Below the pieces are notes generated by a model. The model worked only from the letters and a program-made list of their open reading frames with translations, searched no databases and had not been told where the DNA came from. From Glaciimonas sp. CA11.2 (lineage in GTDB: Bacteria > Pseudomonadota > Gammaproteobacteria > Burkholderiales > Burkholderiaceae_D): a DNA stretch of 64,000 bases. The stretch covers positions 1 to 64,000 of the forward strand of contig NZ_JAVIWL010000002.1 in assembly GCF_034314045.1 (NCBI RefSeq), in the 5' to 3' direction. Numbering within the stretch: the first letter of the stretch is position 1; the number at the start of each line of letters is the position of its first letter. Shown piece by piece: positions 1 to 64,000 of this stretch. A program made the translations under genes and the position numbers.

Positions 1-244
1 TGGCCGATCGTGACCACCGATTCTGGTCTATCGTGACCGACCATTCTGGCGCATCGTGACCGCTCATTCCGGTCTATCGTGACCGATTTCAAGCCCGACC
101 AGAATCGGCGGTCACGATAGCAGAATCATCGGTCACGATACCGGAATGGTGTCGTACAGCACCGTGATGATGTTACGCATAGAGCAACCGAACGGGTACG
201 CTTCCAGTTTGTCTGGAGACAACGTGCCCGTACAAAGGATCACT

Positions 245-1747
245 ATGCGTAAGATAAAAGACGTATTACGTTTAAAACTGGATGCCAAACTATCGCACCA
301 GCAGATTGCCGCAGCACTGGGGATTTCAAAAGGAGTCGTCACCAAGTATGTCGGCCTGGCCGCCGTTGCCGGTTTGGACTGGTCGGCGGTGCAAGATGTA
401 GACGACACCGAGTTGGCGCACCGGCTTTTGGTCACGCCAGAACGGACCCGAGACCATGTCCAGCCAGATTACGCCAGGCTGCATCACGAACTGCGGCGCA
501 AGGGGATGACGCTGATGTTGCTATGGGAAGAGTATCGTGCCGATTATGCCCAGCACCAGACCTATGCCTACTCACAGTTCTGCGTGAATTACCGGCAGTT
601 TGCCAAACAGCTCAAACGCTCTATGCGCCAGATTCACCGGGCTGGCGAGAAACTGTTCATTGATTATGCTGGTCCGACTATCGGTCTCACTGATGGTAGC
701 CGTGCCCACATCTTCGTCGCTGCTCTGGGCGCATCGAGCTACACCTATGCCTGTGCTACGCCGCGTGAGACGATGGCCGACTGGCTCACTTCGACAGCGC
801 GTGCGCTGCGCTTCTTCGGCGGGGTACCGCAGTTGATTGTTCCCGATAATCCGAAGGCTATGATCGCCGACGCCAATCGCTACGAACCACGCAGTAACGA
901 CACCGTACGCGATTTTGCGCGCCACTACGGCACCTCCATCTTGCCAGCCCGTCCGCGTCATCCTCAGGATAAAGCGAAGGCCGAATCAGCAGTGCAGATC
1001 GTCGAGCGCTGGATCATGGCGCGTCTGCGACATCAGCAATTTAGCAGCGTCCACGAGGTCGATGTCGCCATCGCACCGCTGCTGAGCGTACTTAACGATA
1101 AGCCGTTTCAGAAGCTACCCGGTAGTCGCGCCAGTGCGTTTGCCCAACTCGATGTCCCGGCGCTACGGCCTTTGCCATTGCAATGTTATGAGATGGCGCA
1201 TTTCAAGACTGTCAGGGTGCATAACGATTACCACGTTGAGATCGGCCGCCATCACTACAGTGTGCCGCAAGCCCTGGTCGGTCAGGTGCTGGAAGCCCGG
1301 ATGACAGCGACGACAGTGGAAATCCTGCATCGCGGTCAACGTGTCGCCAGTCATCCGCGCAACAGTGGCGAAGGCGGGTTCACCACCGACACCCTGCATA
1401 TGCCGGTGGCGCATCGTGCGCAATTGGAATGGACGCCACAGCGACTGATTCACTGGGGACAGACCATCGGTACGGCGACAGCGGAGGCGGTGACGCGTCT
1501 GATGGCCGAGAACAGACATCCCGAGCACGGCTACCGTGCCTGTCTTGGTCTGCTGTCATTGGCCAAGCGCTACGGCAAGCCACGTCTTGAAGCAGGATGC
1601 ATGCTGGCCTTACAGCTCGGTGCCTGCCAATACCGCCACGTCCGTGACATTCTCAAAAATAACCGTGATCGCACACCGTGTGCCCCAGTTGGCGATTGGG
1701 TCAGTCCTGACCATGCCCATGTGCGTGGCCCTGATTACTATCAATGA
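245..1747 (+). CDS. istA: IS21-family transposase IstA
   Basis: DDE transposase of the IS21 family, which cuts and joins the element ends together with the IstB ATPase. An N-terminal helix-turn-helix (about residues 10-45, LSHQQIAAALGISKGVVTKY) precedes an rve/DDE core in which FIDYAGP, VPDNPKA and DKAKAESA supply the D, D and E. The reading frame is open from 146. I place the start at ATG 245 because AAAGGAT lies just upstream and the protein then begins MRKIKDVLRLKL, as in the family. The stop overlaps the istB start (ATGA at 1744-1747), which implies translational coupling. About 500 residues is normal full length and no disruption is seen. Confidence 0.9.
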   Translation: MRKIKDVLRLKLDAKLSHQQIAAALGISKGVVTKYVGLAAVAGLDWSAVQDVDDTELAHRLLVTPERTRDHVQPDYARLHHELRRKGMTLMLLWEEYRADYAQHQTYAYSQFCVNYRQFAKQLKRSMRQIHRAGEKLFIDYAGPTIGLTDGSRAHIFVAALGASSYTYACATPRETMADWLTSTARALRFFGGVPQLIVPDNPKAMIADANRYEPRSNDTVRDFARHYGTSILPARPRHPQDKAKAESAVQIVERWIMARLRHQQFSSVHEVDVAIAPLLSVLNDKPFQKLPGSRASAFAQLDVPALRPLPLQCYEMAHFKTVRVHNDYHVEIGRHHYSVPQALVGQVLEARMTATTVEILHRGQRVASHPRNSGEGGFTTDTLHMPVAHRAQLEWTPQRLIHWGQTIGTATAEAVTRLMAENRHPEHGYRACLGLLSLAKRYGKPRLEAGCMLALQLGACQYRHVRDILKNNRDRTPCAPVGDWVSPDHAHVRGPDYYQ

Positions 1748-2529
1748 GGATGTCAACGATGATGATGCATACCACTCTGGCCCAATTGCGGACCTTAAAA
1801 CTCGATGGCTTAGCGACCGGACTGGAGGAACAATTGACGCAGGCCAGTATGGCGGCGATGAGTTTCGAGGAACGTCTGGCACTCTTGGTTGATCGCGAAG
1901 TCCATTGCCGCAATGACCGCAAGCTCCTGCGCCTGCTTAAGAACGCCCACCTGAAATACGCACAAGCGGCGATTGAAGACATTGATGCCCGCTCGGGGCG
2001 TGGCATCGACCGCCGTGAAGTGATGAGTCTGGCGCTGGGAGATTGGGTCAGTGCTGGCCACAGCATTCTCATTACCGGACCGACCGGTGCTGGCAAATCG
2101 TGGCTGGCCTGCGCACTGGCACAGTACGCCTGTCGGCGCGGATACTCTGCTGTTTATCAACGCGTACCCCGTCTACAGGAAGAACTACGCATCCGGCACG
2201 GCAGCGGCAGCTTTGGGAAATGGCTGCTCCAACTCGCCAAGATCGATGTCTTGGTACTTGATGACTGGGGCATGGGCGCGATCGACAGCACGACCCGTTC
2301 CGACTTGCTGGAGATGATTGACGACCGGGCGGCAAACAGAGCGACGATTATTACCAGTCAACTTCCTGTTGACCATTGGCATGCCTGGATTGGCGACGCC
2401 ACTATTGCCGACGCCATCCTGGACCGCATTCTGCAGCGCAATCATCGGCTGACACTGACCGGCGATTCACTGCGTGGCGCAGAACGACCTAAAACCAGCA
2501 AAAAGGAGAAAACTATCGACCCATCGTGA
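1744..2529 (+). CDS. istB: IS21-family helper ATPase IstB
   Basis: AAA+ ATPase that partners IstA in strand transfer and target selection. Walker A is GPTGAGKS (about residues 116-123) and Walker B is VLVLDDWG. The C-terminal part (RILQRNHRLTLTGDSLRG) is typical of IstB. The start overlaps the istA stop by four bases. Internal ATGs at 1750, 1759 and 1762 are alternatives, and GAGGAT before 1759 could serve as a ribosome-binding site. Length is normal at about 261 residues. A second, unrelated and truncated istB lies at 8605-9348. Confidence 0.9.
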   Translation: MRMSTMMMHTTLAQLRTLKLDGLATGLEEQLTQASMAAMSFEERLALLVDREVHCRNDRKLLRLLKNAHLKYAQAAIEDIDARSGRGIDRREVMSLALGDWVSAGHSILITGPTGAGKSWLACALAQYACRRGYSAVYQRVPRLQEELRIRHGSGSFGKWLLQLAKIDVLVLDDWGMGAIDSTTRSDLLEMIDDRAANRATIITSQLPVDHWHAWIGDATIADAILDRILQRNHRLTLTGDSLRGAERPKTSKKEKTIDPS

Positions 2530-2621
2530 CCGCAGACATTACAATTTAACCGCGTAACAACATCGCAGGCGCAGCGGTCACGATCGGCCAGAATGAGCGG
2601 TCACGTTGACCAGAATACGCA

Positions 2622-3021
2622 CCTATCGTTCGGTGACGCGAAAATACTTTGATTCCAAAGCTGTTTTCGCCTGTTACTCATTTACGTAGGAATCCTTACG
2701 GTCCCCCAATATGGTCGAACGGATCTGGTCGAAAGTGGTGGTGGCGATACGCGGCCTACGGACCTCGGTAAAAAGGAAGAAATCTGCGTATATCTTACAT
2801 GCATTTCTAACGTTATAAAACGAGCTTTCGTTATATTTAAATTGCGCAATAATGGATAACTGCTATTTTTTTGCTATAACAATGCAAGAACGTGATTGGA
2901 AATCGGTTTCGGCCGATTGACAGCCCGAAAGGCTACTGAAAATGCCGGCTGCGACCCAGACAGCAAGTGATTGATTTATAAGGGGATTACTGGAGCGACC
3001 CCGCTGAAACCCGCATGGATA
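2622..3021. other. Gene-free stretch between IS21 and proV fragment
   Basis: I see no supported gene here. The middle (about 2810-2890) is AT-rich. The sequence probably represents plasmid backbone flanking the IS21 insertion. The 3' part abuts the point where the proV fragment loses homology (about 3070). Confidence 0.4.
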
Positions 3022-3357
3022 CTAGGGGTGCCTATCGTCGTATATTGCAAGGGAATCAAAAGGACCCCTCATCGCAGCGACGTCTTGACCATCCACCCAG
3101 ACGCTGCCCGCGCTCGGATCAACTAGGCGATTGATCAGACGGACCAGGGTTGATTTACCCGAACCGGAGAGCCCCATCAGCACAAAAATTTCGCCCTCTT
3201 TCACCTCGAATGAAACATCCTGGACACCGACGATTTGCCCTGTTTCAGCAAAAATCTTGTCCTTTGAGTATCCTTTTTTAAGCATACTCAAAGCCGCCCC
3301 TGGATTATTCCCAAAGACCTTGTATAGGTGGTCAACCACCACTTTTCCTGATTTCAT
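3022..3357 (-). pseudogene. proV: Truncated glycine betaine/proline ABC transporter ATPase (ProV N-terminus)
   Basis: The reading frame matches the N-terminal quarter of ProV, the ATPase of the osmoprotectant ABC importer. It contains the family pattern VVVDHLYKVFG...GVQDVSFEV, the Walker A MGLSGSGKSTLVRLINRL and the following VDPSAGSVWVDGQDV. Homology stops at about position 3070 and an unrelated tail of about 15 codons runs to a stop, so the signature motif, Walker B and CBS domains are missing. The ATG at 3357 has a good upstream AGGAG; the open frame extends to 3387 but that extension is not family-like. The protein cannot act as an ATPase. A ProX-like gene lies 1.1 kb to the right on the same strand and no permease (ProW) gene is present. 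Confidence 0.85.
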
Positions 3358-3427
3358 CAACTGTCTCCTGATTGATCTAAGTCCCAAATATACCGATGCT
3401 TATAAAACAATTTCTGTAAAACAAGAA

Positions 3428-3967
3428 ATGCGACTTCAAGACAGCGATTTTCAAGTTGAATCGGGCACTTTATTGCCAGATTTACGGCATCCAAGTGGGA
3501 TGCCTCGCACGCTGGACGTATTCACCGATTTCCGCGACCCGATGTTGATCAGCATCGGCATGGTTGCCGATTTTGGCGAGGAATTTTATGCGGAAGTGCC
3601 CTTTACCGCCGCCGCGTGCAGTGCCTTTGTGCGGGAAGCGGTCATTCCGCTGTTGAACCAGTATCCACATGCCTACTGTCCGGTTACAGAACTTGGTATG
3701 CGCATCACGGCATGGATGAAAATCGTCAAGCGCAACAGTGAAGGCGTTGAAATTTGCATCGACTATCAAACCGATTGGGATTTGTTCGCCGACGCGTTAG
3801 ACAATCGCGTGCCGCCATGGTGCAAGCCGCGCCATGGCGGACGCAATATTAACGAGTTGCTGCGTTACGCGTATCACAAGAAAAATGGTTTGCCAGAACA
3901 CCACGCGCTCTACGACGCGCAGGCCGCACGCTACGCATTTCGTGAGCGCCCGCCTGTCACGATATAA
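3428..3967 (+). CDS. 3'-5' exonuclease-like protein (DEDD/RNase H fold), first motif damaged
   Basis: The C-terminal two thirds match small DEDD-type 3'-5' exonucleases: FTDFRDPMLISIGMVADFG near residue 40, a central region, and a final ExoIII-type motif HHALYDAQAARYAF that supplies His and Asp. The first catalytic motif, normally LDTEFTDF, reads LDVFTDF here, so the catalytic Glu of D-x-E is gone. The first 35 residues do not look like the family. The gene may therefore be a 5'-recombined or inactive copy. The start is uncertain; ATG 3428 is the first Met after the divergent proV promoter area. The motif lost here appears intact nine bases downstream in another truncated gene (3976-4035). 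Confidence 0.55.
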   Translation: MRLQDSDFQVESGTLLPDLRHPSGMPRTLDVFTDFRDPMLISIGMVADFGEEFYAEVPFTAAACSAFVREAVIPLLNQYPHAYCPVTELGMRITAWMKIVKRNSEGVEICIDYQTDWDLFADALDNRVPPWCKPRHGGRNINELLRYAYHKKNGLPEHHALYDAQAARYAFRERPPVTI

Positions 3968-3975
3968 GAGAAGTC

Positions 3976-4035
3976 ATGCTGATCTCTTTAGACACCGAAT
4001 TCACGGGACTCAGCCCAATTTTGAACCAGGAATAG
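3976..4035 (+). pseudogene. N-terminal scrap of a second DEDD 3'-5' exonuclease
   Basis: The 19-residue frame MLISLDTEFTGLSPILNQE begins with a perfect exonuclease first motif (LDTEFTG, D and E catalytic), preceded by AAGAGAAG as a plausible ribosome-binding site. It then runs into a stop where a 44-bp repeat begins. The gene is cut off after about 13 meaningful codons. It starts nine bases after the stop of the neighbouring exonuclease gene, so two paralogues may once have been in tandem. Confidence 0.5.
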
Positions 4036-4188
4036 CTGCGTCTATCGCCCATCTCAAACCAGAGATGTAAGAAGGCTAAAAACCAGCCCCTATTTGTCGC
4101 GACCTGCGTTTGAAAACGGTCCGACCTGCATTCAGCGGTTTTTTCGACCAGAATTAGCTGCGGCCAGCGTCCACCTCAAACCAGAGAT
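4023..4188. repeat. Pair of 44-bp imperfect direct repeats (4023-4066 and 4145-4188)
   Basis: Two copies share the pattern ACCAG-AA-TAGCTGCG, then CTCAAACCAGAGAT, with about 35 of 44 positions identical. The first copy begins at the truncation point of the exonuclease scrap. I cannot tell whether this is a genomic repeat tract or the end of a larger repeat element. The rest of the stretch to 4470 holds no supported gene. Confidence 0.5.
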
Positions 4189-4470
4189 AACTGCGAATGA
4201 ACCTGCAATCAGCCGCGCCGACCTGTATTCCATCGCAGCGAACCAGCAAAAATTGCGACTGCGGCGCGGCCATAAACTCGTTGGTAGAACCAGTTCCTGG
4301 ACGAGTTTCTTGGATTGAGTTCTTGGACGTTGCGTGCCGGGCATGGCAATCAGCGTGCACTGGCGGCTACCACGTCCAAGAAACCTCCGGTTTTTGCACT
4401 TTATCAAGCATGGCGCAGAATGTGTTCAGCAATCAGCTTGATCCGAAGCGATGGCTCATCGTAGTCGAGA

Positions 4471-5370
4471 TCAGTTGCCGTAAAGCGGGAGCTTCCTTGC
4501 ACCTGTGGTCCATTCAGCAATTTTCTCCGGGTGGGCTTTAAGATAGCGGCTAATCGCGCCATCGTAATCCGAACTCGCGTTGGCCTCAGCCATAATCGTC
4601 TGCAGGTCGGACAGCGGCAGCTTGTAGTGTTCAAGGAAATCCGCTGCGCGCGGGAAATCTTTGCGGAAACCTTTGCGAGAAAGCGCGTGTACGCCTTCGG
4701 CCCCACCCAACGAGGCCTTTGGATCCTCCAGATACCGTAGCTTCCATTTTCCGAACATCCAGTGAGGGGTCCAGCCCGTGACGACGATCCAGTCATTTTT
4801 TCGCATAGCGTGATCAAGTGCGATGGTCATCGCGGCCGCACTGCTGGGGACTAGCTTATAGTCCGCCAAATTGTAGTTTTTGATCGTTTCCTCGGACTTG
4901 CGCATCAGGCCAGTGCCGGCGTCGATACCCTGAATTTTTTCATTAAGCTTGCGCCGTACTTCGGGCTTCGCCAGGTCGGCGATGGTTCTGACTTCGTTCA
5001 AAGGAACATAGTCGGGTACGACCCAGCCGAGACGGCCCTCGTAGATGACGCCGAGATCATCGACACGGTTTTTGAACTTATCCCAATAGGCTGCTTGGGT
5101 ATTCGGCAACCAGGCCATCAGCATCGCGTCAAGCTTACCTGTAGCAACGCCTTGGTACTGCAGTCCGAGCGCGACAGCCGACATGTCAACTTTGTAGCCG
5201 AGTTGCTGTTCGAGAACTTCCTTGGCCATTTTTGTGACAACCTCAGAGTCGGGCTCGGCAAACCAGCTCAGTCGCAAGGCCGTGCCCTCCGCCGCTTGGA
5301 CGCCGAATGACATGAGCAGCACGCTAGCCAGCGTCAATCCCTTTAGGGAACCTATAAGTTTGAGTATCAT
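4471..5370 (-). CDS. Glycine betaine/carnitine-type ABC transporter substrate-binding protein (ProX/OpuAC family)
   Basis: Periplasmic binding protein for quaternary ammonium osmolytes. The first 26 residues form a clear signal peptide (basic start, hydrophobic LTLASVLLMSFGVQA, cleavage near AQA/AEG). The mature part has OpuAC features: LRLSWFAEPDSEVVTKMAKEV, LDAMLMAWLPNT, IQGIDAGTGLM, and WIVVTGWTPHWMFGKWKLRYLEDP with the aromatic residues typical of a betaine pocket. Length (299) is normal. AAAGGATG precedes the ATG. It lies 49 bases downstream of a beta-hydroxyacid dehydrogenase on the same strand and is probably co-transcribed. No intact permease or ATPase is nearby, so it may work with chromosomal partners. 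Confidence 0.85.
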   Translation of the reverse strand: MILKLIGSLKGLTLASVLLMSFGVQAAEGTALRLSWFAEPDSEVVTKMAKEVLEQQLGYKVDMSAVALGLQYQGVATGKLDAMLMAWLPNTQAAYWDKFKNRVDDLGVIYEGRLGWVVPDYVPLNEVRTIADLAKPEVRRKLNEKIQGIDAGTGLMRKSEETIKNYNLADYKLVPSSAAAMTIALDHAMRKNDWIVVTGWTPHWMFGKWKLRYLEDPKASLGGAEGVHALSRKGFRKDFPRAADFLEHYKLPLSDLQTIMAEANASSDYDGAISRYLKAHPEKIAEWTTGARKLPLYGN

Positions 5371-5419
5371 TTCATCATCCTTTAGTTAGAAATTCGAATT
5401 TCTTGGGTGCTAGCCGGTG

Positions 5420-6358
5420 TTAGGCTAGTAACTGAGACCGTGTCGGCGTCACTTCCCATGGCGGGATCCAGTCGCCTGCAACGCGCAAAGCCACCCCAGC
5501 GTCCTCCTCGATGAGTCGGCAGACGCTCATTTCGCCAGCACGCTCACCGTAACGCTGCTTCGCTTCTTCGAAGCGCGCGTGTGTCGCACGGGTCAGCTCG
5601 CAACGTGTGCCGGTTTCATGCAACAATTCTTCGATCAGACCGAGATCTTTGAGACACAGCGCGAGCGGGAAGGACGGATCGTAGTGGCCAGCAAAGATCG
5701 ATGGTACGTCATGTTGCATCACGAAACTATCGGCGGCACCGCCCTTCATCGCTTCCCACCAAACTTCGGGTTCCAGGCCAGCGACCTTGGCCGCAACCAT
5801 GGCTTCTCCGATCGCAGCGGCGTGGATCTTCCAGAGTTGATTGTTGACCAGTTTAGCGACGTAGCCGTTGCCGTAGCGGCCGACCTTACGCACCACACCC
5901 ATCGCCTCAAGCACGGGACGCGTTTTTTCAATGTGTGAATCATCTCCACCTACAAACAAGATCATGTCACCACGGATTGCTGAATCAACAGAACCAGTAA
6001 CTGGCGAATCAATCGGAAATCCACCAAGCGCGATGAACTCGTCGGCAAGTTTCCGCATCAGAGAGGGACTGCTGGTGGTCAGATCGATCCAGTGCTTGCC
6101 TTTAACATCGGTTTCGAAAAAACCACCCACTCCGCGAACCACTTGCTCAATCTGCACCGGTCCGAAGACCATACTCACCACGACATCGACGCGCTCGATC
6201 AATTCGCGCGGGCTGTCTGCCCAAGCCGCTCCGTTAGCCAACAAGGTTTCAGCAGCTTCCCGGCGCAGGTCATACACGACCATCTCGAAACCTCGCTCCT
6301 GTATATTTCTGGCGGCTGGGAGTCCCATGGTTCCTAAACCTATAAATCCTACCTTCAT
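5420..6358 (-). CDS. NAD(P)-dependent beta-hydroxyacid dehydrogenase (3-hydroxyisobutyrate dehydrogenase family)
   Basis: Cytoplasmic dehydrogenase of the 6-phosphogluconate/3-hydroxyisobutyrate family. The N-terminus carries the Rossmann motif GFIGLGTMG (residues 4-12). The substrate loop DSPVTGSVDSAIRGDMILFVGG and the catalytic-lysine segment GNGYVAKLVNNQLWK (near residue 175) are both present. Length (312) is full. The ATG follows a GAGGAGTGAG ribosome-binding site. It leads a two-gene operon with the ProX-like protein and is divergent from a LysR regulator (107-bp gap). That layout suggests oxidation of a hydroxylated compound related to an imported betaine or carnitine. The exact substrate cannot be read from sequence. 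Confidence 0.85.
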   Translation of the reverse strand: MKVGFIGLGTMGLPAARNIQERGFEMVVYDLRREAAETLLANGAAWADSPRELIERVDVVVSMVFGPVQIEQVVRGVGGFFETDVKGKHWIDLTTSSPSLMRKLADEFIALGGFPIDSPVTGSVDSAIRGDMILFVGGDDSHIEKTRPVLEAMGVVRKVGRYGNGYVAKLVNNQLWKIHAAAIGEAMVAAKVAGLEPEVWWEAMKGGAADSFVMQHDVPSIFAGHYDPSFPLALCLKDLGLIEELLHETGTRCELTRATHARFEEAKQRYGERAGEMSVCRLIEEDAGVALRVAGDWIPPWEVTPTRSQLLA

Positions 6359-6480
6359 AACATCTCACTCCTCTGGTTGACAGGCCAACATATGCCTAGG
6401 AATCAATATAGAATGCCGCTTTGTGACAAGCAAACGAATTGTTGTTATGCTGACGATCACGAAACGTGATGATGGGTGCC

Positions 6481-7386
6481 ATGTTGAAATACCTTGATCT
6501 GACCTTACTCCAAGCTTTTGCAGCTGTCGTTGACAGCGGTAGCTTTACGCGCGCGGCCCGCTACCTGTGCCGTACTCAGTCCGCCGTGAGCATGCAGTTG
6601 CGCAAGCTGGAGGAGTTGATTGGCAAGCAAGTGCTCCAACGAGATAACCGTCACATAAGATTGACTGAAGAAGGCGAGGTGCTACTTGGCTATGCGCGCC
6701 GCATGATCCGCCTGAACGATGAGGCCCTTGCTGCGCTCGGTCAACCGTTCGCCGAAGGCCACGTCAGGCTCGGCATGCCAGACGATTACGCGCAATTTTT
6801 TTTACCTGCCGTCCTGACGAGCTTTGCCCATGCTTATCCACGTGTGCAACTGGAAGTAATCGGAGCGCTAAGTGGCGAGTTACTCGACAAAATTGAGGCT
6901 GGCGACCTCGACGTGGCCCTCATCACGCGACAGTCGAACCGCAGCTGCGGCCAAATATTGCGCAGAGAGCAACTGGTATGGGCCGGCTCACGTCAACATC
7001 TGGTGCACGATGAGGCGCCGGTTCCACTGGCTCTGTTTCCAGAGGGATGCGTATTCCGCGAACATGCGCTGGCTGCACTCGACGCCCACGGACGCCCTTG
7101 GCGTGTCGCCTACTCCAGCCAGAGCTTTGCTGGAGGAAAGATCGCCGTATCTGGAGGATTGGCTGTGACCGTGATGGCGCAGAGCATGGTACCGGTTGAG
7201 TGGCGGACTTTCGGGCTCGAGGAAAATTTTCCCCCGCTGCCCGAGGTCGAAATCGTTTTGCACCGAGCACCAGGCACGCTACCCACTGCGACGGCACTGT
7301 TGGAGGAACAGTTGATCAAAAGCGTTCGGACAGAATTCTGTGGAGCAGCCCCTGAAACATCGGACGCAGTCTGCCACTTGCCGTAG
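6481..7386 (+). CDS. LysR-family transcriptional regulator
   Basis: LysR-type regulator with an N-terminal winged helix-turn-helix (LTLLQAFAAVVDSGSFTRAA, then the recognition-helix segment SAVSMQLRKLEELIG) and a C-terminal LysR substrate-binding domain. The frame is open from a GTG at 6466. ATG 6481 gives the usual start MLKYLDLTLLQAF, but no strong ribosome-binding site decides it. It is transcribed divergently from the dehydrogenase-ProX operon, and LysR proteins commonly control the divergent neighbour, so it most likely regulates that operon. It ends three bases before a truncated MITE-like repeat. Confidence 0.85.
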   Translation: MLKYLDLTLLQAFAAVVDSGSFTRAARYLCRTQSAVSMQLRKLEELIGKQVLQRDNRHIRLTEEGEVLLGYARRMIRLNDEALAALGQPFAEGHVRLGMPDDYAQFFLPAVLTSFAHAYPRVQLEVIGALSGELLDKIEAGDLDVALITRQSNRSCGQILRREQLVWAGSRQHLVHDEAPVPLALFPEGCVFREHALAALDAHGRPWRVAYSSQSFAGGKIAVSGGLAVTVMAQSMVPVEWRTFGLEENFPPLPEVEIVLHRAPGTLPTATALLEEQLIKSVRTEFCGAAPETSDAVCHLP

Positions 7387-7388
7387 AC

Positions 7389-7484
7389 GAGAGCAGTTAA
7401 AACCGGAGGCAGCCATTCGAGCAGATTTGGCGATATATTTATTGTCTCGCGAACAATCAGGGAGGCAATGATGCGGATGTGTGG
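7389..7484 (+). repeat. Truncated copy of MITE-like element (relative of 20499-20648)
   Basis: The segment begins GAGAGCAGTTAAAACCGGAG and continues with blocks such as GCGATATATTT, TTGTCTC and ATGATGCGG. These align in order with the reverse complement of the 150-bp element at 20499-20648. It is cut off where an IS3-family end begins (near 7486). The second inverted repeat is missing. Confidence 0.6.
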
Positions 7485-7485
7485 T

Positions 7486-7855
7486 GGTCAAGTAATTTCG
7501 GACACAACAATAGGTTTTTTTTATGCCATTTTTCGCTCGTAGGCGACGGGCGACAGATTTCCCAATACTGAATTGAATCGCTCGGTGTTATAGAAGCCGA
7601 CAATGTAAGCAGTAATGTCTTTGCTGGCCTCCGCGTGGTTGGCATATTGGCGTTGCCAGACGCGTTCCATCTTGAGATTGAGGAAGAAGCGTTCAGCAAC
7701 GGCATTGTCCCAGCAGTTTGCACGGCGGCTCATACTGCAAACAAAGCCATGTTCATCGAGAAGGCTCTGGTAAAGCTGGCTGGCATATTGACTACGGTTC
7801 TGTCGCGTTAGCAAGGACAGATCGGATTTTTGGCTGGCTCTTGCCCCGGCCTTCA
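7486..7855 (-). pseudogene. IS3-family transposase, C-terminal fragment
   Basis: The C-terminal third of an IS3-type OrfB is visible: SQYASQLYQSLLDEHG, then SMSRRANCWDNAVAERFFLN with the catalytic Glu, and FYNTERFNSVLGNLSPVAYE. The first two acidic residues of the DDE triad and all of OrfA are missing. The gene is broken at about 7850 by the adjoining IS6-family element. The sequence near 7486-7505 (TGGTCAAGTAATTTCGGACA) looks like the outer IS3 inverted repeat, so this fragment sits at its own native end. Confidence 0.85.
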
Positions 7856-8545
7856 AACTGGACGGATTTGTCCTGCCAAAGCATAAAACTGGTCGGCAAA
7901 AGACATCGCATCGGAGTCTTCCATCATGAGCTGTCCTTTGCGGATCATGTGCATGAGTTCGATGCCGGCCAGGACGTTTCGGGTGGACCGAAATGATTTA
8001 AAGTTGAGCATCGGCTTGGTCACACGCTTGACGGCACGATGGTCTTGTTCGACGACATTGTTGAGGTATTTGACCTGCCGAACTACCATTGGCGTGTCCA
8101 TGCCGGCATTGATCTTATCGATCGCCGCTTTGTTGGCACCGCTTTTATCCATCGTGACTTTTTCCGGGATACCGTTGGTCTGCATGGCCTTGTCGAAAAA
8201 ACGTGTGGCTGCCGCCTTGTCCCGTCTGGCCGTCAAAAGAAAATCGACCGTCTTGCCCTCCTTGTCCACGGCCCGATAGAGATACTTCCAGACCCCTTTT
8301 ACGCTAATAGACGTTTCGTCCATTCGCCAGCTGCCGCCAACCGGACGCTTGTATTTGCGGAATACTTTTTCCAGCAGCGGCAAGAATCTGATAGCCCAAC
8401 GATTGATCGAAGAATGGTCGACAACCACACCACGCTCCTCCATCATTTCCTCAAGATGCCGGTAACTCAAGGGGTAGGCCGCGTACCAGCGGATACACAC
8501 CAGAATCACGTCGATCGGAAATCGCATCCCTTTGGTATCCAGCAT
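7853..8545 (-). CDS. IS6-family transposase
   Basis: Single-ORF DDE transposase of the IS6/IS26 family. The three catalytic acids are in WRMDETSISVKG (D), VTMDKSGANKAAI (D) and NNVVEQDHRAVKR (E). The N-terminal PIDVILVCIRWYAAYPLSYRHLEEMMEERGV is characteristic. Length (230) is full, so the gene may be functional. It lies between a truncated IS3 transposase and a 5'-truncated istB, as if it inserted into or fused these remnants; IS6 elements typically join replicons through cointegrates. I could not confirm its terminal inverted repeats by eye. Two decayed relatives lie at 15003-15288 and 49743-49855. Confidence 0.85.
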   Translation of the reverse strand: MLDTKGMRFPIDVILVCIRWYAAYPLSYRHLEEMMEERGVVVDHSSINRWAIRFLPLLEKVFRKYKRPVGGSWRMDETSISVKGVWKYLYRAVDKEGKTVDFLLTARRDKAAATRFFDKAMQTNGIPEKVTMDKSGANKAAIDKINAGMDTPMVVRQVKYLNNVVEQDHRAVKRVTKPMLNFKSFRSTRNVLAGIELMHMIRKGQLMMEDSDAMSFADQFYALAGQIRPV

Positions 8546-8604
8546 CTCGGTTCGCCTTTTTTCAAAGGAAGAAGTCTACTCGAATGCTTTGATGACTGCG
8601 CTTA

Positions 8605-9348
8605 ATGCGACAGAATCAGTATGAGAAGGTCGGCGCCGACTGCGCGCGTGAAGGCGTAGATTACCCACGCTATTTATTACGGTTGTGCGAACTCGAACGT
8701 ATCGACCGTGAACGCCGCACGATGGAGCGGCGCATCCGTCTGGCCAGGTTTCCGGTGACCAAGAGTCTGGATACCTTCGACTTCATGGCGATGCCAACCT
8801 TAAACAAATCCCTGGTGCTCGAACTGACACGCTGTGAGTGGATTGATAAGCGCGAGAACGTCATCGCGTTAGGACCTTCGGGTGTTGGCAAGACGCATAC
8901 TGCGCTGGCACTAGGATTAGCTGCCTGTCAGAAAGGACACAGCGTTGCCTTTACGACGGCCGCCGCCCTGGTCCATGAACTGATGGAAGCGCGTGACGAG
9001 AAACGACTGCGTGCCTTGCAAAAGCAACTGACTAACGTGAAGTTACTGATTGTCGATGAACTGGGCTATGTGCCGTTCACAGCGGTCGGTGCGGAATTGT
9101 TGTTTGAGGTCTTTAGCCGACGCTATGAGCACGGTGCCACGCTGGTGACCTCGAATTTACCGTTTGACGAGTGGACCAGCGTCCTCGGTTCGGAGCGGCT
9201 GACTGGCGCCTTGCTTGACCGGCTTACCCATCACGTCCACATCCTGGAAATGAACGGCGAATCGTATCGATTGGCCACCAGCAAGAAACGGCAACAGCGC
9301 AATGTCAAACCAAACAGCACTGCTGAAAAAGGAGGGGCCAACCCGTAA
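8605..9348 (+). pseudogene. istB: IS21-family IstB-like ATPase, 5' truncated
   Basis: AAA+ helper ATPase of a second IS21-family element. It shows the N-terminal block EKVGADCAREGVDYPRYLLR, Walker A LGPSGVGKTHTA, Walker B LLIVDELGYVPF and the sensor region TLVTSNLPFDEW. About 20 residues normally found before EKVGADCA are missing, and no istA is present, so the gene was cut by the adjacent IS6-family element. The remaining frame is open with ATG 8605, and a shortened protein could be made. The family normally needs its cognate IstA, so transposition is unlikely. Confidence 0.8.
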
Positions 9349-9474
9349 AAGCAACGACTTGAGGGAACGGGCTACGCTGCGCTGCGCCCGCCACCCCAAC
9401 TCTGCAGAGTATAGAAATGTGCATTGAAAAGAGAACAATTCAGGGCCTCAACGGCTCTATTTATTAACCCGGAT

Positions 9475-9537
9475 TGGTACACTTTTAACGCGCCATTTGG
9501 TACATCTTTACTCCGGCATTGACAACTCAACACATTG
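9475..9537 (+). repeat. Probable right-end repeats of the truncated IS21-family element
   Basis: Two related units, TGGTACACTTTTAAC (9475-9489) and TGGTACATCTTTACT (9498-9512), lie 130 bp past the truncated istB. Tandem end repeats of this kind are expected at IS21 termini, so the remnant probably ends near here. Confidence 0.5.
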
Positions 9538-9601
9538 ACGGCCAATATCACTGCGAAAGCACCGACCTGCAAAAGTATCGACCATCAGGGGAGCCCACAC
9601 T

Positions 9602-9727
9602 GCGAATAACAAGGTCTATGACGGCACCACCGCGGAAACCCTCAGCGGTGGTTCATTAATGGGCGTGCAAGCTGCCAATATTGGAAATGTCGCCTTGAAC
9701 CAGATAACGCGGATGATTTACCAATGA
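9602..9727 (+). pseudogene. Fragment of YDG-repeat adhesin/haemagglutinin
   Basis: One open frame of 41 codons reads NNKVYDGTTAETLSGG, then LMGVQAANIGNVALNQ, and a stop. KVYDGTT...LSGG...L.GV is the hallmark of the YDG repeat found in large secreted filamentous-haemagglutinin-like adhesins. There is no start codon of its own, so this is an internal scrap of a much larger gene. It overlaps the tail of the convergent sensor kinase by ten bases. Confidence 0.6.
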
Positions 9728-12700
9728 TACGACCGCATCGTCTGCACCAATTCTGCCAGCGCGATATCGAGTTCTTTGATAGGCTCATCGATATCCGCTT
9801 GGTCGGCTAATCGCTCAATATTCTGCACTGCCTGTATAGTACGTTCGGCTGAAAAAATACCTAATATTCCTCGTAATGTATGTGTACTACAGCGTACTTT
9901 GTCGACGGAATGCTGCGTTACTCCGTCCTTTATATGCTGCACGTGAATGGCTGCTTCCACCAAAAATAGCTGCACGACCTTGTCAAAAATTACGTGGTCA
10001 TCATCAACATCTTTTCGTGTCTTAGCGAAATCTGCAACAGTGAGCGTCCTGACTGTAATTGCGGGCTTATCAATATGAACAGGCCGGCCTAATTTATTCA
10101 ACTCACGCCATAATGCTTCGGTGTTAATTGGTTTTGACAGATAACTATCCATGCCCGCTTCCAAGCATTTTTCACGGCTGCCTTGCACCACATGAGCCGT
10201 CAATCCTATGATAGGTACACGTCCCTGCCTCTGCTGCTCAAGTTCACGTATTCGCATGGTCGCCGCGTACCCGTTTAGTAAAGGCATATCAACATCCATT
10301 AGAATCAGATCATATTGCCCGACTTGCCATTTGTCGACGGCCATAAGACCGTTCTCTGCGATATCGATGCTGTGCCCGAATTTTTGTAATAACACTGTGA
10401 TCAAAGTTTGGTTAACACTATTATCTTCTGCCAGTAGCACATTGATTTTGTGTTTCTTTTCGCGCAAAGAGTGGCGCGGGAGCAACTGCGGTACTTTTCC
10501 ATATGCTAGCCCGAGGGCCTTCATAATCGCGTCAAGTAAGTCAGATTGCAAATATGGTTTATTTAAATAGGCGACAACTCCCAACTCACTACAACGTATC
10601 GCATCGCCCCGCTGCCCATCGGAAGTAAGCATCATGACCGGTGCAATGGCATCTTCATGTTGAGCACGCAGATGTTCAATGACCGCAAAACCATCCATGT
10701 CTGGCATTCGGACGTCGAGTAACAGCAACTTATACGGCTCACCAGCATGTTTGGCACGAGCCAGTTCATCTAGCGCCTGCTGTCCGCCAGATACTGAAGT
10801 CGGGTGCATTCCCCACAGCCGAGCAATCTCCACTGTAAGTTGACGATTGGTCGAATTGTCGTCAACCACTAACATCCGCATATCCTTCAAATCCACTATT
10901 TCATCAGGCAGTAGCGTCTCATGCGGGGTGCTCCCAAGCATGATATTGACAAAAAACGTGGAGCCCTGGCCAACTTTGCTCACTAGTGTGATGGTCCCGC
11001 CCATCAGTTCAACGAATCTGGACGATATCGAAAGTCCTAGCCCTGTACCACCGTAGTGGCGTGTGGTCGAGCTATCTGCCTGTGAGAATGAGTCAAAGAT
11101 TGCCTTGAATTTTTGGTTGGAAATGCCGATGCCGGTGTCGCGAATACTGATGCACAACGACAGCCTGTTGCGATTTGCCGATTGTGTATCCATCGTGACC
11201 TTGACCACTATTTCGCCGTGTTCTGTAAATTTGATCGCATTTCCAATTAAATTTACAATAACCTGTCGCAGTCGTCTCGGATCGCCAATCAGTATTCGTG
11301 GAATAGCAGGATCAATATCGAGGAGTAACTCCAAATTTTTTTGATGAGCTTGCAAGGCAATCGAACGTGCGGTTTGCGATAGCATGTCACGCAAATCGAA
11401 TTCAATCTCATCAATATCCATCTTCCCGGCTTCAATTTTGGAAAAATCAAGAATGTCATTGATGATATGGAGTAACGCATCCGCGGAGGACTTGACCAAC
11501 CCAAGATACTCCTTTTGTTCCTGATTTAACTCAGTATCGAGCGCAAGTTCGGTCATCCCGATAATGCCATTCATTGGCGTACGAATTTCATGGCTCATGT
11601 TGGCTAGAAAACTGCTCTTGGCAACGCTAGCGTCCTCGGCAACTTGCTTGGCCTGCCGCAATTGTTCTAAAGATTGATTACGCTCAGTGATATCGCGTGA
11701 CGAATTGATCAACACAGGCTGTCCGTCCAGTTCATGCGCCATACCGTTAACCTCAACATCAATGAAGGCACCGTCTTTTCGCCTGTGACGTGATAAAAAC
11801 TGGAATCTCTTGTTAACTTCGAACTGATTCTTTATTACCAGCGTAAGCTCTTCAACAGATAATTGCACATCCCAATGGCAAACATTGCATCCGATGATTT
11901 CATCACGCTGATAGCCAAGCATGGCAAAGAAGGAATCGCTCGCCGTGATCAAATTTCCATCAACATCAAGGATATGTATTCCATCGCTGGCATTACGTAA
12001 GATCGCCAGATTCTTTTCATTCTGTCTTTCCACATCCTTTTTCGATTGTTCCAATTGCTTGGTTCTTTCTTTGACCTCCTCTTTGATCCTCGATGTATAC
12101 CCAGTACCAAGCAATAGCAGCGATCCCAGTAATCCGCTACCAAACGTACCCACGGCGAGTAAGGCCCAGCTTTGCCAGTTACGATGCAAAGTCCAATATT
12201 TTGGGGTTGGTGCGGTTGCCAGCTTGTAATGGCGGGAACCAAAATTGAAGAAGTAGTCGATTAATTCAGGATGACTTTCCTGATCAAAGTTATCGTAAAT
12301 AATTTGTTTTTCATCAAGGTCGACAAGCCGGGTGTACAACATAGGACGGGTGTACTGGAGCAGCCTCTCCATAAAATCGCTTATCCGCAAAACGGTTAAA
12401 ACGATACCTGATTTTGAATCATTTGGCTCTACTGATAACAGTAACAGAACACCTATCTGGTGCTGACGCTCCTGCACCAGTTTTAACGGTGCAGAAATAA
12501 TTAACGCTCCCGACTGATTGGCCTTACGTATTGCCTGCAATCGTGTCTGACTTGAAGAAAGATCAAATCCTAATGCCAACTCATTACCGGCAAGTGGCTC
12601 AACGTAGGTAACCGGATAATATTGGCTGCGTTTTTTTGCTTGCTGCATCGTTCCTTGATCATCACGCTCGCAAATCCTAAACGTTGGTGATTCCTGGCGT

Positions 12701-13590
12701 TGCGTATCTTCAAAAGACTGACGGTGTATTCCACTGACTTCCGGTGCCCATTCGATTGCCTGTATCATCGGAAAACGGATCAACGACCTTGCCACGAAAC
12801 GATGAAAACCTCCCCGTGTAATTGGGCTTTTTTGATCATGAGTCATTAAACCTGCCACTTGTTCCAGCAACGATTCCTGCTCCTCAAGTTTGGTTTGAAC
12901 CTGGCTGTTGACCTGCTGGGAAAGTTGCCGAAAATCATTTAATGAATCGTGATATTCCCACTGACTCGTTTTGAGAAATATCGCGACAAAAATCGTAAAT
13001 ATAAACAGCATAGGTAGCGCCACTGTACCTAAACGTTTTTTCCAAAGAACACGCGGTTCACCGGCCAAGATCATAACCAGAGGGAAAAACACTACGACAC
13101 CGAGCGTATCGCCTAGCCACCAGCTAGCCCAATTAATGAAAATGCTGCTTGAACCAAAAACACCAAAAGCAAACAGACTGCTCACGGATAGACTGGCACT
13201 GATGAGACAAATAGCTGGAGCCAGAAGCATAAAGCGTAAGATTTCCCGGACACGATCAAGGCTAAGCGGGTAACCTATAACTTTCCTGAGCAAACAGCTC
13301 CCCACACTAGCCTGCACTACTGACGCAGCGGCAATCGACGCAGCGAGAATCAACTGCATTCTGTCCATGGATTGACCGGCCGAATACGCAATCCATATAT
13401 TAAGCAGAAGTGCTCCCAGAAAAACGGACGGTAACTGCCGTTTTCCAGCAATAAACAGGACAGCCAGAGCAATTCCGGCAGGAGGGAAAATGGTTGAGGC
13501 ATAACCGACTGGAAGCGTCAGCAGCATTGCCAATTTACCGCTGATCACATAGGTGACCGTTATTACACAAAAAATAAATAGTGCTCTCAT
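9718..13590 (-). CDS. Hybrid sensor histidine kinase (MASE1-CHASE-PAS-HisKA-HATPase-REC-REC-Hpt)
   Basis: Large (1290 aa) inner-membrane sensor of a multistep phosphorelay. Domains in order: an N-terminal multi-helix MASE1-type sensor (about 1-210, with [18 protein letters not shown]), a periplasmic CHASE-like domain (about 240-450), a membrane helix (about 475-495), a PAS domain (about 530-640), a HisKA dimerisation domain with the phospho-accepting His in [16 protein letters not shown], and an HATPase with N-box [13 protein letters not shown] and G-boxes DTGIGIS and [10 protein letters not shown]. Two receiver domains ([26 protein letters not shown]) and a C-terminal Hpt domain ([10 protein letters not shown]) follow. 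All key residues appear intact. It lies 163 bp downstream of an HD-GYP response regulator on the same strand, its likely partner. The ligand is unknown. Confidence 0.9.
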
Positions 13591-13753
13591 TTTTTCGATA
13601 ACTTCTTCTGCTGGTTAGGCCAACCGCAATAATCACTCAGGTAAATGATTGAAGGCCGGTCTGTTGTGCGGGTCTCTGTAGCGATTTACGCGCAGAGTCA
13701 GCATACATTCGCTTGGTCAAGTCGTTAGACAATGCCAGTCTCGCCCTGGAGAG

Positions 13754-14794
13754 TTATTCTTCCTTGAAACGAGTGCGTATCGCTACCACTTCATCCCAGT
13801 TAAGTAAGAAGGCATCCACGCATGCGGGATCGAAATGATGGCCGGAACCCTCACGTAACAATGCTACGGCACGTACGTCGTCCCAGGCTTTTTTATAGGG
13901 GCGTTCGGACGTCAGGGCATCGAACACATCGGCCACAGCGCATATGCGGGCAAAGATTGGAATGGCATCACCGACCAAGCCTTGGGGGTAGCCACTGCCA
14001 TCGTATTTTTCATGATGTGACAAGGCAATTTGGGCTGCCGCCTGTAAGATAACGGATTGGCTACCATCAAGTATGTTGAAGCCTAAAATCGCATGCTGTT
14101 TCATGATTTCAAATTCTGCGGCATCCAGCCGGCCAGGCTTGAGCAGAATGTGATCAGGAATACCTACCTTGCCAACATCATGCATCGGTGTAGCGTTGAA
14201 CAACATTTGTTGATCCTGCTCCGACAACCCCATATTGGCTGCTATTAGTTTGGAGAAATGGGACACGCGTAAAATATGCGAACCGGTTTCAGGGTCGCGG
14301 TAATCAGCCGCCTTCGACAAGCGGATAATAGTTTCCCGCTCGCGCGCTCTTATCTCGGCCGTGGCCTTTTCTACTTCTAAGGCCAAGCAGGTTGCGTTGT
14401 CTATTAAGTTTCGCTGACTACGCCGCAACGACAGCATATTGCGAGTACGCGCTACAAGTTCGACCTTATCTATCGGTTTTGAAAGAAAGTCATTGGCACC
14501 TGCCTCCAAGGCACGATGGCGGGTTTCGACCTGATCGTTGGCCGTCACCATCAATACAGGGATGTCTTCACGTCCCGGGAAAGCGCGAAAACGACGGATA
14601 AACTCAATGCCGTCCATTTCGGGCATCATATAATCAATGATAATTAAATCTGGAACATGTTCAGCACACCATGCCAGACCATCTTGCGGGTTGGTAAATG
14701 ATTTTGGAACACACCCATCAAATTTACTGATCAAGTGCGATGTCAAAAAAAGATTGACCGAGGTATCGTCGATAACAATGACGTCTAATTTCAT
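13754..14794 (-). CDS. Response regulator with HD-GYP domain (cyclic-di-GMP phosphodiesterase, RpfG-like)
   Basis: N-terminal receiver domain (residues 1-120) with the acidic pocket VIVIDD, phospho-acceptor Asp in LIIIDYMMPEMDG and conserved Lys in FLSKPID. A linker helix (about 130-165) joins it to an HD-GYP domain (about 165-340) with MHDVGKVGIPDHILLKPG and HHEKYDGSGYPQGL. Both the HD pair and the GYP triplet are present, so c-di-GMP hydrolysis is expected. Length (346) matches the family. It is encoded just upstream of the hybrid kinase in the same direction. Together they suggest a plasmid-borne c-di-GMP input controlling biofilm or motility in the host; that role is inferred. Confidence 0.9.
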   Translation of the reverse strand: MKLDVIVIDDTSVNLFLTSHLISKFDGCVPKSFTNPQDGLAWCAEHVPDLIIIDYMMPEMDGIEFIRRFRAFPGREDIPVLMVTANDQVETRHRALEAGANDFLSKPIDKVELVARTRNMLSLRRSQRNLIDNATCLALEVEKATAEIRARERETIIRLSKAADYRDPETGSHILRVSHFSKLIAANMGLSEQDQQMLFNATPMHDVGKVGIPDHILLKPGRLDAAEFEIMKQHAILGFNILDGSQSVILQAAAQIALSHHEKYDGSGYPQGLVGDAIPIFARICAVADVFDALTSERPYKKAWDDVRAVALLREGSGHHFDPACVDAFLLNWDEVVAIRTRFKEE

Positions 14795-15634
14795 GTACTT
14801 GTCTCCAGATTTGGAACATTACAAAATAAAGTCTCGGCTAGAGCCATCGGCAGCGATCTCAGTTCAGCGGCCTCCGAATGGCCATCAACATTCCAATAAC
14901 AGCAGCTCCTACAAGTACGAATACGAGCACAAACACCAGTGACTTTGTCGCGTTATTAATCACAAGGTGAAAATTTTCACCAAAGAAATTGTGTATCTCA
15001 AACTAAGGGGTCCCGTTGAATCGGGGCATAAACTGGTCGGCGAATAATATTGCATCCGCGTTATCGGTCGTGTACTGACCCTTGCGGATCACAAACTCGC
15101 CATCGGCACACAGCTAACCGGCGCTGGAGGGCGATTTCGCCTCGAGCATCGGCCGGGTGACCCGCTTAATAGCGCGATAGTCCTGCTCGATCCACCAGGT
15201 GTTTGTAGCTCAACGGACCAACCACGTAACAGCAGATACAGAGCAGAATCACATTGAGCGGAATACCCATCCCTTCAAAGTTGGGCATATTGATCCGTCC
15301 TCACACGGATCAATAGCCGAACACCTAACCAAGTGTATTTTTTACATCTTTTGCAATATTCTATAACAATGCCGTATGGAAATATATCCTTAAATAATTA
15401 TGCCAATACGAAATACTAAAAACGACATTTTTTTCATGATGTCGATTCAAAAAAGGTTGGCTAGTTATATTGGCAGACCAATATCAGCCAAGAAAGGGGA
15501 CTGCATCAGAGTCAAGCTACAGACGACTTGATGCTCAGGAGGCTGGCAAGAATAAATTTAGCCGAATCCATCTGGATTCTATCTATGGCTCGGTGGTGGT
15601 GAGTGATAAGACAGATTAGATTAGATTAGATTAG
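14795..15634. other. Intergenic region with IS6 remnant and (ATTAG)n tract
   Basis: Between the HD-GYP gene and the Tn7-like left end I see only a decayed IS6-family gene (15003-15288) and, at 15614-15634, four tandem copies of the pentamer GATTA ending exactly at the transposon boundary. Nothing else is supported. Confidence 0.5.
15003..15288 (-). pseudogene. IS6-family transposase with large internal deletion
   Basis: The reverse strand encodes an IS6-type start (MPNFEGMGIPLNVILLCICC, then YVVGPLSYKHLV) joined by a deletion of roughly 130 codons and a frame change to an IS6-type C-terminus (EQDYRAIKRVTRPMLEAKS, VIRKGQYTTDNADAILFADQ). An in-frame stop interrupts the C-terminal part. It is clearly dead. 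It is related to, but diverged from, the intact copy at 7853-8545. Confidence 0.75.
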
Positions 15635-15810
15635 CGTAGACGAAAGCAAATTTGTCCAAATTGTGACGGTAAATTTGTCCAAATCCTGATTTTTTCCGAA
15701 GCATCAGAAATTTATCCAATAAATTCAATGCGTTATCGGTTTTAGAAAGTAAATTTGTCCAAAATTAATTTCGCGCATTGCGGAAAGCAAATTCGTCCAT
15801 CTGTTTTAGC
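15635..15810 (+). repeat. Left end of Tn7-like transposon with TnsB-site-like repeats
   Basis: The terminal inverted repeat (15635-15675) is followed by further copies of the short motif AAATTTGTCCAAA: around 15649, 15670, a weaker ATTTATCCAATAAA near 15709, one near 15750, and AAATTCGTCCAT near 15788. Arrays of such 13-14-bp sites are normal at Tn7-like ends and are bound by TnsB. The array stops just before the tniQ stop codon. Confidence 0.7.
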
Positions 15811-15845
15811 TGTTTTTTTGATAAAAATTCACCGAAATGAACAAT

Positions 15846-16475
15846 TCAATGTGCGAAATAATGCAACCGCATGCGCGTGATGGCGACCCGCGCCTTTAAA
15901 TTTAGTGGTGTTCTTTCTAAAAAACGTGGATGACAGGTGCCGTAATAGCTTCGGCAATATCCGCATCGAAATGGCGCATCCAACAGAATGACATTGAGCC
16001 GATATAGTGTTTTGCTGTCGCAGCGAACGCATGCGTTTTGCAAGGCGTTGCCATGTATCGGACAGTGCGTGACCAGCGCTATCTGAGGCACCACACTGTG
16101 ATAGCCGCGGCGCATGCAGCGTGGACAATAGCGAAAGTCGGGGCAACCCAACCCATCTGGCAGCAATGCATTGCGAATCAGCTTCGATGGCAAGCACAGC
16201 ATCTGATGTACGCGCCGGATGTCAACTTCACTGCTACTGGGATTAATTCCCTCATAGGGATCTACCACCGTTCTGGAAATTTGCCCTGCAATGAGATGGC
16301 CAGCGATCAGATTCATCCGCGCAAACTTCCAGAGCATGGATACGATAGATTCCTGCGGATCCAGCCACGTCGAATTAAAGACGTATCCCAGTGCAGGGGT
16401 TAGGGCATGCGTATCGACCAGCATAATCGGATACGCAGTAAACGCGGGAATCTTGATCTCGCCGCGCTCTCGCAC
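15846..16475 (-). CDS. tniQ: TniQ-family target-selection protein (short)
   Basis: TniQ/TnsD-type protein, which links the TnsC ATPase to the insertion target. The N-terminal segment PAFTAYPIMLVDTHALTPAL is weakly TniQ-like. Zinc-ligand clusters follow: RYCPRCMRRGYHS, VTHCPIHGNALQNACVRCDS and FRCGYC. At 209 residues it is shorter than TnsD, close to the small TniQ proteins of some Tn7-like systems. The start is a GTG that overlaps the tnsC stop (TAGTG), so translation is probably coupled. Without a DNA-binding extension it may need another factor to find targets; that is inference. Confidence 0.7.
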   Translation of the reverse strand: MRERGEIKIPAFTAYPIMLVDTHALTPALGYVFNSTWLDPQESIVSMLWKFARMNLIAGHLIAGQISRTVVDPYEGINPSSSEVDIRRVHQMLCLPSKLIRNALLPDGLGCPDFRYCPRCMRRGYHSVVPQIALVTHCPIHGNALQNACVRCDSKTLYRLNVILLDAPFRCGYCRSYYGTCHPRFLERTPLNLKARVAITRMRLHYFAH

Positions 16476-17470
16476 TAAGCCTCCCGCAGCGCCAGTTTAA
16501 GACGACTGGTAGCGATCCTGATTTGGGTATAACCGGAGTGTCGTATTGCTTGTTCCCAGAGCGCAGGCGGTGGCCGATAAGCCGGTGCATCATGAATCGC
16601 TGCGTCCTTAAGGACGATCTCGACGGCGCGGGTAAACGATTCCATCGGAATATCCATCGCCCCGCTGAATCCGGCTTTGTTATGGATGTTCTCGAAGGTT
16701 GTCCAAATTAACTGCGCATCATCAGTGAGGACATAGCCAGCATCCACCGCTTGCTGCAAATAGAATCGGGTAAAACTCCATTCCGAGCCGCGTGGATAGA
16801 AGGTCTGGCCGTATCCCGCCAGGCAGGTGGCCACTTCATTGACATCGCGCACGCCATAAAATGCCAGCTCTTCGACCATCAGACGGGCCACAATTTGCAT
16901 CTTCCCGCTACGCTGGAAATTGGTTTTAATCGACAGCAAATCCTGCTGGCCGACTAGAAATGTGAACAGCTTGATTTCCATGCGATCCAGATGATCGTGA
17001 ATGTCGCGTAACCACTCATATTCGTTTTCATCGAAGCGCTGGGCTTCATCGCAAAACAAGATGACGGTACCGCGCCCGGCCTTGATACAGGCTTCGCGAA
17101 TTTTATTGATCAGGCGTTGCCGCTTGGCAGAATTCGATCCGCCTGACGCATCAGGGTAACCAACGGCTTCCAGCAGATTGGCGAAGAGCGGGCCTTCTGC
17201 ATGGCGCGGCTTATGTTCAGCTTGCACATGATAGGTGGTGATGGTCGGCACTTTTTCAGCGAGTAACAAGCGGATGTATTCAATCGCTTTAGTCTTGCCT
17301 ATTCGCGGTGGACCATAAATTAATGCACCGGTAATGCGGTAGCGTAAACAGCGAGAAATAAGTTCGTAAAACGCCTGGATGGCCGGGGTAGCGATCCGGT
17401 ACTGGCCGGTAGCGAGTGGATGTAATTCCTTGCTGATGGGACGGGTCAGGCGGTTGTTATGGCTAGACAA
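16475..17470 (-). CDS. tnsC: Transposition regulator ATPase (TnsC/TniB family)
   Basis: AAA+ ATPase expected to assemble on target DNA and activate the transposase. Walker A is YGPPRIGKTKAI (about residues 52-63) and Walker B is VILFCDEAQRFDENEYEWL. The arrangement matches TniB/TnsC proteins, including the TFLVGQQDLLSIKTNFQ sensor region. Length (331) is normal. It lies 39 bases downstream of tnsB and overlaps tniQ by one base, consistent with one operon. No disruption was seen. Confidence 0.85.
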   Translation of the reverse strand: MSSHNNRLTRPISKELHPLATGQYRIATPAIQAFYELISRCLRYRITGALIYGPPRIGKTKAIEYIRLLLAEKVPTITTYHVQAEHKPRHAEGPLFANLLEAVGYPDASGGSNSAKRQRLINKIREACIKAGRGTVILFCDEAQRFDENEYEWLRDIHDHLDRMEIKLFTFLVGQQDLLSIKTNFQRSGKMQIVARLMVEELAFYGVRDVNEVATCLAGYGQTFYPRGSEWSFTRFYLQQAVDAGYVLTDDAQLIWTTFENIHNKAGFSGAMDIPMESFTRAVEIVLKDAAIHDAPAYRPPPALWEQAIRHSGYTQIRIATSRLKLALREA

Positions 17471-17509
17471 AGGATCTCTCCTTGATGCAAAAAATCAGCA
17501 TTCGACTTG

Positions 17510-19522
17510 CTAAATACTGGGTCCATATCCACTGCCGATGGTGAGTGGTATCGGGACGATTTTTTTGTTGATGTCGGTCGGTATCGTCGGTGTTGTGGTT
17601 GTTGCTTCACCTAAATTGCATAGAGCCTCAGTTTTGATTGGGGCGCTACCATGCTCGCACGGTGGTCCAGGCGGCGTCGCGGAAGTCGGGGCTTTCGCCA
17701 GTATGCGCATGGTTCTTTCCAGATCACTGGCCGCACGCCGACTGCGCTTGGCTTTGATTTTTTTATCCGCAATAAAATCATCAATAAACACATGATCGAT
17801 TGTGACCTTGAGGCGCTTGTTACCGCGCTTCTTCATGATCTCGCGCCGCAGAGTGATATCGTGGCTGACCTCGCCCCATGCTCCCTGGGCTTTGAGTATG
17901 CCGAGCTCAGACCCATCGGCCAGAAATGCACGCACGGTGCGTAAATCATCGCTGTTGTAATACACGCGTAAATGACTTCCCAACAAAGAGCCGCTGCTGG
18001 CCAGCACCGCGCTGGTATAGCGCACCTGAAACAAATTGATATGCGGACGTGTGCCTTGTTGCAGATAACCGCGCACTGGGCAGCGACGCGCCTGTTGCAT
18101 CAGGCACAGCGTGCGCCGTTTCGCTTCCGGTAACCAGGAGATCATGGCGGCTTTGCCGCGCACGTGATAGGTCATCGCTTCCAGTGGCGTGCGGCCATTT
18201 AAGCCGGAATGCGGCGTGGCATTGTAGGTCGCCAGCGACGCCTCCATCAATTCTTCCAACTCAGCAAGCGACAGGAATAACCGCAGGTCGCCTTTCGCAG
18301 AACTTAATGCACGTCGCACATCGTCCGGCCCGGACCCGGTGTAATAACCGGGCAAGCGTGACGATACCGTGTTGGCGATCGTGCCAAAGAAGCGCTCGAT
18401 ATACGGTCGGTCATCGGGATGGTACGGTGGTCCGGCATCCACGGCACAACCAATAAATTCACAGAGCGCAGCGATGGTTTCATTGGCGAGATTGGCTTTG
18501 GCGTTATCGAGTTTGATCCGTTGCCAGATGGCATAGCCAAGTTCTGGCAACTTCCCCGACGGAAATCCGCCAGCGCCGCCATAGCCCACACCCTGCAAGG
18601 TAAAACTGCGTGGCTGGTGCGGTGTCAATGCTTGCTCGATGGTTTTGATCACATCGTAGCGACTATATTCTCGCGCAATCACCAGGTGATAACCGAGTAC
18701 GGCGCGGGTACACACGTCCAGAATCACCAGCAACCATATGCGTTCGATCTCCAGTTCTTGTTCATAGCCGAGCGGATCGCGAATCACAATTTTTAAGCGC
18801 AGGTCCAGTCGATGCCCATCAAATTCAACTGCCTGGAATGGACGCACAATCGCCGTAGCTGATGCGAGTGAAGTTGGTAAGCCTTTGAGGTGATGCGCAC
18901 CGGCAGCACGCGCAGCAGCACCGAAATTCTTGAGTATTTCTGACTTGACATAGGCAGAGAGGGAGCGAATGCCCATGCGATCAGTATTTAAAGGATATTC
19001 CATTGCGGTGATGCCGGCTCTGCGACATTGCCGTAGGAATGATTCCTGTAATGCGACGATCCCGCTCAAGCGCGTTTTTAAACCCTCATCAGTGCTGATC
19101 TGGTTCAGAACAACAGCATGCTCATCAATCTGTTTGTGTAACCATTGCATGAGTGCCGGATAGCGTTCTAGCAGGGCACTGAACGCGCCCACAAAACCCT
19201 GGCCTGTTACGCTACAACCCGGTGCCAATGCGGCGGTTCGCATATACGATCCGATGCGTTGGTGCTTGAGCAGCCCACGCAAACCAAAGATTCTGCCATC
19301 GTCATCCACGCTCAAACAACGCTGAATCAGATGATAGAGTTGGCGACCACTAATGCCTGTTTGGGCATGGATTTTATGCAGCAATTCCCCACCTGCATAC
19401 AACACGATCGCTTGATGGCGCGCTTGAAATACCTTGCGCTTGTCTTCTGAAAGAGCATTCACATCAATGCTCGACCACGTATCGATATCCATCCCCTGCA
19501 GAGTGTATCGACGAGGAATCAT
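17510..19522 (-). CDS. tnsB: DDE transposase of Tn7-like element (TnsB/TniA family)
   Basis: Mu/Tn7-type transposase that joins transposon ends to target DNA. An N-terminal helix-turn-helix region (LLHKIHAQTGISGRQLYHLI) precedes the rve core. Catalytic acids are visible in FQAVEFDGHRLDL (D), IKLDNAKANLANE (D) and PYIERFFGT (E), followed by the beta-barrel and a C-terminal TnsC-interacting tail. The length of 670 residues fits TnsB. The start ATG is seven bases after the tnsA stop. It should recognise the AAATTTGTCCAAAT sites at the element ends. Confidence 0.88.
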   Translation of the reverse strand: MIPRRYTLQGMDIDTWSSIDVNALSEDKRKVFQARHQAIVLYAGGELLHKIHAQTGISGRQLYHLIQRCLSVDDDGRIFGLRGLLKHQRIGSYMRTAALAPGCSVTGQGFVGAFSALLERYPALMQWLHKQIDEHAVVLNQISTDEGLKTRLSGIVALQESFLRQCRRAGITAMEYPLNTDRMGIRSLSAYVKSEILKNFGAAARAAGAHHLKGLPTSLASATAIVRPFQAVEFDGHRLDLRLKIVIRDPLGYEQELEIERIWLLVILDVCTRAVLGYHLVIAREYSRYDVIKTIEQALTPHQPRSFTLQGVGYGGAGGFPSGKLPELGYAIWQRIKLDNAKANLANETIAALCEFIGCAVDAGPPYHPDDRPYIERFFGTIANTVSSRLPGYYTGSGPDDVRRALSSAKGDLRLFLSLAELEELMEASLATYNATPHSGLNGRTPLEAMTYHVRGKAAMISWLPEAKRRTLCLMQQARRCPVRGYLQQGTRPHINLFQVRYTSAVLASSGSLLGSHLRVYYNSDDLRTVRAFLADGSELGILKAQGAWGEVSHDITLRREIMKKRGNKRLKVTIDHVFIDDFIADKKIKAKRSRRAASDLERTMRILAKAPTSATPPGPPCEHGSAPIKTEALCNLGEATTTTPTIPTDINKKIVPIPLTIGSGYGPSI

Positions 19523-19529
19523 AGGAAAC

Positions 19530-20138
19530 TCACACAGGTTCGAAGGGCGTCAAAAATGATAACGGTTCCAGCATTAACTGCGGTGCTGTTAATCGCCCTT
19601 GATGCAATAAGTGATACACGGTTGCACGCACCAAGGTCGGGTCACCCACCACTAATTCACGTTCTATGCGGGACAACTGCATCGGTTCCGTTACACACCG
19701 CAGTACCGAACGGATGAGCGGTTCTGTAATCAATCGCTGACACGAAACGATGCTCACTATCATCAACTCCCAGTTGCTAACCCACATCCGTGCTGCAGCG
19801 AGTTCCGCCAACGGAATTGCACGCACTACTACGCTGGTATCACCGACCATCACCGATGAAGATGCATGCTCTTCGCCAACGATCAGAAACATTTCAGCAT
19901 CGGCTTGACGCACCCAATAATCAGCGACGCGATACTTGCCAGCAAAATCGATCATCGCAGGTCGCTCGCAAAACGTCTGCACGACAGGATCGGATTCCAG
20001 ACGCAACCATTGTTTAAAGGCATGCTCGCCAAAACACTGTAAGCGGCGACCCAGTTTCGGGCTGCACGCTTCGATCAAACGTTCGTCACGCGACCTTTTT
20101 GATAACATCGCAGAGCGATATCGCGAAAAATTGTCCAT
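19530..20138 (-). CDS. tnsA: TnsA-like endonuclease, possibly catalytically altered
   Basis: First gene of the transposition operon. The N-terminal half resembles the TnsA endonuclease domain: FGEHAFKQWLRLESDPVVQT, FCERPAMIDFAGKYRVADYW, with D in ADYWV. TnsA cuts the 5' strands so that transposition is cut-and-paste. In classical TnsA the D is followed about 16 residues later by Q/E-x-K. Here the corresponding segment reads FLIVGEEHASS, without the lysine. The C-terminal half (about 110-202) looks like a winged-helix/TnsC-binding domain. If the nuclease is dead, the element would form cointegrates. Family assignment is moderately sure, loss of activity is a guess. Confidence 0.65.
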   Translation of the reverse strand: MDNFSRYRSAMLSKRSRDERLIEACSPKLGRRLQCFGEHAFKQWLRLESDPVVQTFCERPAMIDFAGKYRVADYWVRQADAEMFLIVGEEHASSSVMVGDTSVVVRAIPLAELAAARMWVSNWELMIVSIVSCQRLITEPLIRSVLRCVTEPMQLSRIERELVVGDPTLVRATVYHLLHQGRLTAPQLMLEPLSFLTPFEPV

Positions 20139-20169
20139 GAATTCAACAGCATAGAATACTTTTTAGGCT

Positions 20170-20497
20170 TTTCAAGCTGCGTAAGGACAGATTTACTTTC
20201 TCATGCTGCCAAAGGACAAATTTGCCCACACAATTTAAAAAGTAAATTTGTCCAAATGTGTGAGTACTCTCCTATGAAAGCAGGGTGAAAAATTTGGACG
20301 AATTTACTGTTGTCTACGCAGGAGGACTGGTAAAAAGGCTGGGGTTTTAGGGAGCCGCTCGGCGTAAGCCCGTCCAAAAATTACGTTATTTGTGTTGAAT
20401 ACTGCAGCCCTTTTAACAGCCCCCTTTCTGATGCTTAAAAAACCATGATTTGGATGAATTTACCGTCACAATTTGGACAAATTTGCTTTCGTCTACG
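20170..20497 (-). repeat. Right end of Tn7-like transposon, with two nested terminus-like sequences
   Basis: Reading inward from 20497, the perfect inverted repeat (20457-20497) is followed by a 138-bp spacer. A second terminus-like sequence then begins at 20318 (CGTAGACAACAGTAAATTCG) and runs into further TTTGTCC motifs (near 20200-20260). Only the outer one matches the left end perfectly. The inner one shares CGTAGAC and TAAATTCGTCCAAAT. Confidence 0.65.
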
Positions 20498-20498
20498 A

Positions 20499-20648
20499 GA
20501 GTCCAGTTAAAACCGGAGGCAGTCGCCATGACCATCGTCAATTCATGCCTCGATGATCGCCCGCATGACAATCTCCACAGTGGATCGTGAGGCAACAAAT
20601 ATATCGCTAAAGCTTTTTTATCGGCTGCCTCCGGTTTTAACTGCACTC
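20499..20648. mobile_element. 150-bp MITE-like element with 24-bp terminal inverted repeats
   Basis: The ends are inverted copies of GAG-T-NCAGTTAAAACCGGAGGCAG (23 of 24 positions identical), enclosing about 100 bp with no gene. A truncated relative occurs at 7389-7484, next to another mobile element. Small size, terminal repeats, lack of coding capacity and more than one copy fit a non-autonomous transposable element. The left tip touches the Tn7-like right end (20497). No clear target duplication is seen. Confidence 0.65.
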
Positions 20649-20654
20649 TATAAA

Positions 20655-20897
20655 TCAGTTTTTTGGTTGTGAATCTGAGCGCCAAACGAGAAGCATATGG
20701 TTCATCCATTCGGTGCCGACACGGTCAACCGCATAGGCGATGGAGTCGCTGGGAGCGAGTTCCCGCATACGACCGGAAGCGAGAGCTACGTACAGCACTT
20801 CACCCGTTGAAAGGACACCCACGCGGTCATATTTTCCCAACCAGGCTTCGCGCGCGATTTCGTCCAGGTATTCTAGTGATGATATTTGCGAACTCAT
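20655..20897 (-). CDS. Small hypothetical protein (80 aa)
   Basis: An open frame of 80 codons follows the neighbouring 62-aa gene by 13 bases on the same strand, and its start ATG is preceded by GAGGAAAATAA. The composition (EIAREAWLGKYDRVGVLSTG, then YAVDRVGTEWMNHMLLVWR) looks like a soluble folded protein, but I do not recognise the family. It lies last in a run of co-oriented small genes downstream of vapBC and may be a stability-related accessory. Its 3' end abuts the MITE-like element. Confidence 0.5.
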   Translation of the reverse strand: MSSQISSLEYLDEIAREAWLGKYDRVGVLSTGEVLYVALASGRMRELAPSDSIAYAVDRVGTEWMNHMLLVWRSDSQPKN

Positions 20898-20910
20898 TTA
20901 TTTTCCTCGG

Positions 20911-21099
20911 TTAGCGATGTGAGAGTTGTTTCGGCCAATCGCGGACGTTAGCGAGCGAATTATCCCCGTCCGACGAGTGCGCGCCGAGCGACTTCAACTC
21001 ATCTATGATCGATTCCAATTTCGGCCAGTGCTTGCCCGCTTGTTCGTGTAGCACACGAATCCGGTTGTCACGATCATCTTGAGTCTTGATATTTGCCAT
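20911..21099 (-). CDS. Small hypothetical protein (62 aa)
   Basis: Starts MANIKTQDDRDNRIRVLHEQ after an AAAGGAAAA ribosome-binding site. The open frame extends upstream to 21237, but that extension reads through a spacer and is not convincing. The protein is charged and helical with no membrane segment, and I do not recognise a family. It lies 52 bases downstream of vapC and 13 bases upstream of the 80-aa gene. Confidence 0.5.
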   Translation of the reverse strand: MANIKTQDDRDNRIRVLHEQAGKHWPKLESIIDELKSLGAHSSDGDNSLANVRDWPKQLSHR

Positions 21100-21151
21100 G
21101 ATTTTATTTTCCTTTGCTGTATGTCGACGAGTTGTGAAGACAGAGTTTTCC

Positions 21152-21565
21152 TTAGTGAACCCAATCTTCATAAGACAGACCAGGAACGCGACTAAATTCA
21201 CGCACATTGTTTGTGACCAGCACACAATCCGCAGCAATCGCGTGACCGGCTATAGCGGTATCATTTTCGCCGATTACGGATCCTGCCTTGGTGAGTTGAA
21301 TCTTCACCTCTACCGTCGTGTCAACAGCGGCCTGGTCCCACGGCAAGATCTCATCGAGACGCTTCACGAATTCGTCAACCAGCGTTTTATGCTTGGGCGA
21401 TGCCTTCTTGCCGATTTGCCCGTAACGCATTTCGGCGTAGGTAATGGCAGAAATGACGATCCGATTATTTTGCGCAACCTCTTCGGCTAATCGCTGCAAA
21501 ACAGACACTGGGTGCTCGCGCATGATAAAAGAGCAAATGCAGGTATCCAGCATGAACGTGGTCAC
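21152..21565 (-). CDS. vapC: VapC-type PIN-domain ribonuclease toxin
   Basis: PIN-domain toxin of a type II toxin-antitoxin pair; VapC enzymes cleave tRNA or rRNA. The acidic site is visible: MLDTCICS at the N-terminus (D6), SAITYAEMRYG (E), and GENDTAIAGHAIAADCVLVTNN with the clustered acids. Length (137) is normal. Its start overlaps the vapB stop by four bases (ATGA), as is usual for the operon. All catalytic acids are present, so it is probably active. Confidence 0.9.
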   Translation of the reverse strand: MTTFMLDTCICSFIMREHPVSVLQRLAEEVAQNNRIVISAITYAEMRYGQIGKKASPKHKTLVDEFVKRLDEILPWDQAAVDTTVEVKIQLTKAGSVIGENDTAIAGHAIAADCVLVTNNVREFSRVPGLSYEDWVH

Positions 21566-21792
21566 AGATTAAACCTACCTTCATCGCTAATAATGCTCTG
21601 ACGTTCTTGCAGAAAGTCCACATCTGCCTTGGGCAATTCAACCAGCGATAGCCAACTCGGGCGCACAGGGCGAAGAGTGATGGTGTCACCGCTGCGCGTA
21701 ATTTCCAGCTCCCCTACATTCTCGTAAGACATGTCCGTGGGGAGGCGAATTGCTTGATTCTTACCGTTTTTGAAAATGGAGACAGTACGCAT
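21562..21792 (-). CDS. vapB: VapB-type antitoxin (AbrB/SpoVT fold)
   Basis: The short protein (76 aa) begins with a swapped-hairpin DNA-binding domain, MRTVSIFKNGKNQAIRLPTD, typical of VapB. The C-terminal tail (VDFLQERQSIISDEGRFNL) should wrap the toxin. TAGGAGTGAG precedes the ATG. The upstream AT-rich region holds ACATATG and GCATATGC half-sites that may be the autoregulatory operator. Translationally coupled to vapC. Confidence 0.9.
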   Translation of the reverse strand: MRTVSIFKNGKNQAIRLPTDMSYENVGELEITRSGDTITLRPVRPSWLSLVELPKADVDFLQERQSIISDEGRFNL

Positions 21793-21877
21793 AATCTCAC
21801 TCCTACTATGGTTAACATCTTCAATGTAGCAGTCCCTACAGGCATATGCAAGACATATGTTTTTATGGTCATCGCGA

Positions 21878-22765
21878 CTAACGTCGTTTAATTAATCCCC
21901 CAGCGCGCACTTTGCGCGATACCGAGGAGGCAGCATCATTGGCCGGACGCACGGTCATAGCCGCGGCTTCCAGTTGCAAGCAGCGCTGGCGTGATGCTGC
22001 CAGCGACTCTTCCACAGCACCCAGGCGCCCACGCACACCCGCGAGCTCGGCATCGAGCGCAGAAGCGCGCTGGCGATACGTCACGACGCTCGATTTGTTT
22101 TCAGCGTCGACCCGATCAAATTCCGCTTTCCAGTGGCGCGACTCAATGCGTGCTTCATCAATCTGCAGTAAAGCATGCTTGCGAACACCATCAAGCTCGG
22201 TGATCCGTGCAGCATATTCCGTTTCTTTCCGTGCGAAATCGGTACTCAGTGCGCTGATGCGCTCATCGCGCGCGAGTAGCTGGCCAGCGTGACGTTCCTC
22301 GATCGCGGCCGCGGTGGTGCGCATTTCAGTCAGTGACTCTTCCAGGCGCCGGATTGCTTCGCGGGCGACGTCGCATTCATGCTCCACCTGTTCAGTGCGC
22401 TGATTGGCTTTTGTGATCTGCGCGGCGGCCATCGCCACTTTTTGTTCTGCGGCGGTGACCAGGCCTTGATTTTCTGCGCGTTCGGTGTTTAAGTTCTCTG
22501 CCGCTGATTCACAGGCTTTGATCCACATCGCGCGGGCCAGGGCAGCGACTTCGTCTGGAAGGCCGGATACCACCAGTTTTTCCTGCTTTAACGCGAGGAG
22601 CTCCTGGAACCAGGCGTTGATGTCGCCCTGGACATCCGTATCAGAACCCTGTTTTTTGCCCTGGTTCGCCAGGGTCCATTCCCGTACGCTGGCGATCGAG
22701 GGCTTCTTGCCTGCGATCGCGATCGCGTCGCAGGCGGCATAGGTGAGGGTGCGACGGTCGCTCAT
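21878..22765 (-). CDS. kfrA: KfrA-like plasmid DNA-binding coiled-coil protein
   Basis: N-terminal KfrA DNA-binding domain (about residues 1-70: YAACDAIAIAGKKPSIASVR, then DVQGDINAWFQELLALKQE), followed by a long alanine- and glutamate-rich coiled coil (about 85-265). KfrA proteins of IncP, IncU and related plasmids autoregulate and assist segregation by forming filament-like scaffolds. Length (295) fits. Inverted repeats at 23068-23104 in the upstream region are candidate operators. Confidence 0.85.
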   Translation of the reverse strand: MSDRRTLTYAACDAIAIAGKKPSIASVREWTLANQGKKQGSDTDVQGDINAWFQELLALKQEKLVVSGLPDEVAALARAMWIKACESAAENLNTERAENQGLVTAAEQKVAMAAAQITKANQRTEQVEHECDVAREAIRRLEESLTEMRTTAAAIEERHAGQLLARDERISALSTDFARKETEYAARITELDGVRKHALLQIDEARIESRHWKAEFDRVDAENKSSVVTYRQRASALDAELAGVRGRLGAVEESLAASRQRCLQLEAAAMTVRPANDAASSVSRKVRAGGLIKRR

Positions 22766-23197
22766 GGCAACTCCTTATTCTGAAGCAGGTAGCAGCGTGC
22801 TGACACGCTATCCCTAAAGTGCGACTGGCCACCGACCAAATTGGTTTTATTCAGATCCTCGACCATGGCCATAACGTTTGTCTTGCCATTTTCGCAAGAA
22901 GCCTGGTTGGCGAACTGCTGCATAGAAATTTGTGGATCTCACGAATTTCCGCCCAAGTACGTTGCAACGATCAGAACCAGGCATTTTGGCTTCTCCAGAG
23001 GAGGGAAAACGCAGTTTAAGGGCGCCAGCGGCTACATTATGGCATTAATCGCGCCATTAGTAAAAATAATGACGTCATAATAAAATCATAATTATGACGT
23101 TAATAGTCTCTCATTCGACATTATGTTATATATTGTCGAATTAGGTGGCGGAGTGATAAAATGCCTGTATGGAGACTTTATATAGTGTGGAACATTG
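22766..23197. other. Divergent intergenic region between kfrA and integrase
   Basis: No gene is supported. The right part (about 23030-23195) is AT-rich and carries the inverted repeat listed separately at 23068-23104. It probably holds the promoters of kfrA and of the tyrosine recombinase. Confidence 0.5.
23068..23104. promoter_or_regulatory. Inverted repeat, candidate operator
   Basis: ACGTCATAAT and ATTATGACGT (23072-23081 and 23091-23100) form a perfect 10-bp inverted repeat separated by nine bases, and the left arm contains the palindrome TGACGTCA. It sits between kfrA and the divergent integrase gene, as an autoregulatory site would. Confidence 0.55.
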
Positions 23198-24379
23198 ATG
23201 ATTACCTTTGACCTGATCGATCTGACACCCGCGCCAGGACTGGCGCCGCCGGTGTTGGACGACACCTCAGAAAAAAATGAAATGTTCCACGGGCCGGCGC
23301 CGGACGCGATTACCGCGGCCCGTACCGATGCCGAAATCGCCAAAGAATTCCTGGGGCGTGGCGAGTTGTCGGCCGCCAGTCTGGCCAATACTCAGAAAGA
23401 ACTGTTCCGCTTTCTGACCTGGTGTCGGGAAGAGGTCAATAAGCCGCTGCGGGCGTTGCGTGTGGCCGATCTGAACGCTTATAAAGCATTTTTGAAACAC
23501 CCTCCTCCCGACTGGGTGTCGACGACCCGCTGGCCGCGCAGCGACGCGCGCTACCGGCCGTTTAGCGGGCAGCTGGCGGACGGCTCACGGCGCCAGGCGT
23601 TAGTCGCCGTCAAGGGCTTGCTGGCCTACGCCGAGAAAAGCGGCTACCTGCGGCGTGACCCCGGAGCGCTGGTCAAAAACATCAAGGCGCAGTCTGGCGC
23701 AAGGATTACCCGGTATTTGCACCAGGAGGCCATTGCGCTCGCACTGGCGACGATTGCGGCCCGGGTGCCTGGCTGTGAGTCGGAAATCAAACGGCAAGCG
23801 CTGGATCGCTTCCTGCTGACCGCTTACGCCTCAACTGGTGCACGGCTCTCGGAAATCGTTGGAGCGACGATGGGGGCGATCTATAACGAAGGGGATGGAC
23901 GCTGGTGGCTGGATGTCGTTGGAAAAGGTAACAAATTGCGCCGGCTGCCGGTGTCAATCGGATTGCTGGAGGTGTTCAGGGCGTATCGAGTGGCATTTGG
24001 GCTGACGCCGCAGACTAACCGGACCGATGCGACGCCGCTGGTGTTATCGATCAGGCGCAAAGATTTGTCTGGTGTGACGAACGAGACTGCCGGTAATGCA
24101 TTGAAGGGGATTTTTGCTGAGGCGGCAAACGCCGCTGAAGAGGATGGGGATCTTGATACCGCTGCAACGCTGAGAAACGCGTCGGCGCACTGGTTGCGGC
24201 ACAGCATGTTGACTAATCACGCGAATAACGGGGTGCAGTTAAAGACCCTGCAGGACACCGCAGGGCATGCGAATATTGCGACCACGGCGCGCTATCTGCA
24301 CAAAAGTGATCACGAGCGGCATGATGAGATCATGATCTCAACGAACAATCAGACTGCGATCCCAGAGGTTAAAAAATAA
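23198..24379 (+). CDS. Tyrosine site-specific recombinase/integrase
   Basis: Phage-integrase family recombinase. A core-binding SAM-like domain (about 45-150) precedes the catalytic domain, which shows Arg in STGARLSEIVG, Lys in GKGNKLRRLPV, HWLRHSMLTNH (His-x-x-Arg), the later His in GHANIATT and Tyr in ARYLHKSD. All are intact. The ATG at 23198 follows a TTG at 23195, and the start could be either. It is divergent from kfrA and probably acts in plasmid dimer resolution or integration of a gene cassette; no attachment site was identified. Confidence 0.88.
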   Translation: MITFDLIDLTPAPGLAPPVLDDTSEKNEMFHGPAPDAITAARTDAEIAKEFLGRGELSAASLANTQKELFRFLTWCREEVNKPLRALRVADLNAYKAFLKHPPPDWVSTTRWPRSDARYRPFSGQLADGSRRQALVAVKGLLAYAEKSGYLRRDPGALVKNIKAQSGARITRYLHQEAIALALATIAARVPGCESEIKRQALDRFLLTAYASTGARLSEIVGATMGAIYNEGDGRWWLDVVGKGNKLRRLPVSIGLLEVFRAYRVAFGLTPQTNRTDATPLVLSIRRKDLSGVTNETAGNALKGIFAEAANAAEEDGDLDTAATLRNASAHWLRHSMLTNHANNGVQLKTLQDTAGHANIATTARYLHKSDHERHDEIMISTNNQTAIPEVKK

Positions 24380-24434
24380 TAGCCACTTTTTATCGATTAC
24401 TTACGATGCCACCCACGCGTTCGAAGTTTGCCTG

Positions 24435-24905
24435 TCAGACAAAAAGCCGCCGGTCCAGAAGAAATGGTTGCTTATCAAAGACACCGACAAGCCGCATATC
24501 GGGATGTGAGGGATTCAGTATCAGATTGTTGTCGCTTGGGCAGACTACCGATGGCACGCACATCGCGAGCTGCTTTCCTGCATTGAGCCAGCTTCTTGCA
24601 ATGTCGACGGTAGAAACAGGATCGCGGTCCAGCGCATCCCAGTCGGTGGGCAGTTCGGGAACGTAAGCAGTGGAAAAAATATCCTCTGGCACTTGTAATG
24701 TCACTAAAAAGAAGTTCGCAACGGGTAACAAACCGGATGCATGGACGCGTGCTTCAAGTACGGCTGTGGAGGCATGGCAGCACGTGTAGAGAGCCGCCAT
24801 ACCCCGCGGATTCCAGCGGCCACCGGCCAATGCTGCACCATTTCCGCTCAGATCATCTGCACGATATTTGCCTGGTTTTTCTTTTGCAAGACGAAACAAC
24901 TTCAT
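24435..24905 (-). CDS. RES-domain toxin (NAD+-degrading)
   Basis: RES-family toxin of the RES-Xre system; characterised members degrade NAD+ and stop growth. The N-terminal ADDLSGNGAALAGGRWNPRG followed by AALYTCCHASTAVLEARVH contains the conserved Arg, Tyr and Glu of the active site. Length (156) is normal. The start overlaps the antitoxin stop by four bases. No disruption is seen. Confidence 0.88.
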   Translation of the reverse strand: MKLFRLAKEKPGKYRADDLSGNGAALAGGRWNPRGMAALYTCCHASTAVLEARVHASGLLPVANFFLVTLQVPEDIFSTAYVPELPTDWDALDRDPVSTVDIARSWLNAGKQLAMCVPSVVCPSDNNLILNPSHPDMRLVGVFDKQPFLLDRRLFV

Positions 24906-25393
24906 ACACCGACGCCATGTTCGAGGCGGACCAGAACATCTCGCACGCGGTCAAAACCAGTCTGGGTGTCGAGCATGTCCAGCGGGCGTTCGCCGCGTAA
25001 CTCAACGCTTGCGAGCTGGAGCCATTTGGCGGCAAGCTTGCCATCTTCCAGGACATCCCTAGCCTGTTCGTAGATGAGAATGGTGCGCGCAGCACGATCT
25101 GATTCGCTCGCACTCAGCCGCTCGCCAGAGGAAATTTTGCGGTTGATGGTACTGCTTGGAAGTCGTAAACTGGCGAGCAACGATTGCAATGGAATATTGA
25201 GCAGCTCGCTTGCGATACGACTGATAATAATGGCTTCCATGCCATCACGAATCTGGTGCGCCTGCCCGATTTGGTCCATGCCCATGAAAATTTCAAAATC
25301 ATTCTTTGCCGCGCCTGATCCATTCGTTCCAACGGGCGTTGCCTGGATGGATTTAGCTTTTCGCTGAGATTGCCGCGTTTCAGTAATGCTCAT
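24902..25393 (-). CDS. Xre/MbcA/ParS-type antitoxin of RES toxin
   Basis: Antitoxin with an Xre-like N-terminal domain (IPLQSLLASLRLPSSTINRK) and a C-terminal DUF2384/MbcA toxin-binding domain (ERAARTILIYEQARDVLEDG-like, ending LDTQTGFDRVRDVLVRLEHG). The frame is open to 25444, but a sigma70 promoter occupies that extension, so translation most likely starts at ATG 25393 (MSITETRQ) after AAGG. Cotranscribed and coupled with the RES toxin. Confidence 0.85.
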   Translation of the reverse strand: MSITETRQSQRKAKSIQATPVGTNGSGAAKNDFEIFMGMDQIGQAHQIRDGMEAIIISRIASELLNIPLQSLLASLRLPSSTINRKISSGERLSASESDRAARTILIYEQARDVLEDGKLAAKWLQLASVELRGERPLDMLDTQTGFDRVRDVLVRLEHGVGV

Positions 25394-25426
25394 GGCCTTA
25401 TCCCGAATGAGAGTTTGTATTGGCCC

Positions 25427-25469
25427 ATTATAGCAAAAAACCAAATGGGTATCAAACTCATCCCATTTG
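25427..25469 (-). promoter_or_regulatory. Sigma70 promoter and palindromic operator of RES-Xre operon
   Basis: On the reverse strand TTGATA (25450-25455) and TATAAT (25427-25432) are separated by exactly 17 bases, 33 bases before the antitoxin ATG. A perfect inverted repeat CAAATGGG-N12-CCCATTTG (25442-25469) overlaps the -35 element. This is the expected position for autorepression by the toxin-antitoxin complex. Confidence 0.8.
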
Positions 25470-25591
25470 ACTGACGTGTTGGCGCTTAATAGCTGTCAAT
25501 ATTATCGATGCTGTTTGCGCGCTGGGAATCGGAATGCTGTTTAATGTTCTGAAAAATGCCTGCCGGGTCCATGCACTTTAGCTTGGATCTA

Positions 25592-25775
25592 TCATCTTTC
25601 TGTTTCGCGTGCCGTGTCTGCCGCCATCGCCTGATAGCCAGCGTCCAGCGAGTCTTCTTTCAAGACATAGGGAGGTGCCAGCTTTCAGAAACTGACTGAT
25701 ATTGCCGCGTCCAATGACTTTATGCAGACCGGCATAGACGGCCTCATCAATAGTAATTGTCATTTTGCGATGCAT
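25592..25775 (-). pseudogene. Frameshifted antitoxin (MazE/CopG-like addiction module)
   Basis: Starts MHRKMTITIDEAVYAGLHKV after a strong AGGGGAAA ribosome-binding site, which resembles small ribbon-helix-helix antitoxins. After GNISQFL a one-base shift is needed to recover the family-like tail RPYVLKEDS-type sequence, seen here as PPYVLKEDSLDAGYQAMAAD, ending at 25592. The unshifted frame ends with an unrelated tail at 25578. No toxin gene follows within 300 bp. It is probably a dead relic of a PemK/MazF-type module. Confidence 0.6.
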
Positions 25776-26269
25776 AGTTTCCCCTATTCTGATATGAGTA
25801 CGTGTACATATTGCCCCTTTGCACACTCCGATACCTCCAGGATTGCACTTGATATTTTTCAACACAGTTTCCCTCCCGCACATAATCGTTTGGAAGGCTT
25901 GAATTCGCGGACGATTACAGCGACGATGACATCGGCAGCGATTCGTTCTATCAAGGAAGGAGTCACGTCCTCCAGTAATAAAAACAGGTGGTCTGCCAGC
26001 CACGTTTTTTTCCTGGCTGAACTTGATGTCATAAATTGTCTACGCGATGAGTAGACAATTGAGCTGGAGCCATTTCCGCAGCTTGATTTACATTGAGGAC
26101 CCCTTAAACGCACGCTCTATCTGGAAATGTGTCGTAGAGAAGGCTGCGGGTGGTTAAAGAGTTGTTTGTGATTTGCAGGACAATGCTATACGTGTTTTAG
26201 TGATCCTAATCAGCAACCGGCGCGAGGTTTATTGTTATCACGAGCTTTTTCCGCGCTGCAATGAGAAAC
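25776..26269. other. Region without a convincing gene
   Basis: Several short open frames overlap here, for example 25859-26113 on the reverse strand, but none has a recognisable domain or good start. A GTAC-GT-GTAC palindrome (about 25799-25808) lies upstream of the broken antitoxin and may be its operator. Confidence 0.4.
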
Positions 26270-27298
26270 TCAGGGCTCGATCATGCCCTTATCAGGGCGA
26301 TGATTCTTTGGAACTTCCAGAACATAATATTCTGTCGAACGCCGCTGTCGATGGCCCAGCAACTCTCCTACCTGTTCGATCGTTTCGGTTTTCAGTTCCC
26401 GGATGGCATAGGTATTCCTGAGGGTGCGCCCTCCTTTGCGCGGGATTGTAATATTTGCAAGCGCAAAAGTTTTTTTGACATTGCGGTACACAGTGGCTGG
26501 ATTTAACGTGTCGCCTTGCCGGTTGGCAGGAAACAGTAAGGTCCCTGTTATTCCGAGCGCGTGGCGTTCGTCCAGCCAGTCCTGCACTTCGGTCACCGCG
26601 AACGCGCGTAGCATAGCGCAATGGGTCCGGGTGGTGCCACCCGTTATGGCGGTAATGGTAATCGGAATTTCGCCCGCTTCCGGCTGGCCGATCTGATGCA
26701 CACGCAAATGGATGGTTTCAGACACCTTTAATCCGGCCCCGAGCATGATTGCCTGCATGGCACGGTCACGCCGGCGCTTCCAGTTCTCTGGTGCCGGCAA
26801 CGCCTGCATGAACGCGTCTTGCTGCGAGTCGTTTAGGATCACTTTATCACCATCTTTTCCCAGAGGGGAGGAAATGCCTTCTTTCCATACATCAAACATG
26901 GCATTGCGTGCCGGATTGACCGGAACCTGCATGTATTCGTAGACTCTTTCGAATATTCTCAGGTATCTGAGCTTGATCAGACTTGCGCGCTCTGCCCTCC
27001 CCTGGTCGTCGCGGTCGTTAAGAAACTCGCGTAGCTGGGTACTACTTACCTCGAGCAGGCCCAGCTGCCGGGCAGCCAGCCATCGCAGGTATTTGGCCCA
27101 CATGGCACGATAGACTTTGACCGAGCTGTTCCGAATCGGTGGCGGCACTGGCCTCTCCTGACCGGCCGGGGTCTGGTGTGTCCGGCGGCTGAGAAGCTGA
27201 AATTCTGGCAATGTCAAAAATGTTGCGAATGCCTTGTCAGGATCATTCTGCCAGTCATGTTGCGGATTGACGGGAACTGTCATTGGGTAAGTTTTCAT
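26270..27298 (-). CDS. Tyrosine recombinase with atypical active site
   Basis: Phage-integrase-type protein. The core-binding domain (about 55-150 of the longer frame) is followed by a catalytic domain with the box I segment MLGAGLKVSETIHLRV, where the usual Arg of G-x-R-x-S-E is Lys. The box II segment is GGRTLRNTYAIREL, with no His two residues before the Arg-position pattern H-x-x-R. GELLGHRQRRSTEYYV follows and gives the late His and Tyr. The start is uncertain: the frame opens at a TTG at 27355, and ATG 27298 (MKTYPMTVPV) is the first good Met. It sits next to the replication region and faces a 15-bp inverted repeat, which would suit a resolution role if it is active. Confidence 0.75.
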   Translation of the reverse strand: MKTYPMTVPVNPQHDWQNDPDKAFATFLTLPEFQLLSRRTHQTPAGQERPVPPPIRNSSVKVYRAMWAKYLRWLAARQLGLLEVSSTQLREFLNDRDDQGRAERASLIKLRYLRIFERVYEYMQVPVNPARNAMFDVWKEGISSPLGKDGDKVILNDSQQDAFMQALPAPENWKRRRDRAMQAIMLGAGLKVSETIHLRVHQIGQPEAGEIPITITAITGGTTRTHCAMLRAFAVTEVQDWLDERHALGITGTLLFPANRQGDTLNPATVYRNVKKTFALANITIPRKGGRTLRNTYAIRELKTETIEQVGELLGHRQRRSTEYYVLEVPKNHRPDKGMIEP

Positions 27299-27398
27299 TA
27301 TGTCATCGTTATTGGTTACATTTTCAAAGCGTTCAAACTCGTTAGAGCTGCGCAACCGGTGCCGTTAACCGCTCCATGGAAACGAAGAGATTTTTAAA

Positions 27399-27560
27399 AT
27401 GCAATTAACCATCGGTTAATAACAACCTACATGAACAGGTACTTGAAAAGTAGTTTGGCTTGAACTACCAGCTATATTAACAAAACCTGCTCCCAACACA
27501 GGCTTTGCCCTGTCAGGTACATCGTAAAGCTAATAATTTTAAATAGATGGTTAATTGCAT
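27399..27560. repeat. 15-bp perfect inverted repeats flanking 132 bp, between recombinase and rep
   Basis: ATGCAATTAACCATC (27399-27413) recurs inverted as GATGGTTAATTGCAT (27546-27560). The left copy also forms a local palindrome, ATTAACC-ATC-GGTTAAT (27404-27420). The AT-rich spacer has no gene. Candidate roles are a recombination or resolution site for the adjacent tyrosine recombinase, or operators. Confidence 0.6.
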
Positions 27561-27627
27561 TACTAAGGCTTTCATTTCCACTTTTCAACGCATGCATTTC
27601 AGATAGCGATTTTTGTGCTACCAATGA

Positions 27628-28992
27628 TTATTCTTTGGAAAATGATTTGGGATTGGCAATCGCAAATTTGATCAGTTCGTTGGAAGCCGGTTCTTGCCAT
27701 TGCTGCTGGGCAAACCAGTGATTGAACTCATTTCTGAAAATCGCTGAGCTCAGATTGTCGGTCTTTTCCACACGCGGTTTTTTTCTGCCGCTCTTGAACA
27801 ACGTCAGCCAATGTACCTGCTCTGCATCTGTCATCTCCAAATAGAGCGAATAGGCTTCCTTCGCTCTTGATGCCAGATATCTGGCCGCCAGTTCTTCCGG
27901 CGTTTCCAGATTGTCTTGCTCTTTTTCCCGCTTTTCTATCGATTTCTTGATGATGGTTTCTGGAGCTGCATAGCCATTTTGCAGCGCTTTCTTGAAATAG
28001 GCTGCGGGCGACTCAATTTTTGATTTGCTAATACTGCTGACACGTTCTTCTACCAGGGCCAGATTGGCATCCAGTTTCGCTTCATCAGTCGTTGCCAGAA
28101 TATTGGATGCTTCTTCCTGTGCAATGCCCAATCCCATCACACGTGCTAGCAAGGCACTGTCGATTACCGGCGGTGTCGGAAAATTCATGGTGGTCTGCTT
28201 GGCCTGAAACACTTTGAACTGAATTCCGACCACTTTGCGTCCCTGGGTATGTTCGATCATTTCGACATTGATGTCGGTAACCAGGTTGATTTCGGCAATG
28301 GAGGTTTTCAGCACGTCGCGCTTGAAATACTTGTACTGAGGAATGGCCTCGGTAATGGGATTACCGGTCAAGGCACCATACCACCACTGCCACTCCTGCC
28401 GGTTGGTCAGTTTTGATGGATTGGTCAGATATCGCCGGCAGATCTCATAGAGTGCCAGGCTGGCACCACTTCTGAGTAAAGTTTGATAATAGATTGCTAA
28501 TTTTGTATATGAGCCCGGACTCATGACCAGGGTCTCTACTTCAGGAGGAAATGCAAAACCGAACCACAACTGCCCGCCTTTTTTCTTCAGGCCAAGCGGA
28601 TTGACCAGCGTGACGGCTGAGACCAGACGCTGGGAGGTCCACTGGATGCCATCCTCCATGTGCACTCTAATGTTCTGTAATTCTTCGAGATGTATTTTCA
28701 GCTTTTCGGTATCGTTGCTGTCGTAGGCGGCATCGCGCGCTACTTCGGCAAGGGGCACCCAAAAATATTTTTTTCCGGCTTCAGTTGCTATCGGGGCGTT
28801 TTCGCCAGGCACTTTCATCTGCTGTGCATGGTAGACCATCACGTTAAAGAGCTTCCGGGACAGGAGTGACAGCCGCCCTTCCGATACACGTAGACCGATC
28901 GCCTCGTTGGTTTTCCGAAACTCTTTGAGCTCTCCGCCTTTCGATGACCCGGAGCGCGATTTTGCAGTAATTAATGTCTTTTTATCTACCAT
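27628..28992 (-). CDS. rep: Plasmid replication initiator (Rep_3/RepB superfamily)
   Basis: Initiator that binds iterons to start plasmid replication. Two winged-helix halves are recognisable: N-terminal (RKTNEAIGLRVSEGRLSLLS, KLFNVMVYHAQQ) and C-terminal (SGASLALYEICRRYLTNPSK), with the linker LVSAVTLVNPLGLKKKGG. A long C-terminal extension (about 290-454, charged, with possible coiled coil) is typical of the larger members of this group. Its ATG at 28992 lies about 110 bp from the first of 14 iterons, with which it should interact. No disruption is seen. Confidence 0.88.
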   Translation of the reverse strand: MVDKKTLITAKSRSGSSKGGELKEFRKTNEAIGLRVSEGRLSLLSRKLFNVMVYHAQQMKVPGENAPIATEAGKKYFWVPLAEVARDAAYDSNDTEKLKIHLEELQNIRVHMEDGIQWTSQRLVSAVTLVNPLGLKKKGGQLWFGFAFPPEVETLVMSPGSYTKLAIYYQTLLRSGASLALYEICRRYLTNPSKLTNRQEWQWWYGALTGNPITEAIPQYKYFKRDVLKTSIAEINLVTDINVEMIEHTQGRKVVGIQFKVFQAKQTTMNFPTPPVIDSALLARVMGLGIAQEEASNILATTDEAKLDANLALVEERVSSISKSKIESPAAYFKKALQNGYAAPETIIKKSIEKREKEQDNLETPEELAARYLASRAKEAYSLYLEMTDAEQVHWLTLFKSGRKKPRVEKTDNLSSAIFRNEFNHWFAQQQWQEPASNELIKFAIANPKSFSKE

Positions 28993-29100
28993 TTTGCAAG
29001 CATCAATAAATGTCTGATGCCATCATGCTCTAAAGGTGAATACTTTGCAATCACCATAGCATTAGCGATTGCTTAAGTTTTTTGTTCACCACCATCATCC

Positions 29101-29989
29101 GGTTCCCGCTAAAGCTCACCTTTGTGTCAGGAGCGACTATTAGGTTCCTGCTAAAGCTCACCTTACGCGCCAGTGACTTAAATGCAGACATTTGACTGTT
29201 CAAAGACCTTCCCGCGGAAGCTCACCATAGCAAATAAAGTGGTTCCTGCAAGTACTCACTTTGGTTCCTGAATCCACTCACTTCAGTTCCTGTAGAATCT
29301 CACCGAAATCTGCTTTGGTTCCCGTAGTAGCTCACCTTCCTTCCTGCAACAGCTCACCTTTCTTCCTGCAATAGCTCACCTCACCCTTCGGAGAGCAGCG
29401 CCAGCCGGGCTTCTGCAGTACCGTTAACTGTTTTAAGGGTTTTAAGGTGTTAACTTTAATTCTCTCAAGACGAAATGAGAGATGACAAAGATAAATTCCG
29501 ACACCAAGTTCTATACCCCGAGCTGCCAACATGCATATTGACCCTGGTTCCTGTTTAAGCTCACCATGTAGTACATAGATTGATAAGAACAAGGCTATAA
29601 AAACAAAAATGCCCCTATTTTGTCAGCTCTGCTCTGAAAAGACCCTTACCCTGCTATGCGGATCATACCAGCGACATGTTTTACCCCCCGGTGCTGACCA
29701 GTTCCCGTAAAGGTTCACCTTATTTTTTGTTGAGTTCCTGCATTGTCTCACCATAGCCTGGGAAAGTTTTTCTGAATTATTCAGATGTCACTACTTATAT
29801 GCCTAAAACAGTGAGCGAGTACTTACATTCGATGAAGTTCGCTTCCCGTAAAAGCTCACCTTAAGAATAAGCTGGTGATGTGCTTAGCTATTGACGTTCA
29901 CGTAATACATGAACTTTTCTGACGTAGCCTGATAAGACAATCACTCATGTTTTCTGCGAGTTGCAAGGTTCCTGCTAATGCTCACCTTA
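29101..29989 (+). other. oriV: Plasmid replication origin: array of 14 direct iterons
   Basis: Fourteen co-oriented copies of a 20-22-bp unit close to GGTTCCTGCTAAAGCTCACC occur at about 29101, 29142, 29208, 29241, 29263, 29285, 29317, 29339, 29362, 29545, 29700, 29732, 29841 and 29966. Nine fall in a dense block before 29385 and five are spread further out. The invariant parts are TTCC and CTCACC. The array lies between rep and parB, upstream of rep, exactly as in iteron-regulated plasmids. Open frames crossing it (for example 29332-29592) are not credible genes. Confidence 0.92.
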
Positions 29990-30024
29990 CATGTATATTT
30001 CTTCAACGGGATGGCTCAGCCATT

Positions 30025-31053
30025 TTAATTGGCTGGCGTATCGATCAAATTGAACCGCCGCTTGAGTTCTTCGACAAGTACTTCCCGCTCCTGGTGATTG
30101 ACCATGTTGACCTCAAACACGACTTTACCGCTGTCCCATTCCTTGATAAAACCAATCTGTGTGATTCCGGAAGTGATTTTGTATTGGCGGCTGACTTCCT
30201 TTTTCTTGCGCGGTTTTGACTCTTCCAGTTTGGCCCGCATCTGTTCCAATGCCCTGGAACTCAGATCTTCGTTGACGATGCGTTCCATGAGACTGAGCAA
30301 AGGCCGCTCTTCCATGAACTTCGAAAATCGATATACTTCGTAACCAATGGCAACGCCGAACTTTGCGGGATTTTCGCGTATCCTGGCGATGGCGGCTTCC
30401 GGCAATTTAATGAAACTCAAGGTCTTCGCAATAGCGCTGGGTGATAGTCCGGTCAATTCTGCCACGCCCTCCCCGTCCAGTACCTTGCCGTCTTCCAGCA
30501 TTTTTCCCCAGGCCAATGCGTTATCCAGTGGTGACTGACTATTACGTTCTTCATTGATGAGGTATGACATGCGATACATGTCCAATTCACTGCTTACCTC
30601 ATGAATGATGACCTCTATCTCAGTTTTCCCTGCTGCAAGTAATGCCCGTTTCCTGTAATGGCCATCGATCAGTATGACTTGGCCGGGAAGCGTGGGGTGA
30701 CTGACCGCAGGTGCCGGTACAAGCTGTCCGCGCGTTGCAATGGAGGCAGCCATCGACTTGATGACTTCGCCATCGTAAATCTGCCTGGCATTCATCGGAT
30801 TGTCATGGGCGTGATCTATCGCTACCCTCAAAACCGTTCTCTGTTTATTGGAAAGTTTGATTTCCGCGCGGAAATCGGGAGCGACAATGTCGTGTGCAGG
30901 TCCGACCAGGCCTTGTGGGCGCCCTTCCAGAGCGTCTTCTGCATTGGCATATCGTTTATTTACGTCAGCTGCCGGAAATCGCTTTTCCACTGATACCGCT
31001 TCACTTTTTATTGACGACCTTAAAAGTGCTTTACGATCTGTTTTTGCGTTCAT
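30025..31053 (-). CDS. parB: Partition protein ParB (centromere binding)
   Basis: ParB/RepB-family CTPase-type partition protein. It shows the N-terminal NPMNARQIYDGE and the signature VILIDGHYRKRALLAAG with a helix-turn-helix segment GVAELTGLSPSAIAKTLSFI. Length (342) is normal. The start overlaps the parA stop by four bases. One parS-like palindrome lies inside this gene (30859-30876) and others lie upstream of parA, so it may bind its own coding region. Works with ParA in plasmid segregation. Confidence 0.92.
   Translation of the reverse strand: MNAKTDRKALLRSSIKSEAVSVEKRFPAADVNKRYANAEDALEGRPQGLVGPAHDIVAPDFRAEIKLSNKQRTVLRVAIDHAHDNPMNARQIYDGEVIKSMAASIATRGQLVPAPAVSHPTLPGQVILIDGHYRKRALLAAGKTEIEVIIHEVSSELDMYRMSYLINEERNSQSPLDNALAWGKMLEDGKVLDGEGVAELTGLSPSAIAKTLSFIKLPEAAIARIRENPAKFGVAIGYEVYRFSKFMEERPLLSLMERIVNEDLSSRALEQMRAKLEESKPRKKKEVSRQYKITSGITQIGFIKEWDSGKVVFEVNMVNHQEREVLVEELKRRFNLIDTPAN
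30859..30876. promoter_or_regulatory. parS: parS-like palindrome inside parB
   Basis: Perfect 18-bp palindrome GATTTCCGCGCGGAAATC, identical to three sites upstream of parA. It lies within the parB coding sequence. It is probably a ParB binding site. Confidence 0.8.
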
Positions 31054-31733
31054 TTAGTGCCCCGTGATTTTGAAGTTACGCCTAATATTGTCAGCACTTC
31101 ACTCACAAGGGCATCGATCTCTTGTGCCGCGACACTGGATTTTGAAAGACTATGCACGGTTGAACCCGTCAGCTGGCATTCCCTGAATGCGGATCGGGAA
31201 CCGACATGCGATTTCATCACCGGTATTTCTTCGTCTTCCGCCAGTACGTCTAATGTATCTCTGGCAAGATTTGTTGTCTTTTGCACCATATTCGGAAGGA
31301 CACGAATTATCAATTCTTCATTGGTCAGTTGTGCCGTTAATGCCAGTTTTTTGGCGGCAACCGATGCCCACATATCGGCTGGTGCGGGCACAATTGGAAT
31401 GATGGCCAAATCAGAAATGAGCATGGCACTGGAGGGGGCCGGTGACAGTGCTGCGGGCGGACAATCAATAAATATAAAATCGTAGTTATTAAGTTGATTT
31501 TTGATTTCTCGATGCATTTTCCCTCCCATCGCCGCGAGATTCATCAAGGCTGCAGGAAAAGGGGCTTCGTCGGATGCTTGGCTTGCCCACCGCGTAGCAG
31601 TATTTTGATCATCCATGTCCACTACTAATGTTTTGTGTCCCTGGATTGCAAGCGTGCCAGCTATTTGCATGGTCATGGTCGTCTTACCACAACCACCTTT
31701 TTGGTTAAATAAAGTCACCACTTTTGCAACCAT
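31050..31733 (-). CDS. parA: Partition ATPase ParA
   Basis: Small (about 227 aa) Walker-type ParA without an N-terminal DNA-binding domain, as in type Ib systems. Deviant Walker A is FNQKGGCGKTTMTMQIAG and the later IFIDCPPAAL holds the Walker B-type Asp. The frame is open from 31787, but ATG 31733 follows GGAGGAATACTA and gives the standard start MVAKVVTLFNQKGG. The extension contains the parS palindrome. Drives plasmid movement with ParB. Confidence 0.92.
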   Translation of the reverse strand: MVAKVVTLFNQKGGCGKTTMTMQIAGTLAIQGHKTLVVDMDDQNTATRWASQASDEAPFPAALMNLAAMGGKMHREIKNQLNNYDFIFIDCPPAALSPAPSSAMLISDLAIIPIVPAPADMWASVAAKKLALTAQLTNEELIIRVLPNMVQKTTNLARDTLDVLAEDEEIPVMKSHVGSRSAFRECQLTGSTVHSLSKSSVAAQEIDALVSEVLTILGVTSKSRGTK

Positions 31734-31757
31734 TAGTATTCCTCCGTTGGATAAGCT

Positions 31758-31775
31758 GATTTCCGCGCGGAAATC
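31758..31775. promoter_or_regulatory. parS: parS-like palindrome upstream of parA
   Basis: Same perfect palindrome as at 30859, located 25 bases before the parA ATG and close to the likely promoter. ParB or ParA binding here could both mark the centromere and repress the operon. Confidence 0.85.
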
Positions 31776-31894
31776 GCACAGAGACACTATTGCACTTTAG
31801 TGCAACTGTTAATACTAATCAAGTTATATTTATAATTTAATAAAAATATTTTATTTATTGAACTTTTTCTTAAAGCCCATTAGAGGATTTTTGC

Positions 31895-31912
31895 GATTTC
31901 CGCGCGGAAATC
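31895..31912. promoter_or_regulatory. parS: parS-like palindrome
   Basis: Third identical copy, 120 bp further upstream of parA in gene-free DNA. Confidence 0.85.
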
Positions 31913-32189
31913 GCAATTGATTTTTTTGGGGCCGGGTCTGATGTATTGATGCGAAAAATGCATAAGCAACTCTAATGATTTTCAAAAAGCTGTGAAGATA
32001 TTTCAATTGAGCCGGTTTTTGGAATTTCTGCTTCATATTTGTTGTTAATTGAATCTGGATGATTTTTTTGAACGAATGGAATGTCTGCTAGATCGATGTC
32101 CCTTTTCGTTAATTTCGGACCGCGCATTCATTGTTGGTAGTTAAATTAATTTAGTCAAATGTGTTTTCCTGAAACGGGAAAGTTATGTC

Positions 32190-32207
32190 GATTTCCGCGC
32201 GGAAATC
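32190..32207. promoter_or_regulatory. parS: parS-like palindrome
   Basis: Fourth identical copy, about 280 bp further upstream of parA. Several sites spread over about 450 bp plus one inside parB form the likely centromere. Confidence 0.85.
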
Positions 32208-33128
32208 ACTATGTGGTTACGCGAGTTTTTATGTCGGAAATGCCAGGATTTTTGGCGGTTGCGGGATGTATGACCAGATTGGCTTATTTCGCTGTACATC
32301 TTTCCTATTTTTTTTGGTGTGATGCTGTCAATGCACAGGAAGAATTGGACCGGATTTTAAGCCCTTAGGTGGCATTATTTTTAGCTTAACTATCCAATCA
32401 GGCAGTTGATGGGTCAGCCAGCAATGACGCCATATCTGGCTGTAGCCTTCAACCTTGATATTTGGCCGAAGAGTAGGGGAGTAAAAATGATTAGCATGCT
32501 GCATTTTCTGAATTATGTCATTGGCATGGCAGTGACATCATAACGGCTTACTAGGTAGGTGAAGTAAAAATTATTATTTATGTTTTATTTATTTATTTTA
32601 AAATTTAATAAATTTGTATTGTCGAAGCATTTCCAGTTTGCATCTCTTGAAAATCAAGGTTTCCCAATGTTCGCTGATCGATGAAAAGTGTTGAATGCCG
32701 TTTGGCATATTTTTGTCCATAAATGGAAATTTTCTGATCTGGCCACTTGCCTGGCAAAACTTATCGGACTATGGTGTTCGGTTACTGCAGCGGTATCACG
32801 ATGAAAATTGGTAGATCGGCCGATTATGCGCCGGACTCCATCCTGCCGACAAAATGCCAGCGCTCGTAATGTCTGCCTTCTGCACCGTACAAGTCCACAG
32901 AATTTCAGTAAAATTAAGTTTGAATTGCTCGATTGGCATATCGTCCGGATGCGTTTGCAACTAGATTTCGCTGATGATTGCATCACGCAAGGCAATGGTG
33001 ATGATATTGGTCGTCGTCAATATTGAGCATGGTCTGTTCATCTTTGGTACGCGATCATTTGAGCACGTCTGGTAAAGCCAACCCAGAATCGTGATGATGG
33101 TGTTCACCTACAATAAGGGGACACCTAT
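32208..33128. other. Gene-free region between centromere and IS66 remnant
   Basis: Contains AT-rich sequence and short open frames (for example 32654-32995 reverse and 32808-33026 forward) with no recognisable domain. No IS66 left inverted repeat starting GTAAGC is visible near 33000-33130, so the left end of that element may be lost. Confidence 0.5.
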
Positions 33129-33480
33129 GGAAGAGAATCACTCAGGATTATCGTGCGCTTTGGTAATCAAGCGCCTTCGGGATGGTCGTGTCACTATGAC
33201 CGTCGCGCCAAACGCGACAAACTGGCGTACCAGCATGCCCTGAATGCCAATTTGTTGCGCAAGTAGATTGTGCAATACCACCGCCAGGGTCCAGGCACTG
33301 AGTTCTGCATTTATCCCTGTGGTGGCAGCTAAGCCAGTAACGCCCGTACGGATGCCGACGCTGCGCGCCAGATTGCCCAACGGAATTGAAATCGATGTCC
33401 CTTGCGCGACCCGCGACGACATCGTGTCACTCCTTCAAATGCTTTGCCAATTGCCATGTTCCGCCTCGACCCGGGACTGA
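33129..33480 (+). pseudogene. tnpA: IS66 accessory protein TnpA, frameshifted
   Basis: The ATG at 33129 follows AAGGGGACACCT. Family-like pieces occur in different frames: YDRRAKRDKLAYQHALNANL (the HTH region with NANLLRK), interrupted by stops, then TLRARLPNGIEIDVPCATRD and LPCSASTRD at the C-terminus. At least two frame changes and an in-frame stop are needed to read through, so the gene is dead. Its end overlaps tnpB. Confidence 0.8.
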
Positions 33481-33806
33481 AGGTGCATGTGCACCGGGAT
33501 GCAGTCGATGGTCGCAAGAGCATTAACGGTCTTGCCGCCATCGTCGAGCAGGCGCCGGGGTTGGATCCGTTTGCCCTGGCCGTGTATGTCTTCTGTAACC
33601 GTCGGCGTGACCGCATAAAATTATTACTGTGGGATCGCAACGGCTTCTGGTTAATGTTCAAGCGGCTTGAGGCGGACCGTTTTGCCTGGCCGCGGGAAGC
33701 CGCGGTCCTGGCACTGAGCGTCGAACAATTGCACTGGCTGCTCGATGGCATTGACCTGAGCGCCATGCACAAACATCCACAGCGCAGCTATGCGCGGGCG
33801 AGCTGA
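33456..33806 (+). CDS. tnpB: IS66 accessory protein TnpB
   Basis: Complete IS66 Orf2-type protein of about 116 residues. It starts MFRLDPGLKVHVHRDAVDGR and has FCNRRRDRIKLLLWDRNGFW, the family core. ATG 33456 overlaps the 3' end of tnpA, as usual. The frame is open and normal in length, but its partners are broken. Confidence 0.85.
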   Translation: MFRLDPGLKVHVHRDAVDGRKSINGLAAIVEQAPGLDPFALAVYVFCNRRRDRIKLLLWDRNGFWLMFKRLEADRFAWPREAAVLALSVEQLHWLLDGIDLSAMHKHPQRSYARAS

Positions 33807-33915
33807 TATCAAACAGCGTACTTTTGTCCGGCTGTTGTCGGTAAACAACGGGTAATGCCCTTATTTTGAAATGACGTAAACCTATTCGGCGCGACATTCC
33901 GGTATGGTGTCAGTC

Positions 33916-35510
33916 ATGGCACCTACCCAGCTCCACTCCTCCCTTACTGCTGATGCAATGCAGACGCGCATCGCGAGCGCGATGCTGCGTTGGCCGAACG
34001 CGATGCGGTACGCGGGGAACTGCGTGTCATGCAAGTCGAGCGCGATTTGCTCAAGGAGCAGCTCAAAGCCTTTCAGCGCCGATTATTCGGTGCCAAAAGC
34101 GAAGCGCGTAGCGCCGAGCAACGTGACCTGTTTCTCAATGAGGCAGAGGCGCTGGCCGCAAACACTGCCCTGCCATCGCAAGAGAGCGACGTAGAAATCA
34201 CCGTTCCCGGTCATTTGCGCAAGAAACCGGGCCGCAAGCCGCTGGACCCGGCATTGCCGCGCGAAGTCATTCGCACCACGCTGCCAGAATCGGCCCGTAT
34301 CTGCGCGCACGATGGCGCGGTACTGGTGGAAATCGGCGTGGAAGTCAGCGAGCCACTCGATATTATTCCGCAGCAAGTTCGCGTGATCCGGCATGAGCGG
34401 GTGAAATATGCCTGACCGTGCTGTGATCAAAGTATCAAAGTCACGCCGGCCCGCTTGCGCATTATTCCCAAGGGATCGTTCACTGAAGTCGCGCTGGCCT
34501 GGTTCATTACCGCCAGGTTCATTGACGGCTTGCCGCTGTACCGGATTGCCGCGTTAATCAAACGCTTTGGCGGTGACATCTCGCGCAATACCCTGGCTGC
34601 CAGTGTGGTGCGCATTGGGATTGCCGTCCAACCGCTGATTAATTTATTGCACGATCAGTTGCTCGACAGTGAGGTCGTGTTTGGCGATGAAACGGTGGTG
34701 CAGGTGCTCAAGGAGCCCGGGCGCGCAGCGCAAACCCAGAGTTATATGTGGATTCAGATGAACGGCGGCGTTGGCCCGCCGGTACGGTTGTTCGGCTATG
34801 CGCCGGGACGCAGTACCCAACATGGGGCCGATCTCTGGGCTGGCATACGCGCGGGCGCAGCGTTAATGACCGACGGTTATGCACCGTATAACGCGATATC
34901 GGCCGTCAATAACCTTGTCCATTTGGCTTGCTGGGCGCATGTAAGAAGGTATTTTATTGAAGCCGAAGCGGTGCTGCCCAAAGAGGCGCGCAGTGCGCAG
35001 CAGCCAGCTACCCAATTCATTACCCTGATCGGTAAACTGTACGCAGCAGAATCTCGTGCCAGCACTTCAACGCCACAGCAACGGCAACGTTTGCGCATGA
35101 AATACAGCACGGCAGTATTGACCGCGATCAAAGCTTTGCTCGACCATCATCTGGCAACGACTGCACCGAGCGGATTGCTGGGCAAGGCATTGCAGTATCT
35201 GGTAGGGCAATGGCCGAAACTCACGCGCTATGTCGAGAACGGCACCTGGCCGATCGATAATAACGTGGCAGAGAACGCGATTCGACCGTTCGTGATCGGA
35301 CGCAAGAACTGGTTATTCGCCGATACTGTTGGTGGCGCAAAAGCCAGCGCCAATCTGTATTCGTTGATTGAAACCTGCAAGGCGGGAAATATTGACGCTT
35401 ACCAATATCTCACCGAAATGTTCACGGCACTGCCTTATGCCAATACTGTCGATGACTACGAAGCGCTGTTGCCGTGGAATCTGCAGCCAACGAGCCAAGC
35501 GCCTGCATAA
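33916..35510 (+). pseudogene. tnpC: IS66 transposase TnpC with in-frame TGA and 5' frameshift
   Basis: DDE transposase of IS66. The start MAPTQLHSSLTA (33916) shifts frame near 33960 to reach the coiled-coil region AERDAVRGELRVMQVERDLL. A zinc-binding region follows and ends KYA-TGA-PCCDQSIKVTPARL, where TGA (34413-34415) stands for the conserved first Cys of KYACPxC. The frame continues unchanged after the stop with the DDE core (VFGDETVVQVL; MTDGYAPYNA; WPIDNNVAENAIRPFVIGRK). It is a pseudogene by one nonsense change and one frameshift. Confidence 0.85.
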
Positions 35511-35552
35511 ATCAAATTACGCTGCAAGGGATGTGCTTGAATGACCGCTTAC

Positions 35553-35755
35553 GAAACTTTGTGCAATCGCCAAGCAAACAGAACGATCGACCTTAAACAG
35601 ATAGCCGACCGACTCGGTGAGATCATATCAAACGCCAAACAGGACATTGAGGTTCACGAACTGCATGGACAGCACTTCTGAAAAGACCAGAAGCCGACCG
35701 TCGCCGCATCTGCAGACGCGCGCAAGCGTCGTTGTCGTTGGCCGCGGCGTAGCAG
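35553..35755. other. Short spacer, possible tail of an interrupted gene
   Basis: An open frame runs from the IS66 right end to a stop near 35681 (…TIDLKQIADRLGEIISNAKQ…). It could be the 3' end of a gene interrupted by IS66, but I do not recognise it. Confidence 0.3.
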
Positions 35756-38224
35756 CTAGGAAGGATCTTTGGCAGTGGGACTGTCACCCGGCCACGACGC
35801 CTCCTGCATATACCCAGCCTGCAAGACCGGTTCAAGGAACAGACCCAGTTGAACCGGCACCACGTCCTCTAGGCGACCGAAGGTCAGGACCAGTCGCGAT
35901 ACGTCGGTGCGTTGGAAGCCGTGCAGTGGCACGGATAATCGCAGTTTGTATGTGAGCGATCCTTCCTCCTCCGGCTGACGCGCGTCCCCTGCGGTGGCCT
36001 GCGCATCGACATCAAGCGCCACACCTGCCCTCAGTGCAACCGCCACCCGTCGCAGATGCGCTCGAATTTCACTCGCGCCTGACGGCTCGACCTGGTGTTG
36101 ATATGTGAATGTGGGGACCGTGATGTAGAGGTTATCCAAACAACGAACGGCTTCCTCGGCTGCTGGATCCGGATCCGGCTTATAGAGATGAACGCCGTCC
36201 GTCTCGTGGAGCCGCGCCCACTGCGTGTCTGAGTCTGTATATACGATGGATCCAGTCAACGTGGCTACGTACAGACCAGTCTCGCGGGCAAAGCCCTTTG
36301 TTACCTTATACTCACCGCCATCATCAGACGACCGAAGCGGATCCAGCACAGCCAAGGGGTCTTCTTCGACTTCCTTTTTCCATAGGCTGACGACCGAATC
36401 AATTTCGGCTTCCGTCAACTGTTCTGCGTCTCCTGGAATGCGTTGCTTTATGTATGCTTTCAACTCGGCCGAGGGGAGCCGCTTGACAGCAAGCATCCTT
36501 TCGTCACGCATAAGCGTCCGGTAAAGTGCTTCGTCGATCGGTCCGAGCTTGACCTCGTCGCCGAACCTCTCCGTGATGGCCTTGATCTCATCCCGGAAGC
36601 CGGCGTCGTAGTCCAGCGGATCCGGTACGAGGTGAATTCGACCAGCTCTTATACCGGGCTCCAGAACCATTAGCAAGAACACACTGCGCAAGGTCTGATC
36701 TCGAAACTGCTCAGGGTGATGAATCGGACTAAACTCTGGCCGTACACTGTTTGCGTTGACGAAGGGGTGGACAAGAACAAGTTCGTCCACATACGCAAGC
36801 ATGCCCGTAACGTTTGTTGAGAGCGTGCGCGCATCCATCATGCCAAGATACAGCGCGCGGGATCGCTTGCTCTGTGGACTTGGCAGAAGATCGACCAACT
36901 GAGTGTCTGTTGGCCAAAGCGCCGCAAAGATTTCGTGAACTCGGCGCACTTGGTCATTAGATAGGTTCCGGCGAACATCCAGCCAAGTTGTCTTCTCCTC
37001 GTTTAGCCCGAGGATGCGGTTGACGCCACGCACGAGGGCCAGGTTGCGCTCGCGGATACCCATCGCACTCCAGGAAGGTCTCCTTTGTGGCGCTACCTCC
37101 ATACAGCAGTCGCGATATGGGATGCCACCGCCACAGCCGCATAAATCGTCTGGCGTCGGTTCCTTCGCTAGTGGTGGCTTCGCTAGGTACTCGTGCGCCT
37201 TGGAGGTCCGCCCGAACTTGTCGCGGTATGCCGAAGTGCCGTCCTTATATCCAATATACGTCTCGCCACCGAATCGCCACAGATCCTTACCAGGCAAAAG
37301 AATCTTTGCTATGCCCTCCCAAGGAAGGCAGCAGTGCCGCTCTGGGTAGAGCCAAGTCGGATTGGATGACGCCACATATTTCCTCGCGCGAGTCTTGAGC
37401 ACCAGGTTGATGGCATGGACTTCGGCCTCGCTCAGTTCTCGACTGCGAATCAAGGCGTCGGTACGCACCATGGAGTCGCCGCGGAACCGAGCGTTCGTAC
37501 GACGTGACAGAAGGGCAGCGTTCTCCGGATCCTCAGCGTATTCGAGGTTGGTCAGGATCAAACAATGATTCGAGTCCAACGCAAAGACTGTTTGCGAACC
37601 GACGAGCTCGATGCCCGGATCGCCCGGATATTGGCATTCGGTTGCGTCGGGGGGGAGCTTCGGGTGGTAAATGGTGACCGGGTGGTCGCTCACCAGAAAC
37701 TTCACCGGTGACTTCGCGGCCGATACGATCTCTCGCACGCCTTCAGACCACATGGTGCAGTGCATCTGCCGCAGCGCCTGCATCTGTTTCATCAACTCCA
37801 TCTGCGGTAGGCTCTGGTAGTGCTTCAAAATCCAGTCAAGACCCTTAGGGGTGCGTAGCTTCTGGGCATCCATGTACCCGAAGAAGTCTTGAAACCCGCG
37901 ATGAATCTTGATGGGGTCGCCGGCGATCCAACCGCGCACAGCATCAGCACCGCTCTTATCGATTTTCCCAAAGAGAAACGTCTCGATGTCGTCGTTCAGC
38001 GTCTCTCCAAAGCGAGTCGTGTAGAGATCGAGTTCCTTGAATGCCAGCTTCGGGCCAAGTTCCTCGACCTCAGGCTCTAACGGCATCTGTGCGTTTGGCA
38101 ATGATCTAGCGGCCGGATGCAGGTTAAGGACATACAACTTGTGCCGGCCTTTGGCTAGAAATCCTCGCTGGTACCACTGCGGTACGTAGTGATTGTCGCG
38201 GGTAATTTGCTGCTGGATGGACAC
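35756..38224 (-). CDS. DUF4238-domain protein with SEC-C zinc motif, candidate defence gene
   Basis: Large (about 822 aa) protein. The N-terminus carries the DUF4238 signature RDNHYVPQWYQRGFL, and KFLVSDHPVTIY is also typical. Near residue 375 of the open frame a SEC-C zinc motif is present, DDLCGCGGGIPYRDCC. The remaining 430 residues have no family I recognise. GTG 38224 is preferred because GAGGGGCAAC precedes it and the protein then starts just before DUF4238; the frame opens at 38263. DUF4238 genes are common in mobile and defence-rich regions, but no biochemical role is established to my knowledge. It lies between a dead IS66 and a KAP-ATPase/PIN-like pair. Confidence 0.65.
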   Translation of the reverse strand: MSIQQQITRDNHYVPQWYQRGFLAKGRHKLYVLNLHPAARSLPNAQMPLEPEVEELGPKLAFKELDLYTTRFGETLNDDIETFLFGKIDKSGADAVRGWIAGDPIKIHRGFQDFFGYMDAQKLRTPKGLDWILKHYQSLPQMELMKQMQALRQMHCTMWSEGVREIVSAAKSPVKFLVSDHPVTIYHPKLPPDATECQYPGDPGIELVGSQTVFALDSNHCLILTNLEYAEDPENAALLSRRTNARFRGDSMVRTDALIRSRELSEAEVHAINLVLKTRARKYVASSNPTWLYPERHCCLPWEGIAKILLPGKDLWRFGGETYIGYKDGTSAYRDKFGRTSKAHEYLAKPPLAKEPTPDDLCGCGGGIPYRDCCMEVAPQRRPSWSAMGIRERNLALVRGVNRILGLNEEKTTWLDVRRNLSNDQVRRVHEIFAALWPTDTQLVDLLPSPQSKRSRALYLGMMDARTLSTNVTGMLAYVDELVLVHPFVNANSVRPEFSPIHHPEQFRDQTLRSVFLLMVLEPGIRAGRIHLVPDPLDYDAGFRDEIKAITERFGDEVKLGPIDEALYRTLMRDERMLAVKRLPSAELKAYIKQRIPGDAEQLTEAEIDSVVSLWKKEVEEDPLAVLDPLRSSDDGGEYKVTKGFARETGLYVATLTGSIVYTDSDTQWARLHETDGVHLYKPDPDPAAEEAVRCLDNLYITVPTFTYQHQVEPSGASEIRAHLRRVAVALRAGVALDVDAQATAGDARQPEEEGSLTYKLRLSVPLHGFQRTDVSRLVLTFGRLEDVVPVQLGLFLEPVLQAGYMQEASWPGDSPTAKDPS

Positions 38225-38281
38225 CGTTGCCCCTCGGATGTTAGACGTCGACCACACCGGCACGACCAGTTTTGACCACTA

Positions 38282-38350
38282 TTGGCCGAACCCGGCCATT
38301 TGTGATTGTCGCACGAGCGCGTACAATCGCCAAAGGCCGGGTTCAGCCAA
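38282..38350. terminator. Long imperfect hairpin between two candidate defence operons
   Basis: Arms of 28 bp (38282-38309 and 38323-38350) pair with about four mismatches and share GGC-GAACCCGGCC and GATTGT. The spacer is 13 bases. It lies between the divergent DUF4238 promoter side and the end of the PIN-like gene, in a 415-bp region without genes (38225-38639). It could be a terminator or the end of an inserted cassette. Confidence 0.5.
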
Positions 38351-38639
38351 TTCCTGACGGTGAGTTGGTTCCACTTCACCGGCAACTTCAGACTGGGAGC
38401 GGTCATTGGGCTTTGATGAGAGACCAACCAGTTCTATGCAAGTGTATTTTCCGTCTGCATTGGAACGAACGGCGGCTTAAGACTATTGACCGGCCGTTGA
38501 CCGAAATTTTTCAGCGAAGGGCTGTTTTTGAAAAGCATGACAGGCAGGTCTCGACCCGAAGCGGCCGTTGACGGGCTAACTAGGAAGGCGACGGGCGGGT
38601 AGCTGGCTTGCCGGCAGAGTGTCCCACTTGACCGAAGGG

Positions 38640-39398
38640 TTAGGTGCGCGGACGTATGCAGCCAAGCAACTCGTTTGGAGAGACAACTTTAATGCCATAC
38701 TTTTCGCACACGCTTTTCAGATTGGCGCCACTAAAGATAGAAGATGCCCCTGCGCCACTAGCTTTATCGTTTGTACAAAAGTAGTCGATTCCATACCCGT
38801 AATGTGCCGCAATTGCATCACCGTCAACCCATTCCGCGATATTTTTTGCAAACTGCTTATCAGTTAGGCTGGTGTCATTTGTCGTCTTTTCCACCAAACC
38901 ATTTCCAAGATTTTTCGAAATATCGCTATCTAATTTTGCTTTTCCAGCGCCGAGGCTCTCAATGAACCGGCCCACCTCAATTGTTCTACCTAAGCGCTCA
39001 GAAAGTGAAAACCTTATGTCTTTAGCTGCGTACTGTGCGAAGGGATCAATTCCGTGACCGCCAATCCTCGGAGTCCTTATGAATTTGAAACCCATACCGA
39101 TAGCTTTTGGAATAGTTTTTTTCAAATATTCTGACAACTCTGGAGGCGGCGTTCCTTTAGAAATCCTCGGCTCCTCATCGCCAACTTGTATCGAAATAGA
39201 AGGTTTGAATTCGGCTATATGTTTTTTTCTGTCTTGTTTTTGAATTGTTTCTAGCGTGAGAATGCCTTCAAAAAAATAAGGATCAATTGCCTTTTGTAGG
39301 ATTAGATCGTGAATTTCAACGAACCACGGCGAATCAATTCTCTTTGCATCATCAACGACACTTTCCCAGACATTTGAATCGAAAGTAACAGAAACCAT
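38640..39398 (-). CDS. PIN-like domain protein, partner of KAP ATPase
   Basis: 252-residue protein. The start MVSVTFDSNVWESVVDD has the acidic first motif of PIN nucleases. The C-terminal region EWVDGDAIAAHYGYGIDYFC followed by TNDKASG holds the clustered acids and a TND segment resembling the fourth motif. The central half (FKPSISIQVGDEEPRISKG, HGIDPFAQYAAKD) is unfamiliar. It begins 12 bases after the ATPase gene on the same strand, so the two are co-transcribed and probably act together. A ribonuclease function is inferred from fold-level motifs only. Confidence 0.6.
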   Translation of the reverse strand: MVSVTFDSNVWESVVDDAKRIDSPWFVEIHDLILQKAIDPYFFEGILTLETIQKQDRKKHIAEFKPSISIQVGDEEPRISKGTPPPELSEYLKKTIPKAIGMGFKFIRTPRIGGHGIDPFAQYAAKDIRFSLSERLGRTIEVGRFIESLGAGKAKLDSDISKNLGNGLVEKTTNDTSLTDKQFAKNIAEWVDGDAIAAHYGYGIDYFCTNDKASGAGASSIFSGANLKSVCEKYGIKVVSPNELLGCIRPRT

Positions 39399-39410
39399 AC
39401 TATTTCACCT

Positions 39411-41132
39411 TTAGGGTTGCGTCTGTATTGACGGAGTGAGCTCAGCTTGCAGGGAAGGTCCCTCGAAAAGTCGTTTAATCAAGCCGGCGAGGCGAGGCGA
39501 CGAAGCGTCGTTCGCGATGGCACGGCATGCTTCCACAAAGCGGTCTGTAGCCGAGCCGAAGTGTGCATCGTATGTGGTTCGTTGAATGCGCATTTCGATC
39601 ATGCGGCGCATAAAGCGGCGCAGCTCGTCAATCTCCACTCCACGAATTGCCGTTTCGAAGTCAACGGCTGTAGCCTGTCTCATGGCCACCTCCTGTAACG
39701 TGCCCCATCCGCCGTTCTCGATGATGTAGGTGCACGCATCAATTACCGTGGCATTCGCCTGAGCATGAGCTTTAATTGCAGCGAACGCCGCTTTAATCGC
39801 TGGGTGAAGCGGCTGATTAAAAGGGTTCTCGTCATTCACTTCAATTGGATTGCCCGCTTGGAATGCGGTGATCCAGCCATCTATGATGGCCTTGCCAATG
39901 GGTCCACCTCCAGGAAGCTTTGCCAATGCCGCGTCAAGCTCAGTTGCTGCGAATGGATCAAGAGAGCCAGAAATCGCGGGAAGTGCAGCAGCCTCGGTTA
40001 CCAGTTGAGAGTCGTCGACGCGATGGTTCCAGAAAACTCGACCGAGAAATTCCTTTGCAGTCTTCCTGGACTCCAAGTTCTGCTTTTCGGCAATGTACCC
40101 ATCGATGACCTTCTCAATCTCGCCTGCGTCAAAGAGACCGGACTCTAGGAATTCAACCAGCAGCTTTTCAAATTCATCACAGCTATTGATGCCAAGTTCA
40201 TGCATTAGCAGGCGCCAACGATCTTTTCGCTTCTCCTCATCTGTGGGCTCCTTGTTTTGATCGCGCCCAAAGTCCGCCCAATCAGGATTACCAGCGCCCA
40301 GCACGAATTTGAAGTCGGGACCGTCGTTCAAGCCTCGGTAGTAGATCGCCGAAAAAATTACTATGGAAGGTACCACCCTAATTAGGATGGCCTCTTCCAG
40401 GTCTCGACCGCCCAGTATCCGATTGGCCGCCTTGATCACCTTTAATACAATGCGTATGTTGGTCAAGTCACAGATGATCGATGCTTGCTTGAGCGCCTCT
40501 GCGTAATTCGATGGCACCAATCCAATCGCTATAGAGAACGCTTCTTCGGCAGAGGTGGATAACCTGACCTCGTGGTCGATTACCTTTTCTCGGAAGATGG
40601 CCCACAACTTCTCTTCATCTCCTGTGCTGGAGAGTTGGTCATCGTTGAGAACTAACACAAACCGGGCGCTGTATTGCTTCGAATACTCGTCGATGAACCC
40701 CAGTACCTCATCAATACCTAGCCTCGCGTGCTTGCGCTCGATGTCGTCGATCACGATCACTTCGTTTCGAAGCACGACCGGCGCCATTAGCAGCAGGTTC
40801 AGATCGTTTAAGGCGGCCAAGGCTTTGTAGTGCGTCGACAAGGCCTTTACACCCGCGCCGAACAGACTCTTAATTCCATCAAAAACGCCACCATGGGAGT
40901 CAACTCCGGGAATAGCGGACTCGATAAGCTTACGCTTAACCTGATCGACGCTTGACAGTCCAAACAGCGATACATAGAGGGCATTCTTGACCTTAACATC
41001 CTCGGCCTCGCTCTTGACTTCATTCCAAAGATGAGTCTTGCCCGTCCCCCATTTACCCGACAGCGCGATGACATTGTTGTCCGCTTCGCCGAGAAGCCGA
41101 ATCAGTTGATCTTTTGTTTTCTTCAGCGACAT
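39411..41132 (-). CDS. KAP-type P-loop NTPase, candidate defence ATPase
   Basis: 573-residue P-loop protein. Walker A is ALSGKWGTGKTHLWNEV (about residues 23-39), Walker B is NEVIVIDDIERKHARLGIDE, and FVLVLNDDQLSS follows as a sensor-like strand. This is the arrangement of KAP-family ATPases that couple to membrane or nuclease effectors. No transmembrane helices are obvious. The C-terminal 300 residues are helical and unfamiliar. The downstream PIN-like gene is 12 bases away. KAP ATPases occur in several anti-phage systems (for example QatA); this pair does not match one I can name. The ribosome-binding site is weak. Confidence 0.6.
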   Translation of the reverse strand: MSLKKTKDQLIRLLGEADNNVIALSGKWGTGKTHLWNEVKSEAEDVKVKNALYVSLFGLSSVDQVKRKLIESAIPGVDSHGGVFDGIKSLFGAGVKALSTHYKALAALNDLNLLLMAPVVLRNEVIVIDDIERKHARLGIDEVLGFIDEYSKQYSARFVLVLNDDQLSSTGDEEKLWAIFREKVIDHEVRLSTSAEEAFSIAIGLVPSNYAEALKQASIICDLTNIRIVLKVIKAANRILGGRDLEEAILIRVVPSIVIFSAIYYRGLNDGPDFKFVLGAGNPDWADFGRDQNKEPTDEEKRKDRWRLLMHELGINSCDEFEKLLVEFLESGLFDAGEIEKVIDGYIAEKQNLESRKTAKEFLGRVFWNHRVDDSQLVTEAAALPAISGSLDPFAATELDAALAKLPGGGPIGKAIIDGWITAFQAGNPIEVNDENPFNQPLHPAIKAAFAAIKAHAQANATVIDACTYIIENGGWGTLQEVAMRQATAVDFETAIRGVEIDELRRFMRRMIEMRIQRTTYDAHFGSATDRFVEACRAIANDASSPRLAGLIKRLFEGPSLQAELTPSIQTQP

Positions 41133-41538
41133 ATGTATTCAATCCGATAGAGTATGGGCAATCCACTGGAGCGCCCTAAATTATTTGTCCGATCCTATCC
41201 GATGGCTGACGGTGAAGCAAATTTGCGCAGTCGTCCGCTACGGACCCAAATCAGACGAGGGTCACAATCTAACTTTCGCGCTTACCAATAAACTTCAGTA
41301 CTGCACGCTGGGCAGCAACTCGGAAAGATCGTCAGGATTGCAGCGCTCGCATTGCTGACTGTTCTCGTCGGTGAAGAAAAACGACTGCTCGTTGACGCGC
41401 CACATTCCTCAGGCTCAGACCCGTCCACCAGTACGAGGGTTATGAGTTGGGTGTCTTGAAGTAAAGAGTGGGCTGTTGCCATTGACGGGTGAAGTCACCG
41501 GATAGCGGCTGTGCGCGCATGTCCAGTGGAATGATGGG
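41133..41538. other. Intergenic region upstream of KAP ATPase
   Basis: No gene is supported. It should contain the promoter for the KAP ATPase/PIN-like operon. The reverse open frame 41282-41482 is not credible. Confidence 0.4.
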
Positions 41539-41925
41539 TTAGGGCGCAGGTGCGCGAGCAACTACATTGATGAAGTAGTCTGAACCAGCTTTACCATCGA
41601 TAACCGATTCCTTGGCCCAAGCAATTACGGTTTGTTTCTTTGATTTTGCGTCTTGGAACTCGATCAACAACCCGTCTTTGCATGAAGAAACCGGGGTGAG
41701 TGTGAAAGCGAATGTTCCTGCTGTGAAGGCTAATTTCTCGGCAGACTACGTTGGAGACAATTTATTTCCAATCACCTGCAGATCATTCGCGATTATGGAA
41801 GCGCCACCATTTTTGGCACTTACCTTGATATTGATTGGACCAGCTTCGTGGATGGGTTTGCATCCATCGGCAGCAAATGATGCGAAAGGAATCGCTAGTA
41901 ATGCCAAAATAATTAATGATTTCAT
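41539..41925 (-). pseudogene. Small secreted protein gene with an in-frame amber stop
   Basis: Read on the reverse strand from ATG 41925, the gene begins with a textbook signal peptide (MKSLIILALLAIPFASFAAD). It continues GCKPIHEAGPINIKVSAKNG, reaches TAG at codon 60 (41746-41748), and then continues in the same frame with AFTLTPVSSCKDGLLIEFQD and TVIAWAKESVIDGKAGSDYF to a TAA at 41539. The coherent protein on both sides of the TAG means a single nonsense mutation. Two cysteines suggest a disulfide in a 128-residue periplasmic protein of unknown function. Suppression cannot be excluded. Confidence 0.75.
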
Positions 41926-42187
41926 GAAGTTTTCATTCGGTTGAGTTGTGCAAAGTGACTAGCGAAGTGCATAGGACATACTGCCACAGAAAAGTTGGCA
42001 AAGCAATATCAGATTCATGGGAGTGGCAATGTCGGCTTTTGGCCGTGAGCTGCCCACCTAAGGCAGATTTCGACGAAGGCGGACTTCCGTAAACGGCAAT
42101 AAAAATGCCCACCATCTTTCGTGGCGTGCAACTGTGGGATTTTAGAAGTCGTAAAAGTATTATGCCGAACCTGTGTGGGCAATAAAG

Positions 42188-42737
42188 CTACACTGCAATC
42201 AGCTCGGCGATTTTCGCCGCGACCACCGCCATTGAATCTTATGCAGTGCTCAGCCCGCTTCGGGAGGCGAGCGTAGGCTGGCATTGAGGAGAGCGCAATA
42301 CGTCGTGTTGTGCACGATTGGAACGAGCTGATTACGCATCAGCAGTACCGCAAGCTCTTTGTCGGCGACGCCCTCTCTCGGGAGGCAGCCGCCACGAGCA
42401 AGTCGCGCAGCTCTTTAGCTGCCCCCTGTCGGTCGTCCCGCGCGTGGCACAGGAAGACGTCACGAAGGTCAGGTTGCTGCGCTGCTCACGTTTAAACGGT
42501 TTCACGGATTGGCGTGAGTGACTGCACTTGGTCGGAAGTGTACGACAGGGACGAACCCGCGCTCGACCAGCGCGGCCGTGAACTGCTGCTGGAGCTATCA
42601 CTGCTGCTGCCCGACGAGAAGTAGGAAGGGGCGGAGTAAGGTCTGCTGTTGCCATAGCCGCTACGGCGGTCACGGCATACAGGGCATGCATCGGCAGCTG
42701 AACTATGTCCACGTACTGGAGCTACGCATCTAGACAT
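42188..42737 (-). pseudogene. TIR-domain protein remnant with frameshifts and deletion
   Basis: On the reverse strand ATG 42737 opens MSRCVAPVRGHSSAADACPV, a Cys/His-containing start, followed by a Ser/Tyr/Gly-rich linker and SYTSDQVQSLTPIRETV. After a frameshift the TIR core appears: DVFLCHARDDRQGAAKELRD. A deletion and another shift follow, then EGVADKELAVLLMRNQLVPI and finally LASRSGLSTA, a stop, DSMAVVAAKIAELIAV and the real stop at 42188. The pieces align in order with TIR-domain proteins that have this zinc-like start and Ser-rich linker. The middle of the TIR domain is deleted, so NADase activity is lost. Confidence 0.7.
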
Positions 42738-42902
42738 ACGGTAGTCCTTGAAGAATAAGTATTGACGAAGTGCTTGGTCTATTCCGGGTCAATGTAATCA
42801 ATTTGCCTTCTAAAAAGGTAGCTTAAATTGCTTCGCAGCACATACCATATTCATGGCAATAGAATGTCCGATCAATGCCATTTTAATATGGCCTATTTTA
42901 AT

Positions 42903-43388
42903 TTATATGTACGGCGGAAGAAGTGTTAAATCTGCCTGACAATGTTTACATCTTATGGCTTCGAGTTTTATATCCTCCGCGCAAAATGGGCAGTTCTTCA
43001 ACCCAGATAGTGACTGATTGTTTTCAGTATCACCGATATGCTTGGCTTTAACTGCCGCATCAGGTGCTCCGGGATTCACTATCACACTGGTCGATTTTTT
43101 ATATGCCCATACAAGAGCAATGACCCACGGAATCAGAAGCCAGCCGAGTAAAAGATTTAAGACAAAAATTGACTTCTGGTCAGGATGTTTGAGATTGGTA
43201 GCCTTAATTGAGGGTAAAAAATAAACCCAAACGCCAAACGCGAATAACAATAACAATAGTACAAATCCCCCAGCATTGCTTCCATCATCGGCGTAAGCAA
43301 GCTGCATTGCAGATGACAAAAATACTGCTATCGTAAATTTATGGATTCCGCTTTTAAGCGCGATTTTATGCAGTACGTTCTTCGTCAT
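42903..43388 (-). CDS. Superinfection-immunity-like membrane protein with C-terminal zinc ribbon
   Basis: A short N-terminal signal-like helix (TIAVFLSSAMQLAYA) is followed by two membrane helices (GGFVLLLLLFAFGVWVYFLP and FVLNLLLGWLLIPWVIALVW). The block NLLLGWLLIPWVIALVWAYK is characteristic of the superinfection immunity (Imm-like) family. The C-terminus is a zinc ribbon, CPFCAEDIKLEAIRCKHC. Start at ATG 43388 is favoured by GGAA upstream; 43400 is an alternative. Likely an inner-membrane protein. Whether it blocks phage DNA entry is only inferred from the family name and its defence-island context. Confidence 0.7.
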   Translation of the reverse strand: MTKNVLHKIALKSGIHKFTIAVFLSSAMQLAYADDGSNAGGFVLLLLLFAFGVWVYFLPSIKATNLKHPDQKSIFVLNLLLGWLLIPWVIALVWAYKKSTSVIVNPGAPDAAVKAKHIGDTENNQSLSGLKNCPFCAEDIKLEAIRCKHCQADLTLLPPYI

Positions 43389-43522
43389 CACAAATTCCAT
43401 TTGAGTGTTTTTGTTGCGTCTATGGCAACAATAACACAGCCTGAGAGATCAAATGAATAAATGTTGTTTATTTTGAATGACGGCGAAATATCGCTAATCA
43501 GCCGGGTAGGGTCGATCGTAGG

Positions 43523-44002
43523 GTGGCCATCGCTGAGTGGCAACGTATCCAGTGTGGATTGGCGACATTGGAGTTGGCACTGCAGATTGGTAACCCGCGC
43601 CTGATGCCGCAATCGCCGGTCAAAGTCGCCGGTTTCAAAACGGCCATCGACAGCATTGAATGCCTCGCCGCTAAAGTTACGCACTCAATCGGCAGCAACG
43701 GCTATACCAGCAGCATCAAGCTCGAAACCAGAACCGAGGAAACCGAAGCTGAGCGCGAGAAACAGACTGATCCAGATGAAGGTATTACCGGCGTTATCGC
43801 ACAGTGGCGCGATCAGGTTAGCAAAAAGACGAGGGACGTACTGGCGGGGTCACGGGGTAACGTGAAGGAACTCAAACATGCTTATGCCAGCAAGCAGAGT
43901 GCGATACCGGGGGGTGAAGCTGGAATGGGGGAAAAATACAGGAGCGGCGGGAAATTATTAAAGAAAACAGGGAAATTGACGGGGTTGACTGACCACTTTT
44001 AG
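43523..44002 (+). pseudogene. Phage late control protein D (tail spike hub), C-terminal fragment
   Basis: The frame carries the C-terminus of P2 GpD-type tail proteins: GNPRLMPQSPVKVAGFKTAI, then ECLAAKVTHSIGSNGYTSSI and KLETR. The first half of the protein is absent and stops precede 43505. The ATG at 43523 is internal to the gene, so this is a 5'-truncated remnant. The Lys-rich tail (GGKLLKKTGKLTGLTDHF) is probably native. Evidence of a former prophage or contractile injection locus. Confidence 0.7.
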
Positions 44003-44586
44003 CTCAGAGGAAATTCCAGTGTATGTTGGAACGCGAATATCAGCACTCGACGGCGGATTCGGTCTTACACGGATACGAAACCAGCCGTTCAAAAACCATT
44101 GGCGAGTAGTAGTCTTTTCAATCGACGAATTGCCGCAATGCGCAGGTGAGCGGACTCCCAAAATCCTATCCAAGAAAGCCAAATGCAATAGTCGCCAACG
44201 GTCGCCACGTTAATAGCCAACGGCAGCAATCGCTGCCTTTCGGACGCTCACGAAGTCCGCCTAACTGGCAGCAAAGGGCGAAACCGGCCGCAAGATCACT
44301 CGAAGATGGGTACTCCCGCGTCCCTGTGGACAAGTCAGGATATGTGGACAACGGTGAAGCACGTTGCCCACATACCCAAGACTTGCCCACAGGGGACCCT
44401 CGCGGCGTTTGCCTCCGGCCTGACGCGCTGCGCTTGCCCCAATTAGAAATAGAACCTTAACTTCATCACATGTCCGACCGTCCCGCCGTTCGCACACACT
44501 GGGGAACTTCTTCTGCACGACTTCCTTGACGGACTTGGCCAGTCACTGCCAACTTCGTTGAAGATCACTACTGGATCTATCAATAT
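44003..44586. other. Gene-free region with long imperfect palindrome
   Basis: Only the hairpin at 44321-44395 stands out. The reverse-strand frames across it are not credible genes. Confidence 0.5.
44321..44395. repeat. Imperfect inverted repeat with four DnaA-box-like sites
   Basis: Left arm 44321-44353 and right arm 44362-44395 pair over about 31 bp with few mismatches. Each arm contains two TGTGG(A/G)CAA motifs (TGTGGACAAG, TGTGGACAAC and their inverted TTGCCCACA counterparts), one base away from the DnaA box TTATCCACA. A perfect TTATCCACA occurs at 46090-46098. Could be an initiator site, a secondary origin part or a terminator. Confidence 0.5.
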
Positions 44587-44955
44587 TCAAACGACCAAAA
44601 CCAAGAAATTTCGGATGAACCAGAATCGTGGAACCAGACGCAAGAGGCTAACGCCGTGATTGCATGAATTGACACTCTTAATGTGTCTGTCGAGAAAATC
44701 GGCATAGAGGGTGTAGTTTGACGACAATGCAATGATGCCGTGCTGGCGCGCCAGATCCTGCAACTGGAACCAGGGCGCTGCCATCTTCACGCCGAGCGCC
44801 TTGACTTCGATGGAGCGCGTTACTGCGCAGCCGTCGTTATTCGACAGCACCACGACCGGTTTGCCTTCCAGGCGCGGGTTGAACACGCGCTCGCAACTGA
44901 CATAAAAATTGTTGACATCCACCAGGGCAAACAACCGGGCAGGCGTGCTGTTCAT
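44587..44955 (-). pseudogene. umuC: UmuC (DNA polymerase V) N-terminal fragment
   Basis: Begins MNSTPARLFALVDVNNFYVS and continues CERVFNPRLEGKPVVVLSNN, matching the palm domain of UmuC, but homology stops after SSNYTLYADFLDRHIKS (about residue 92). The remaining 30 residues are unrelated and end in a stop. Key residues of the polymerase, including the second acidic motif, are missing. The ATG is three bases after the umuD stop. Probably cut by a deletion or lost IS. Confidence 0.9.
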
Positions 44956-44957
44956 GG

Positions 44958-45404
44958 TCAGACCGCAAACTTCCGTACCACCCCAGCCACCACGCCCCAG
45001 ATCTGCAGATCATCGTCATCGCTGACAATAATGGTCTTGTAGGCAGAGTTTTCAGGGCGCAGTTCCACCACGCCATGGTGGCGGTACAGGCGTTTCAATG
45101 TGAATTCATTGCTGATCACAGCAACAACGATGTGGCCATGCCTGGGTTCGATCGAGCGGTCGACCAGCCCCCGGTCGCCAGCCAGAATGCCAGCGTTGAT
45201 CATGCTGTCGCCCTCGACCGTGAAGTAAAACGACGCTGCCTTATGTTTTACAAGATACGTATTGAGGTCAAGACTTTCCTCGACATAGTCCGCAGCGGGG
45301 GAGGGGAAGCCGGCGGGAACTTTGATAAGAAACAACGGAACAGCGAATGCCAAAGGGCGGGTGAAACCTGGAGAGGACGCTGTGCCAGGCTGACTGGTGC
45401 GCAC
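44958..45404 (-). CDS. umuD: UmuD-like SOS mutagenesis protein (S24 peptidase fold)
   Basis: LexA-like autoprotease. The cleavage site is likely in VPAGFPSPAADY. The catalytic Ser is in TVEGDSMINAGILAGD and the Lys in EFTLKRLYRHHG. Length (148) is normal. The start is a GTG at 45404; the ribosome-binding site is weak. A near-consensus LexA box lies 41 bases upstream. It is the first gene of an operon whose umuC is truncated, so it may still be induced by SOS without making pol V. Confidence 0.88.
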   Translation of the reverse strand: MRTSQPGTASSPGFTRPLAFAVPLFLIKVPAGFPSPAADYVEESLDLNTYLVKHKAASFYFTVEGDSMINAGILAGDRGLVDRSIEPRHGHIVVAVISNEFTLKRLYRHHGVVELRPENSAYKTIIVSDDDDLQIWGVVAGVVRKFAV

Positions 45405-45444
45405 GCTTGCGTGCTTTTCAAGGGGCTCATGGAGAACTTAAATA

Positions 45445-45464
45445 TACTGTATGAATGTACAGTA
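45445..45464. promoter_or_regulatory. LexA (SOS) box
   Basis: TACTGTATGAATGTACAGTA matches the gamma/beta-proteobacterial LexA consensus (CTGT-N8-ACAG) and forms a palindrome. It sits 41 bases upstream of the umuD start on the reverse strand, exactly where SOS operators act. Confidence 0.92.
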
Positions 45465-45489
45465 TATTATCACCTCAGAGAAACGGCGT

Positions 45490-45716
45490 TCAGCTATTCT
45501 CATACGTATCTGGGTACAGTAGCTATCTGTCCAGTCCCGTTCCTACCAAATAGACGGCAAGTTTCGCGCACACTGGCATTCTGGATATGGGGAAGCAAGC
45601 CCAAATCATTAAGCGTTTGTATTCAGGGCGGGGCTGCCCAAGGCAATCTCGCCGACGACCATCGGATACGTGAGTGCAAGGTCTTCGTCAAGCAGGTTTG
45701 CATGCGGAAAAATCAT
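45490..45716 (-). pseudogene. VapC-like PIN toxin remnant
   Basis: The reverse frame from 45716 reads MIFPHANLLDEDLALTYPMV, then VGEIALGS, the second motif of VapC PIN proteins (VVGEIALGS). After a frameshift the next piece reads GLLPHIQNASVRE. The N-terminal Asp motif and the C-terminal acids are missing. Probably a decayed toxin gene. Confidence 0.4.
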
Positions 45717-46275
45717 AAATAGGGAAGCAAAAATAATTTAATCCCTGAATTTCTTTTTTTCACGCCAGATATCCTGCACAAATGGGGCAGTGGCCCCATA
45801 TAACTCATGACCGCGGCGCATAATAATATGCGCGTCTGTTAGTCAGAGTGGCGTGGCTTTGCTTATAACCAGGCAGGTTTTTGACAACGTGTTTTGACCG
45901 TGCGACTTCTTTAATATTCGACGGCATTCTTAACCTGTGATCTCAGCCATACCTTTGGCTGGGCCTGATCGCATTTCCGGTTGGTGTAACCATAACGGTT
46001 TTGAAGACGACGCAAGATCACCACTGACATTTTCCGTGCAGTTGCAGAGTTTTCAATGGAATCAATGGCATAAGGTAGATTATGATGACTTATCCACAGA
46101 CCTGCCCACACAATCTGGGGATAACTATTTTGAGCGCATGAAAATGCCAGATGCGTCGCGCTCATCTCGGTATAAATGATTTTGTTGTTTTAATAGCCAA
46201 GCAATTGCGAAATTTTTTGTGAGCTACGGATAAAACCATGATTTTTCATCTTTTTAAATCGGCTGGCTTTTTAAT
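45717..46275. other. Gene-free region with a DnaA box
   Basis: Nothing is coded convincingly. A perfect DnaA box TTATCCACA occurs at 46090-46098, followed by TGCCCACA at 46104. Confidence 0.4.
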
Positions 46276-46875
46276 GTGCAACGCATGTTGAGTATCTGTT
46301 CACGAGGTGCCAACGTCCTGCGCGGCGCTCTGGTGTGCATCGACCAGAACAAGCCAAAGCCAAACGTGATCCCGTTCCGTTATGATCCGAGCATGCTCAG
46401 GCGCACCATGCAACCGCAGACGGGGGGCGCGGAACAGGGCGACCGCTCGGAAGCGATGCGCTATACCGGCGCACTAGTAGAGACCATCGACATCGAGGTT
46501 ACGCTTGATGCTACCGATACACGAGAAAATAAGAACGCTGCCAGCCTTGGCTTACGCCCCCAACTGGCGGCTTTGGAGTTACTGGTGTATCCGCAAAGCC
46601 AGCAGGGCACGATGGGGGTGTTGCCGCTGACGGCTCCGCATCTGATGTTCATCTGCGGCACACAGCAAGGCTTGCCCGTGCGTCTGATCAATTACGCGAT
46701 CCGCGAGAACAACTTCGACGCTAATCTGAACCCTGCCTGCGCTACCGTCACGTTGACAATGCAGGTGCTCAACGACACCGATTTGAATTCTGGCGCGCAC
46801 GATTACCAACAGTTCCTAGCATATCAGCAGGAGCTGGAAGCAATCACAGTTGCAGCGCGGCCGCCAGCCAATTAG
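46276..46875 (+). CDS. Contractile injection system tube-associated protein, 5' end doubtful
   Basis: Residues 16-190 resemble the CIS tube-protein family of phage-tail-like injection systems: LRGALVCIDQNKPKPNVIPF, then RYDPSMLRRTMQPQ, and a C-terminal segment VTLTMQVLNDTDL typical of that fold. The protein ends before any LysM domain. The first 15 residues look unnatural and the start (GTG 46276 or ATG 46285) has no good ribosome-binding site, so the gene may be 5' truncated. No sheath, baseplate or ATPase genes are nearby; only a gpD fragment 2.3 kb away. Confidence 0.6.
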   Translation: MQRMLSICSRGANVLRGALVCIDQNKPKPNVIPFRYDPSMLRRTMQPQTGGAEQGDRSEAMRYTGALVETIDIEVTLDATDTRENKNAASLGLRPQLAALELLVYPQSQQGTMGVLPLTAPHLMFICGTQQGLPVRLINYAIRENNFDANLNPACATVTLTMQVLNDTDLNSGAHDYQQFLAYQQELEAITVAARPPAN

Positions 46876-47379
46876 CCTGGAAAATTTGGCAAATCAGTTT
46901 TTAAAATAGTTCGATGGTCAGTAGGCATTGGCTGCAACGCACAGTCATTTTAATAAAATTGCAATGAAAATTCCAATCTCTCAAGATGATCGAATTTCTC
47001 ATTTCCGCGCGGAAATCACAGGTTTTATTAAATTATTAATAATTTGATTATTTTCTTGAAGCATTTTCGGGCACAACTGTGCGCTAACCCTATTCAGGCT
47101 CACGGACAACCTGCTCGTACAACACCGGCAATCAGAATTGGAGAGGATGGAACTCATGGTCCGATTCCCGGCCGTGGTGCTGCAGATAAATTACTGGAAA
47201 CCTTGTCTAAGGTTGGCAGGAAGAATTTTGTAAACAGGTGCTAGCTTCAGTCGGCCGTTTCAAAGCGGGTTGACGACCAGCACGGGGTGATTGTTCTTCT
47301 GGTCGTCAGTGTTGGAGATCAGTATGGTGAAGACCACGTGATGAAACAGCTCGCGTGCATCTCGATGGATGGAAAGTAC
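46876..47379. other. Intergenic region with stray parS-like site
   Basis: A weak open frame (47044-47244, GEDGTHGPIPGRGAADKLLE) may be a small gene or a remnant, but I cannot assign it. The palindrome at 47000-47017 is listed separately. Confidence 0.35.
47000..47017. promoter_or_regulatory. parS: Distant parS-like palindrome
   Basis: CATTTCCGCGCGGAAATC matches the parS unit at 17 of 18 positions, with the 16-bp core perfect. It lies about 15 kb from the parAB centromere. Confidence 0.7.
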
Positions 47380-47808
47380 CTACCTTAAAACAATTAGTTG
47401 GGGCACCGCATCGGCGCCGCACCAGACAATCGCGTTTTGTTCATATTGTTGTCCCAGCACTCTGGCAGATTCACGGGAAAGCCCCAATACGAAGTAGCTG
47501 GGTTCCCCGGGCCAGTTTCCGGTTGGATGCCTGCCGGTCCCGTGAAGATAGGTCAGGCTGCGTTTGTTCAGATCATGCGCCAGAACAGCTTGCCTGTTGG
47601 CGTTGACGGCATCTCCAAGGTTCTGGCTGAAGGGGTTACAGGCTGTCATGAACGCGCAGCAGTCGAATTTTGATTGCCGGTAGAGCTTTTTCAGCGCGTC
47701 ATTGACGACACCTATCTGTATCACAAACGAAGGAGGACCATCGACACAGTAGTGTGTTTCCAGGTAGGCCTGGATTATTTGCGGATCGATGTTGCTTGCA
47801 GAAATCAA
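47380..47808 (-). CDS. DUF3293-domain protein in hipBA operon
   Basis: Recognised by the DUF3293 pattern: AFMTACNPFSQNLGDAVNAN, SLTYLHGTGRHPTGNWPGEP, SYFVLGLSRESARVLGQQYE and QNAIVW. Length (142) is normal; the biochemical role of the family is unknown to me. The start is a TTG at 47808 with AGGAG eight bases upstream, and it overlaps the stop of a 51-aa ORF (TTGA). Co-directional with hipBA, so probably expressed with the toxin-antitoxin pair. Confidence 0.7.
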   Translation of the reverse strand: MISASNIDPQIIQAYLETHYCVDGPPSFVIQIGVVNDALKKLYRQSKFDCCAFMTACNPFSQNLGDAVNANRQAVLAHDLNKRSLTYLHGTGRHPTGNWPGEPSYFVLGLSRESARVLGQQYEQNAIVWCGADAVPQLIVLR

Positions 47809-47960
47809 AGGATTTTCTCCTGAATGGCCGACGCCTGTTCGATTGTGCTTGTCATGGAACCGCGGATATATAAATCTGGTATGGGAGAAGTCAGTGTCAG
47901 TTCACCTGTTTTGTTCTTGAGCAGGCAGCAGTACCCGCGATTGCCTGTCATATCTGGCAT
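47805..47960 (-). CDS. 51-aa ORF between hipA and DUF3293 gene
   Basis: Starts MPDMTGNRGYCCLLKNKTGE with its ATG directly after the hipA stop (TAA-ATG) and ends LTLTSPIPDLYIRGSMTSTI-EQASAIQEKIL. It overlaps the DUF3293 start by two bases. The tight coupling on both sides argues that it is a real gene or a translational relay. The sequence is not recognised; IPDLYIRGSMTSTIE looks ordered. Confidence 0.6.
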   Translation of the reverse strand: MPDMTGNRGYCCLLKNKTGELTLTSPIPDLYIRGSMTSTIEQASAIQEKIL

Positions 47961-49223
47961 TTACGATTCATTTTCCGACAGCAACGTGCAGTTCGTCACC
48001 AACCGGGTCTCCATTACACTGCGAAGGTCATTACCCAGCAAGCGCGCGACCTGGTCGAAGTTTGCCTGAATACGCACCAGAAGTTCGTCCAGATGCGTCG
48101 CAGCAGCCTGGTGCGATGCAAATCCGAATCGTGCAAAATCCTTTAACAAGGCAACCCGGGAAATATCCGATCTGCCGGAACAGACTTGCATGACAAGCCG
48201 TTTCGGGGTTTCATCCGGATTGGGAACCACGTCAAAGGCGGGTGCAAGGCGCCAGCGCTTCTCGTCGGCAGCATAAATGACCGCATGGTTGCGCGGGTGG
48301 TCATCATCGTTGCCCACTACCGCATTGAATACCATCCGGCCAAACAGCTCTGTCCAGTCTTCACGGGGAGCCCCGATGCGGCGCAACTCTTCGGCCAACC
48401 GGGGGTAGCTTGCGCCGCTGCTGTCTGCCGGACTGGTCGGCGGGTATTCGACCTGCAACAGCGATGCGCCGCTCACAGCCATGACGCGATGGTGACCATG
48501 ACGGTCGAACCGCAGAACACGCACGATGCTGCGGCCTCCCATGAAAACGTGGAGACGGGTATCGGCAAAATTAAACCCTGCGTGACGCCCCCATTGCTGG
48601 GTGGCGTGCTCCAGCAAGGCGATATCGACAGTGTCCGTCAGCAGACCAGGCTTTACCAACCAGTAGGTGTCGCCATCCTGTATGGTCGCTTTCGGCCTTG
48701 CGCCACCCAGGCTCGGGGTTGCAAACAGGCGCTTCCTGAGTGCTGCGTTGAGCGGTGGTCTGTTTTCAGCGATCGCCAGCAGTTCCTGGACCAACGCTTC
48801 CAGCTGAGGCAAGCGTGGGCTGGAAAGACTGGCGACGTTTGGCGAAGCAGAGGTGCCAACGGCCAGGGCGCCCCAGCGATCTCCATTTCCCGACAAGACG
48901 AGATAACGCAGCGCAGTGCAACCCTCAGGCAGACCATGCGCGCGACGAAGGAGCGTTTGCCCCCAGGAATCCGGGCATGCGTCCCGCAACACATCGTGCA
49001 GGCCTCCATAACGCTGAAGTTGTCTTATTTCACCCGCAATAAACGGCAGGTTGACCGGGTCAATTGCCCAAGAAAGACCTGCCTCGACATAGCTCGGGGC
49101 ATACCGGAACAGGCCGGCACTGGTCACCGGATCAGTCTTGTACCTTCCCACGACCACCCATTGTCCATTGTCGGGACGCTGGAGATAGACGTACAAGGGT
49201 TTGTTTGCGCTAGAAATATTCAT
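47961..49223 (-). CDS. hipA: HipA-family serine/threonine kinase toxin
   Basis: Toxin kinase of the HipBA system (E. coli HipA phosphorylates glutamyl-tRNA synthetase). The regulatory loop with the autophosphorylated Ser corresponds to PSLGGARPKATIQDG, the catalytic loop is FNAVVGNDDDHPRNHAVIYA (Asp and Asn present), and the metal-binding Asp is in LAPAFDVVPNPDE. ATG 49223 (MNISSANKPLYVYLQ) overlaps hipB by 14 bases and fits HipA N-termini; the frame opens at 49304. About 420 residues is normal length. All catalytic residues are present. Confidence 0.9.
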   Translation of the reverse strand: MNISSANKPLYVYLQRPDNGQWVVVGRYKTDPVTSAGLFRYAPSYVEAGLSWAIDPVNLPFIAGEIRQLQRYGGLHDVLRDACPDSWGQTLLRRAHGLPEGCTALRYLVLSGNGDRWGALAVGTSASPNVASLSSPRLPQLEALVQELLAIAENRPPLNAALRKRLFATPSLGGARPKATIQDGDTYWLVKPGLLTDTVDIALLEHATQQWGRHAGFNFADTRLHVFMGGRSIVRVLRFDRHGHHRVMAVSGASLLQVEYPPTSPADSSGASYPRLAEELRRIGAPREDWTELFGRMVFNAVVGNDDDHPRNHAVIYAADEKRWRLAPAFDVVPNPDETPKRLVMQVCSGRSDISRVALLKDFARFGFASHQAAATHLDELLVRIQANFDQVARLLGNDLRSVMETRLVTNCTLLSENES

Positions 49224-49536
49224 CGTCGTGCCCGGTTTCAGGGCGTGCCCTGCCAGCAGGGTTGTCCATGTGCCAGAGGTCATTCCTGATGGCTGGTGCC
49301 GCATGTTCCAGGACGCCTAAAACATTCAGTGCTGCGAGGTACGCTCCCGCACTCACCGTGAACTCACCACGTTCCATCCGCTGAAGGGTGGGGTGCGAAA
49401 TGCCAAGACGATCGCACAGGTCGCGCGCTGTGATCCGTTGCGCGATGCGCTGCTTGCGCACACACATTCCCCATGACTGAAGGCGTTCGGCAACTAGGGA
49501 GGGGGCCACTGTATGAGCAGGAGTTTTCTTTGCCAT
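49210..49536 (-). CDS. hipB: HipB-family antitoxin/repressor
   Basis: Xre-type helix-turn-helix (RKQRIAQRITARDLCDRLGI, SHPTLQRMERGEF) that binds the operon promoter and neutralises HipA. Length (108) is normal. The operator is probably the 47-bp palindrome about 80 bp upstream. First gene of the operon hipB-hipA-51 aa ORF-DUF3293. Confidence 0.88.
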   Translation of the reverse strand: MAKKTPAHTVAPSLVAERLQSWGMCVRKQRIAQRITARDLCDRLGISHPTLQRMERGEFTVSAGAYLAALNVLGVLEHAAPAIRNDLWHMDNPAGRARPETGHDDEYF

Positions 49537-49614
49537 GGATACGCTGTGGGTGAACGTTATTTTTATATTATACGTATTAAATATATTTTTATGTTATATA
49601 AAATTACAGATGTT

Positions 49615-49661
49615 TGAACATAAAATTTATTTTAATGAATTTAAAATAAATTTCATGTTCA
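49615..49661. promoter_or_regulatory. 47-bp AT-rich palindrome upstream of hipBA
   Basis: Arms of 21 bp (49615-49635 and 49641-49661) pair with a single mismatch around TGAAT; the outer part is TGAACAT...ATGTTCA. It lies 79 bases upstream of the hipB ATG in very AT-rich DNA. Position and symmetry fit a HipB operator or a cruciform-prone site. Confidence 0.7.
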
Positions 49662-49742
49662 TTATTTATCAATGCCATGGGTTATCTGGTTCTGTTGTGT
49701 AAGGCGGTTCTGATAGGGTTGCCGGTTTAATTGCGGAAGAAT

Positions 49743-49855
49743 GCCAATGAACGACGCCTTACACAAGGTTCTCAAACGATTGCATTATCCACTCGAGATC
49801 ATGCTGACCTGCGTGCGCTGGTACGTCGCCTATCCGCTGAGCCTGCGACACATAC
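49743..49855 (+). pseudogene. IS6-family transposase N-terminal fragment
   Basis: Frame MNDALHKVLKRLHYPLEIML followed by TCVRWYVAYPLSLRH matches IS6 N-termini. GGTTCTGTTG at about 49689 looks like an IS6 inverted repeat. The gene ends abruptly at an IS30 fragment. Confidence 0.75.
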
Positions 49856-50352
49856 ATCTCCTGGCAAGTACCACGCTGCTCGCTCTTCAACCATCCTGCG
49901 ATCTGTCCTGGAGACCAGTTTGATAACAGCTTTTCTTCTACAAGGATCCTTAAGTCTGGGCGATTGCCCAACAACATCGATTTGGGGCGTTTCGCCCGTT
50001 TAAGAGAATTTTGTTCCGCTATACTGGCGCGATATTTCGCCACTCCGCCATTCCGGGCTATTTCTCGAGAAATAGTCGACGGTGAACCATTGAGCTTTCT
50101 GGCAATACTGCGAATGCTGCAATCACGATATAAAGCTCTAGATATCGTTTCGCGCTCTTCAAATTTCAGGCAAACCGCACGACGAAGCCTCGGTCGTGGT
50201 GCGATGCCACCATAGTAAAGCGAGTAAGAGTAAACCGTTGCTGCCGGTTTCTCGATGGTTCGAGATATGTCGCTCATCAGATGTCCTTGTTGCCACAACT
50301 GCCAGATCCTGGCTTTGCGATCATCGGTCATTGCTCCGTAAATACCTGGCAT
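49850..50352 (-). pseudogene. IS30-family transposase N-terminal fragment
   Basis: ATG 50352 follows GGAGG and opens MPGIYGAMTDDRKARIWQLW, with the IS30 helix-turn-helix regions (IRSIARKLNGSPSTISREIA) and ILVEEKLLSNWSPGQIAGWL. It stops at CQEMYVS, where the catalytic core should follow, and joins the IS6 fragment. The entire DDE domain is missing. Confidence 0.85.
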
Positions 50353-50596
50353 CGCACACCTCCTCGATTTTAATCGATGAAAAAATTTGGTGTTGCAACC
50401 ACCGCTTGAATCCGCCTGTCTTAAAAATGGGGGGATTACCATATGACTTTTAGGCGTAACCGCAGTTTCTGTTCCATTACTCTCCATACCCCTATGACCG
50501 CATAGCGGGAGCAACACCACATTCCCAGAGCAGCAAAAACAAATCCACCAGACGCCGTTCAGGCGGCGTTACTACACAAGCAATTCACAAACAGAG

Positions 50597-50625
50597 AAAC
50601 AGACGGCGCTTAGCGCCGTCTGTTT
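50597..50625. terminator. GC-rich hairpin, probable terminator
   Basis: AAACAGACGGCGC-TTA-GCGCCGTCTGTTT is a perfect 13-bp stem with a three-base loop; the A and T runs on either side suit a bidirectional terminator. It lies in a 610-bp gene-free stretch between the IS30 fragment and ardC (50353-50962). A second, weaker hairpin (CGCCGTTCAGGCGGCG) is close by at about 50555. Confidence 0.8.
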
Positions 50626-50962
50626 GATGGGTAGCATTCTTTTTCTAACCATCGCGTACAAAAGAGTTTTTCGCAGACTGGCAAAAATAGCCTGGTGCGG
50701 CGATTGTGCAATGCATCGCTACGCTCAATGACTCCCCCGTTCAGATTCGCTGCGCTCACTTAGCATGCGGCCTCCCCATTGGCATTGCACAAGCACCTCA
50801 TGCACCAGGCCCCGCCAGCCATACCGCGAAAACTCATTTGAACCGATGCTCACAAAAAGAGCAAAAGACGCTACCCGACAAAACAACGTCACCATCAACA
50901 ACCAGGTCCCGCTTCAAATCTATTTAACCCGATATGTGCAGGGCAACAACAGGAGAAACATC

Positions 50963-51853
50963 ATGGATATTCGCCAAGTCATCACAGATAAAATCATTTT
51001 TATGCTCGAAAACGGTACTACACAATCAAACTCGCGCTGGACTAGTGGCGGACAGGGCGGGTTGCCAAAAAATGCAAGTACTGACGTTGCTTACAATGGG
51101 ATTAATGTTTTGTTGTTATGGGCAGCTGCTGCCGAAAGTAGTTATACATCAAGCCGCTGGATGACCTACAAGCAAGCCGCAAGCGTTGGCGCGCAAGTGC
51201 GTAAAGGCGAAAAATCAACTATGTGCGCCTATTTTGAAATGATGAAATCAAAAACCGATGAAGTCCCAGCCAGCGGGGAAGATTCGCGCAAAGGGTTTTT
51301 CCCCATGTGCAAACCGTTTTTTTTATTTAATATCGCGCAAATGGACAATGTTCCAGAGGCTTTGTTACCGCAAGCCGCCCCGGTTAAAAATTTTTCGATT
51401 AACGAAACCGCCGAACAACTGATTATTTCCACTGGTGCGACTATTAATCATGGTTTTGATAGCGCTTTTTACACCCGTAGCAAAGACGCCATTTCTCTGC
51501 CGAACCGTGAACAATTTCGGTCTCCCGAGGCTTATTACGCCACAGCGTTGCATGAGTTGACCCACTGGACCGGCCACGAAAGCCGCTTAAACCGTGAATA
51601 TGGAAAGCGTTTTGGGGACAATGCCTATGCTTTTGAGGAATTGGTTGCCGAGATCGGAGCTGCTTTCATATCGGGGCATATGGGTTTTGTTGATGTGATG
51701 ATGGAAGACCACGCAAGCTATGTCGAAAGCTGGCTAACAGTTCTGAAAAACGATAAGACCGCGATTTTTACAGCTAGTAAACAAGCCAGCAACGCTTACG
51801 AGTTTATTCTTGCTAAAGCAGCTCGGGAACAACCGGAGCACGCGGAAATCTAA
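50963..51853 (+). CDS. ardC: ArdC-type antirestriction protein (ssDNA-binding/zincin-like)
   Basis: N-terminal ArdC-like domain (about 1-130: WTSGGQGGLPKNASTDVAYN, then SSRWMTYKQAASVGAQVRKG) and a C-terminal zinc metallopeptidase-like domain with the motif ALHELTHWTGH and the downstream Glu in FEELVAEIGAAF. Related proteins protect incoming single-stranded plasmid DNA from restriction during conjugation. Start ATG 50963 is fixed by AGGAGA; the frame opens at 50765. Length (about 297) matches ArdC. An inverted repeat (GTGCAATGC / GCATTGCAC) lies about 190 bp upstream. Confidence 0.88.
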   Translation: MDIRQVITDKIIFMLENGTTQSNSRWTSGGQGGLPKNASTDVAYNGINVLLLWAAAAESSYTSSRWMTYKQAASVGAQVRKGEKSTMCAYFEMMKSKTDEVPASGEDSRKGFFPMCKPFFLFNIAQMDNVPEALLPQAAPVKNFSINETAEQLIISTGATINHGFDSAFYTRSKDAISLPNREQFRSPEAYYATALHELTHWTGHESRLNREYGKRFGDNAYAFEELVAEIGAAFISGHMGFVDVMMEDHASYVESWLTVLKNDKTAIFTASKQASNAYEFILAKAAREQPEHAEI

Positions 51854-51920
51854 CGACCATGGGATGGAACAGAAATTTCTTTTCTGTTCCATCCCATAAC
51901 ATGCGCAAGGAGGCCAACCA

Positions 51921-52053
51921 ATGACCAAGAAAAAATCCTTTCCCGTAGGTTATCGTGAGGAATTCCGGCCACGATGACGAAGACATATGGGAAGATTTTT
52001 CAACTTTTTCGGAAGCGGAACCCGCACGTAACCAAGTCCCCAGGCAGGCGCTA
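51921..52053 (+). pseudogene. Small frameshifted ORF with strong ribosome-binding site
   Basis: AAGGAGGCCAACC precedes ATG 51921, then MTKKKSFPVGYREEF is read. The frame stops at codon 19, but a shift at about 51965 gives GHDDEDIWEDFSTFSEAEPA and RNQVPRQAL to 52053. The combined reading gives a coherent acidic small protein. It is probably a broken small gene downstream of ardC. Confidence 0.4.
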
Positions 52054-52102
52054 TGAAGCGCCTTGCCGATGGTACATTGATGTCAGAATATTGAAAGCGA
52101 AA

Positions 52103-52597
52103 ATGGCAAATCCGATTACCAAAAATAGTGAAGCAAAAAAAATCCTCGCGGAGATGCGGGAAAAATTAGAAAATTTGGGATTGTTGACTATTACGCCAAT
52201 GGAGGCGGTCCCCCGCGCCAAATCGTTATTTTTTTTGCTTATCGCAGAAAATCAACATGATTTACAGTCAGGCAGGGCCATCATTTCTGATGGCGTCATC
52301 GAGGCCCATATTAATCCACAAACATTCAACGTCAAAGTCGATTTTTATGTTGCTGAACAAATCGCGCATACAATCAAGCCGGCAAAGCACGGCAAAAAAT
52401 GGACAGAAGAAGAGGACGCTGAATTGTCGACATTATGGTGTTTGCCAACGACGACGATTAACTATTTGGCCGAATATTTTGCGCGTAGTGCAGTCTCTAT
52501 CACAGCAAGATTGGAAAAAACCGGGAGCACAGCAAGCCGCGAAGCAGCGCGGAACATTAGCAGAGAAAGAGAAATCAGTCTTCCATCGTCAGACTGA
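52103..52597 (+). CDS. Hypothetical protein with C-terminal SANT/Myb-like motif
   Basis: The C-terminal 50 residues (KHGKKWTEEEDAELSTLWCL, then YLAEYFARSAVSITARLEK) resemble Myb/SANT-like helix-turn-helix domains seen in some plasmid and phage proteins. The N-terminal 100 residues (KILAEMREKLENLGLLTITP) are predicted helical and unfamiliar. The frame opens at 51974; ATG 52103 (MANPITKNSE) is a plausible start, without a clear ribosome-binding site. It may bind DNA near ardC. Confidence 0.5.
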   Translation: MANPITKNSEAKKILAEMREKLENLGLLTITPMEAVPRAKSLFFLLIAENQHDLQSGRAIISDGVIEAHINPQTFNVKVDFYVAEQIAHTIKPAKHGKKWTEEEDAELSTLWCLPTTTINYLAEYFARSAVSITARLEKTGSTASREAARNISREREISLPSSD

Positions 52598-52689
52598 CCG
52601 TCTGACGTGAAAAACCGCAACGCCGAAATCGGCCAACGGTTGATAACGTTGTCGGCATTTTCGGGGCAACGTTGGGCGCAAAGCCTGGA

Positions 52690-52896
52690 CTATTTTTTAT
52701 CCGTTGACCTGCTGATTGATTGTCGAATCCTAGCTAGTCTTAATAATCGAATGTGATTATTTTTTCTCTTTTGTTCGGCTGAGAGAGCCAAGGCCAGCAT
52801 CTCTCCATCAACATATCCAGAAAACTTTGAACACGCCCTGAGAAAGGGGTGCCGTCTAAAAATCTCTATCCTCAACGACTCCAACGTGGATTGCAT
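52690..52896 (-). CDS. Small hypothetical protein (68 aa), doubtful
   Basis: Basic frame (MQSTLESLRIEIFRRHPFLR, then SGYVDGEMLALALSAEQKRK) ending 27 bases downstream of stbC on the same strand. Weak ribosome-binding site and no recognised family. Confidence 0.3.
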   Translation of the reverse strand: MQSTLESLRIEIFRRHPFLRACSKFSGYVDGEMLALALSAEQKRKNNHIRLLRLARIRQSISRSTDKK

Positions 52897-52923
52897 ACCC
52901 TTACCCGCATATAAGAAGGGCTC

Positions 52924-53307
52924 TCAGAGGCTTAACATCTTTACAGCTACAACACCGCCAATGGCCCCGCCAATGACTGTAAGCCCGGCCAGTAGGGCAA
53001 TGAGTCGCCATAATTTGCGTTCCAGCGCCTCATTGACCGCGACTAACTGCGTCACGCCAGTGCCCAGTTGCACCCTGATTGCGGCAGACGCGTTCCGGCC
53101 TGCAGCGACGAGTTTTCGTTCCTGCTCTGTGATCATGGACTCGAAGCCCATGCGCGCCGCTAGGAATGCCTTGCCACTTGCCTCCTTTATGGCTTGTTCA
53201 ACGTTCGCTGCCAGGGACGCATCCAATGCTTCCACGCGCCCAATTAAGCCGTCTACATCGATCATCAGTTCTGCCAGGAGCGCTTCCCGAGCGGTTGCAA
53301 TTCCCAT
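52924..53307 (-). CDS. stbC: StbC-like membrane-anchored coiled-coil protein
   Basis: 127 residues: a helical, probably coiled-coil body (EALLAELMIDVDGLIGRVEA...AARMGFESMITEQERKL) and one C-terminal membrane helix (LIALLAGLTVIGGAIGGVVA). Position after StbA and StbB matches stbC of R388. The function of StbC is not well known. Separated from stbB by nine bases. Confidence 0.65.
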   Translation of the reverse strand: MGIATAREALLAELMIDVDGLIGRVEALDASLAANVEQAIKEASGKAFLAARMGFESMITEQERKLVAAGRNASAAIRVQLGTGVTQLVAVNEALERKLWRLIALLAGLTVIGGAIGGVVAVKMLSL

Positions 53308-53316
53308 TGTTATTCC

Positions 53317-54030
53317 TTACTTGAATAAGACCTTGAACACGTCATCGAGATTCTTGTTGGCCGACTTCGCTAATCGCTTGGCCGAAATCATGCTGATCGC
53401 CACATCTTTGGTCTCGTCATCTTTGGCGTCTTTGAGTAGCGCACGATAGTCAGTGTCATCGGCGACCAGGGCACCGACCGACATATTCAATACCCGCAAG
53501 CGATCAAAGATCTCATTGGTAAACACCACCGCCTCGGGGCGCAAGGTAAATTTCTTTTCCGCTGCATGAAAGCCCCAGACCAGGCTGAAGTGGCTGGCGA
53601 CATCGTCCGCATCGTCGATCGCGACTTTATTAAAGACCACGCGGATTTTCTTGGGGGGCACGCCGAGGCCCGCTAACGTTTTAATCGTATTGATGGTGTC
53701 GGTTTGTTGCTTCTTGTCGCTGACCACGGGGACAATAAAATAATCGAATTCTTCATGGGAGCCATCAAACTGCCCCATTAATTTCACAAACTCATCGACG
53801 TTGGAGGCCCCGATATCGACAATGGCGGCGTCTGTGCGCATCATTTCTTCCTGCAAATGCCCGAAGTCTTTGCCTTTGAGGCGTGCTGACGCGGTACTTT
53901 CTCCGGCACCGGCGTTGATGGTTTCCACCGTAAATTCCTGCGCCTGCATGCGCGGCGCAAAGAGCTGTTTGGCTAACGTCGATTTACCGACGTTACCCGA
54001 AAAGTTAATGATCGCAATTTTGGAGTTCAT
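53317..54030 (-). CDS. stbB: StbB-like ParA-family ATPase for plasmid stability and transfer
   Basis: Walker-type ATPase related to ParA. The N-terminus MNSKIAIINFSGNVGKSTLA contains Walker A with GNVGKST and is the typical StbB start. AAIVDIGASNVDEFVK supplies the Walker B-type Asp. In R388 StbB works with StbA in positioning the plasmid and in conjugation. Overlaps the stbA stop by four bases (ATGA). Confidence 0.85.
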   Translation of the reverse strand: MNSKIAIINFSGNVGKSTLAKQLFAPRMQAQEFTVETINAGAGESTASARLKGKDFGHLQEEMMRTDAAIVDIGASNVDEFVKLMGQFDGSHEEFDYFIVPVVSDKKQQTDTINTIKTLAGLGVPPKKIRVVFNKVAIDDADDVASHFSLVWGFHAAEKKFTLRPEAVVFTNEIFDRLRVLNMSVGALVADDTDYRALLKDAKDDETKDVAISMISAKRLAKSANKNLDDVFKVLFK

Positions 54031-54419
54031 ACCGTTTTTTTCTCTTTCCGTTGTTGTTTCGCTATCCGTTCGTAATGCGCGATGTCCGTTGCTTCCTGGT
54101 GCGCGTCCGGTTGCATGAGACGCGCCAGATCCTGCACCGAGACCGGTTGCGCTGTGACCGACTCTTGCGCCGATGCCGGTGGAGCGGCGACGACATTGGT
54201 GATGACGACGGCAGGGTGGGGCGCTACTTGCCGAAAACGGTACAAATAGGTTTTCAGGGTCGTGAGCGTTAATTCGAGCCCCCCGCTGAGTAATGCCGCC
54301 TGGATCGCTTTGAGTTGTATGCCGGCGGCAAGTTGCCGTTCGATGTCCGGCAGGAGGGCACGCAGACGGGCGGCTTTGGTGGTCGGCTGCAGTTTGTTCA
54401 GGGCGTCTTTGATGTCCAT
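54027..54419 (-). CDS. stbA: StbA-like DNA-binding protein
   Basis: N-terminal helix-turn-helix region (LQPTTKAARLRALLPDIERQ, LTLTTLKTYLYRFRQ) with a disordered Ala/Pro-rich C-terminus. In R388 StbA binds repeats near oriT and balances stable inheritance with transfer. First gene of the stb operon, divergent from trwA across the oriT region. Length (130) fits. Confidence 0.8.
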   Translation of the reverse strand: MDIKDALNKLQPTTKAARLRALLPDIERQLAAGIQLKAIQAALLSGGLELTLTTLKTYLYRFRQVAPHPAVVITNVVAAPPASAQESVTAQPVSVQDLARLMQPDAHQEATDIAHYERIAKQQRKEKKTV

Positions 54420-54835
54420 GTTTCTCTTCTTTTTGCTTCTTTCGTGTCGCGCAAGAAATACTTTACGGCAACTATCTGCATTTGTCTACTTTTTGTATCC
54501 ACTTTGTTTTATGTTTGATGATGCGTTGATTCCTTATTGATTCCCCTATGTTCTCGCTTTAGTCGCTATTTGTCGTTAAATAGTCTCCTGAATGCCTACG
54601 GACTGCGTCCTGCGTGATAGGGACGCCCTGACCCCTGGAGATTGTGCTCCTTAACCCGAGCAAAATCTCAATACACAAAACGCACCCCTTCCGGGGGATA
54701 AAACACCGTACAATACCATTGCCACATGGAAATATTCGTATATTCGCTTCCGACAAATGTAGGACAAAACTGTCTGGACGCCTTATCCCTGCTCAAATAA
54801 CCGCATGACAATTGTCATACATCAGAGAGGACCCC
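54420..54835. other. oriT: Origin of transfer (oriT) region between stbA and trwA
   Basis: On the reverse strand GGTGCGTTTTGTGTATTGAG (around 54667-54686) resembles the R388 nic region (GGTGCGTATTGTCT). Next to it is the hairpin CCCC-TTCC-GGGG (54685-54696), matching the position of the R388 inverted repeat recognised by TrwC. Further inverted repeats: GAGATTGTGCTC / GAGCAAAATCTC (54638-54649 and 54658-54669) and GCGTCC / GGACGC (54605-54626). The region is flanked by stbA and trwA exactly as in R388. Confidence 0.75.
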
Positions 54836-55228
54836 ATGCGCGACGGAAAAACGGTCTCGATTCGCTACAGTGACGACGAACTCAACCGGCTCGAACAGGC
54901 CGCCGCCATCGCCGGTTATGCCAAACTGTCGCCTTATCTGCGTGACAAAACATTGGATAAAATCAGCTTATCCAACAGCGCTCGTGATGGCGTGGAAGCC
55001 TGGTCTGAACGACAAGAAGTGACAGGCCGGTTAGCGGACATCGAACGCACGCAACACGCGGCCCATGCCATGCTCACCACGCTGCTGTATCTCGTGCATC
55101 GCAAGGCCTCCACCGGCGACATGCAGGACTTACAGGCTGCCGTGGAACACGCCGGCCTCTCTGCCAGCACGCTCGACAAGATCGCGCCGGCGTTGGGTAA
55201 ATTGATCCAGCAACTACAACCGGAGTAG
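54836..55228 (+). CDS. trwA: TrwA-like oriT-binding protein (ribbon-helix-helix)
   Basis: N-terminal ribbon-helix-helix DNA-binding motif (KTVSIRYSDDELNRLEQAAA, then GYAKLSPYLRDKTL) and a helical C-terminal tetramerisation domain. TrwA binds oriT, represses trwABC and stimulates the coupling protein. ATG 54836 follows AGAGGACCCC; the frame opens at 54812. First gene of the trwABC operon, three bases before trwB. Confidence 0.85.
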   Translation: MRDGKTVSIRYSDDELNRLEQAAAIAGYAKLSPYLRDKTLDKISLSNSARDGVEAWSERQEVTGRLADIERTQHAAHAMLTTLLYLVHRKASTGDMQDLQAAVEHAGLSASTLDKIAPALGKLIQQLQPE

Positions 55229-55231
55229 TCC

Positions 55232-56794
55232 ATGCAGAAATTAGAAGCAGAAAATGCGACGCTGTTGTTGGGTGTGACGCTTCCCGTTGTTGGCTGGATT
55301 GCCGGCACGTATGCCGGACACGTACCGCTATCACCGTTTCCGCATGCCATTACCAACGCATTTCATGCCACGCCACGCGATCCTTTTATCCTCGCTGGCC
55401 TGGTCGCCGGCCTCGGTTTAGCGGCCAGTGCGGCCTATCTCTTGCGTGCGTATGGCGACGATGGTTATCGCGGCGCACCGTATAGACGCTGGTTACGCGG
55501 CTCCCGCATGGCGAACTGGCACAGCGTCAAAGCGAAGGTCAAGGCCGCCAACCGGCAGGAAAACGCCCGGCGCAAGAAGGAGGGCAAAGCCCCCTTGGCC
55601 CCGATCATGATCGGCGCGTTACCGATGCCGCTGCATCTGGAAAACCGCAATACGATGATCTGCGCGTCGGTCGGCTCCGGTAAATCGGTCACGATGGAAG
55701 GCATGATTGCGTCGGCGATTGGCCGACGCGACAAGATGGCGATTATTGACCCGAATGGGACGTTTTACTCAAAATTCAGCTTCCCAGGCGATATTTTGCT
55801 CAACGGCTTTGATGCACGGTCGGTGGGCTGGTCGCTGTTTAATGAAATCAAAGGGGTACACGACTACGACAGTGTGGCGAAAAGTGTCATTCCGCCGCAG
55901 ATCGACGCCAGTGAAGAACAATGGTGTGCCTACAGCCGCGATGTGCTGGCTGACACGATGCGCAAACTCCATGAAATCGGCAACCCCGATCAGGACACCT
56001 TAGTCAATTTGCTGGTGCGCGAAGACGGCGATGTGATTAAAGCCTTTCTGGCGAACACTGATTCACAAGGGTATTTTCGGGAGAACGCGGAAAAGGCCGT
56101 CGCCAGCATTCAGTTCATGCTCAACAAGTATGTGCGGCCGTTGCGCTTCATGAGCAAGGGGGACTTTTCGATCCACGAATGGGTGCATAACCCCGACGCC
56201 GGGAACCTGTTCATTACCTGGCGCGAAGACATGCGTTCGACCCAGAAGCCGTTGGTGGCAACCTGGATCGACAGCATTTGCCGCACCATCCTCAGCTATG
56301 AACCGTTGTCCGCCACCGTGGACACGCGCCTCTGGCTATTCCTGGACGAACTGGAGTCGCTGGGGAAGCTCGAATCGTTTGTCTCAGCCGCGACCAAGGG
56401 GCGCAAGCATGGCTTGCGCATCGTCGGCAGTATTCAGGACTGGGCGCAACTGGACGAAAACTACGGGAAAGATGCCACCAAGACCTTGTTGTCCTGCTTT
56501 CGTAACTACATCATCTTCGGGGCATCGAATGCGCTCAATGCCGACAAGGCCAGTGAAATCCTGGGTAAGCAGCACGTCGAACGTCTCCAACTCACCACCA
56601 CCGCCCATGGGGCCAGCCGCAATATCGTTGCCAGCGCACCAGAACCGGTTGTCCTGGATTCCGAAGTCTCCAATCTGAACGACCTGACCGGCTATGTCCT
56701 GTTTGCCGAAGACAATCCCATTGCGAAGATCACCGTACCCTATCGCGCCTATCCACAGCGCGCGGTCGGGATCGTGCTCAAAGGCAGCGCATGA
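55232..56794 (+). CDS. trwB: TrwB-like type IV coupling protein
   Basis: Inner-membrane hexameric ATPase that links the relaxosome to the secretion channel. Two N-terminal membrane helices (LLLGVTLPVVGWIAGTYAG; PFILAGLVAGLGLAASAAYL) precede the motor domain. Walker A is CASVGSGKSVTMEGM and Walker B is RLWLFLDELESLGKLES. Length (520) matches TrwB. It overlaps trwC by four bases. Confidence 0.92.
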   Translation: MQKLEAENATLLLGVTLPVVGWIAGTYAGHVPLSPFPHAITNAFHATPRDPFILAGLVAGLGLAASAAYLLRAYGDDGYRGAPYRRWLRGSRMANWHSVKAKVKAANRQENARRKKEGKAPLAPIMIGALPMPLHLENRNTMICASVGSGKSVTMEGMIASAIGRRDKMAIIDPNGTFYSKFSFPGDILLNGFDARSVGWSLFNEIKGVHDYDSVAKSVIPPQIDASEEQWCAYSRDVLADTMRKLHEIGNPDQDTLVNLLVREDGDVIKAFLANTDSQGYFRENAEKAVASIQFMLNKYVRPLRFMSKGDFSIHEWVHNPDAGNLFITWREDMRSTQKPLVATWIDSICRTILSYEPLSATVDTRLWLFLDELESLGKLESFVSAATKGRKHGLRIVGSIQDWAQLDENYGKDATKTLLSCFRNYIIFGASNALNADKASEILGKQHVERLQLTTTAHGASRNIVASAPEPVVLDSEVSNLNDLTGYVLFAEDNPIAKITVPYRAYPQRAVGIVLKGSA

Positions 56795-59700
56795 TCAATC
56801 TCACGCCGATCCGGGGCAACAATCAATATGCCGCAGCCCACTATTTTTCTTCTGCCGATGATTATTATGGCAAAGAAAATCCGGGTACCTGGCAGGGGAA
56901 GGGCGCGACTGCACTGGGCCTCACTGGCCCGGTAGAACAAGCGCAGCTGTCGCGCCTACTCAACGGCGAACTGCCCAACGGCGAGCACATCCAGACCACC
57001 TTTGATCCGGCCGAAAAAATGAAACGCATGGCGCTGGACGTCACGTTTTCTGCGCCCAAATCGGTGTCCATGCAGGCGCTGGTTGGCGGTGACCTGGCTG
57101 TGACCCTCGCCCACGACACGGCAGTCAGCCGGGCGGTGGAAGAAGTCGAGAAGCTGGCCGAAGCGCGTAAAAAAATGCAGGGGAAAAGCACCCGTGAGCG
57201 CACTGGCAAGTTGGTGGTCGGCAAATTTCGGCATGAGATGAGTCGCGCCAAAGACCCGCAGTTGCACACGCACGCCGTGATATTGAACATGACCCAGCGC
57301 GCCGATGGGGCCTGGCGCGCCGTCTCCAATGAAGACATCTTTCGGGTGCATCATCAGATAGAGGCCATCTACAAAGCGGAACTTGCCAAAGAACTGCAGG
57401 GTATCGGTTACGCCATCCGCTTAGTCGACGACAAGGGCAATTTCGAGCTGGCGCATATTACCCGTGAACAAATTGAGGGCTTTTCCGGTCGCAGCAAAGT
57501 CATTGAGGAAGCGCTCGCCAATCAGGGCAAGACGCGGGCGACGGCAACATCGCTGGAAAAACAAGTGATCTCGCTGGCGACCCGACCGCGCAAAGACGAA
57601 CGTGACCGCGAGATCGTCAAACAGTATTGGGTAGAAAAAAGTCGTGCACTCCATATTGACTACGGCCCCCGGTCGCGCCTTGACGGTCTCCACTACAACA
57701 CCGACGACAGTACCAACGCGCCGCCCACCCCCGATAAACAACCAGATAATCCGGACCGCATCGACCCCAGCGGCGAAGTCCATGTTCAAACACTCCCGGA
57801 CAGCATCACGCCCGCGCAAGCGGTGGTGCACTATGCGATCAACCATCTCACCGAGCGCGAGGCGGTCGTCACAGAAAGTGCGTTGATGACCGCTGCCACA
57901 CGGCGCGCCGTGGGTCTTGCTGGCTCCGCAGAAATCGAAAACGAAATCAACCGCCTAGTGCGCCAGGGCACACTGATCGAAGCCGTCCCCACGTACCGGA
58001 TTGCGGACCATAATAGCGGCATGGCGCTGTCGATCGCCGGATGGAAATCGTACCTGCAAGAATTAAAAGAATGGACACCGGCCGAGACCGCCCGCTATGT
58101 GCAGTATGCTGTTACGAAAGGATCGCTGGTTCCTGCTGAGAAACGCTATACCACCCAAAAGGCGCTCAAACGGGAGCAGGCGATACTGGCGATTGCGCGC
58201 ACCGGGCGCGGCGCCGTCTTGCCCATTCTGGCTGCAGCGGACGTGCGCGCCGCGCTGGAAAACACCTCTTTGAATGCCGGCCAGCGCGCAGCCGTCGAAA
58301 CCATGGTCTGCACGACCAACCGGTTTGTGGGGATTCAGGGCGATGCCGGTACCGGTAAAACCTATACCGTCAATCAGGCGGTTGCCCTGATCCAACAGGC
58401 TACCACCATCACGGTAGCGGAGTGTGGCAAGGGTGGGGAAGGCAGCGGCTACCGCACGGTGGCGCTGGCTCCTTACGGGAATCAAGTCAAAGCGCTCAAA
58501 AGCGAGGGACTGGAAGCGCACACGCTGGCGAGTTTCCTGCGCACCAAAGACCAACCGATCGACGCCAGGACCGTCATCGTGTTAGATGAAGCGGGGGTCG
58601 TCGGGGCACGCCAAATGGAACAACTGATGCGGGTGGTGGAGAAAAGCGGCGCGCGAATGGTCTTGTTAGGAGACACCAAACAAACCGAAGCGATTGAAGC
58701 CGGTAAGCCCTTCGCGCAGCTGCAAATGGACGGCATGCAAACAGCGCGGATCAGCGACATTCAACGCCAGAAAAATCCTGAGTTAAAAATCGCCGTCGAA
58801 CATGCGACCGAAGGGCGCGTGGGCTTATCGCTCAATCATATCAAGCATATTGAAGAGTGTCCCGATGCATCAGAACGGCATCGCGCCATCGTCACCGACT
58901 ATATCCAGCTGAGTGAGCCGGATCGGCGCGCCACGCTGATTATCGCGGGCACGAACGCGGCACGGCGGGAAATTAACGACCTGGTGCGGCACGCATCCGA
59001 TCTAGCAGGCAAGGGCCGCCAATTTGAAACGTTGACACGGGTCGATATGACGCAGGCCCAACGCCGCTTTGCCCCCAGCTATGTGCCCGGCGTGGTGATC
59101 CAGCCGGACAAAGATTATCCCCAATGTGGTTTAGTGCGCGGCGACATCTATACGGTCAAAGAAGCGCTGCCTGGCAATAAACTGATCGTCCAAAGACCGG
59201 ACGGCACGATAGCAGAAATCAATCCCCGGAAAACGACCCAGTTAAGCGTCTACCACCTGGAAAAAACGGAACTGTCGGTGGGCGACACCATCCGCATCAA
59301 TCGCAACAATCCCAGCCTGGATCTGACTAACGGGGACCGCATGCGCGTCACCGGCATTCTTGGTGGCATGGTGCGTCTGGAATCGGTCGAGCAGAAAGAC
59401 GGACGAGCGGTGCGGTCATTAGAACTCCCTGCCAACAAGCCTTTACACCTGGAGCACGCGTATGCCTCCACCGTGCATAGTGCCCAGGGTCTGACCAATG
59501 ACAAGGCCCTGATTGCGCTCGACACCACCAGCCGTACCACGTCACTAAATTTGTACTATGTCGCCATCAGTCGTGCCCGACATGAAGCGCGCATTTATAC
59601 CAATTCTGTCGCGGCCTTGCCGGCGGCAATTGCCCGGCGCTTCGATAAAACGACTGCGCTGGCCGTTCAGCAGGAGCGGGTGGTGCAGCGGCGGGAACAA

Positions 59701-59829
59701 GGATTACAGCGCATGGGGAGCGCAGATGGAAAGCAAGCGATGCAGGGCAAACATCGGGAAGAAAAACGTCCCACCACGCCTGCGGAGGGGAACGACAGCA
59801 AGGGTAAAGAGGGATTGGGACGGGTGTAA
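56791..59829 (+). CDS. trwC: TrwC-like MobF relaxase-helicase
   Basis: Bifunctional protein. The N-terminal relaxase domain (about 1-300) has candidate catalytic tyrosines in HYFSSADDYYGKEN and the histidine triad in HEMSRAKDPQLHTHAVILNM. TFSAPKSVSMQALVGGD is also typical. The C-terminal RecD-like helicase (about 500-950) carries Walker A IQGDAGTGKTYTVNQ and VIVLDEAGVVGARQME. Length (1012) matches TrwC (966 in R388). It nicks oriT, unwinds DNA and pilots it to the recipient. Intact. Confidence 0.93.
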   Translation: MINLTPIRGNNQYAAAHYFSSADDYYGKENPGTWQGKGATALGLTGPVEQAQLSRLLNGELPNGEHIQTTFDPAEKMKRMALDVTFSAPKSVSMQALVGGDLAVTLAHDTAVSRAVEEVEKLAEARKKMQGKSTRERTGKLVVGKFRHEMSRAKDPQLHTHAVILNMTQRADGAWRAVSNEDIFRVHHQIEAIYKAELAKELQGIGYAIRLVDDKGNFELAHITREQIEGFSGRSKVIEEALANQGKTRATATSLEKQVISLATRPRKDERDREIVKQYWVEKSRALHIDYGPRSRLDGLHYNTDDSTNAPPTPDKQPDNPDRIDPSGEVHVQTLPDSITPAQAVVHYAINHLTEREAVVTESALMTAATRRAVGLAGSAEIENEINRLVRQGTLIEAVPTYRIADHNSGMALSIAGWKSYLQELKEWTPAETARYVQYAVTKGSLVPAEKRYTTQKALKREQAILAIARTGRGAVLPILAAADVRAALENTSLNAGQRAAVETMVCTTNRFVGIQGDAGTGKTYTVNQAVALIQQATTITVAECGKGGEGSGYRTVALAPYGNQVKALKSEGLEAHTLASFLRTKDQPIDARTVIVLDEAGVVGARQMEQLMRVVEKSGARMVLLGDTKQTEAIEAGKPFAQLQMDGMQTARISDIQRQKNPELKIAVEHATEGRVGLSLNHIKHIEECPDASERHRAIVTDYIQLSEPDRRATLIIAGTNAARREINDLVRHASDLAGKGRQFETLTRVDMTQAQRRFAPSYVPGVVIQPDKDYPQCGLVRGDIYTVKEALPGNKLIVQRPDGTIAEINPRKTTQLSVYHLEKTELSVGDTIRINRNNPSLDLTNGDRMRVTGILGGMVRLESVEQKDGRAVRSLELPANKPLHLEHAYASTVHSAQGLTNDKALIALDTTSRTTSLNLYYVAISRARHEARIYTNSVAALPAAIARRFDKTTALAVQQERVVQRREQGLQRMGSADGKQAMQGKHREEKRPTTPAEGNDSKGKEGLGRV

Positions 59830-59868
59830 TAATTACCATTGCCGATAACGTCGCTTCCTTTCGTCACC

Positions 59869-60144
59869 CTATCGTTTCCGTTGACCGCTATCGGCCTCAT
59901 CACGGATTTTGGATTGTGCCCAGCGACCAGCGAAGTCGGCACACACAGACACTGCACAAAAAAAGACCATCATTCCAGCCAATGGACCGCCCACCGTTTC
60001 AAGGCGCATCCTGCTCACCCCAATATAAAAGGTGATCTCGAAGATCAGCATGATCACAAAGACAGCAAAAAAACCGCGTTTCGCTGCCCGGGACCCTGAC
60101 TTACAGTAACGCTCCATCCCTTGCAATTGTTTCAATCTAGTCAT
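59869..60144 (-). CDS. Small membrane protein in T4SS region
   Basis: About 91 residues, start MTRLKQLQGMERYCKSGSRA; 60159 is an alternative. Two membrane helices are predicted (GFFAVFVIMLIFEITFYIGV and GPLAGMMVFFCAVSVCADFA). Located at the end of the reverse-strand T4SS gene run and convergent with trwC. Not recognised as a named component. Confidence 0.5.
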   Translation of the reverse strand: MTRLKQLQGMERYCKSGSRAAKRGFFAVFVIMLIFEITFYIGVSRMRLETVGGPLAGMMVFFCAVSVCADFAGRWAQSKIRDEADSGQRKR

Positions 60145-60201
60145 CGCGGTTTCCTCCAATGTTGATGCTGCGTCCGATGCGCACTGGGTGGGCTGTCGGC
60201 C

Positions 60202-60756
60202 TCAGTAGCTCGCGCGGTAATCGGTGCCTTGTTGCCAGCGACTTTGCCAATGATCGAGGTATTGTTTGGCGATCCCTGGATTGTTCCAGATCACCAGCAC
60301 ATTTTCACTATTACGCTTCGCAGCCGACGCCGTATAGTTAAAGCTGCCTGTCTCCACGTGACGCCCATCGACCACAAAATATTTATCATGGTGGATCGGG
60401 TAGGCGCTAATCGTGCGGGTCGGAATACCCGCACCGACCAGCAGATTCAGCGCCTGTCTGGGTGCATTGTTGCGCGCTTCCTGCAGGTTATTTTTATCGT
60501 CCACCAAGACAGCAACATCGACGCCGCGCCGTCTGGCATCCATCAGTGCACGTACGACGGGCACGGAGGTAAACGAATACGCTGCCAGCCGAATCGACGT
60601 TTTCGCAGATTTTAAGGTCTTGAGCACCAGCGCCTCGCCCCCGCCCTCCGGGGAGAAGGCGACCTCGATGGTTTGCGCAGCAGGGGCGACAACCTCGCGC
60701 CCACTCGCGAGTGACACCGCGATCAGGCAAGAACACAGTAATATTATTCGACGCAT
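60202..60756 (-). CDS. Phospholipase D-family nuclease (secreted, Nuc-like)
   Basis: A signal peptide (MRRIILLCSCLIAVSLASGR) is followed by a single HKD domain: IHHDKYFVVDGRHVETGSFN carries His-x-Lys-x4-Asp and the GSxN element. Homologues of this size dimerise to form a phosphodiesterase (Nuc endonuclease family) and are common in conjugative plasmid transfer regions. Length (184) is normal. Nine bases after a TrbM-like gene. Confidence 0.85.
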   Translation of the reverse strand: MRRIILLCSCLIAVSLASGREVVAPAAQTIEVAFSPEGGGEALVLKTLKSAKTSIRLAAYSFTSVPVVRALMDARRRGVDVAVLVDDKNNLQEARNNAPRQALNLLVGAGIPTRTISAYPIHHDKYFVVDGRHVETGSFNYTASAAKRNSENVLVIWNNPGIAKQYLDHWQSRWQQGTDYRASY

Positions 60757-60765
60757 ACCGCTCCT

Positions 60766-61350
60766 CTACCAGCGAACACGTTGAACTAATTTGTGTTGAT
60801 TGAATACATCGATGGCGCGGGGAGACTGCGCTGGTTGCCACAGGACCTGGTGAAACACCGTGACCAGATAGCCATCCTCTGCACCGCCGACCGGATAGGA
60901 ACCCACGCTCTCGCCGACACAGGCGCGCGGTCCGACCATGCCCGTCTCGGTGGTCCGCGCAGACTGCTGCGGGCTGCCCACGATGTCGAACACGGTGCTT
61001 TGAAAGTGTGACGAGGAAGCGGCTGTCCGAGGAACGCCCTGAACCACCACGGCCTGATTCTCAGCGACCTGCAAGGGAGCGGGGCAGGGGTCATACGGAT
61101 CACTGACCGGCTCCGCATAGTTACCCCCTTTATTCGTCTGATTGGCCTCGTCACATTGTGGAAAAGGCCGGCCCTCATGCAAGTCCCGATACAGCCGGTC
61201 AACCGGTGGCCGACATGCGGCGACGGCTTTGGGTCCCTGGGGATTGCTCAAACAGAGTAATACCGTGCAACCATATTCGCTAGCACCGACCGGGACCATT
61301 GCGCCGATCACCCCGGTCATCAGCACCGCCCACCCTATTTTTCTCTTCAT
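60766..61350 (-). CDS. Secreted Cys-containing protein, TrbM/KikA-like
   Basis: A signal peptide (MKRKIGWAVLMTGVIGAMVP) precedes a domain with CTVLLCLSNPQGPKAVAACR and PPVDRLYRDLHEGRPFPQC. The Cys pattern resembles TrbM-type conjugal transfer proteins, though I am not certain of the family. ATG 61350 follows AGAGAG. Length about 194. It lies between virB1 and the PLD gene, 31 bases after virB1. Confidence 0.55.
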   Translation of the reverse strand: MKRKIGWAVLMTGVIGAMVPVGASEYGCTVLLCLSNPQGPKAVAACRPPVDRLYRDLHEGRPFPQCDEANQTNKGGNYAEPVSDPYDPCPAPLQVAENQAVVVQGVPRTAASSSHFQSTVFDIVGSPQQSARTTETGMVGPRACVGESVGSYPVGGAEDGYLVTVFHQVLWQPAQSPRAIDVFNQHKLVQRVRW

Positions 61351-61381
61351 CGATTGCTCTCTTTTTGACGGATTAAAACGC

Positions 61382-62224
61382 TCATTCATTGATCACCACA
61401 AACGCATCGTCCTGCCGGGTGGCGACGGCCTCCTGCTGCAACGGCGCTACAGGCGGTGCGAGGGGGCGGTAGTCGGTCAATGGAGCGACCACCGGCACAC
61501 CCTCACCGAAACTAACCCAGTCGCCCGCGGGAGCGCGGGTCTTTGCTGTGGGGGAGGCTGCACGATGCGTCACCGCAGACACGATGACCGCCGCATCACC
61601 GCTGTGTGGTGCGACCGCAGGCACTATCGGACCCGGAGCTGCGCCCAGCGCATTGGTCACCACTTTTTGTACGTAACTCGGTTCACCCGGATGATCCGGT
61701 TTAAATCCACGCGTAAAATTGCCACTGTAATAACAGGAGAATGCAGCCCGCAGCGCCTGCTGCTCATCCTTGAGTTTCACTGTGGCACGGACAAAGCAGT
61801 CCTTGAGGATCGCCGCACCGGCCCTGATATTGCGGCACGGATCAAAGATGGTTTCGTAGGTTTCGCCATAGCGGGCCAGGTTGTACCGATTGACTTGCGT
61901 CAGCCCCAAGGAAAAATTGTAGCCGGCCTTGTCCAATGCCCTGGCGGTTGCTATAGCTTCCTGCTGCGTGCGCGGCGCGCGCACGGTCCCATTGACTACC
62001 CCAATGGCATATGGATGAAACGTCGACTCGGTGGTGACCAGCCCTTTGAAGGTTTGCGGGTGGATGGCCGGTGCACACTGGGCCACCAGCGTTTCAAACG
62101 GCGTGAGTGGCTCTGCCGTGGCACCTACAGCGGGTATAACGGGTATCGAAGGTGGGGCAGCAAGACTGATCGGCAGCGCACCGGCGATGCCGATCGTGAC
62201 CAGCAGGCGTTTAATGGCCGTCAT
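61382..62224 (-). CDS. virB1: VirB1-like lytic transglycosylase (TrwN type)
   Basis: A signal peptide (LVTIGIAGALPISLAAPP) is followed by an SLT domain. The catalytic Glu is in LVTTESTFHPYAIGVVNG, and FSLGLTQVNRYNLARYG and FDPCRNIRAGAAILKDC are family motifs. The C-terminal 100 residues are low complexity, as often in VirB1. It opens the peptidoglycan for the channel. The start overlaps the virB11 stop by 14 bases. Confidence 0.9.
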   Translation of the reverse strand: MTAIKRLLVTIGIAGALPISLAAPPSIPVIPAVGATAEPLTPFETLVAQCAPAIHPQTFKGLVTTESTFHPYAIGVVNGTVRAPRTQQEAIATARALDKAGYNFSLGLTQVNRYNLARYGETYETIFDPCRNIRAGAAILKDCFVRATVKLKDEQQALRAAFSCYYSGNFTRGFKPDHPGEPSYVQKVVTNALGAAPGPIVPAVAPHSGDAAVIVSAVTHRAASPTAKTRAPAGDWVSFGEGVPVVAPLTDYRPLAPPVAPLQQEAVATRQDDAFVVINE

Positions 62225-63236
62225 ACAGAATCTCCGAGATATACCGCCGTCCCGAGCGTTTATCGTAAGTAAACTGCACGACGACCTGGATCAGCGATTT
62301 GGCATACGCGACCACGTGCGACTGTTGCAGCGGTATTCCGGCCCGTAACACCATCATCGATAGCCGCTCGTACATCATGGCCGGGCTGTTCGCGTGGATC
62401 GTCGTGATCGACCCACCGGCCCCGGTATTGAGCATTTCCAGATACGAATAGGCTTCTGCGCCCCGTAACTCGCCCATGATGATGCGGTCGGGCGTCAGCC
62501 GCAGCGAAGCCTCAAGTAAATCAATGGCCGAGATCTTCGATTCGCCCTGGCCGCCACGGGAGTACAGCAAATGCAGACAATTCGGTTGTGCGGGGGTGAT
62601 CTCGCGCGCATCTTCTATCGTCACAATGCGCTCATGGTCCGGCACCGTTTTTAATAAGGCATTTAAGAACGTGGTCTTACCGGTATTGGTGCCGGCCGAA
62701 ATCATGATGTTTTTGTGCGCTAAGACCGCGCCACGCATAAAGCCGTCCCAGTCGCGGGCTTTGCAGAGCGCCAGTAAATGATCGTTCGAATACTCAGTGC
62801 TGCCTCCTGGGGCGTTGACGTGATCAAACGCGCCCTGTTGCTGGTAGTCATCCAGCGTGAAATCGCGCAACGACGGCTTACGGATACAGACCGCAATCGA
62901 TTTTTCTTCGACGGCAGGGGCGCGCACCACCTGGACCCGGTAGCCGCCGCGTTCGGTGTCATCGATCCCCTCAGTCAGATCAATGGGCATCGTGGCCGAC
63001 AATAACGGGCGCTCGCGGTCCGACTCCTGATGGGTGAAGGAGGCGGTCACATCGGCTAACGACTCCAGCAGCGCCAGGGATAAGTCCGGCATGGCAACGC
63101 GCGTCATATAACCGTGACCTTGTCGTCCGACAAACATTTCATAGGGCTTGTTGACGGCCAGCTCGGTGACCGTCGGATCATCCAGAAACGGCTGCATCGA
63201 GGCCAGTTTCGAGCGAAACGAGGCGATTTGGGACAT
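62211..63236 (-). CDS. virB11: VirB11-like secretion ATPase (TrwD type)
   Basis: Hexameric cytoplasmic traffic ATPase. The N-terminal domain (about 1-140) includes VTELAVNKPYEMFVGRQGHG. The C-terminal domain has Walker A SAGTNTGKTTFLNALL, the Asp box IVTIEDAREITP, Walker B IIMGELRGAEAYSYLEML and the His box TTIHANSPAMMYE. Length (341) is normal. All motifs are present. Confidence 0.93.
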   Translation of the reverse strand: MSQIASFRSKLASMQPFLDDPTVTELAVNKPYEMFVGRQGHGYMTRVAMPDLSLALLESLADVTASFTHQESDRERPLLSATMPIDLTEGIDDTERGGYRVQVVRAPAVEEKSIAVCIRKPSLRDFTLDDYQQQGAFDHVNAPGGSTEYSNDHLLALCKARDWDGFMRGAVLAHKNIMISAGTNTGKTTFLNALLKTVPDHERIVTIEDAREITPAQPNCLHLLYSRGGQGESKISAIDLLEASLRLTPDRIIMGELRGAEAYSYLEMLNTGAGGSITTIHANSPAMMYERLSMMVLRAGIPLQQSHVVAYAKSLIQVVVQFTYDKRSGRRYISEILYDGH

Positions 63237-63248
63237 AGGATACTTTCC

Positions 63249-64000
63249 TCAATCGATCAGCACGGCACCGTCTTGCTGCCGGGCGGCGTCCTGTTGCTTT
63301 TTGTAGATCTCCGAAAAGTCCAGATCGCGGTTCACAAAAATGCGGATGCGTGAGCCGGCCGGCGTCGTGATCGTGGGCGGAATATTAATAATCGGTGCCA
63401 GGATCGACTGCGAGGTCTGGGCGGCCGCCTGCTGAACCGATTGCCGGTATTGCGCCGAAGAATTGTTCTGATCGCTGGAACTGACCCCGGTATTGACGGC
63501 CCCGGCCCCGATGATCGACAGCAGTGCCGAGGTGCCAAAAATTTCCGCAAAATGGGCGTCCACGATCCCGCCCATGCCCGCCGTCCCAAGCTGGTCGGAG
63601 CCGATACTGTCTAACGCGACTTCGGTGATCGATCCATCCGGGTTCGCCGTGCGCAGCGTGTTCCACATGGTAAACAGCCGGCTTTGCCCCTTGCGTACTT
63701 CAGCGCTGTAGACACCACACAGGCGTGACCCCCACGGAATCAGTTTTAAGCGCCCGCGTTCGGCATATACGTCGCGCTGGATCAGTGCGCAGATTGTGCC
63801 CGGTAAATCCGAAATCGCCCGCGGGATCGTCACGCCTTCAATGACCTTGCCCTGCAGAATTTTATACTCCAGGTTGGTCACATTGGACGCCTGACTCAGT
63901 ACCACGCCGTTGCCCGAGACGGCCCGCGCAAAGCGGGAATTCGGGTCTTGTGCACCGCGTTCGGTACCCGCCTCACTGGTCCCACCGAGCGTGCCCATCA
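63249..64000 (-). CDS. virB10: VirB10-like protein (TrwE type), C-terminal part, runs off the window
   Basis: The visible part (about 250 residues) is the periplasmic beta-barrel/antenna domain of VirB10, which links inner and outer membrane in the T4SS core: ILQGKVIEGVTIPRAISDLP, VYAERGRLKLIPWGSRLCGV, and the antenna region GTSALLSIIGAGAVNTGVSS before PPTITTPAGSRIRIFVNRDL. The N-terminal cytoplasmic and membrane segment lies beyond 64000. Followed by virB11 with 12 bases between. Confidence 0.9.
   Translation of the reverse strand, partial: MGTLGGTSEAGTERGAQDPNSRFARAVSGNGVVLSQASNVTNLEYKILQGKVIEGVTIPRAISDLPGTICALIQRDVYAERGRLKLIPWGSRLCGVYSAEVRKGQSRLFTMWNTLRTANPDGSITEVALDSIGSDQLGTAGMGGIVDAHFAEIFGTSALLSIIGAGAVNTGVSSSDQNNSSAQYRQSVQQAAAQTSQSILAPIINIPPTITTPAGSRIRIFVNRDLDFSEIYKKQQDAARQQDGAVLID

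Follow-up and report, generated by a model that had tools for sequence, protein, structure and literature searches.

A cargo-free Tn7-like element of Glaciimonas and the loss of the nuclease triad in its conserved TnsA-like protein

We analyzed a 64,000-nt stretch of DNA from Glaciimonas sp. CA11.2 (the window) and found that it carries what appears to be a real, mobile and cargo-free Tn7-like element. The main surprise of this element is not its small size but the fact that TnsA has been kept without its active site, together with junctions that look replicative. We observed the gene set, the ends, the loss of the TnsA triad, purifying selection, missing target duplications and one split target site. 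Our best reading is that an intact TnsB combined with a non-cutting TnsA-like protein would lead to copy-in (replicative) transposition, usually unresolved and causing rearrangements (probability of about 0.66).

The conserved nuclease-dead TnsA is what looks new, cargo-less Tn7-like elements being already known. One of these is Tn5469, which has a size near 4.9 kb and a 5-bp duplication, and which Kahn and Schaefer reportedly treated in 1995. The window element resembles its description in possessing only core genes and one TniQ. The review PMC11406308 describes this element of Fremyella diplosiphon as Tn7-like and devoid of cargo, with a single TniQ and without evident target specificity. 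In addition, 96% of 6,549 Tn7-like elements were reported with cargo in PMC8649781, and 4% are therefore without. The absence of cargo, which the original prediction had set apart from most described elements, is thus not a novelty. Tn6049 and Tn6048 of Cupriavidus were considered as named matches and rejected, as they are 3.5 and 10.4 kb long and contain other genes (PMC2864759). For background on such elements we relied on PMC8649781, PMC11406308, PMC10293859 and PMC2864759. Our searches, which covered open-licence papers, gave no account of a TnsA family that is nuclease-dead in nature.

Boundaries and terminal repeats

The element spans 15635-20318, or 4,684 bp, with the right end placed by family geometry (Table 1). 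As originally predicted, the element has four genes; they lie on the same strand, with ORFs of 202, 670, 331 and 209 aa for the TnsA-like protein, TnsB, TnsC and TniQ; in the ORF list, all four are carried by the minus strand and fill 15846-20138. No further ORF of at least 200 aa is present within the element, in agreement with the predicted lack of cargo, and repeated TTTGTCC-type sites do occur on both sides of the gene block. The assignment to Tn7-like TnsABC-TniQ elements is also supported, since the TnsB motifs, the TnsC AAA+ ATPase, a TniQ beside TnsC and the end repeats were all found. The termini read CGT...ACG, as compared to TGT...ACA in Tn7.

Table 1. Features of the element and its immediate flanks, in window positions
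Feature	Position	Strand	Basis or remark
Pentamer outside LE, ATTAG	15630..15634		Differs from the RE pentamer
Left end (LE, tniQ side)	15635..15806		Terminal CGTAG; position relative to tniQ agrees with relatives
LE TnsB-type repeats (4)	15638-15660, 15661-15683, 15741-15763, 15779-15801		Repeat family D1; predicted binding
TniQ-like protein, short form, 209 aa	15846..16475	-	ORF; PF06527; ShCAST-type TniQ profile match
TnsC-like AAA+ ATPase, 331 aa	16475..17470	-	PF13401; PF05621 TniB
TnsB-like DDE transposase, 670 aa	17510..19522	-	PF13683; ShCAST-type TnsB profile match
TnsA-like protein, 202 aa, catalytic residues lost	19530..20138	-	Profile match to the intact TnsA family (hhalign)
Right end (RE, tnsA side)	20185..20318		TnsB-type repeats 20185-20201, 20214-20236, 20234-20256, 20291-20318; predicted binding
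Pentamer outside RE, CAGGA	20319..20323
Inverted left-end relic, 73 nt	20425..20497	-	91% to 15635-15710; outside the element

The original prediction thus held for the element, its genes and its site arrays, but neither for the perfect inverted repeats as its ends nor for the right end, which had been placed at 20497 and which relatives rather locate at 20318. The inverted repeat that motivated this placement (15635-15695 and 20437-20497; 61 nt, 93% identity) is not due to chance, and its first 41 nt are identical as claimed. These 41 nt do not represent the two termini, however, since the left end pairs here with a left-end relic: positions 20425-20497 match the left end (15635-15710) over 73-76 nt at 91%, and they therefore constitute an inverted left-end copy outside the element. 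A second end-like sequence runs up to position 20318, which is 181 bp ahead of the tnsA start, and the right end is located 175-190 bp upstream of tnsA in 41 of the 45 end-finder rows with a called right end. The four exceptions are L139 (336 bp), L132 and L133 (both 414 bp) and the window. In the window, the end finder took the outer copy, at 360 bp, because it scores higher; our choice of the inner end is based on geometry and not on this score. The true ends match at 24 of their first 28 nt. An element extending over 15635-20497 with perfect 41-bp inverted repeats appears extremely improbable: the outer repeat is longer and higher-scoring than the inner end, and the use of a left-end pair is possible in principle, but the outer copy is itself a left end, the 106 nt that separate it from the right end present no match among the fetched loci, and the copies of Paraburkholderia sp. 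PGU19 (4,681 bp) fit the inner end. We rejected 20497 as the right end on the basis of family geometry, and the predicted size of about 4.9 kb is reduced accordingly.

Core proteins and loss of the TnsA triad

Judging from profile comparison, the TnsA-like protein is a true TnsA homologue: its family aligned to the intact TnsA family with a probability of 98.3 over 167 columns (hhalign; E=1.8e-14). Single-protein searches were less informative, with no meaningful Pfam match in 40/40 homologues and a match of the window protein to the NCBIfam TnsA-like model at 1.3e-5, far below the cut-off of the model. We assigned the catalytic triad using the active-site numbering of Tn7 TnsA; the assignment of residues depends on the alignment because the stretch of homology is short. 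None of the 142 homologues of the window protein possesses the E-D-K triad: the first Glu is kept in one of them, Asp in 139 and Lys in one. This census was made without L036, L037, L047 and the proteins of up to 150 aa (P0003 and P0120), and L043-L046 were counted separately. In the intact TnsA outgroup, by comparison, E36, D73, E87 and K89 are invariant in 30/30 proteins. Despite the loss of the triad, the TnsA-like protein appears to be conserved under purifying selection, with dN/dS values of 0.13-0.29 in 8/8 pairs (these pairs overlap, as they share members). The loss of the nuclease residues had been missed in the original prediction.

The intact-TnsA relatives (record CP079755, with Bacillus-type proteins) present the same four-gene order and a TnsC with 35% identity. 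They differ from the window family by their invariant triad and, in CP079755, by a TniQ of 506 aa, whereas the window family has lost the triad and possesses a short TniQ. More generally, relatives with a TnsC identity of 35-48% carry a TniQ of 387-510 aa (one ORF measures 444-539 aa depending on start choice), and the short TniQ therefore marks the family of the window element. A protein of Glaciimonas sp. GNP009 shares 98% identity with the window TniQ. PF06527 was detected in 28/40 TniQ homologues at E<=0.1, the window protein itself giving E=0.016 (below the curated cut-off), and the TniQ profile best matches ShCAST-type TniQ chains of 155-179 aa (best E=5.5e-7), in line with the predicted lack of a DNA-binding extension.

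The motifs of TnsB and TnsC are intact. Indeed, TnsB residues D235, D339 and E376, which are presumably the three acidic residues of the DDE motif, are invariant in 14/14 proteins, and the best matches among solved structures are ShCAST-type TnsB chains (E=7e-11). TnsC matches PF13401 (2.3e-12) and PF05621 TniB (2e-5), and its Walker-type residues K59, T60 and D141 are invariant in 14/14 proteins, E142 nearly so; solved structures gave no informative match for TnsC.

Distribution and content of the family

The window element is, from these comparisons, evidently a member of an unnamed Tn7-like family found in Burkholderiaceae and Oxalobacteraceae. It is located on the 123,406-bp second contig of a two-contig genome, in agreement with the predicted plasmid location. 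The plasmid search gave 46 records with a TnsC relative at E<=1e-20; in 25 of these, the identity is 60-80%. Among whole genomes, TnsC was detected in 37/398 Burkholderiaceae at E<=1e-100, in 24/392 Oxalobacteraceae at E<=1e-60 (the window's own genome included), and in 2/399 genomes sampled across the order. Six Oxalobacteraceae genomes besides the window's own match TnsC at 66% or more and, among five genomes of the same genus, the full match is restricted to the window's own genome. When limiting the comparison to genomes of at most 10 contigs with a TnsC identity of at least 61%, TnsC lies off contig C1, which we assumed to be the chromosome, in 11/12 genomes.

Ends with a terminal CGT were searched for within 420 bp before tnsA and within 480 bp after tniQ. 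This search yielded 68 rows (66 loci), of which 26 had both ends. We removed duplicates, the left ends called in L006 (81 bp from tniQ) and L020 (88 bp) and the right ends called in L122 and L139, and we set the right end of the window to the inner end by hand, for a final set of 20 distinct elements and 67 flanks. Nineteen of these 20 delimited copies measure 4,603-4,720 bp and are without cargo; the remaining one (L014; 5,933 bp) contains an IS3 gene. A Paraburkholderia copy shares 92-94% identity with three others along its full length, the flanks of these copies being different. The narrow range and the CGT rule exclude cargo-bearing copies and other termini from this set. A wider look revealed an IS402-containing copy of 5,586 bp (L010), a possible copy of 9,657 bp (L025) and some members without a near left end. 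The span of L025 is given by an end-like sequence, and its flanks show weak matches to two portions of a single recombinase; L025 is a doubtful candidate for a simple insertion, as its pentamers differ (AAGGG and TCGGC) and only one side aligns at the DNA level. Among 12 relatives with more distant proteins, a convincing pair of inverted end repeats was found in L141 only, without a target-site duplication.

Other members of the family may carry more than the core genes. L022/L037, L030/L031 and L110 have, next after tniQ, a gene for a tyrosine recombinase of 491-568 aa; L022 and L037 share a block from the right end through this gene, and the module lies in opposite orientations in L022 and L031. 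DUF3701 and Phage_integrase domains were found in relatives of this recombinase. Three Robbsia plasmids harbor sister elements that also possess it, followed by a helicase gene in two of them. The description of the element as free of cargo and resolvase is therefore limited to the window element and the 20 delimited copies.

Junctions and mode of transposition

The target duplications that the original prediction proposed to look for in relatives are missing, a point that it had overlooked: no matching duplication of 3-12 nt was found in the 20 distinct elements, and 3/20 match at 2 nt relative to 1.7 expected. With 0/20, a duplication rate of 20% among copies is excluded (P=0.012), and a rate of 10% is not (P=0.12). 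Inspection by eye of three internally deleted derivatives that kept both ends (about 0.72, 1.97 and 2.16 kb) also revealed no duplication. The pentamers at the junctions present a common bias, with an outward G4 in 41/67 (21/34 at the right end and 20/33 at the left end; p=3e-8), W3 in 47/67 (p=3e-6) and C2 in 29/67 (p=0.01). As this bias is common to both ends, both junctions resemble unpaired sites of strand transfer; it would not be retained by flanks altered through decay only.

One split target site was found in the family. In Paraburkholderia sp. PGU19, plasmids p1 and p3 each carry one copy; the two copies are identical, measure 4,681 bp and end exactly in CGTAG... and ...GACG. The left flank on p1 (...gtgctcgt) and the right flank on p3 (ctcgttgaat...) have CTCGT in common and, when joined without this repeat, align through the junction to P. 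terrae pPT365 (77% over 291 columns). As the two flanks are contiguous in pPT365, a single ancestral site is now divided between two replicons, and each half is accompanied by a copy and by the same 5 bp. The two other flanks (gcatc and tcaat) neither match each other nor are contiguous in the relative tested. This arrangement would be a direct outcome of replicative transposition, whereas recombined simple insertions would need the second pair of flanks to match.

We propose that TnsB, with its intact DDE residues, would bind the repeats at both ends and join the 3' ends to target DNA, at targets licensed by TnsC and, presumably, the short TniQ. The TnsA-like protein would be unable to cut the 5' strands, so that the donor would not be excised, and it was most likely kept as a structural partner of TnsB/TnsC. 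The joined product would then probably be replicated, and every copy would combine an old junction with a new one. Since the window element encodes no resolvase, the products would stay cointegrates, deletions, inversions or replicon splits.

Several observations weaken this reading. Later deletion or recombination can also remove duplications, and the split target is a single case: L114 and L115, which are 99% identical and in the same genome, present no reciprocal pentamer, and right-end and left-end pentamers are equal in 2/1,122 comparisons across all element pairs, at chance level (about 1.1). Moreover, some members carry a tyrosine recombinase next to tniQ, and the absence of a resolvase therefore applies to the window element and not to the family as a whole. 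An unlikely alternative is that the elements excise and insert conservatively, their 5' strands being cut by a host or other nuclease, and lose their duplications through later recombination or deletion. Many family copies are indeed old and rearranged, with frequent solo ends and deleted derivatives; plasmids recombine freely, and the PGU19 pair could also result from recombination between two simple insertions. But duplications are also missing from near-identical young copies (L008, L015, L114 and L115, at 92-99%), the second PGU19 flanks mismatch, and the triad is lost from every homologue. This last observation, together with the four genes all being open and under purifying selection in related copies and with near-identical copies occupying different sites, makes it very improbable that the element is a degraded, immobile remnant with a decayed TnsA, as the absent triad and the adjacent solo-end relic might suggest. 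The copy-in reading can be extended, tentatively and with less than even odds, to a Tn7-like lineage whose TnsA became a non-catalytic subunit maintained by selection and which became a copy-in rearrangement engine, acting mostly on plasmids and often inside tyrosine recombinase genes.

Tn7 combines an active TnsA, which makes its transposition cut-and-paste, with cargo, att-site and TnsE pathways and a 5-bp duplication. The catalytically competent TnsA of Tn7 proper, absent in some branches, is lost in the window element, and the Tn7-like duplication is found around none of the single copies, the same 5 bp standing instead beside two PGU19 copies that split one site. The element is similar to Tn5053/Tn402 in its TniABQ-like core, plasmid habitat and putative replicative pathway; these transposons, however, are without TnsA and possess the TniR resolvase and a res site, whereas the window element has a TnsA-like gene and no resolvase ORF. 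The Tn5053/Tn402 family targets recombination sites, according to PMC11406308. The nearest solved TniQ and TnsB are those of ShCAST, a type V-K system. According to the same review (PMC11406308), type V-K CAST functions with neither TnsA activity nor a resolvase and gives rise to cointegrates; the window element differs by its lack of Cas12k/CRISPR, its TnsA-like gene and its set of only four genes.

A natural lineage with an active-site-less TnsA separates the structural role of this protein from cutting and poses the question of what a dead TnsA does. Such a compact four-gene system also makes target choice by a short TniQ approachable without CRISPR. If the extended copy-in reading is true, each move of these elements deletes, inverts, fuses or splits DNA. 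The family may also account for some deletions in plasmids and for split replicons.

An AT-rich target preference as in V-K CAST was rejected (63 flanks, 0-50 nt versus 400-1200 nt; p=0.38). Five of the 67 flanks start inside tyrosine recombinase genes (L005, L009, L024, L033 and L121), the C-terminal part reading outward in all five. This part lies at the right end in 4/4 both-ended elements, and the other half of the gene is absent from the first 1.5 kb at the left end in 4/4. The enrichment of these genes at junctions depends on the background chosen, with p=3e-5 relative to other flanks and p=0.13 if the same genes serve as background. Finally, the left-end relic next to the window element is compatible with the untidy mode seen in self-insertions: in G1105, a complete element has its left end directly against internal codons of tnsB in a second copy and, in Undibacterium seohonense, a right end abuts tnsB of another copy near codon 490.

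Tyrosine recombinases and deleted derivatives

The tyrosine recombinase encoded in the window matches Phage_integrase (2.8e-17) and presents 29-34% identity to the recombinases adjoining relatives of the element. The recombinase modules of two such relatives, L022 and L031, lie in opposite orientations. At the outer edge of the module in L022 and L037, we found the palindrome CGATAAG-N4-CTTATCG, which resembles a recombinase site. Short derivatives with an internal deletion were observed at L192, L193 and L194 (genomes G1042 and G1031). They have one deletion junction in common, which joins about 275 bp of the right end to the left end, and are MITE-like.

Coordinates of features in the window and in relatives (own coordinates)
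Feature	Locus	Coordinates	Position
Four tandem ATTAG	window	15615-15634	immediately adjoining left end
152-nt stretch	window	20498-20649	starting exactly at outer left-end relic
Relative of its right half (81%)	window	7389-7452	
Two small genes	window	21152-21792	
Tyrosine recombinase gene	window	23195-24379	
Recombinase module	L022	7629-9384	after tniQ
Recombinase module	L031	7689-9395	after tniQ
Recombinase module	L110	7750-9225	after tniQ
Three-gene insertion	L013	8183-13388	splitting tnsB

TnsA and tnsB in other relatives

In the Oxalobacteraceae relatives L140-L147 (TnsC 37-48%; longer TniQ), the TnsA starts also appear degenerate by eye; therefore, loss of the catalytic triad may extend past the family of the window element. 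The TnsA of L046 shares 90-95% identity with proteins from Bacillus; the corresponding record, CP079755, carries the label Klebsiella grimontii and may contain foreign sequence. The three large consecutive genes inserted in a Cupriavidus relative (L013), two of them annotated as integrases, had no match in Pfam; we take the insertion to resemble a recombinase-in-trio element.

Sequences flanking the element

The ATTAG unit has the same length as a Tn7-type target duplication. Beyond the relic, an inverted left-end copy, the 152-nt stretch presents inverted arms of 28 nt. The two small genes (products of 137 and 76 aa) look, by eye, like a putative VapBC-type toxin-antitoxin pair.
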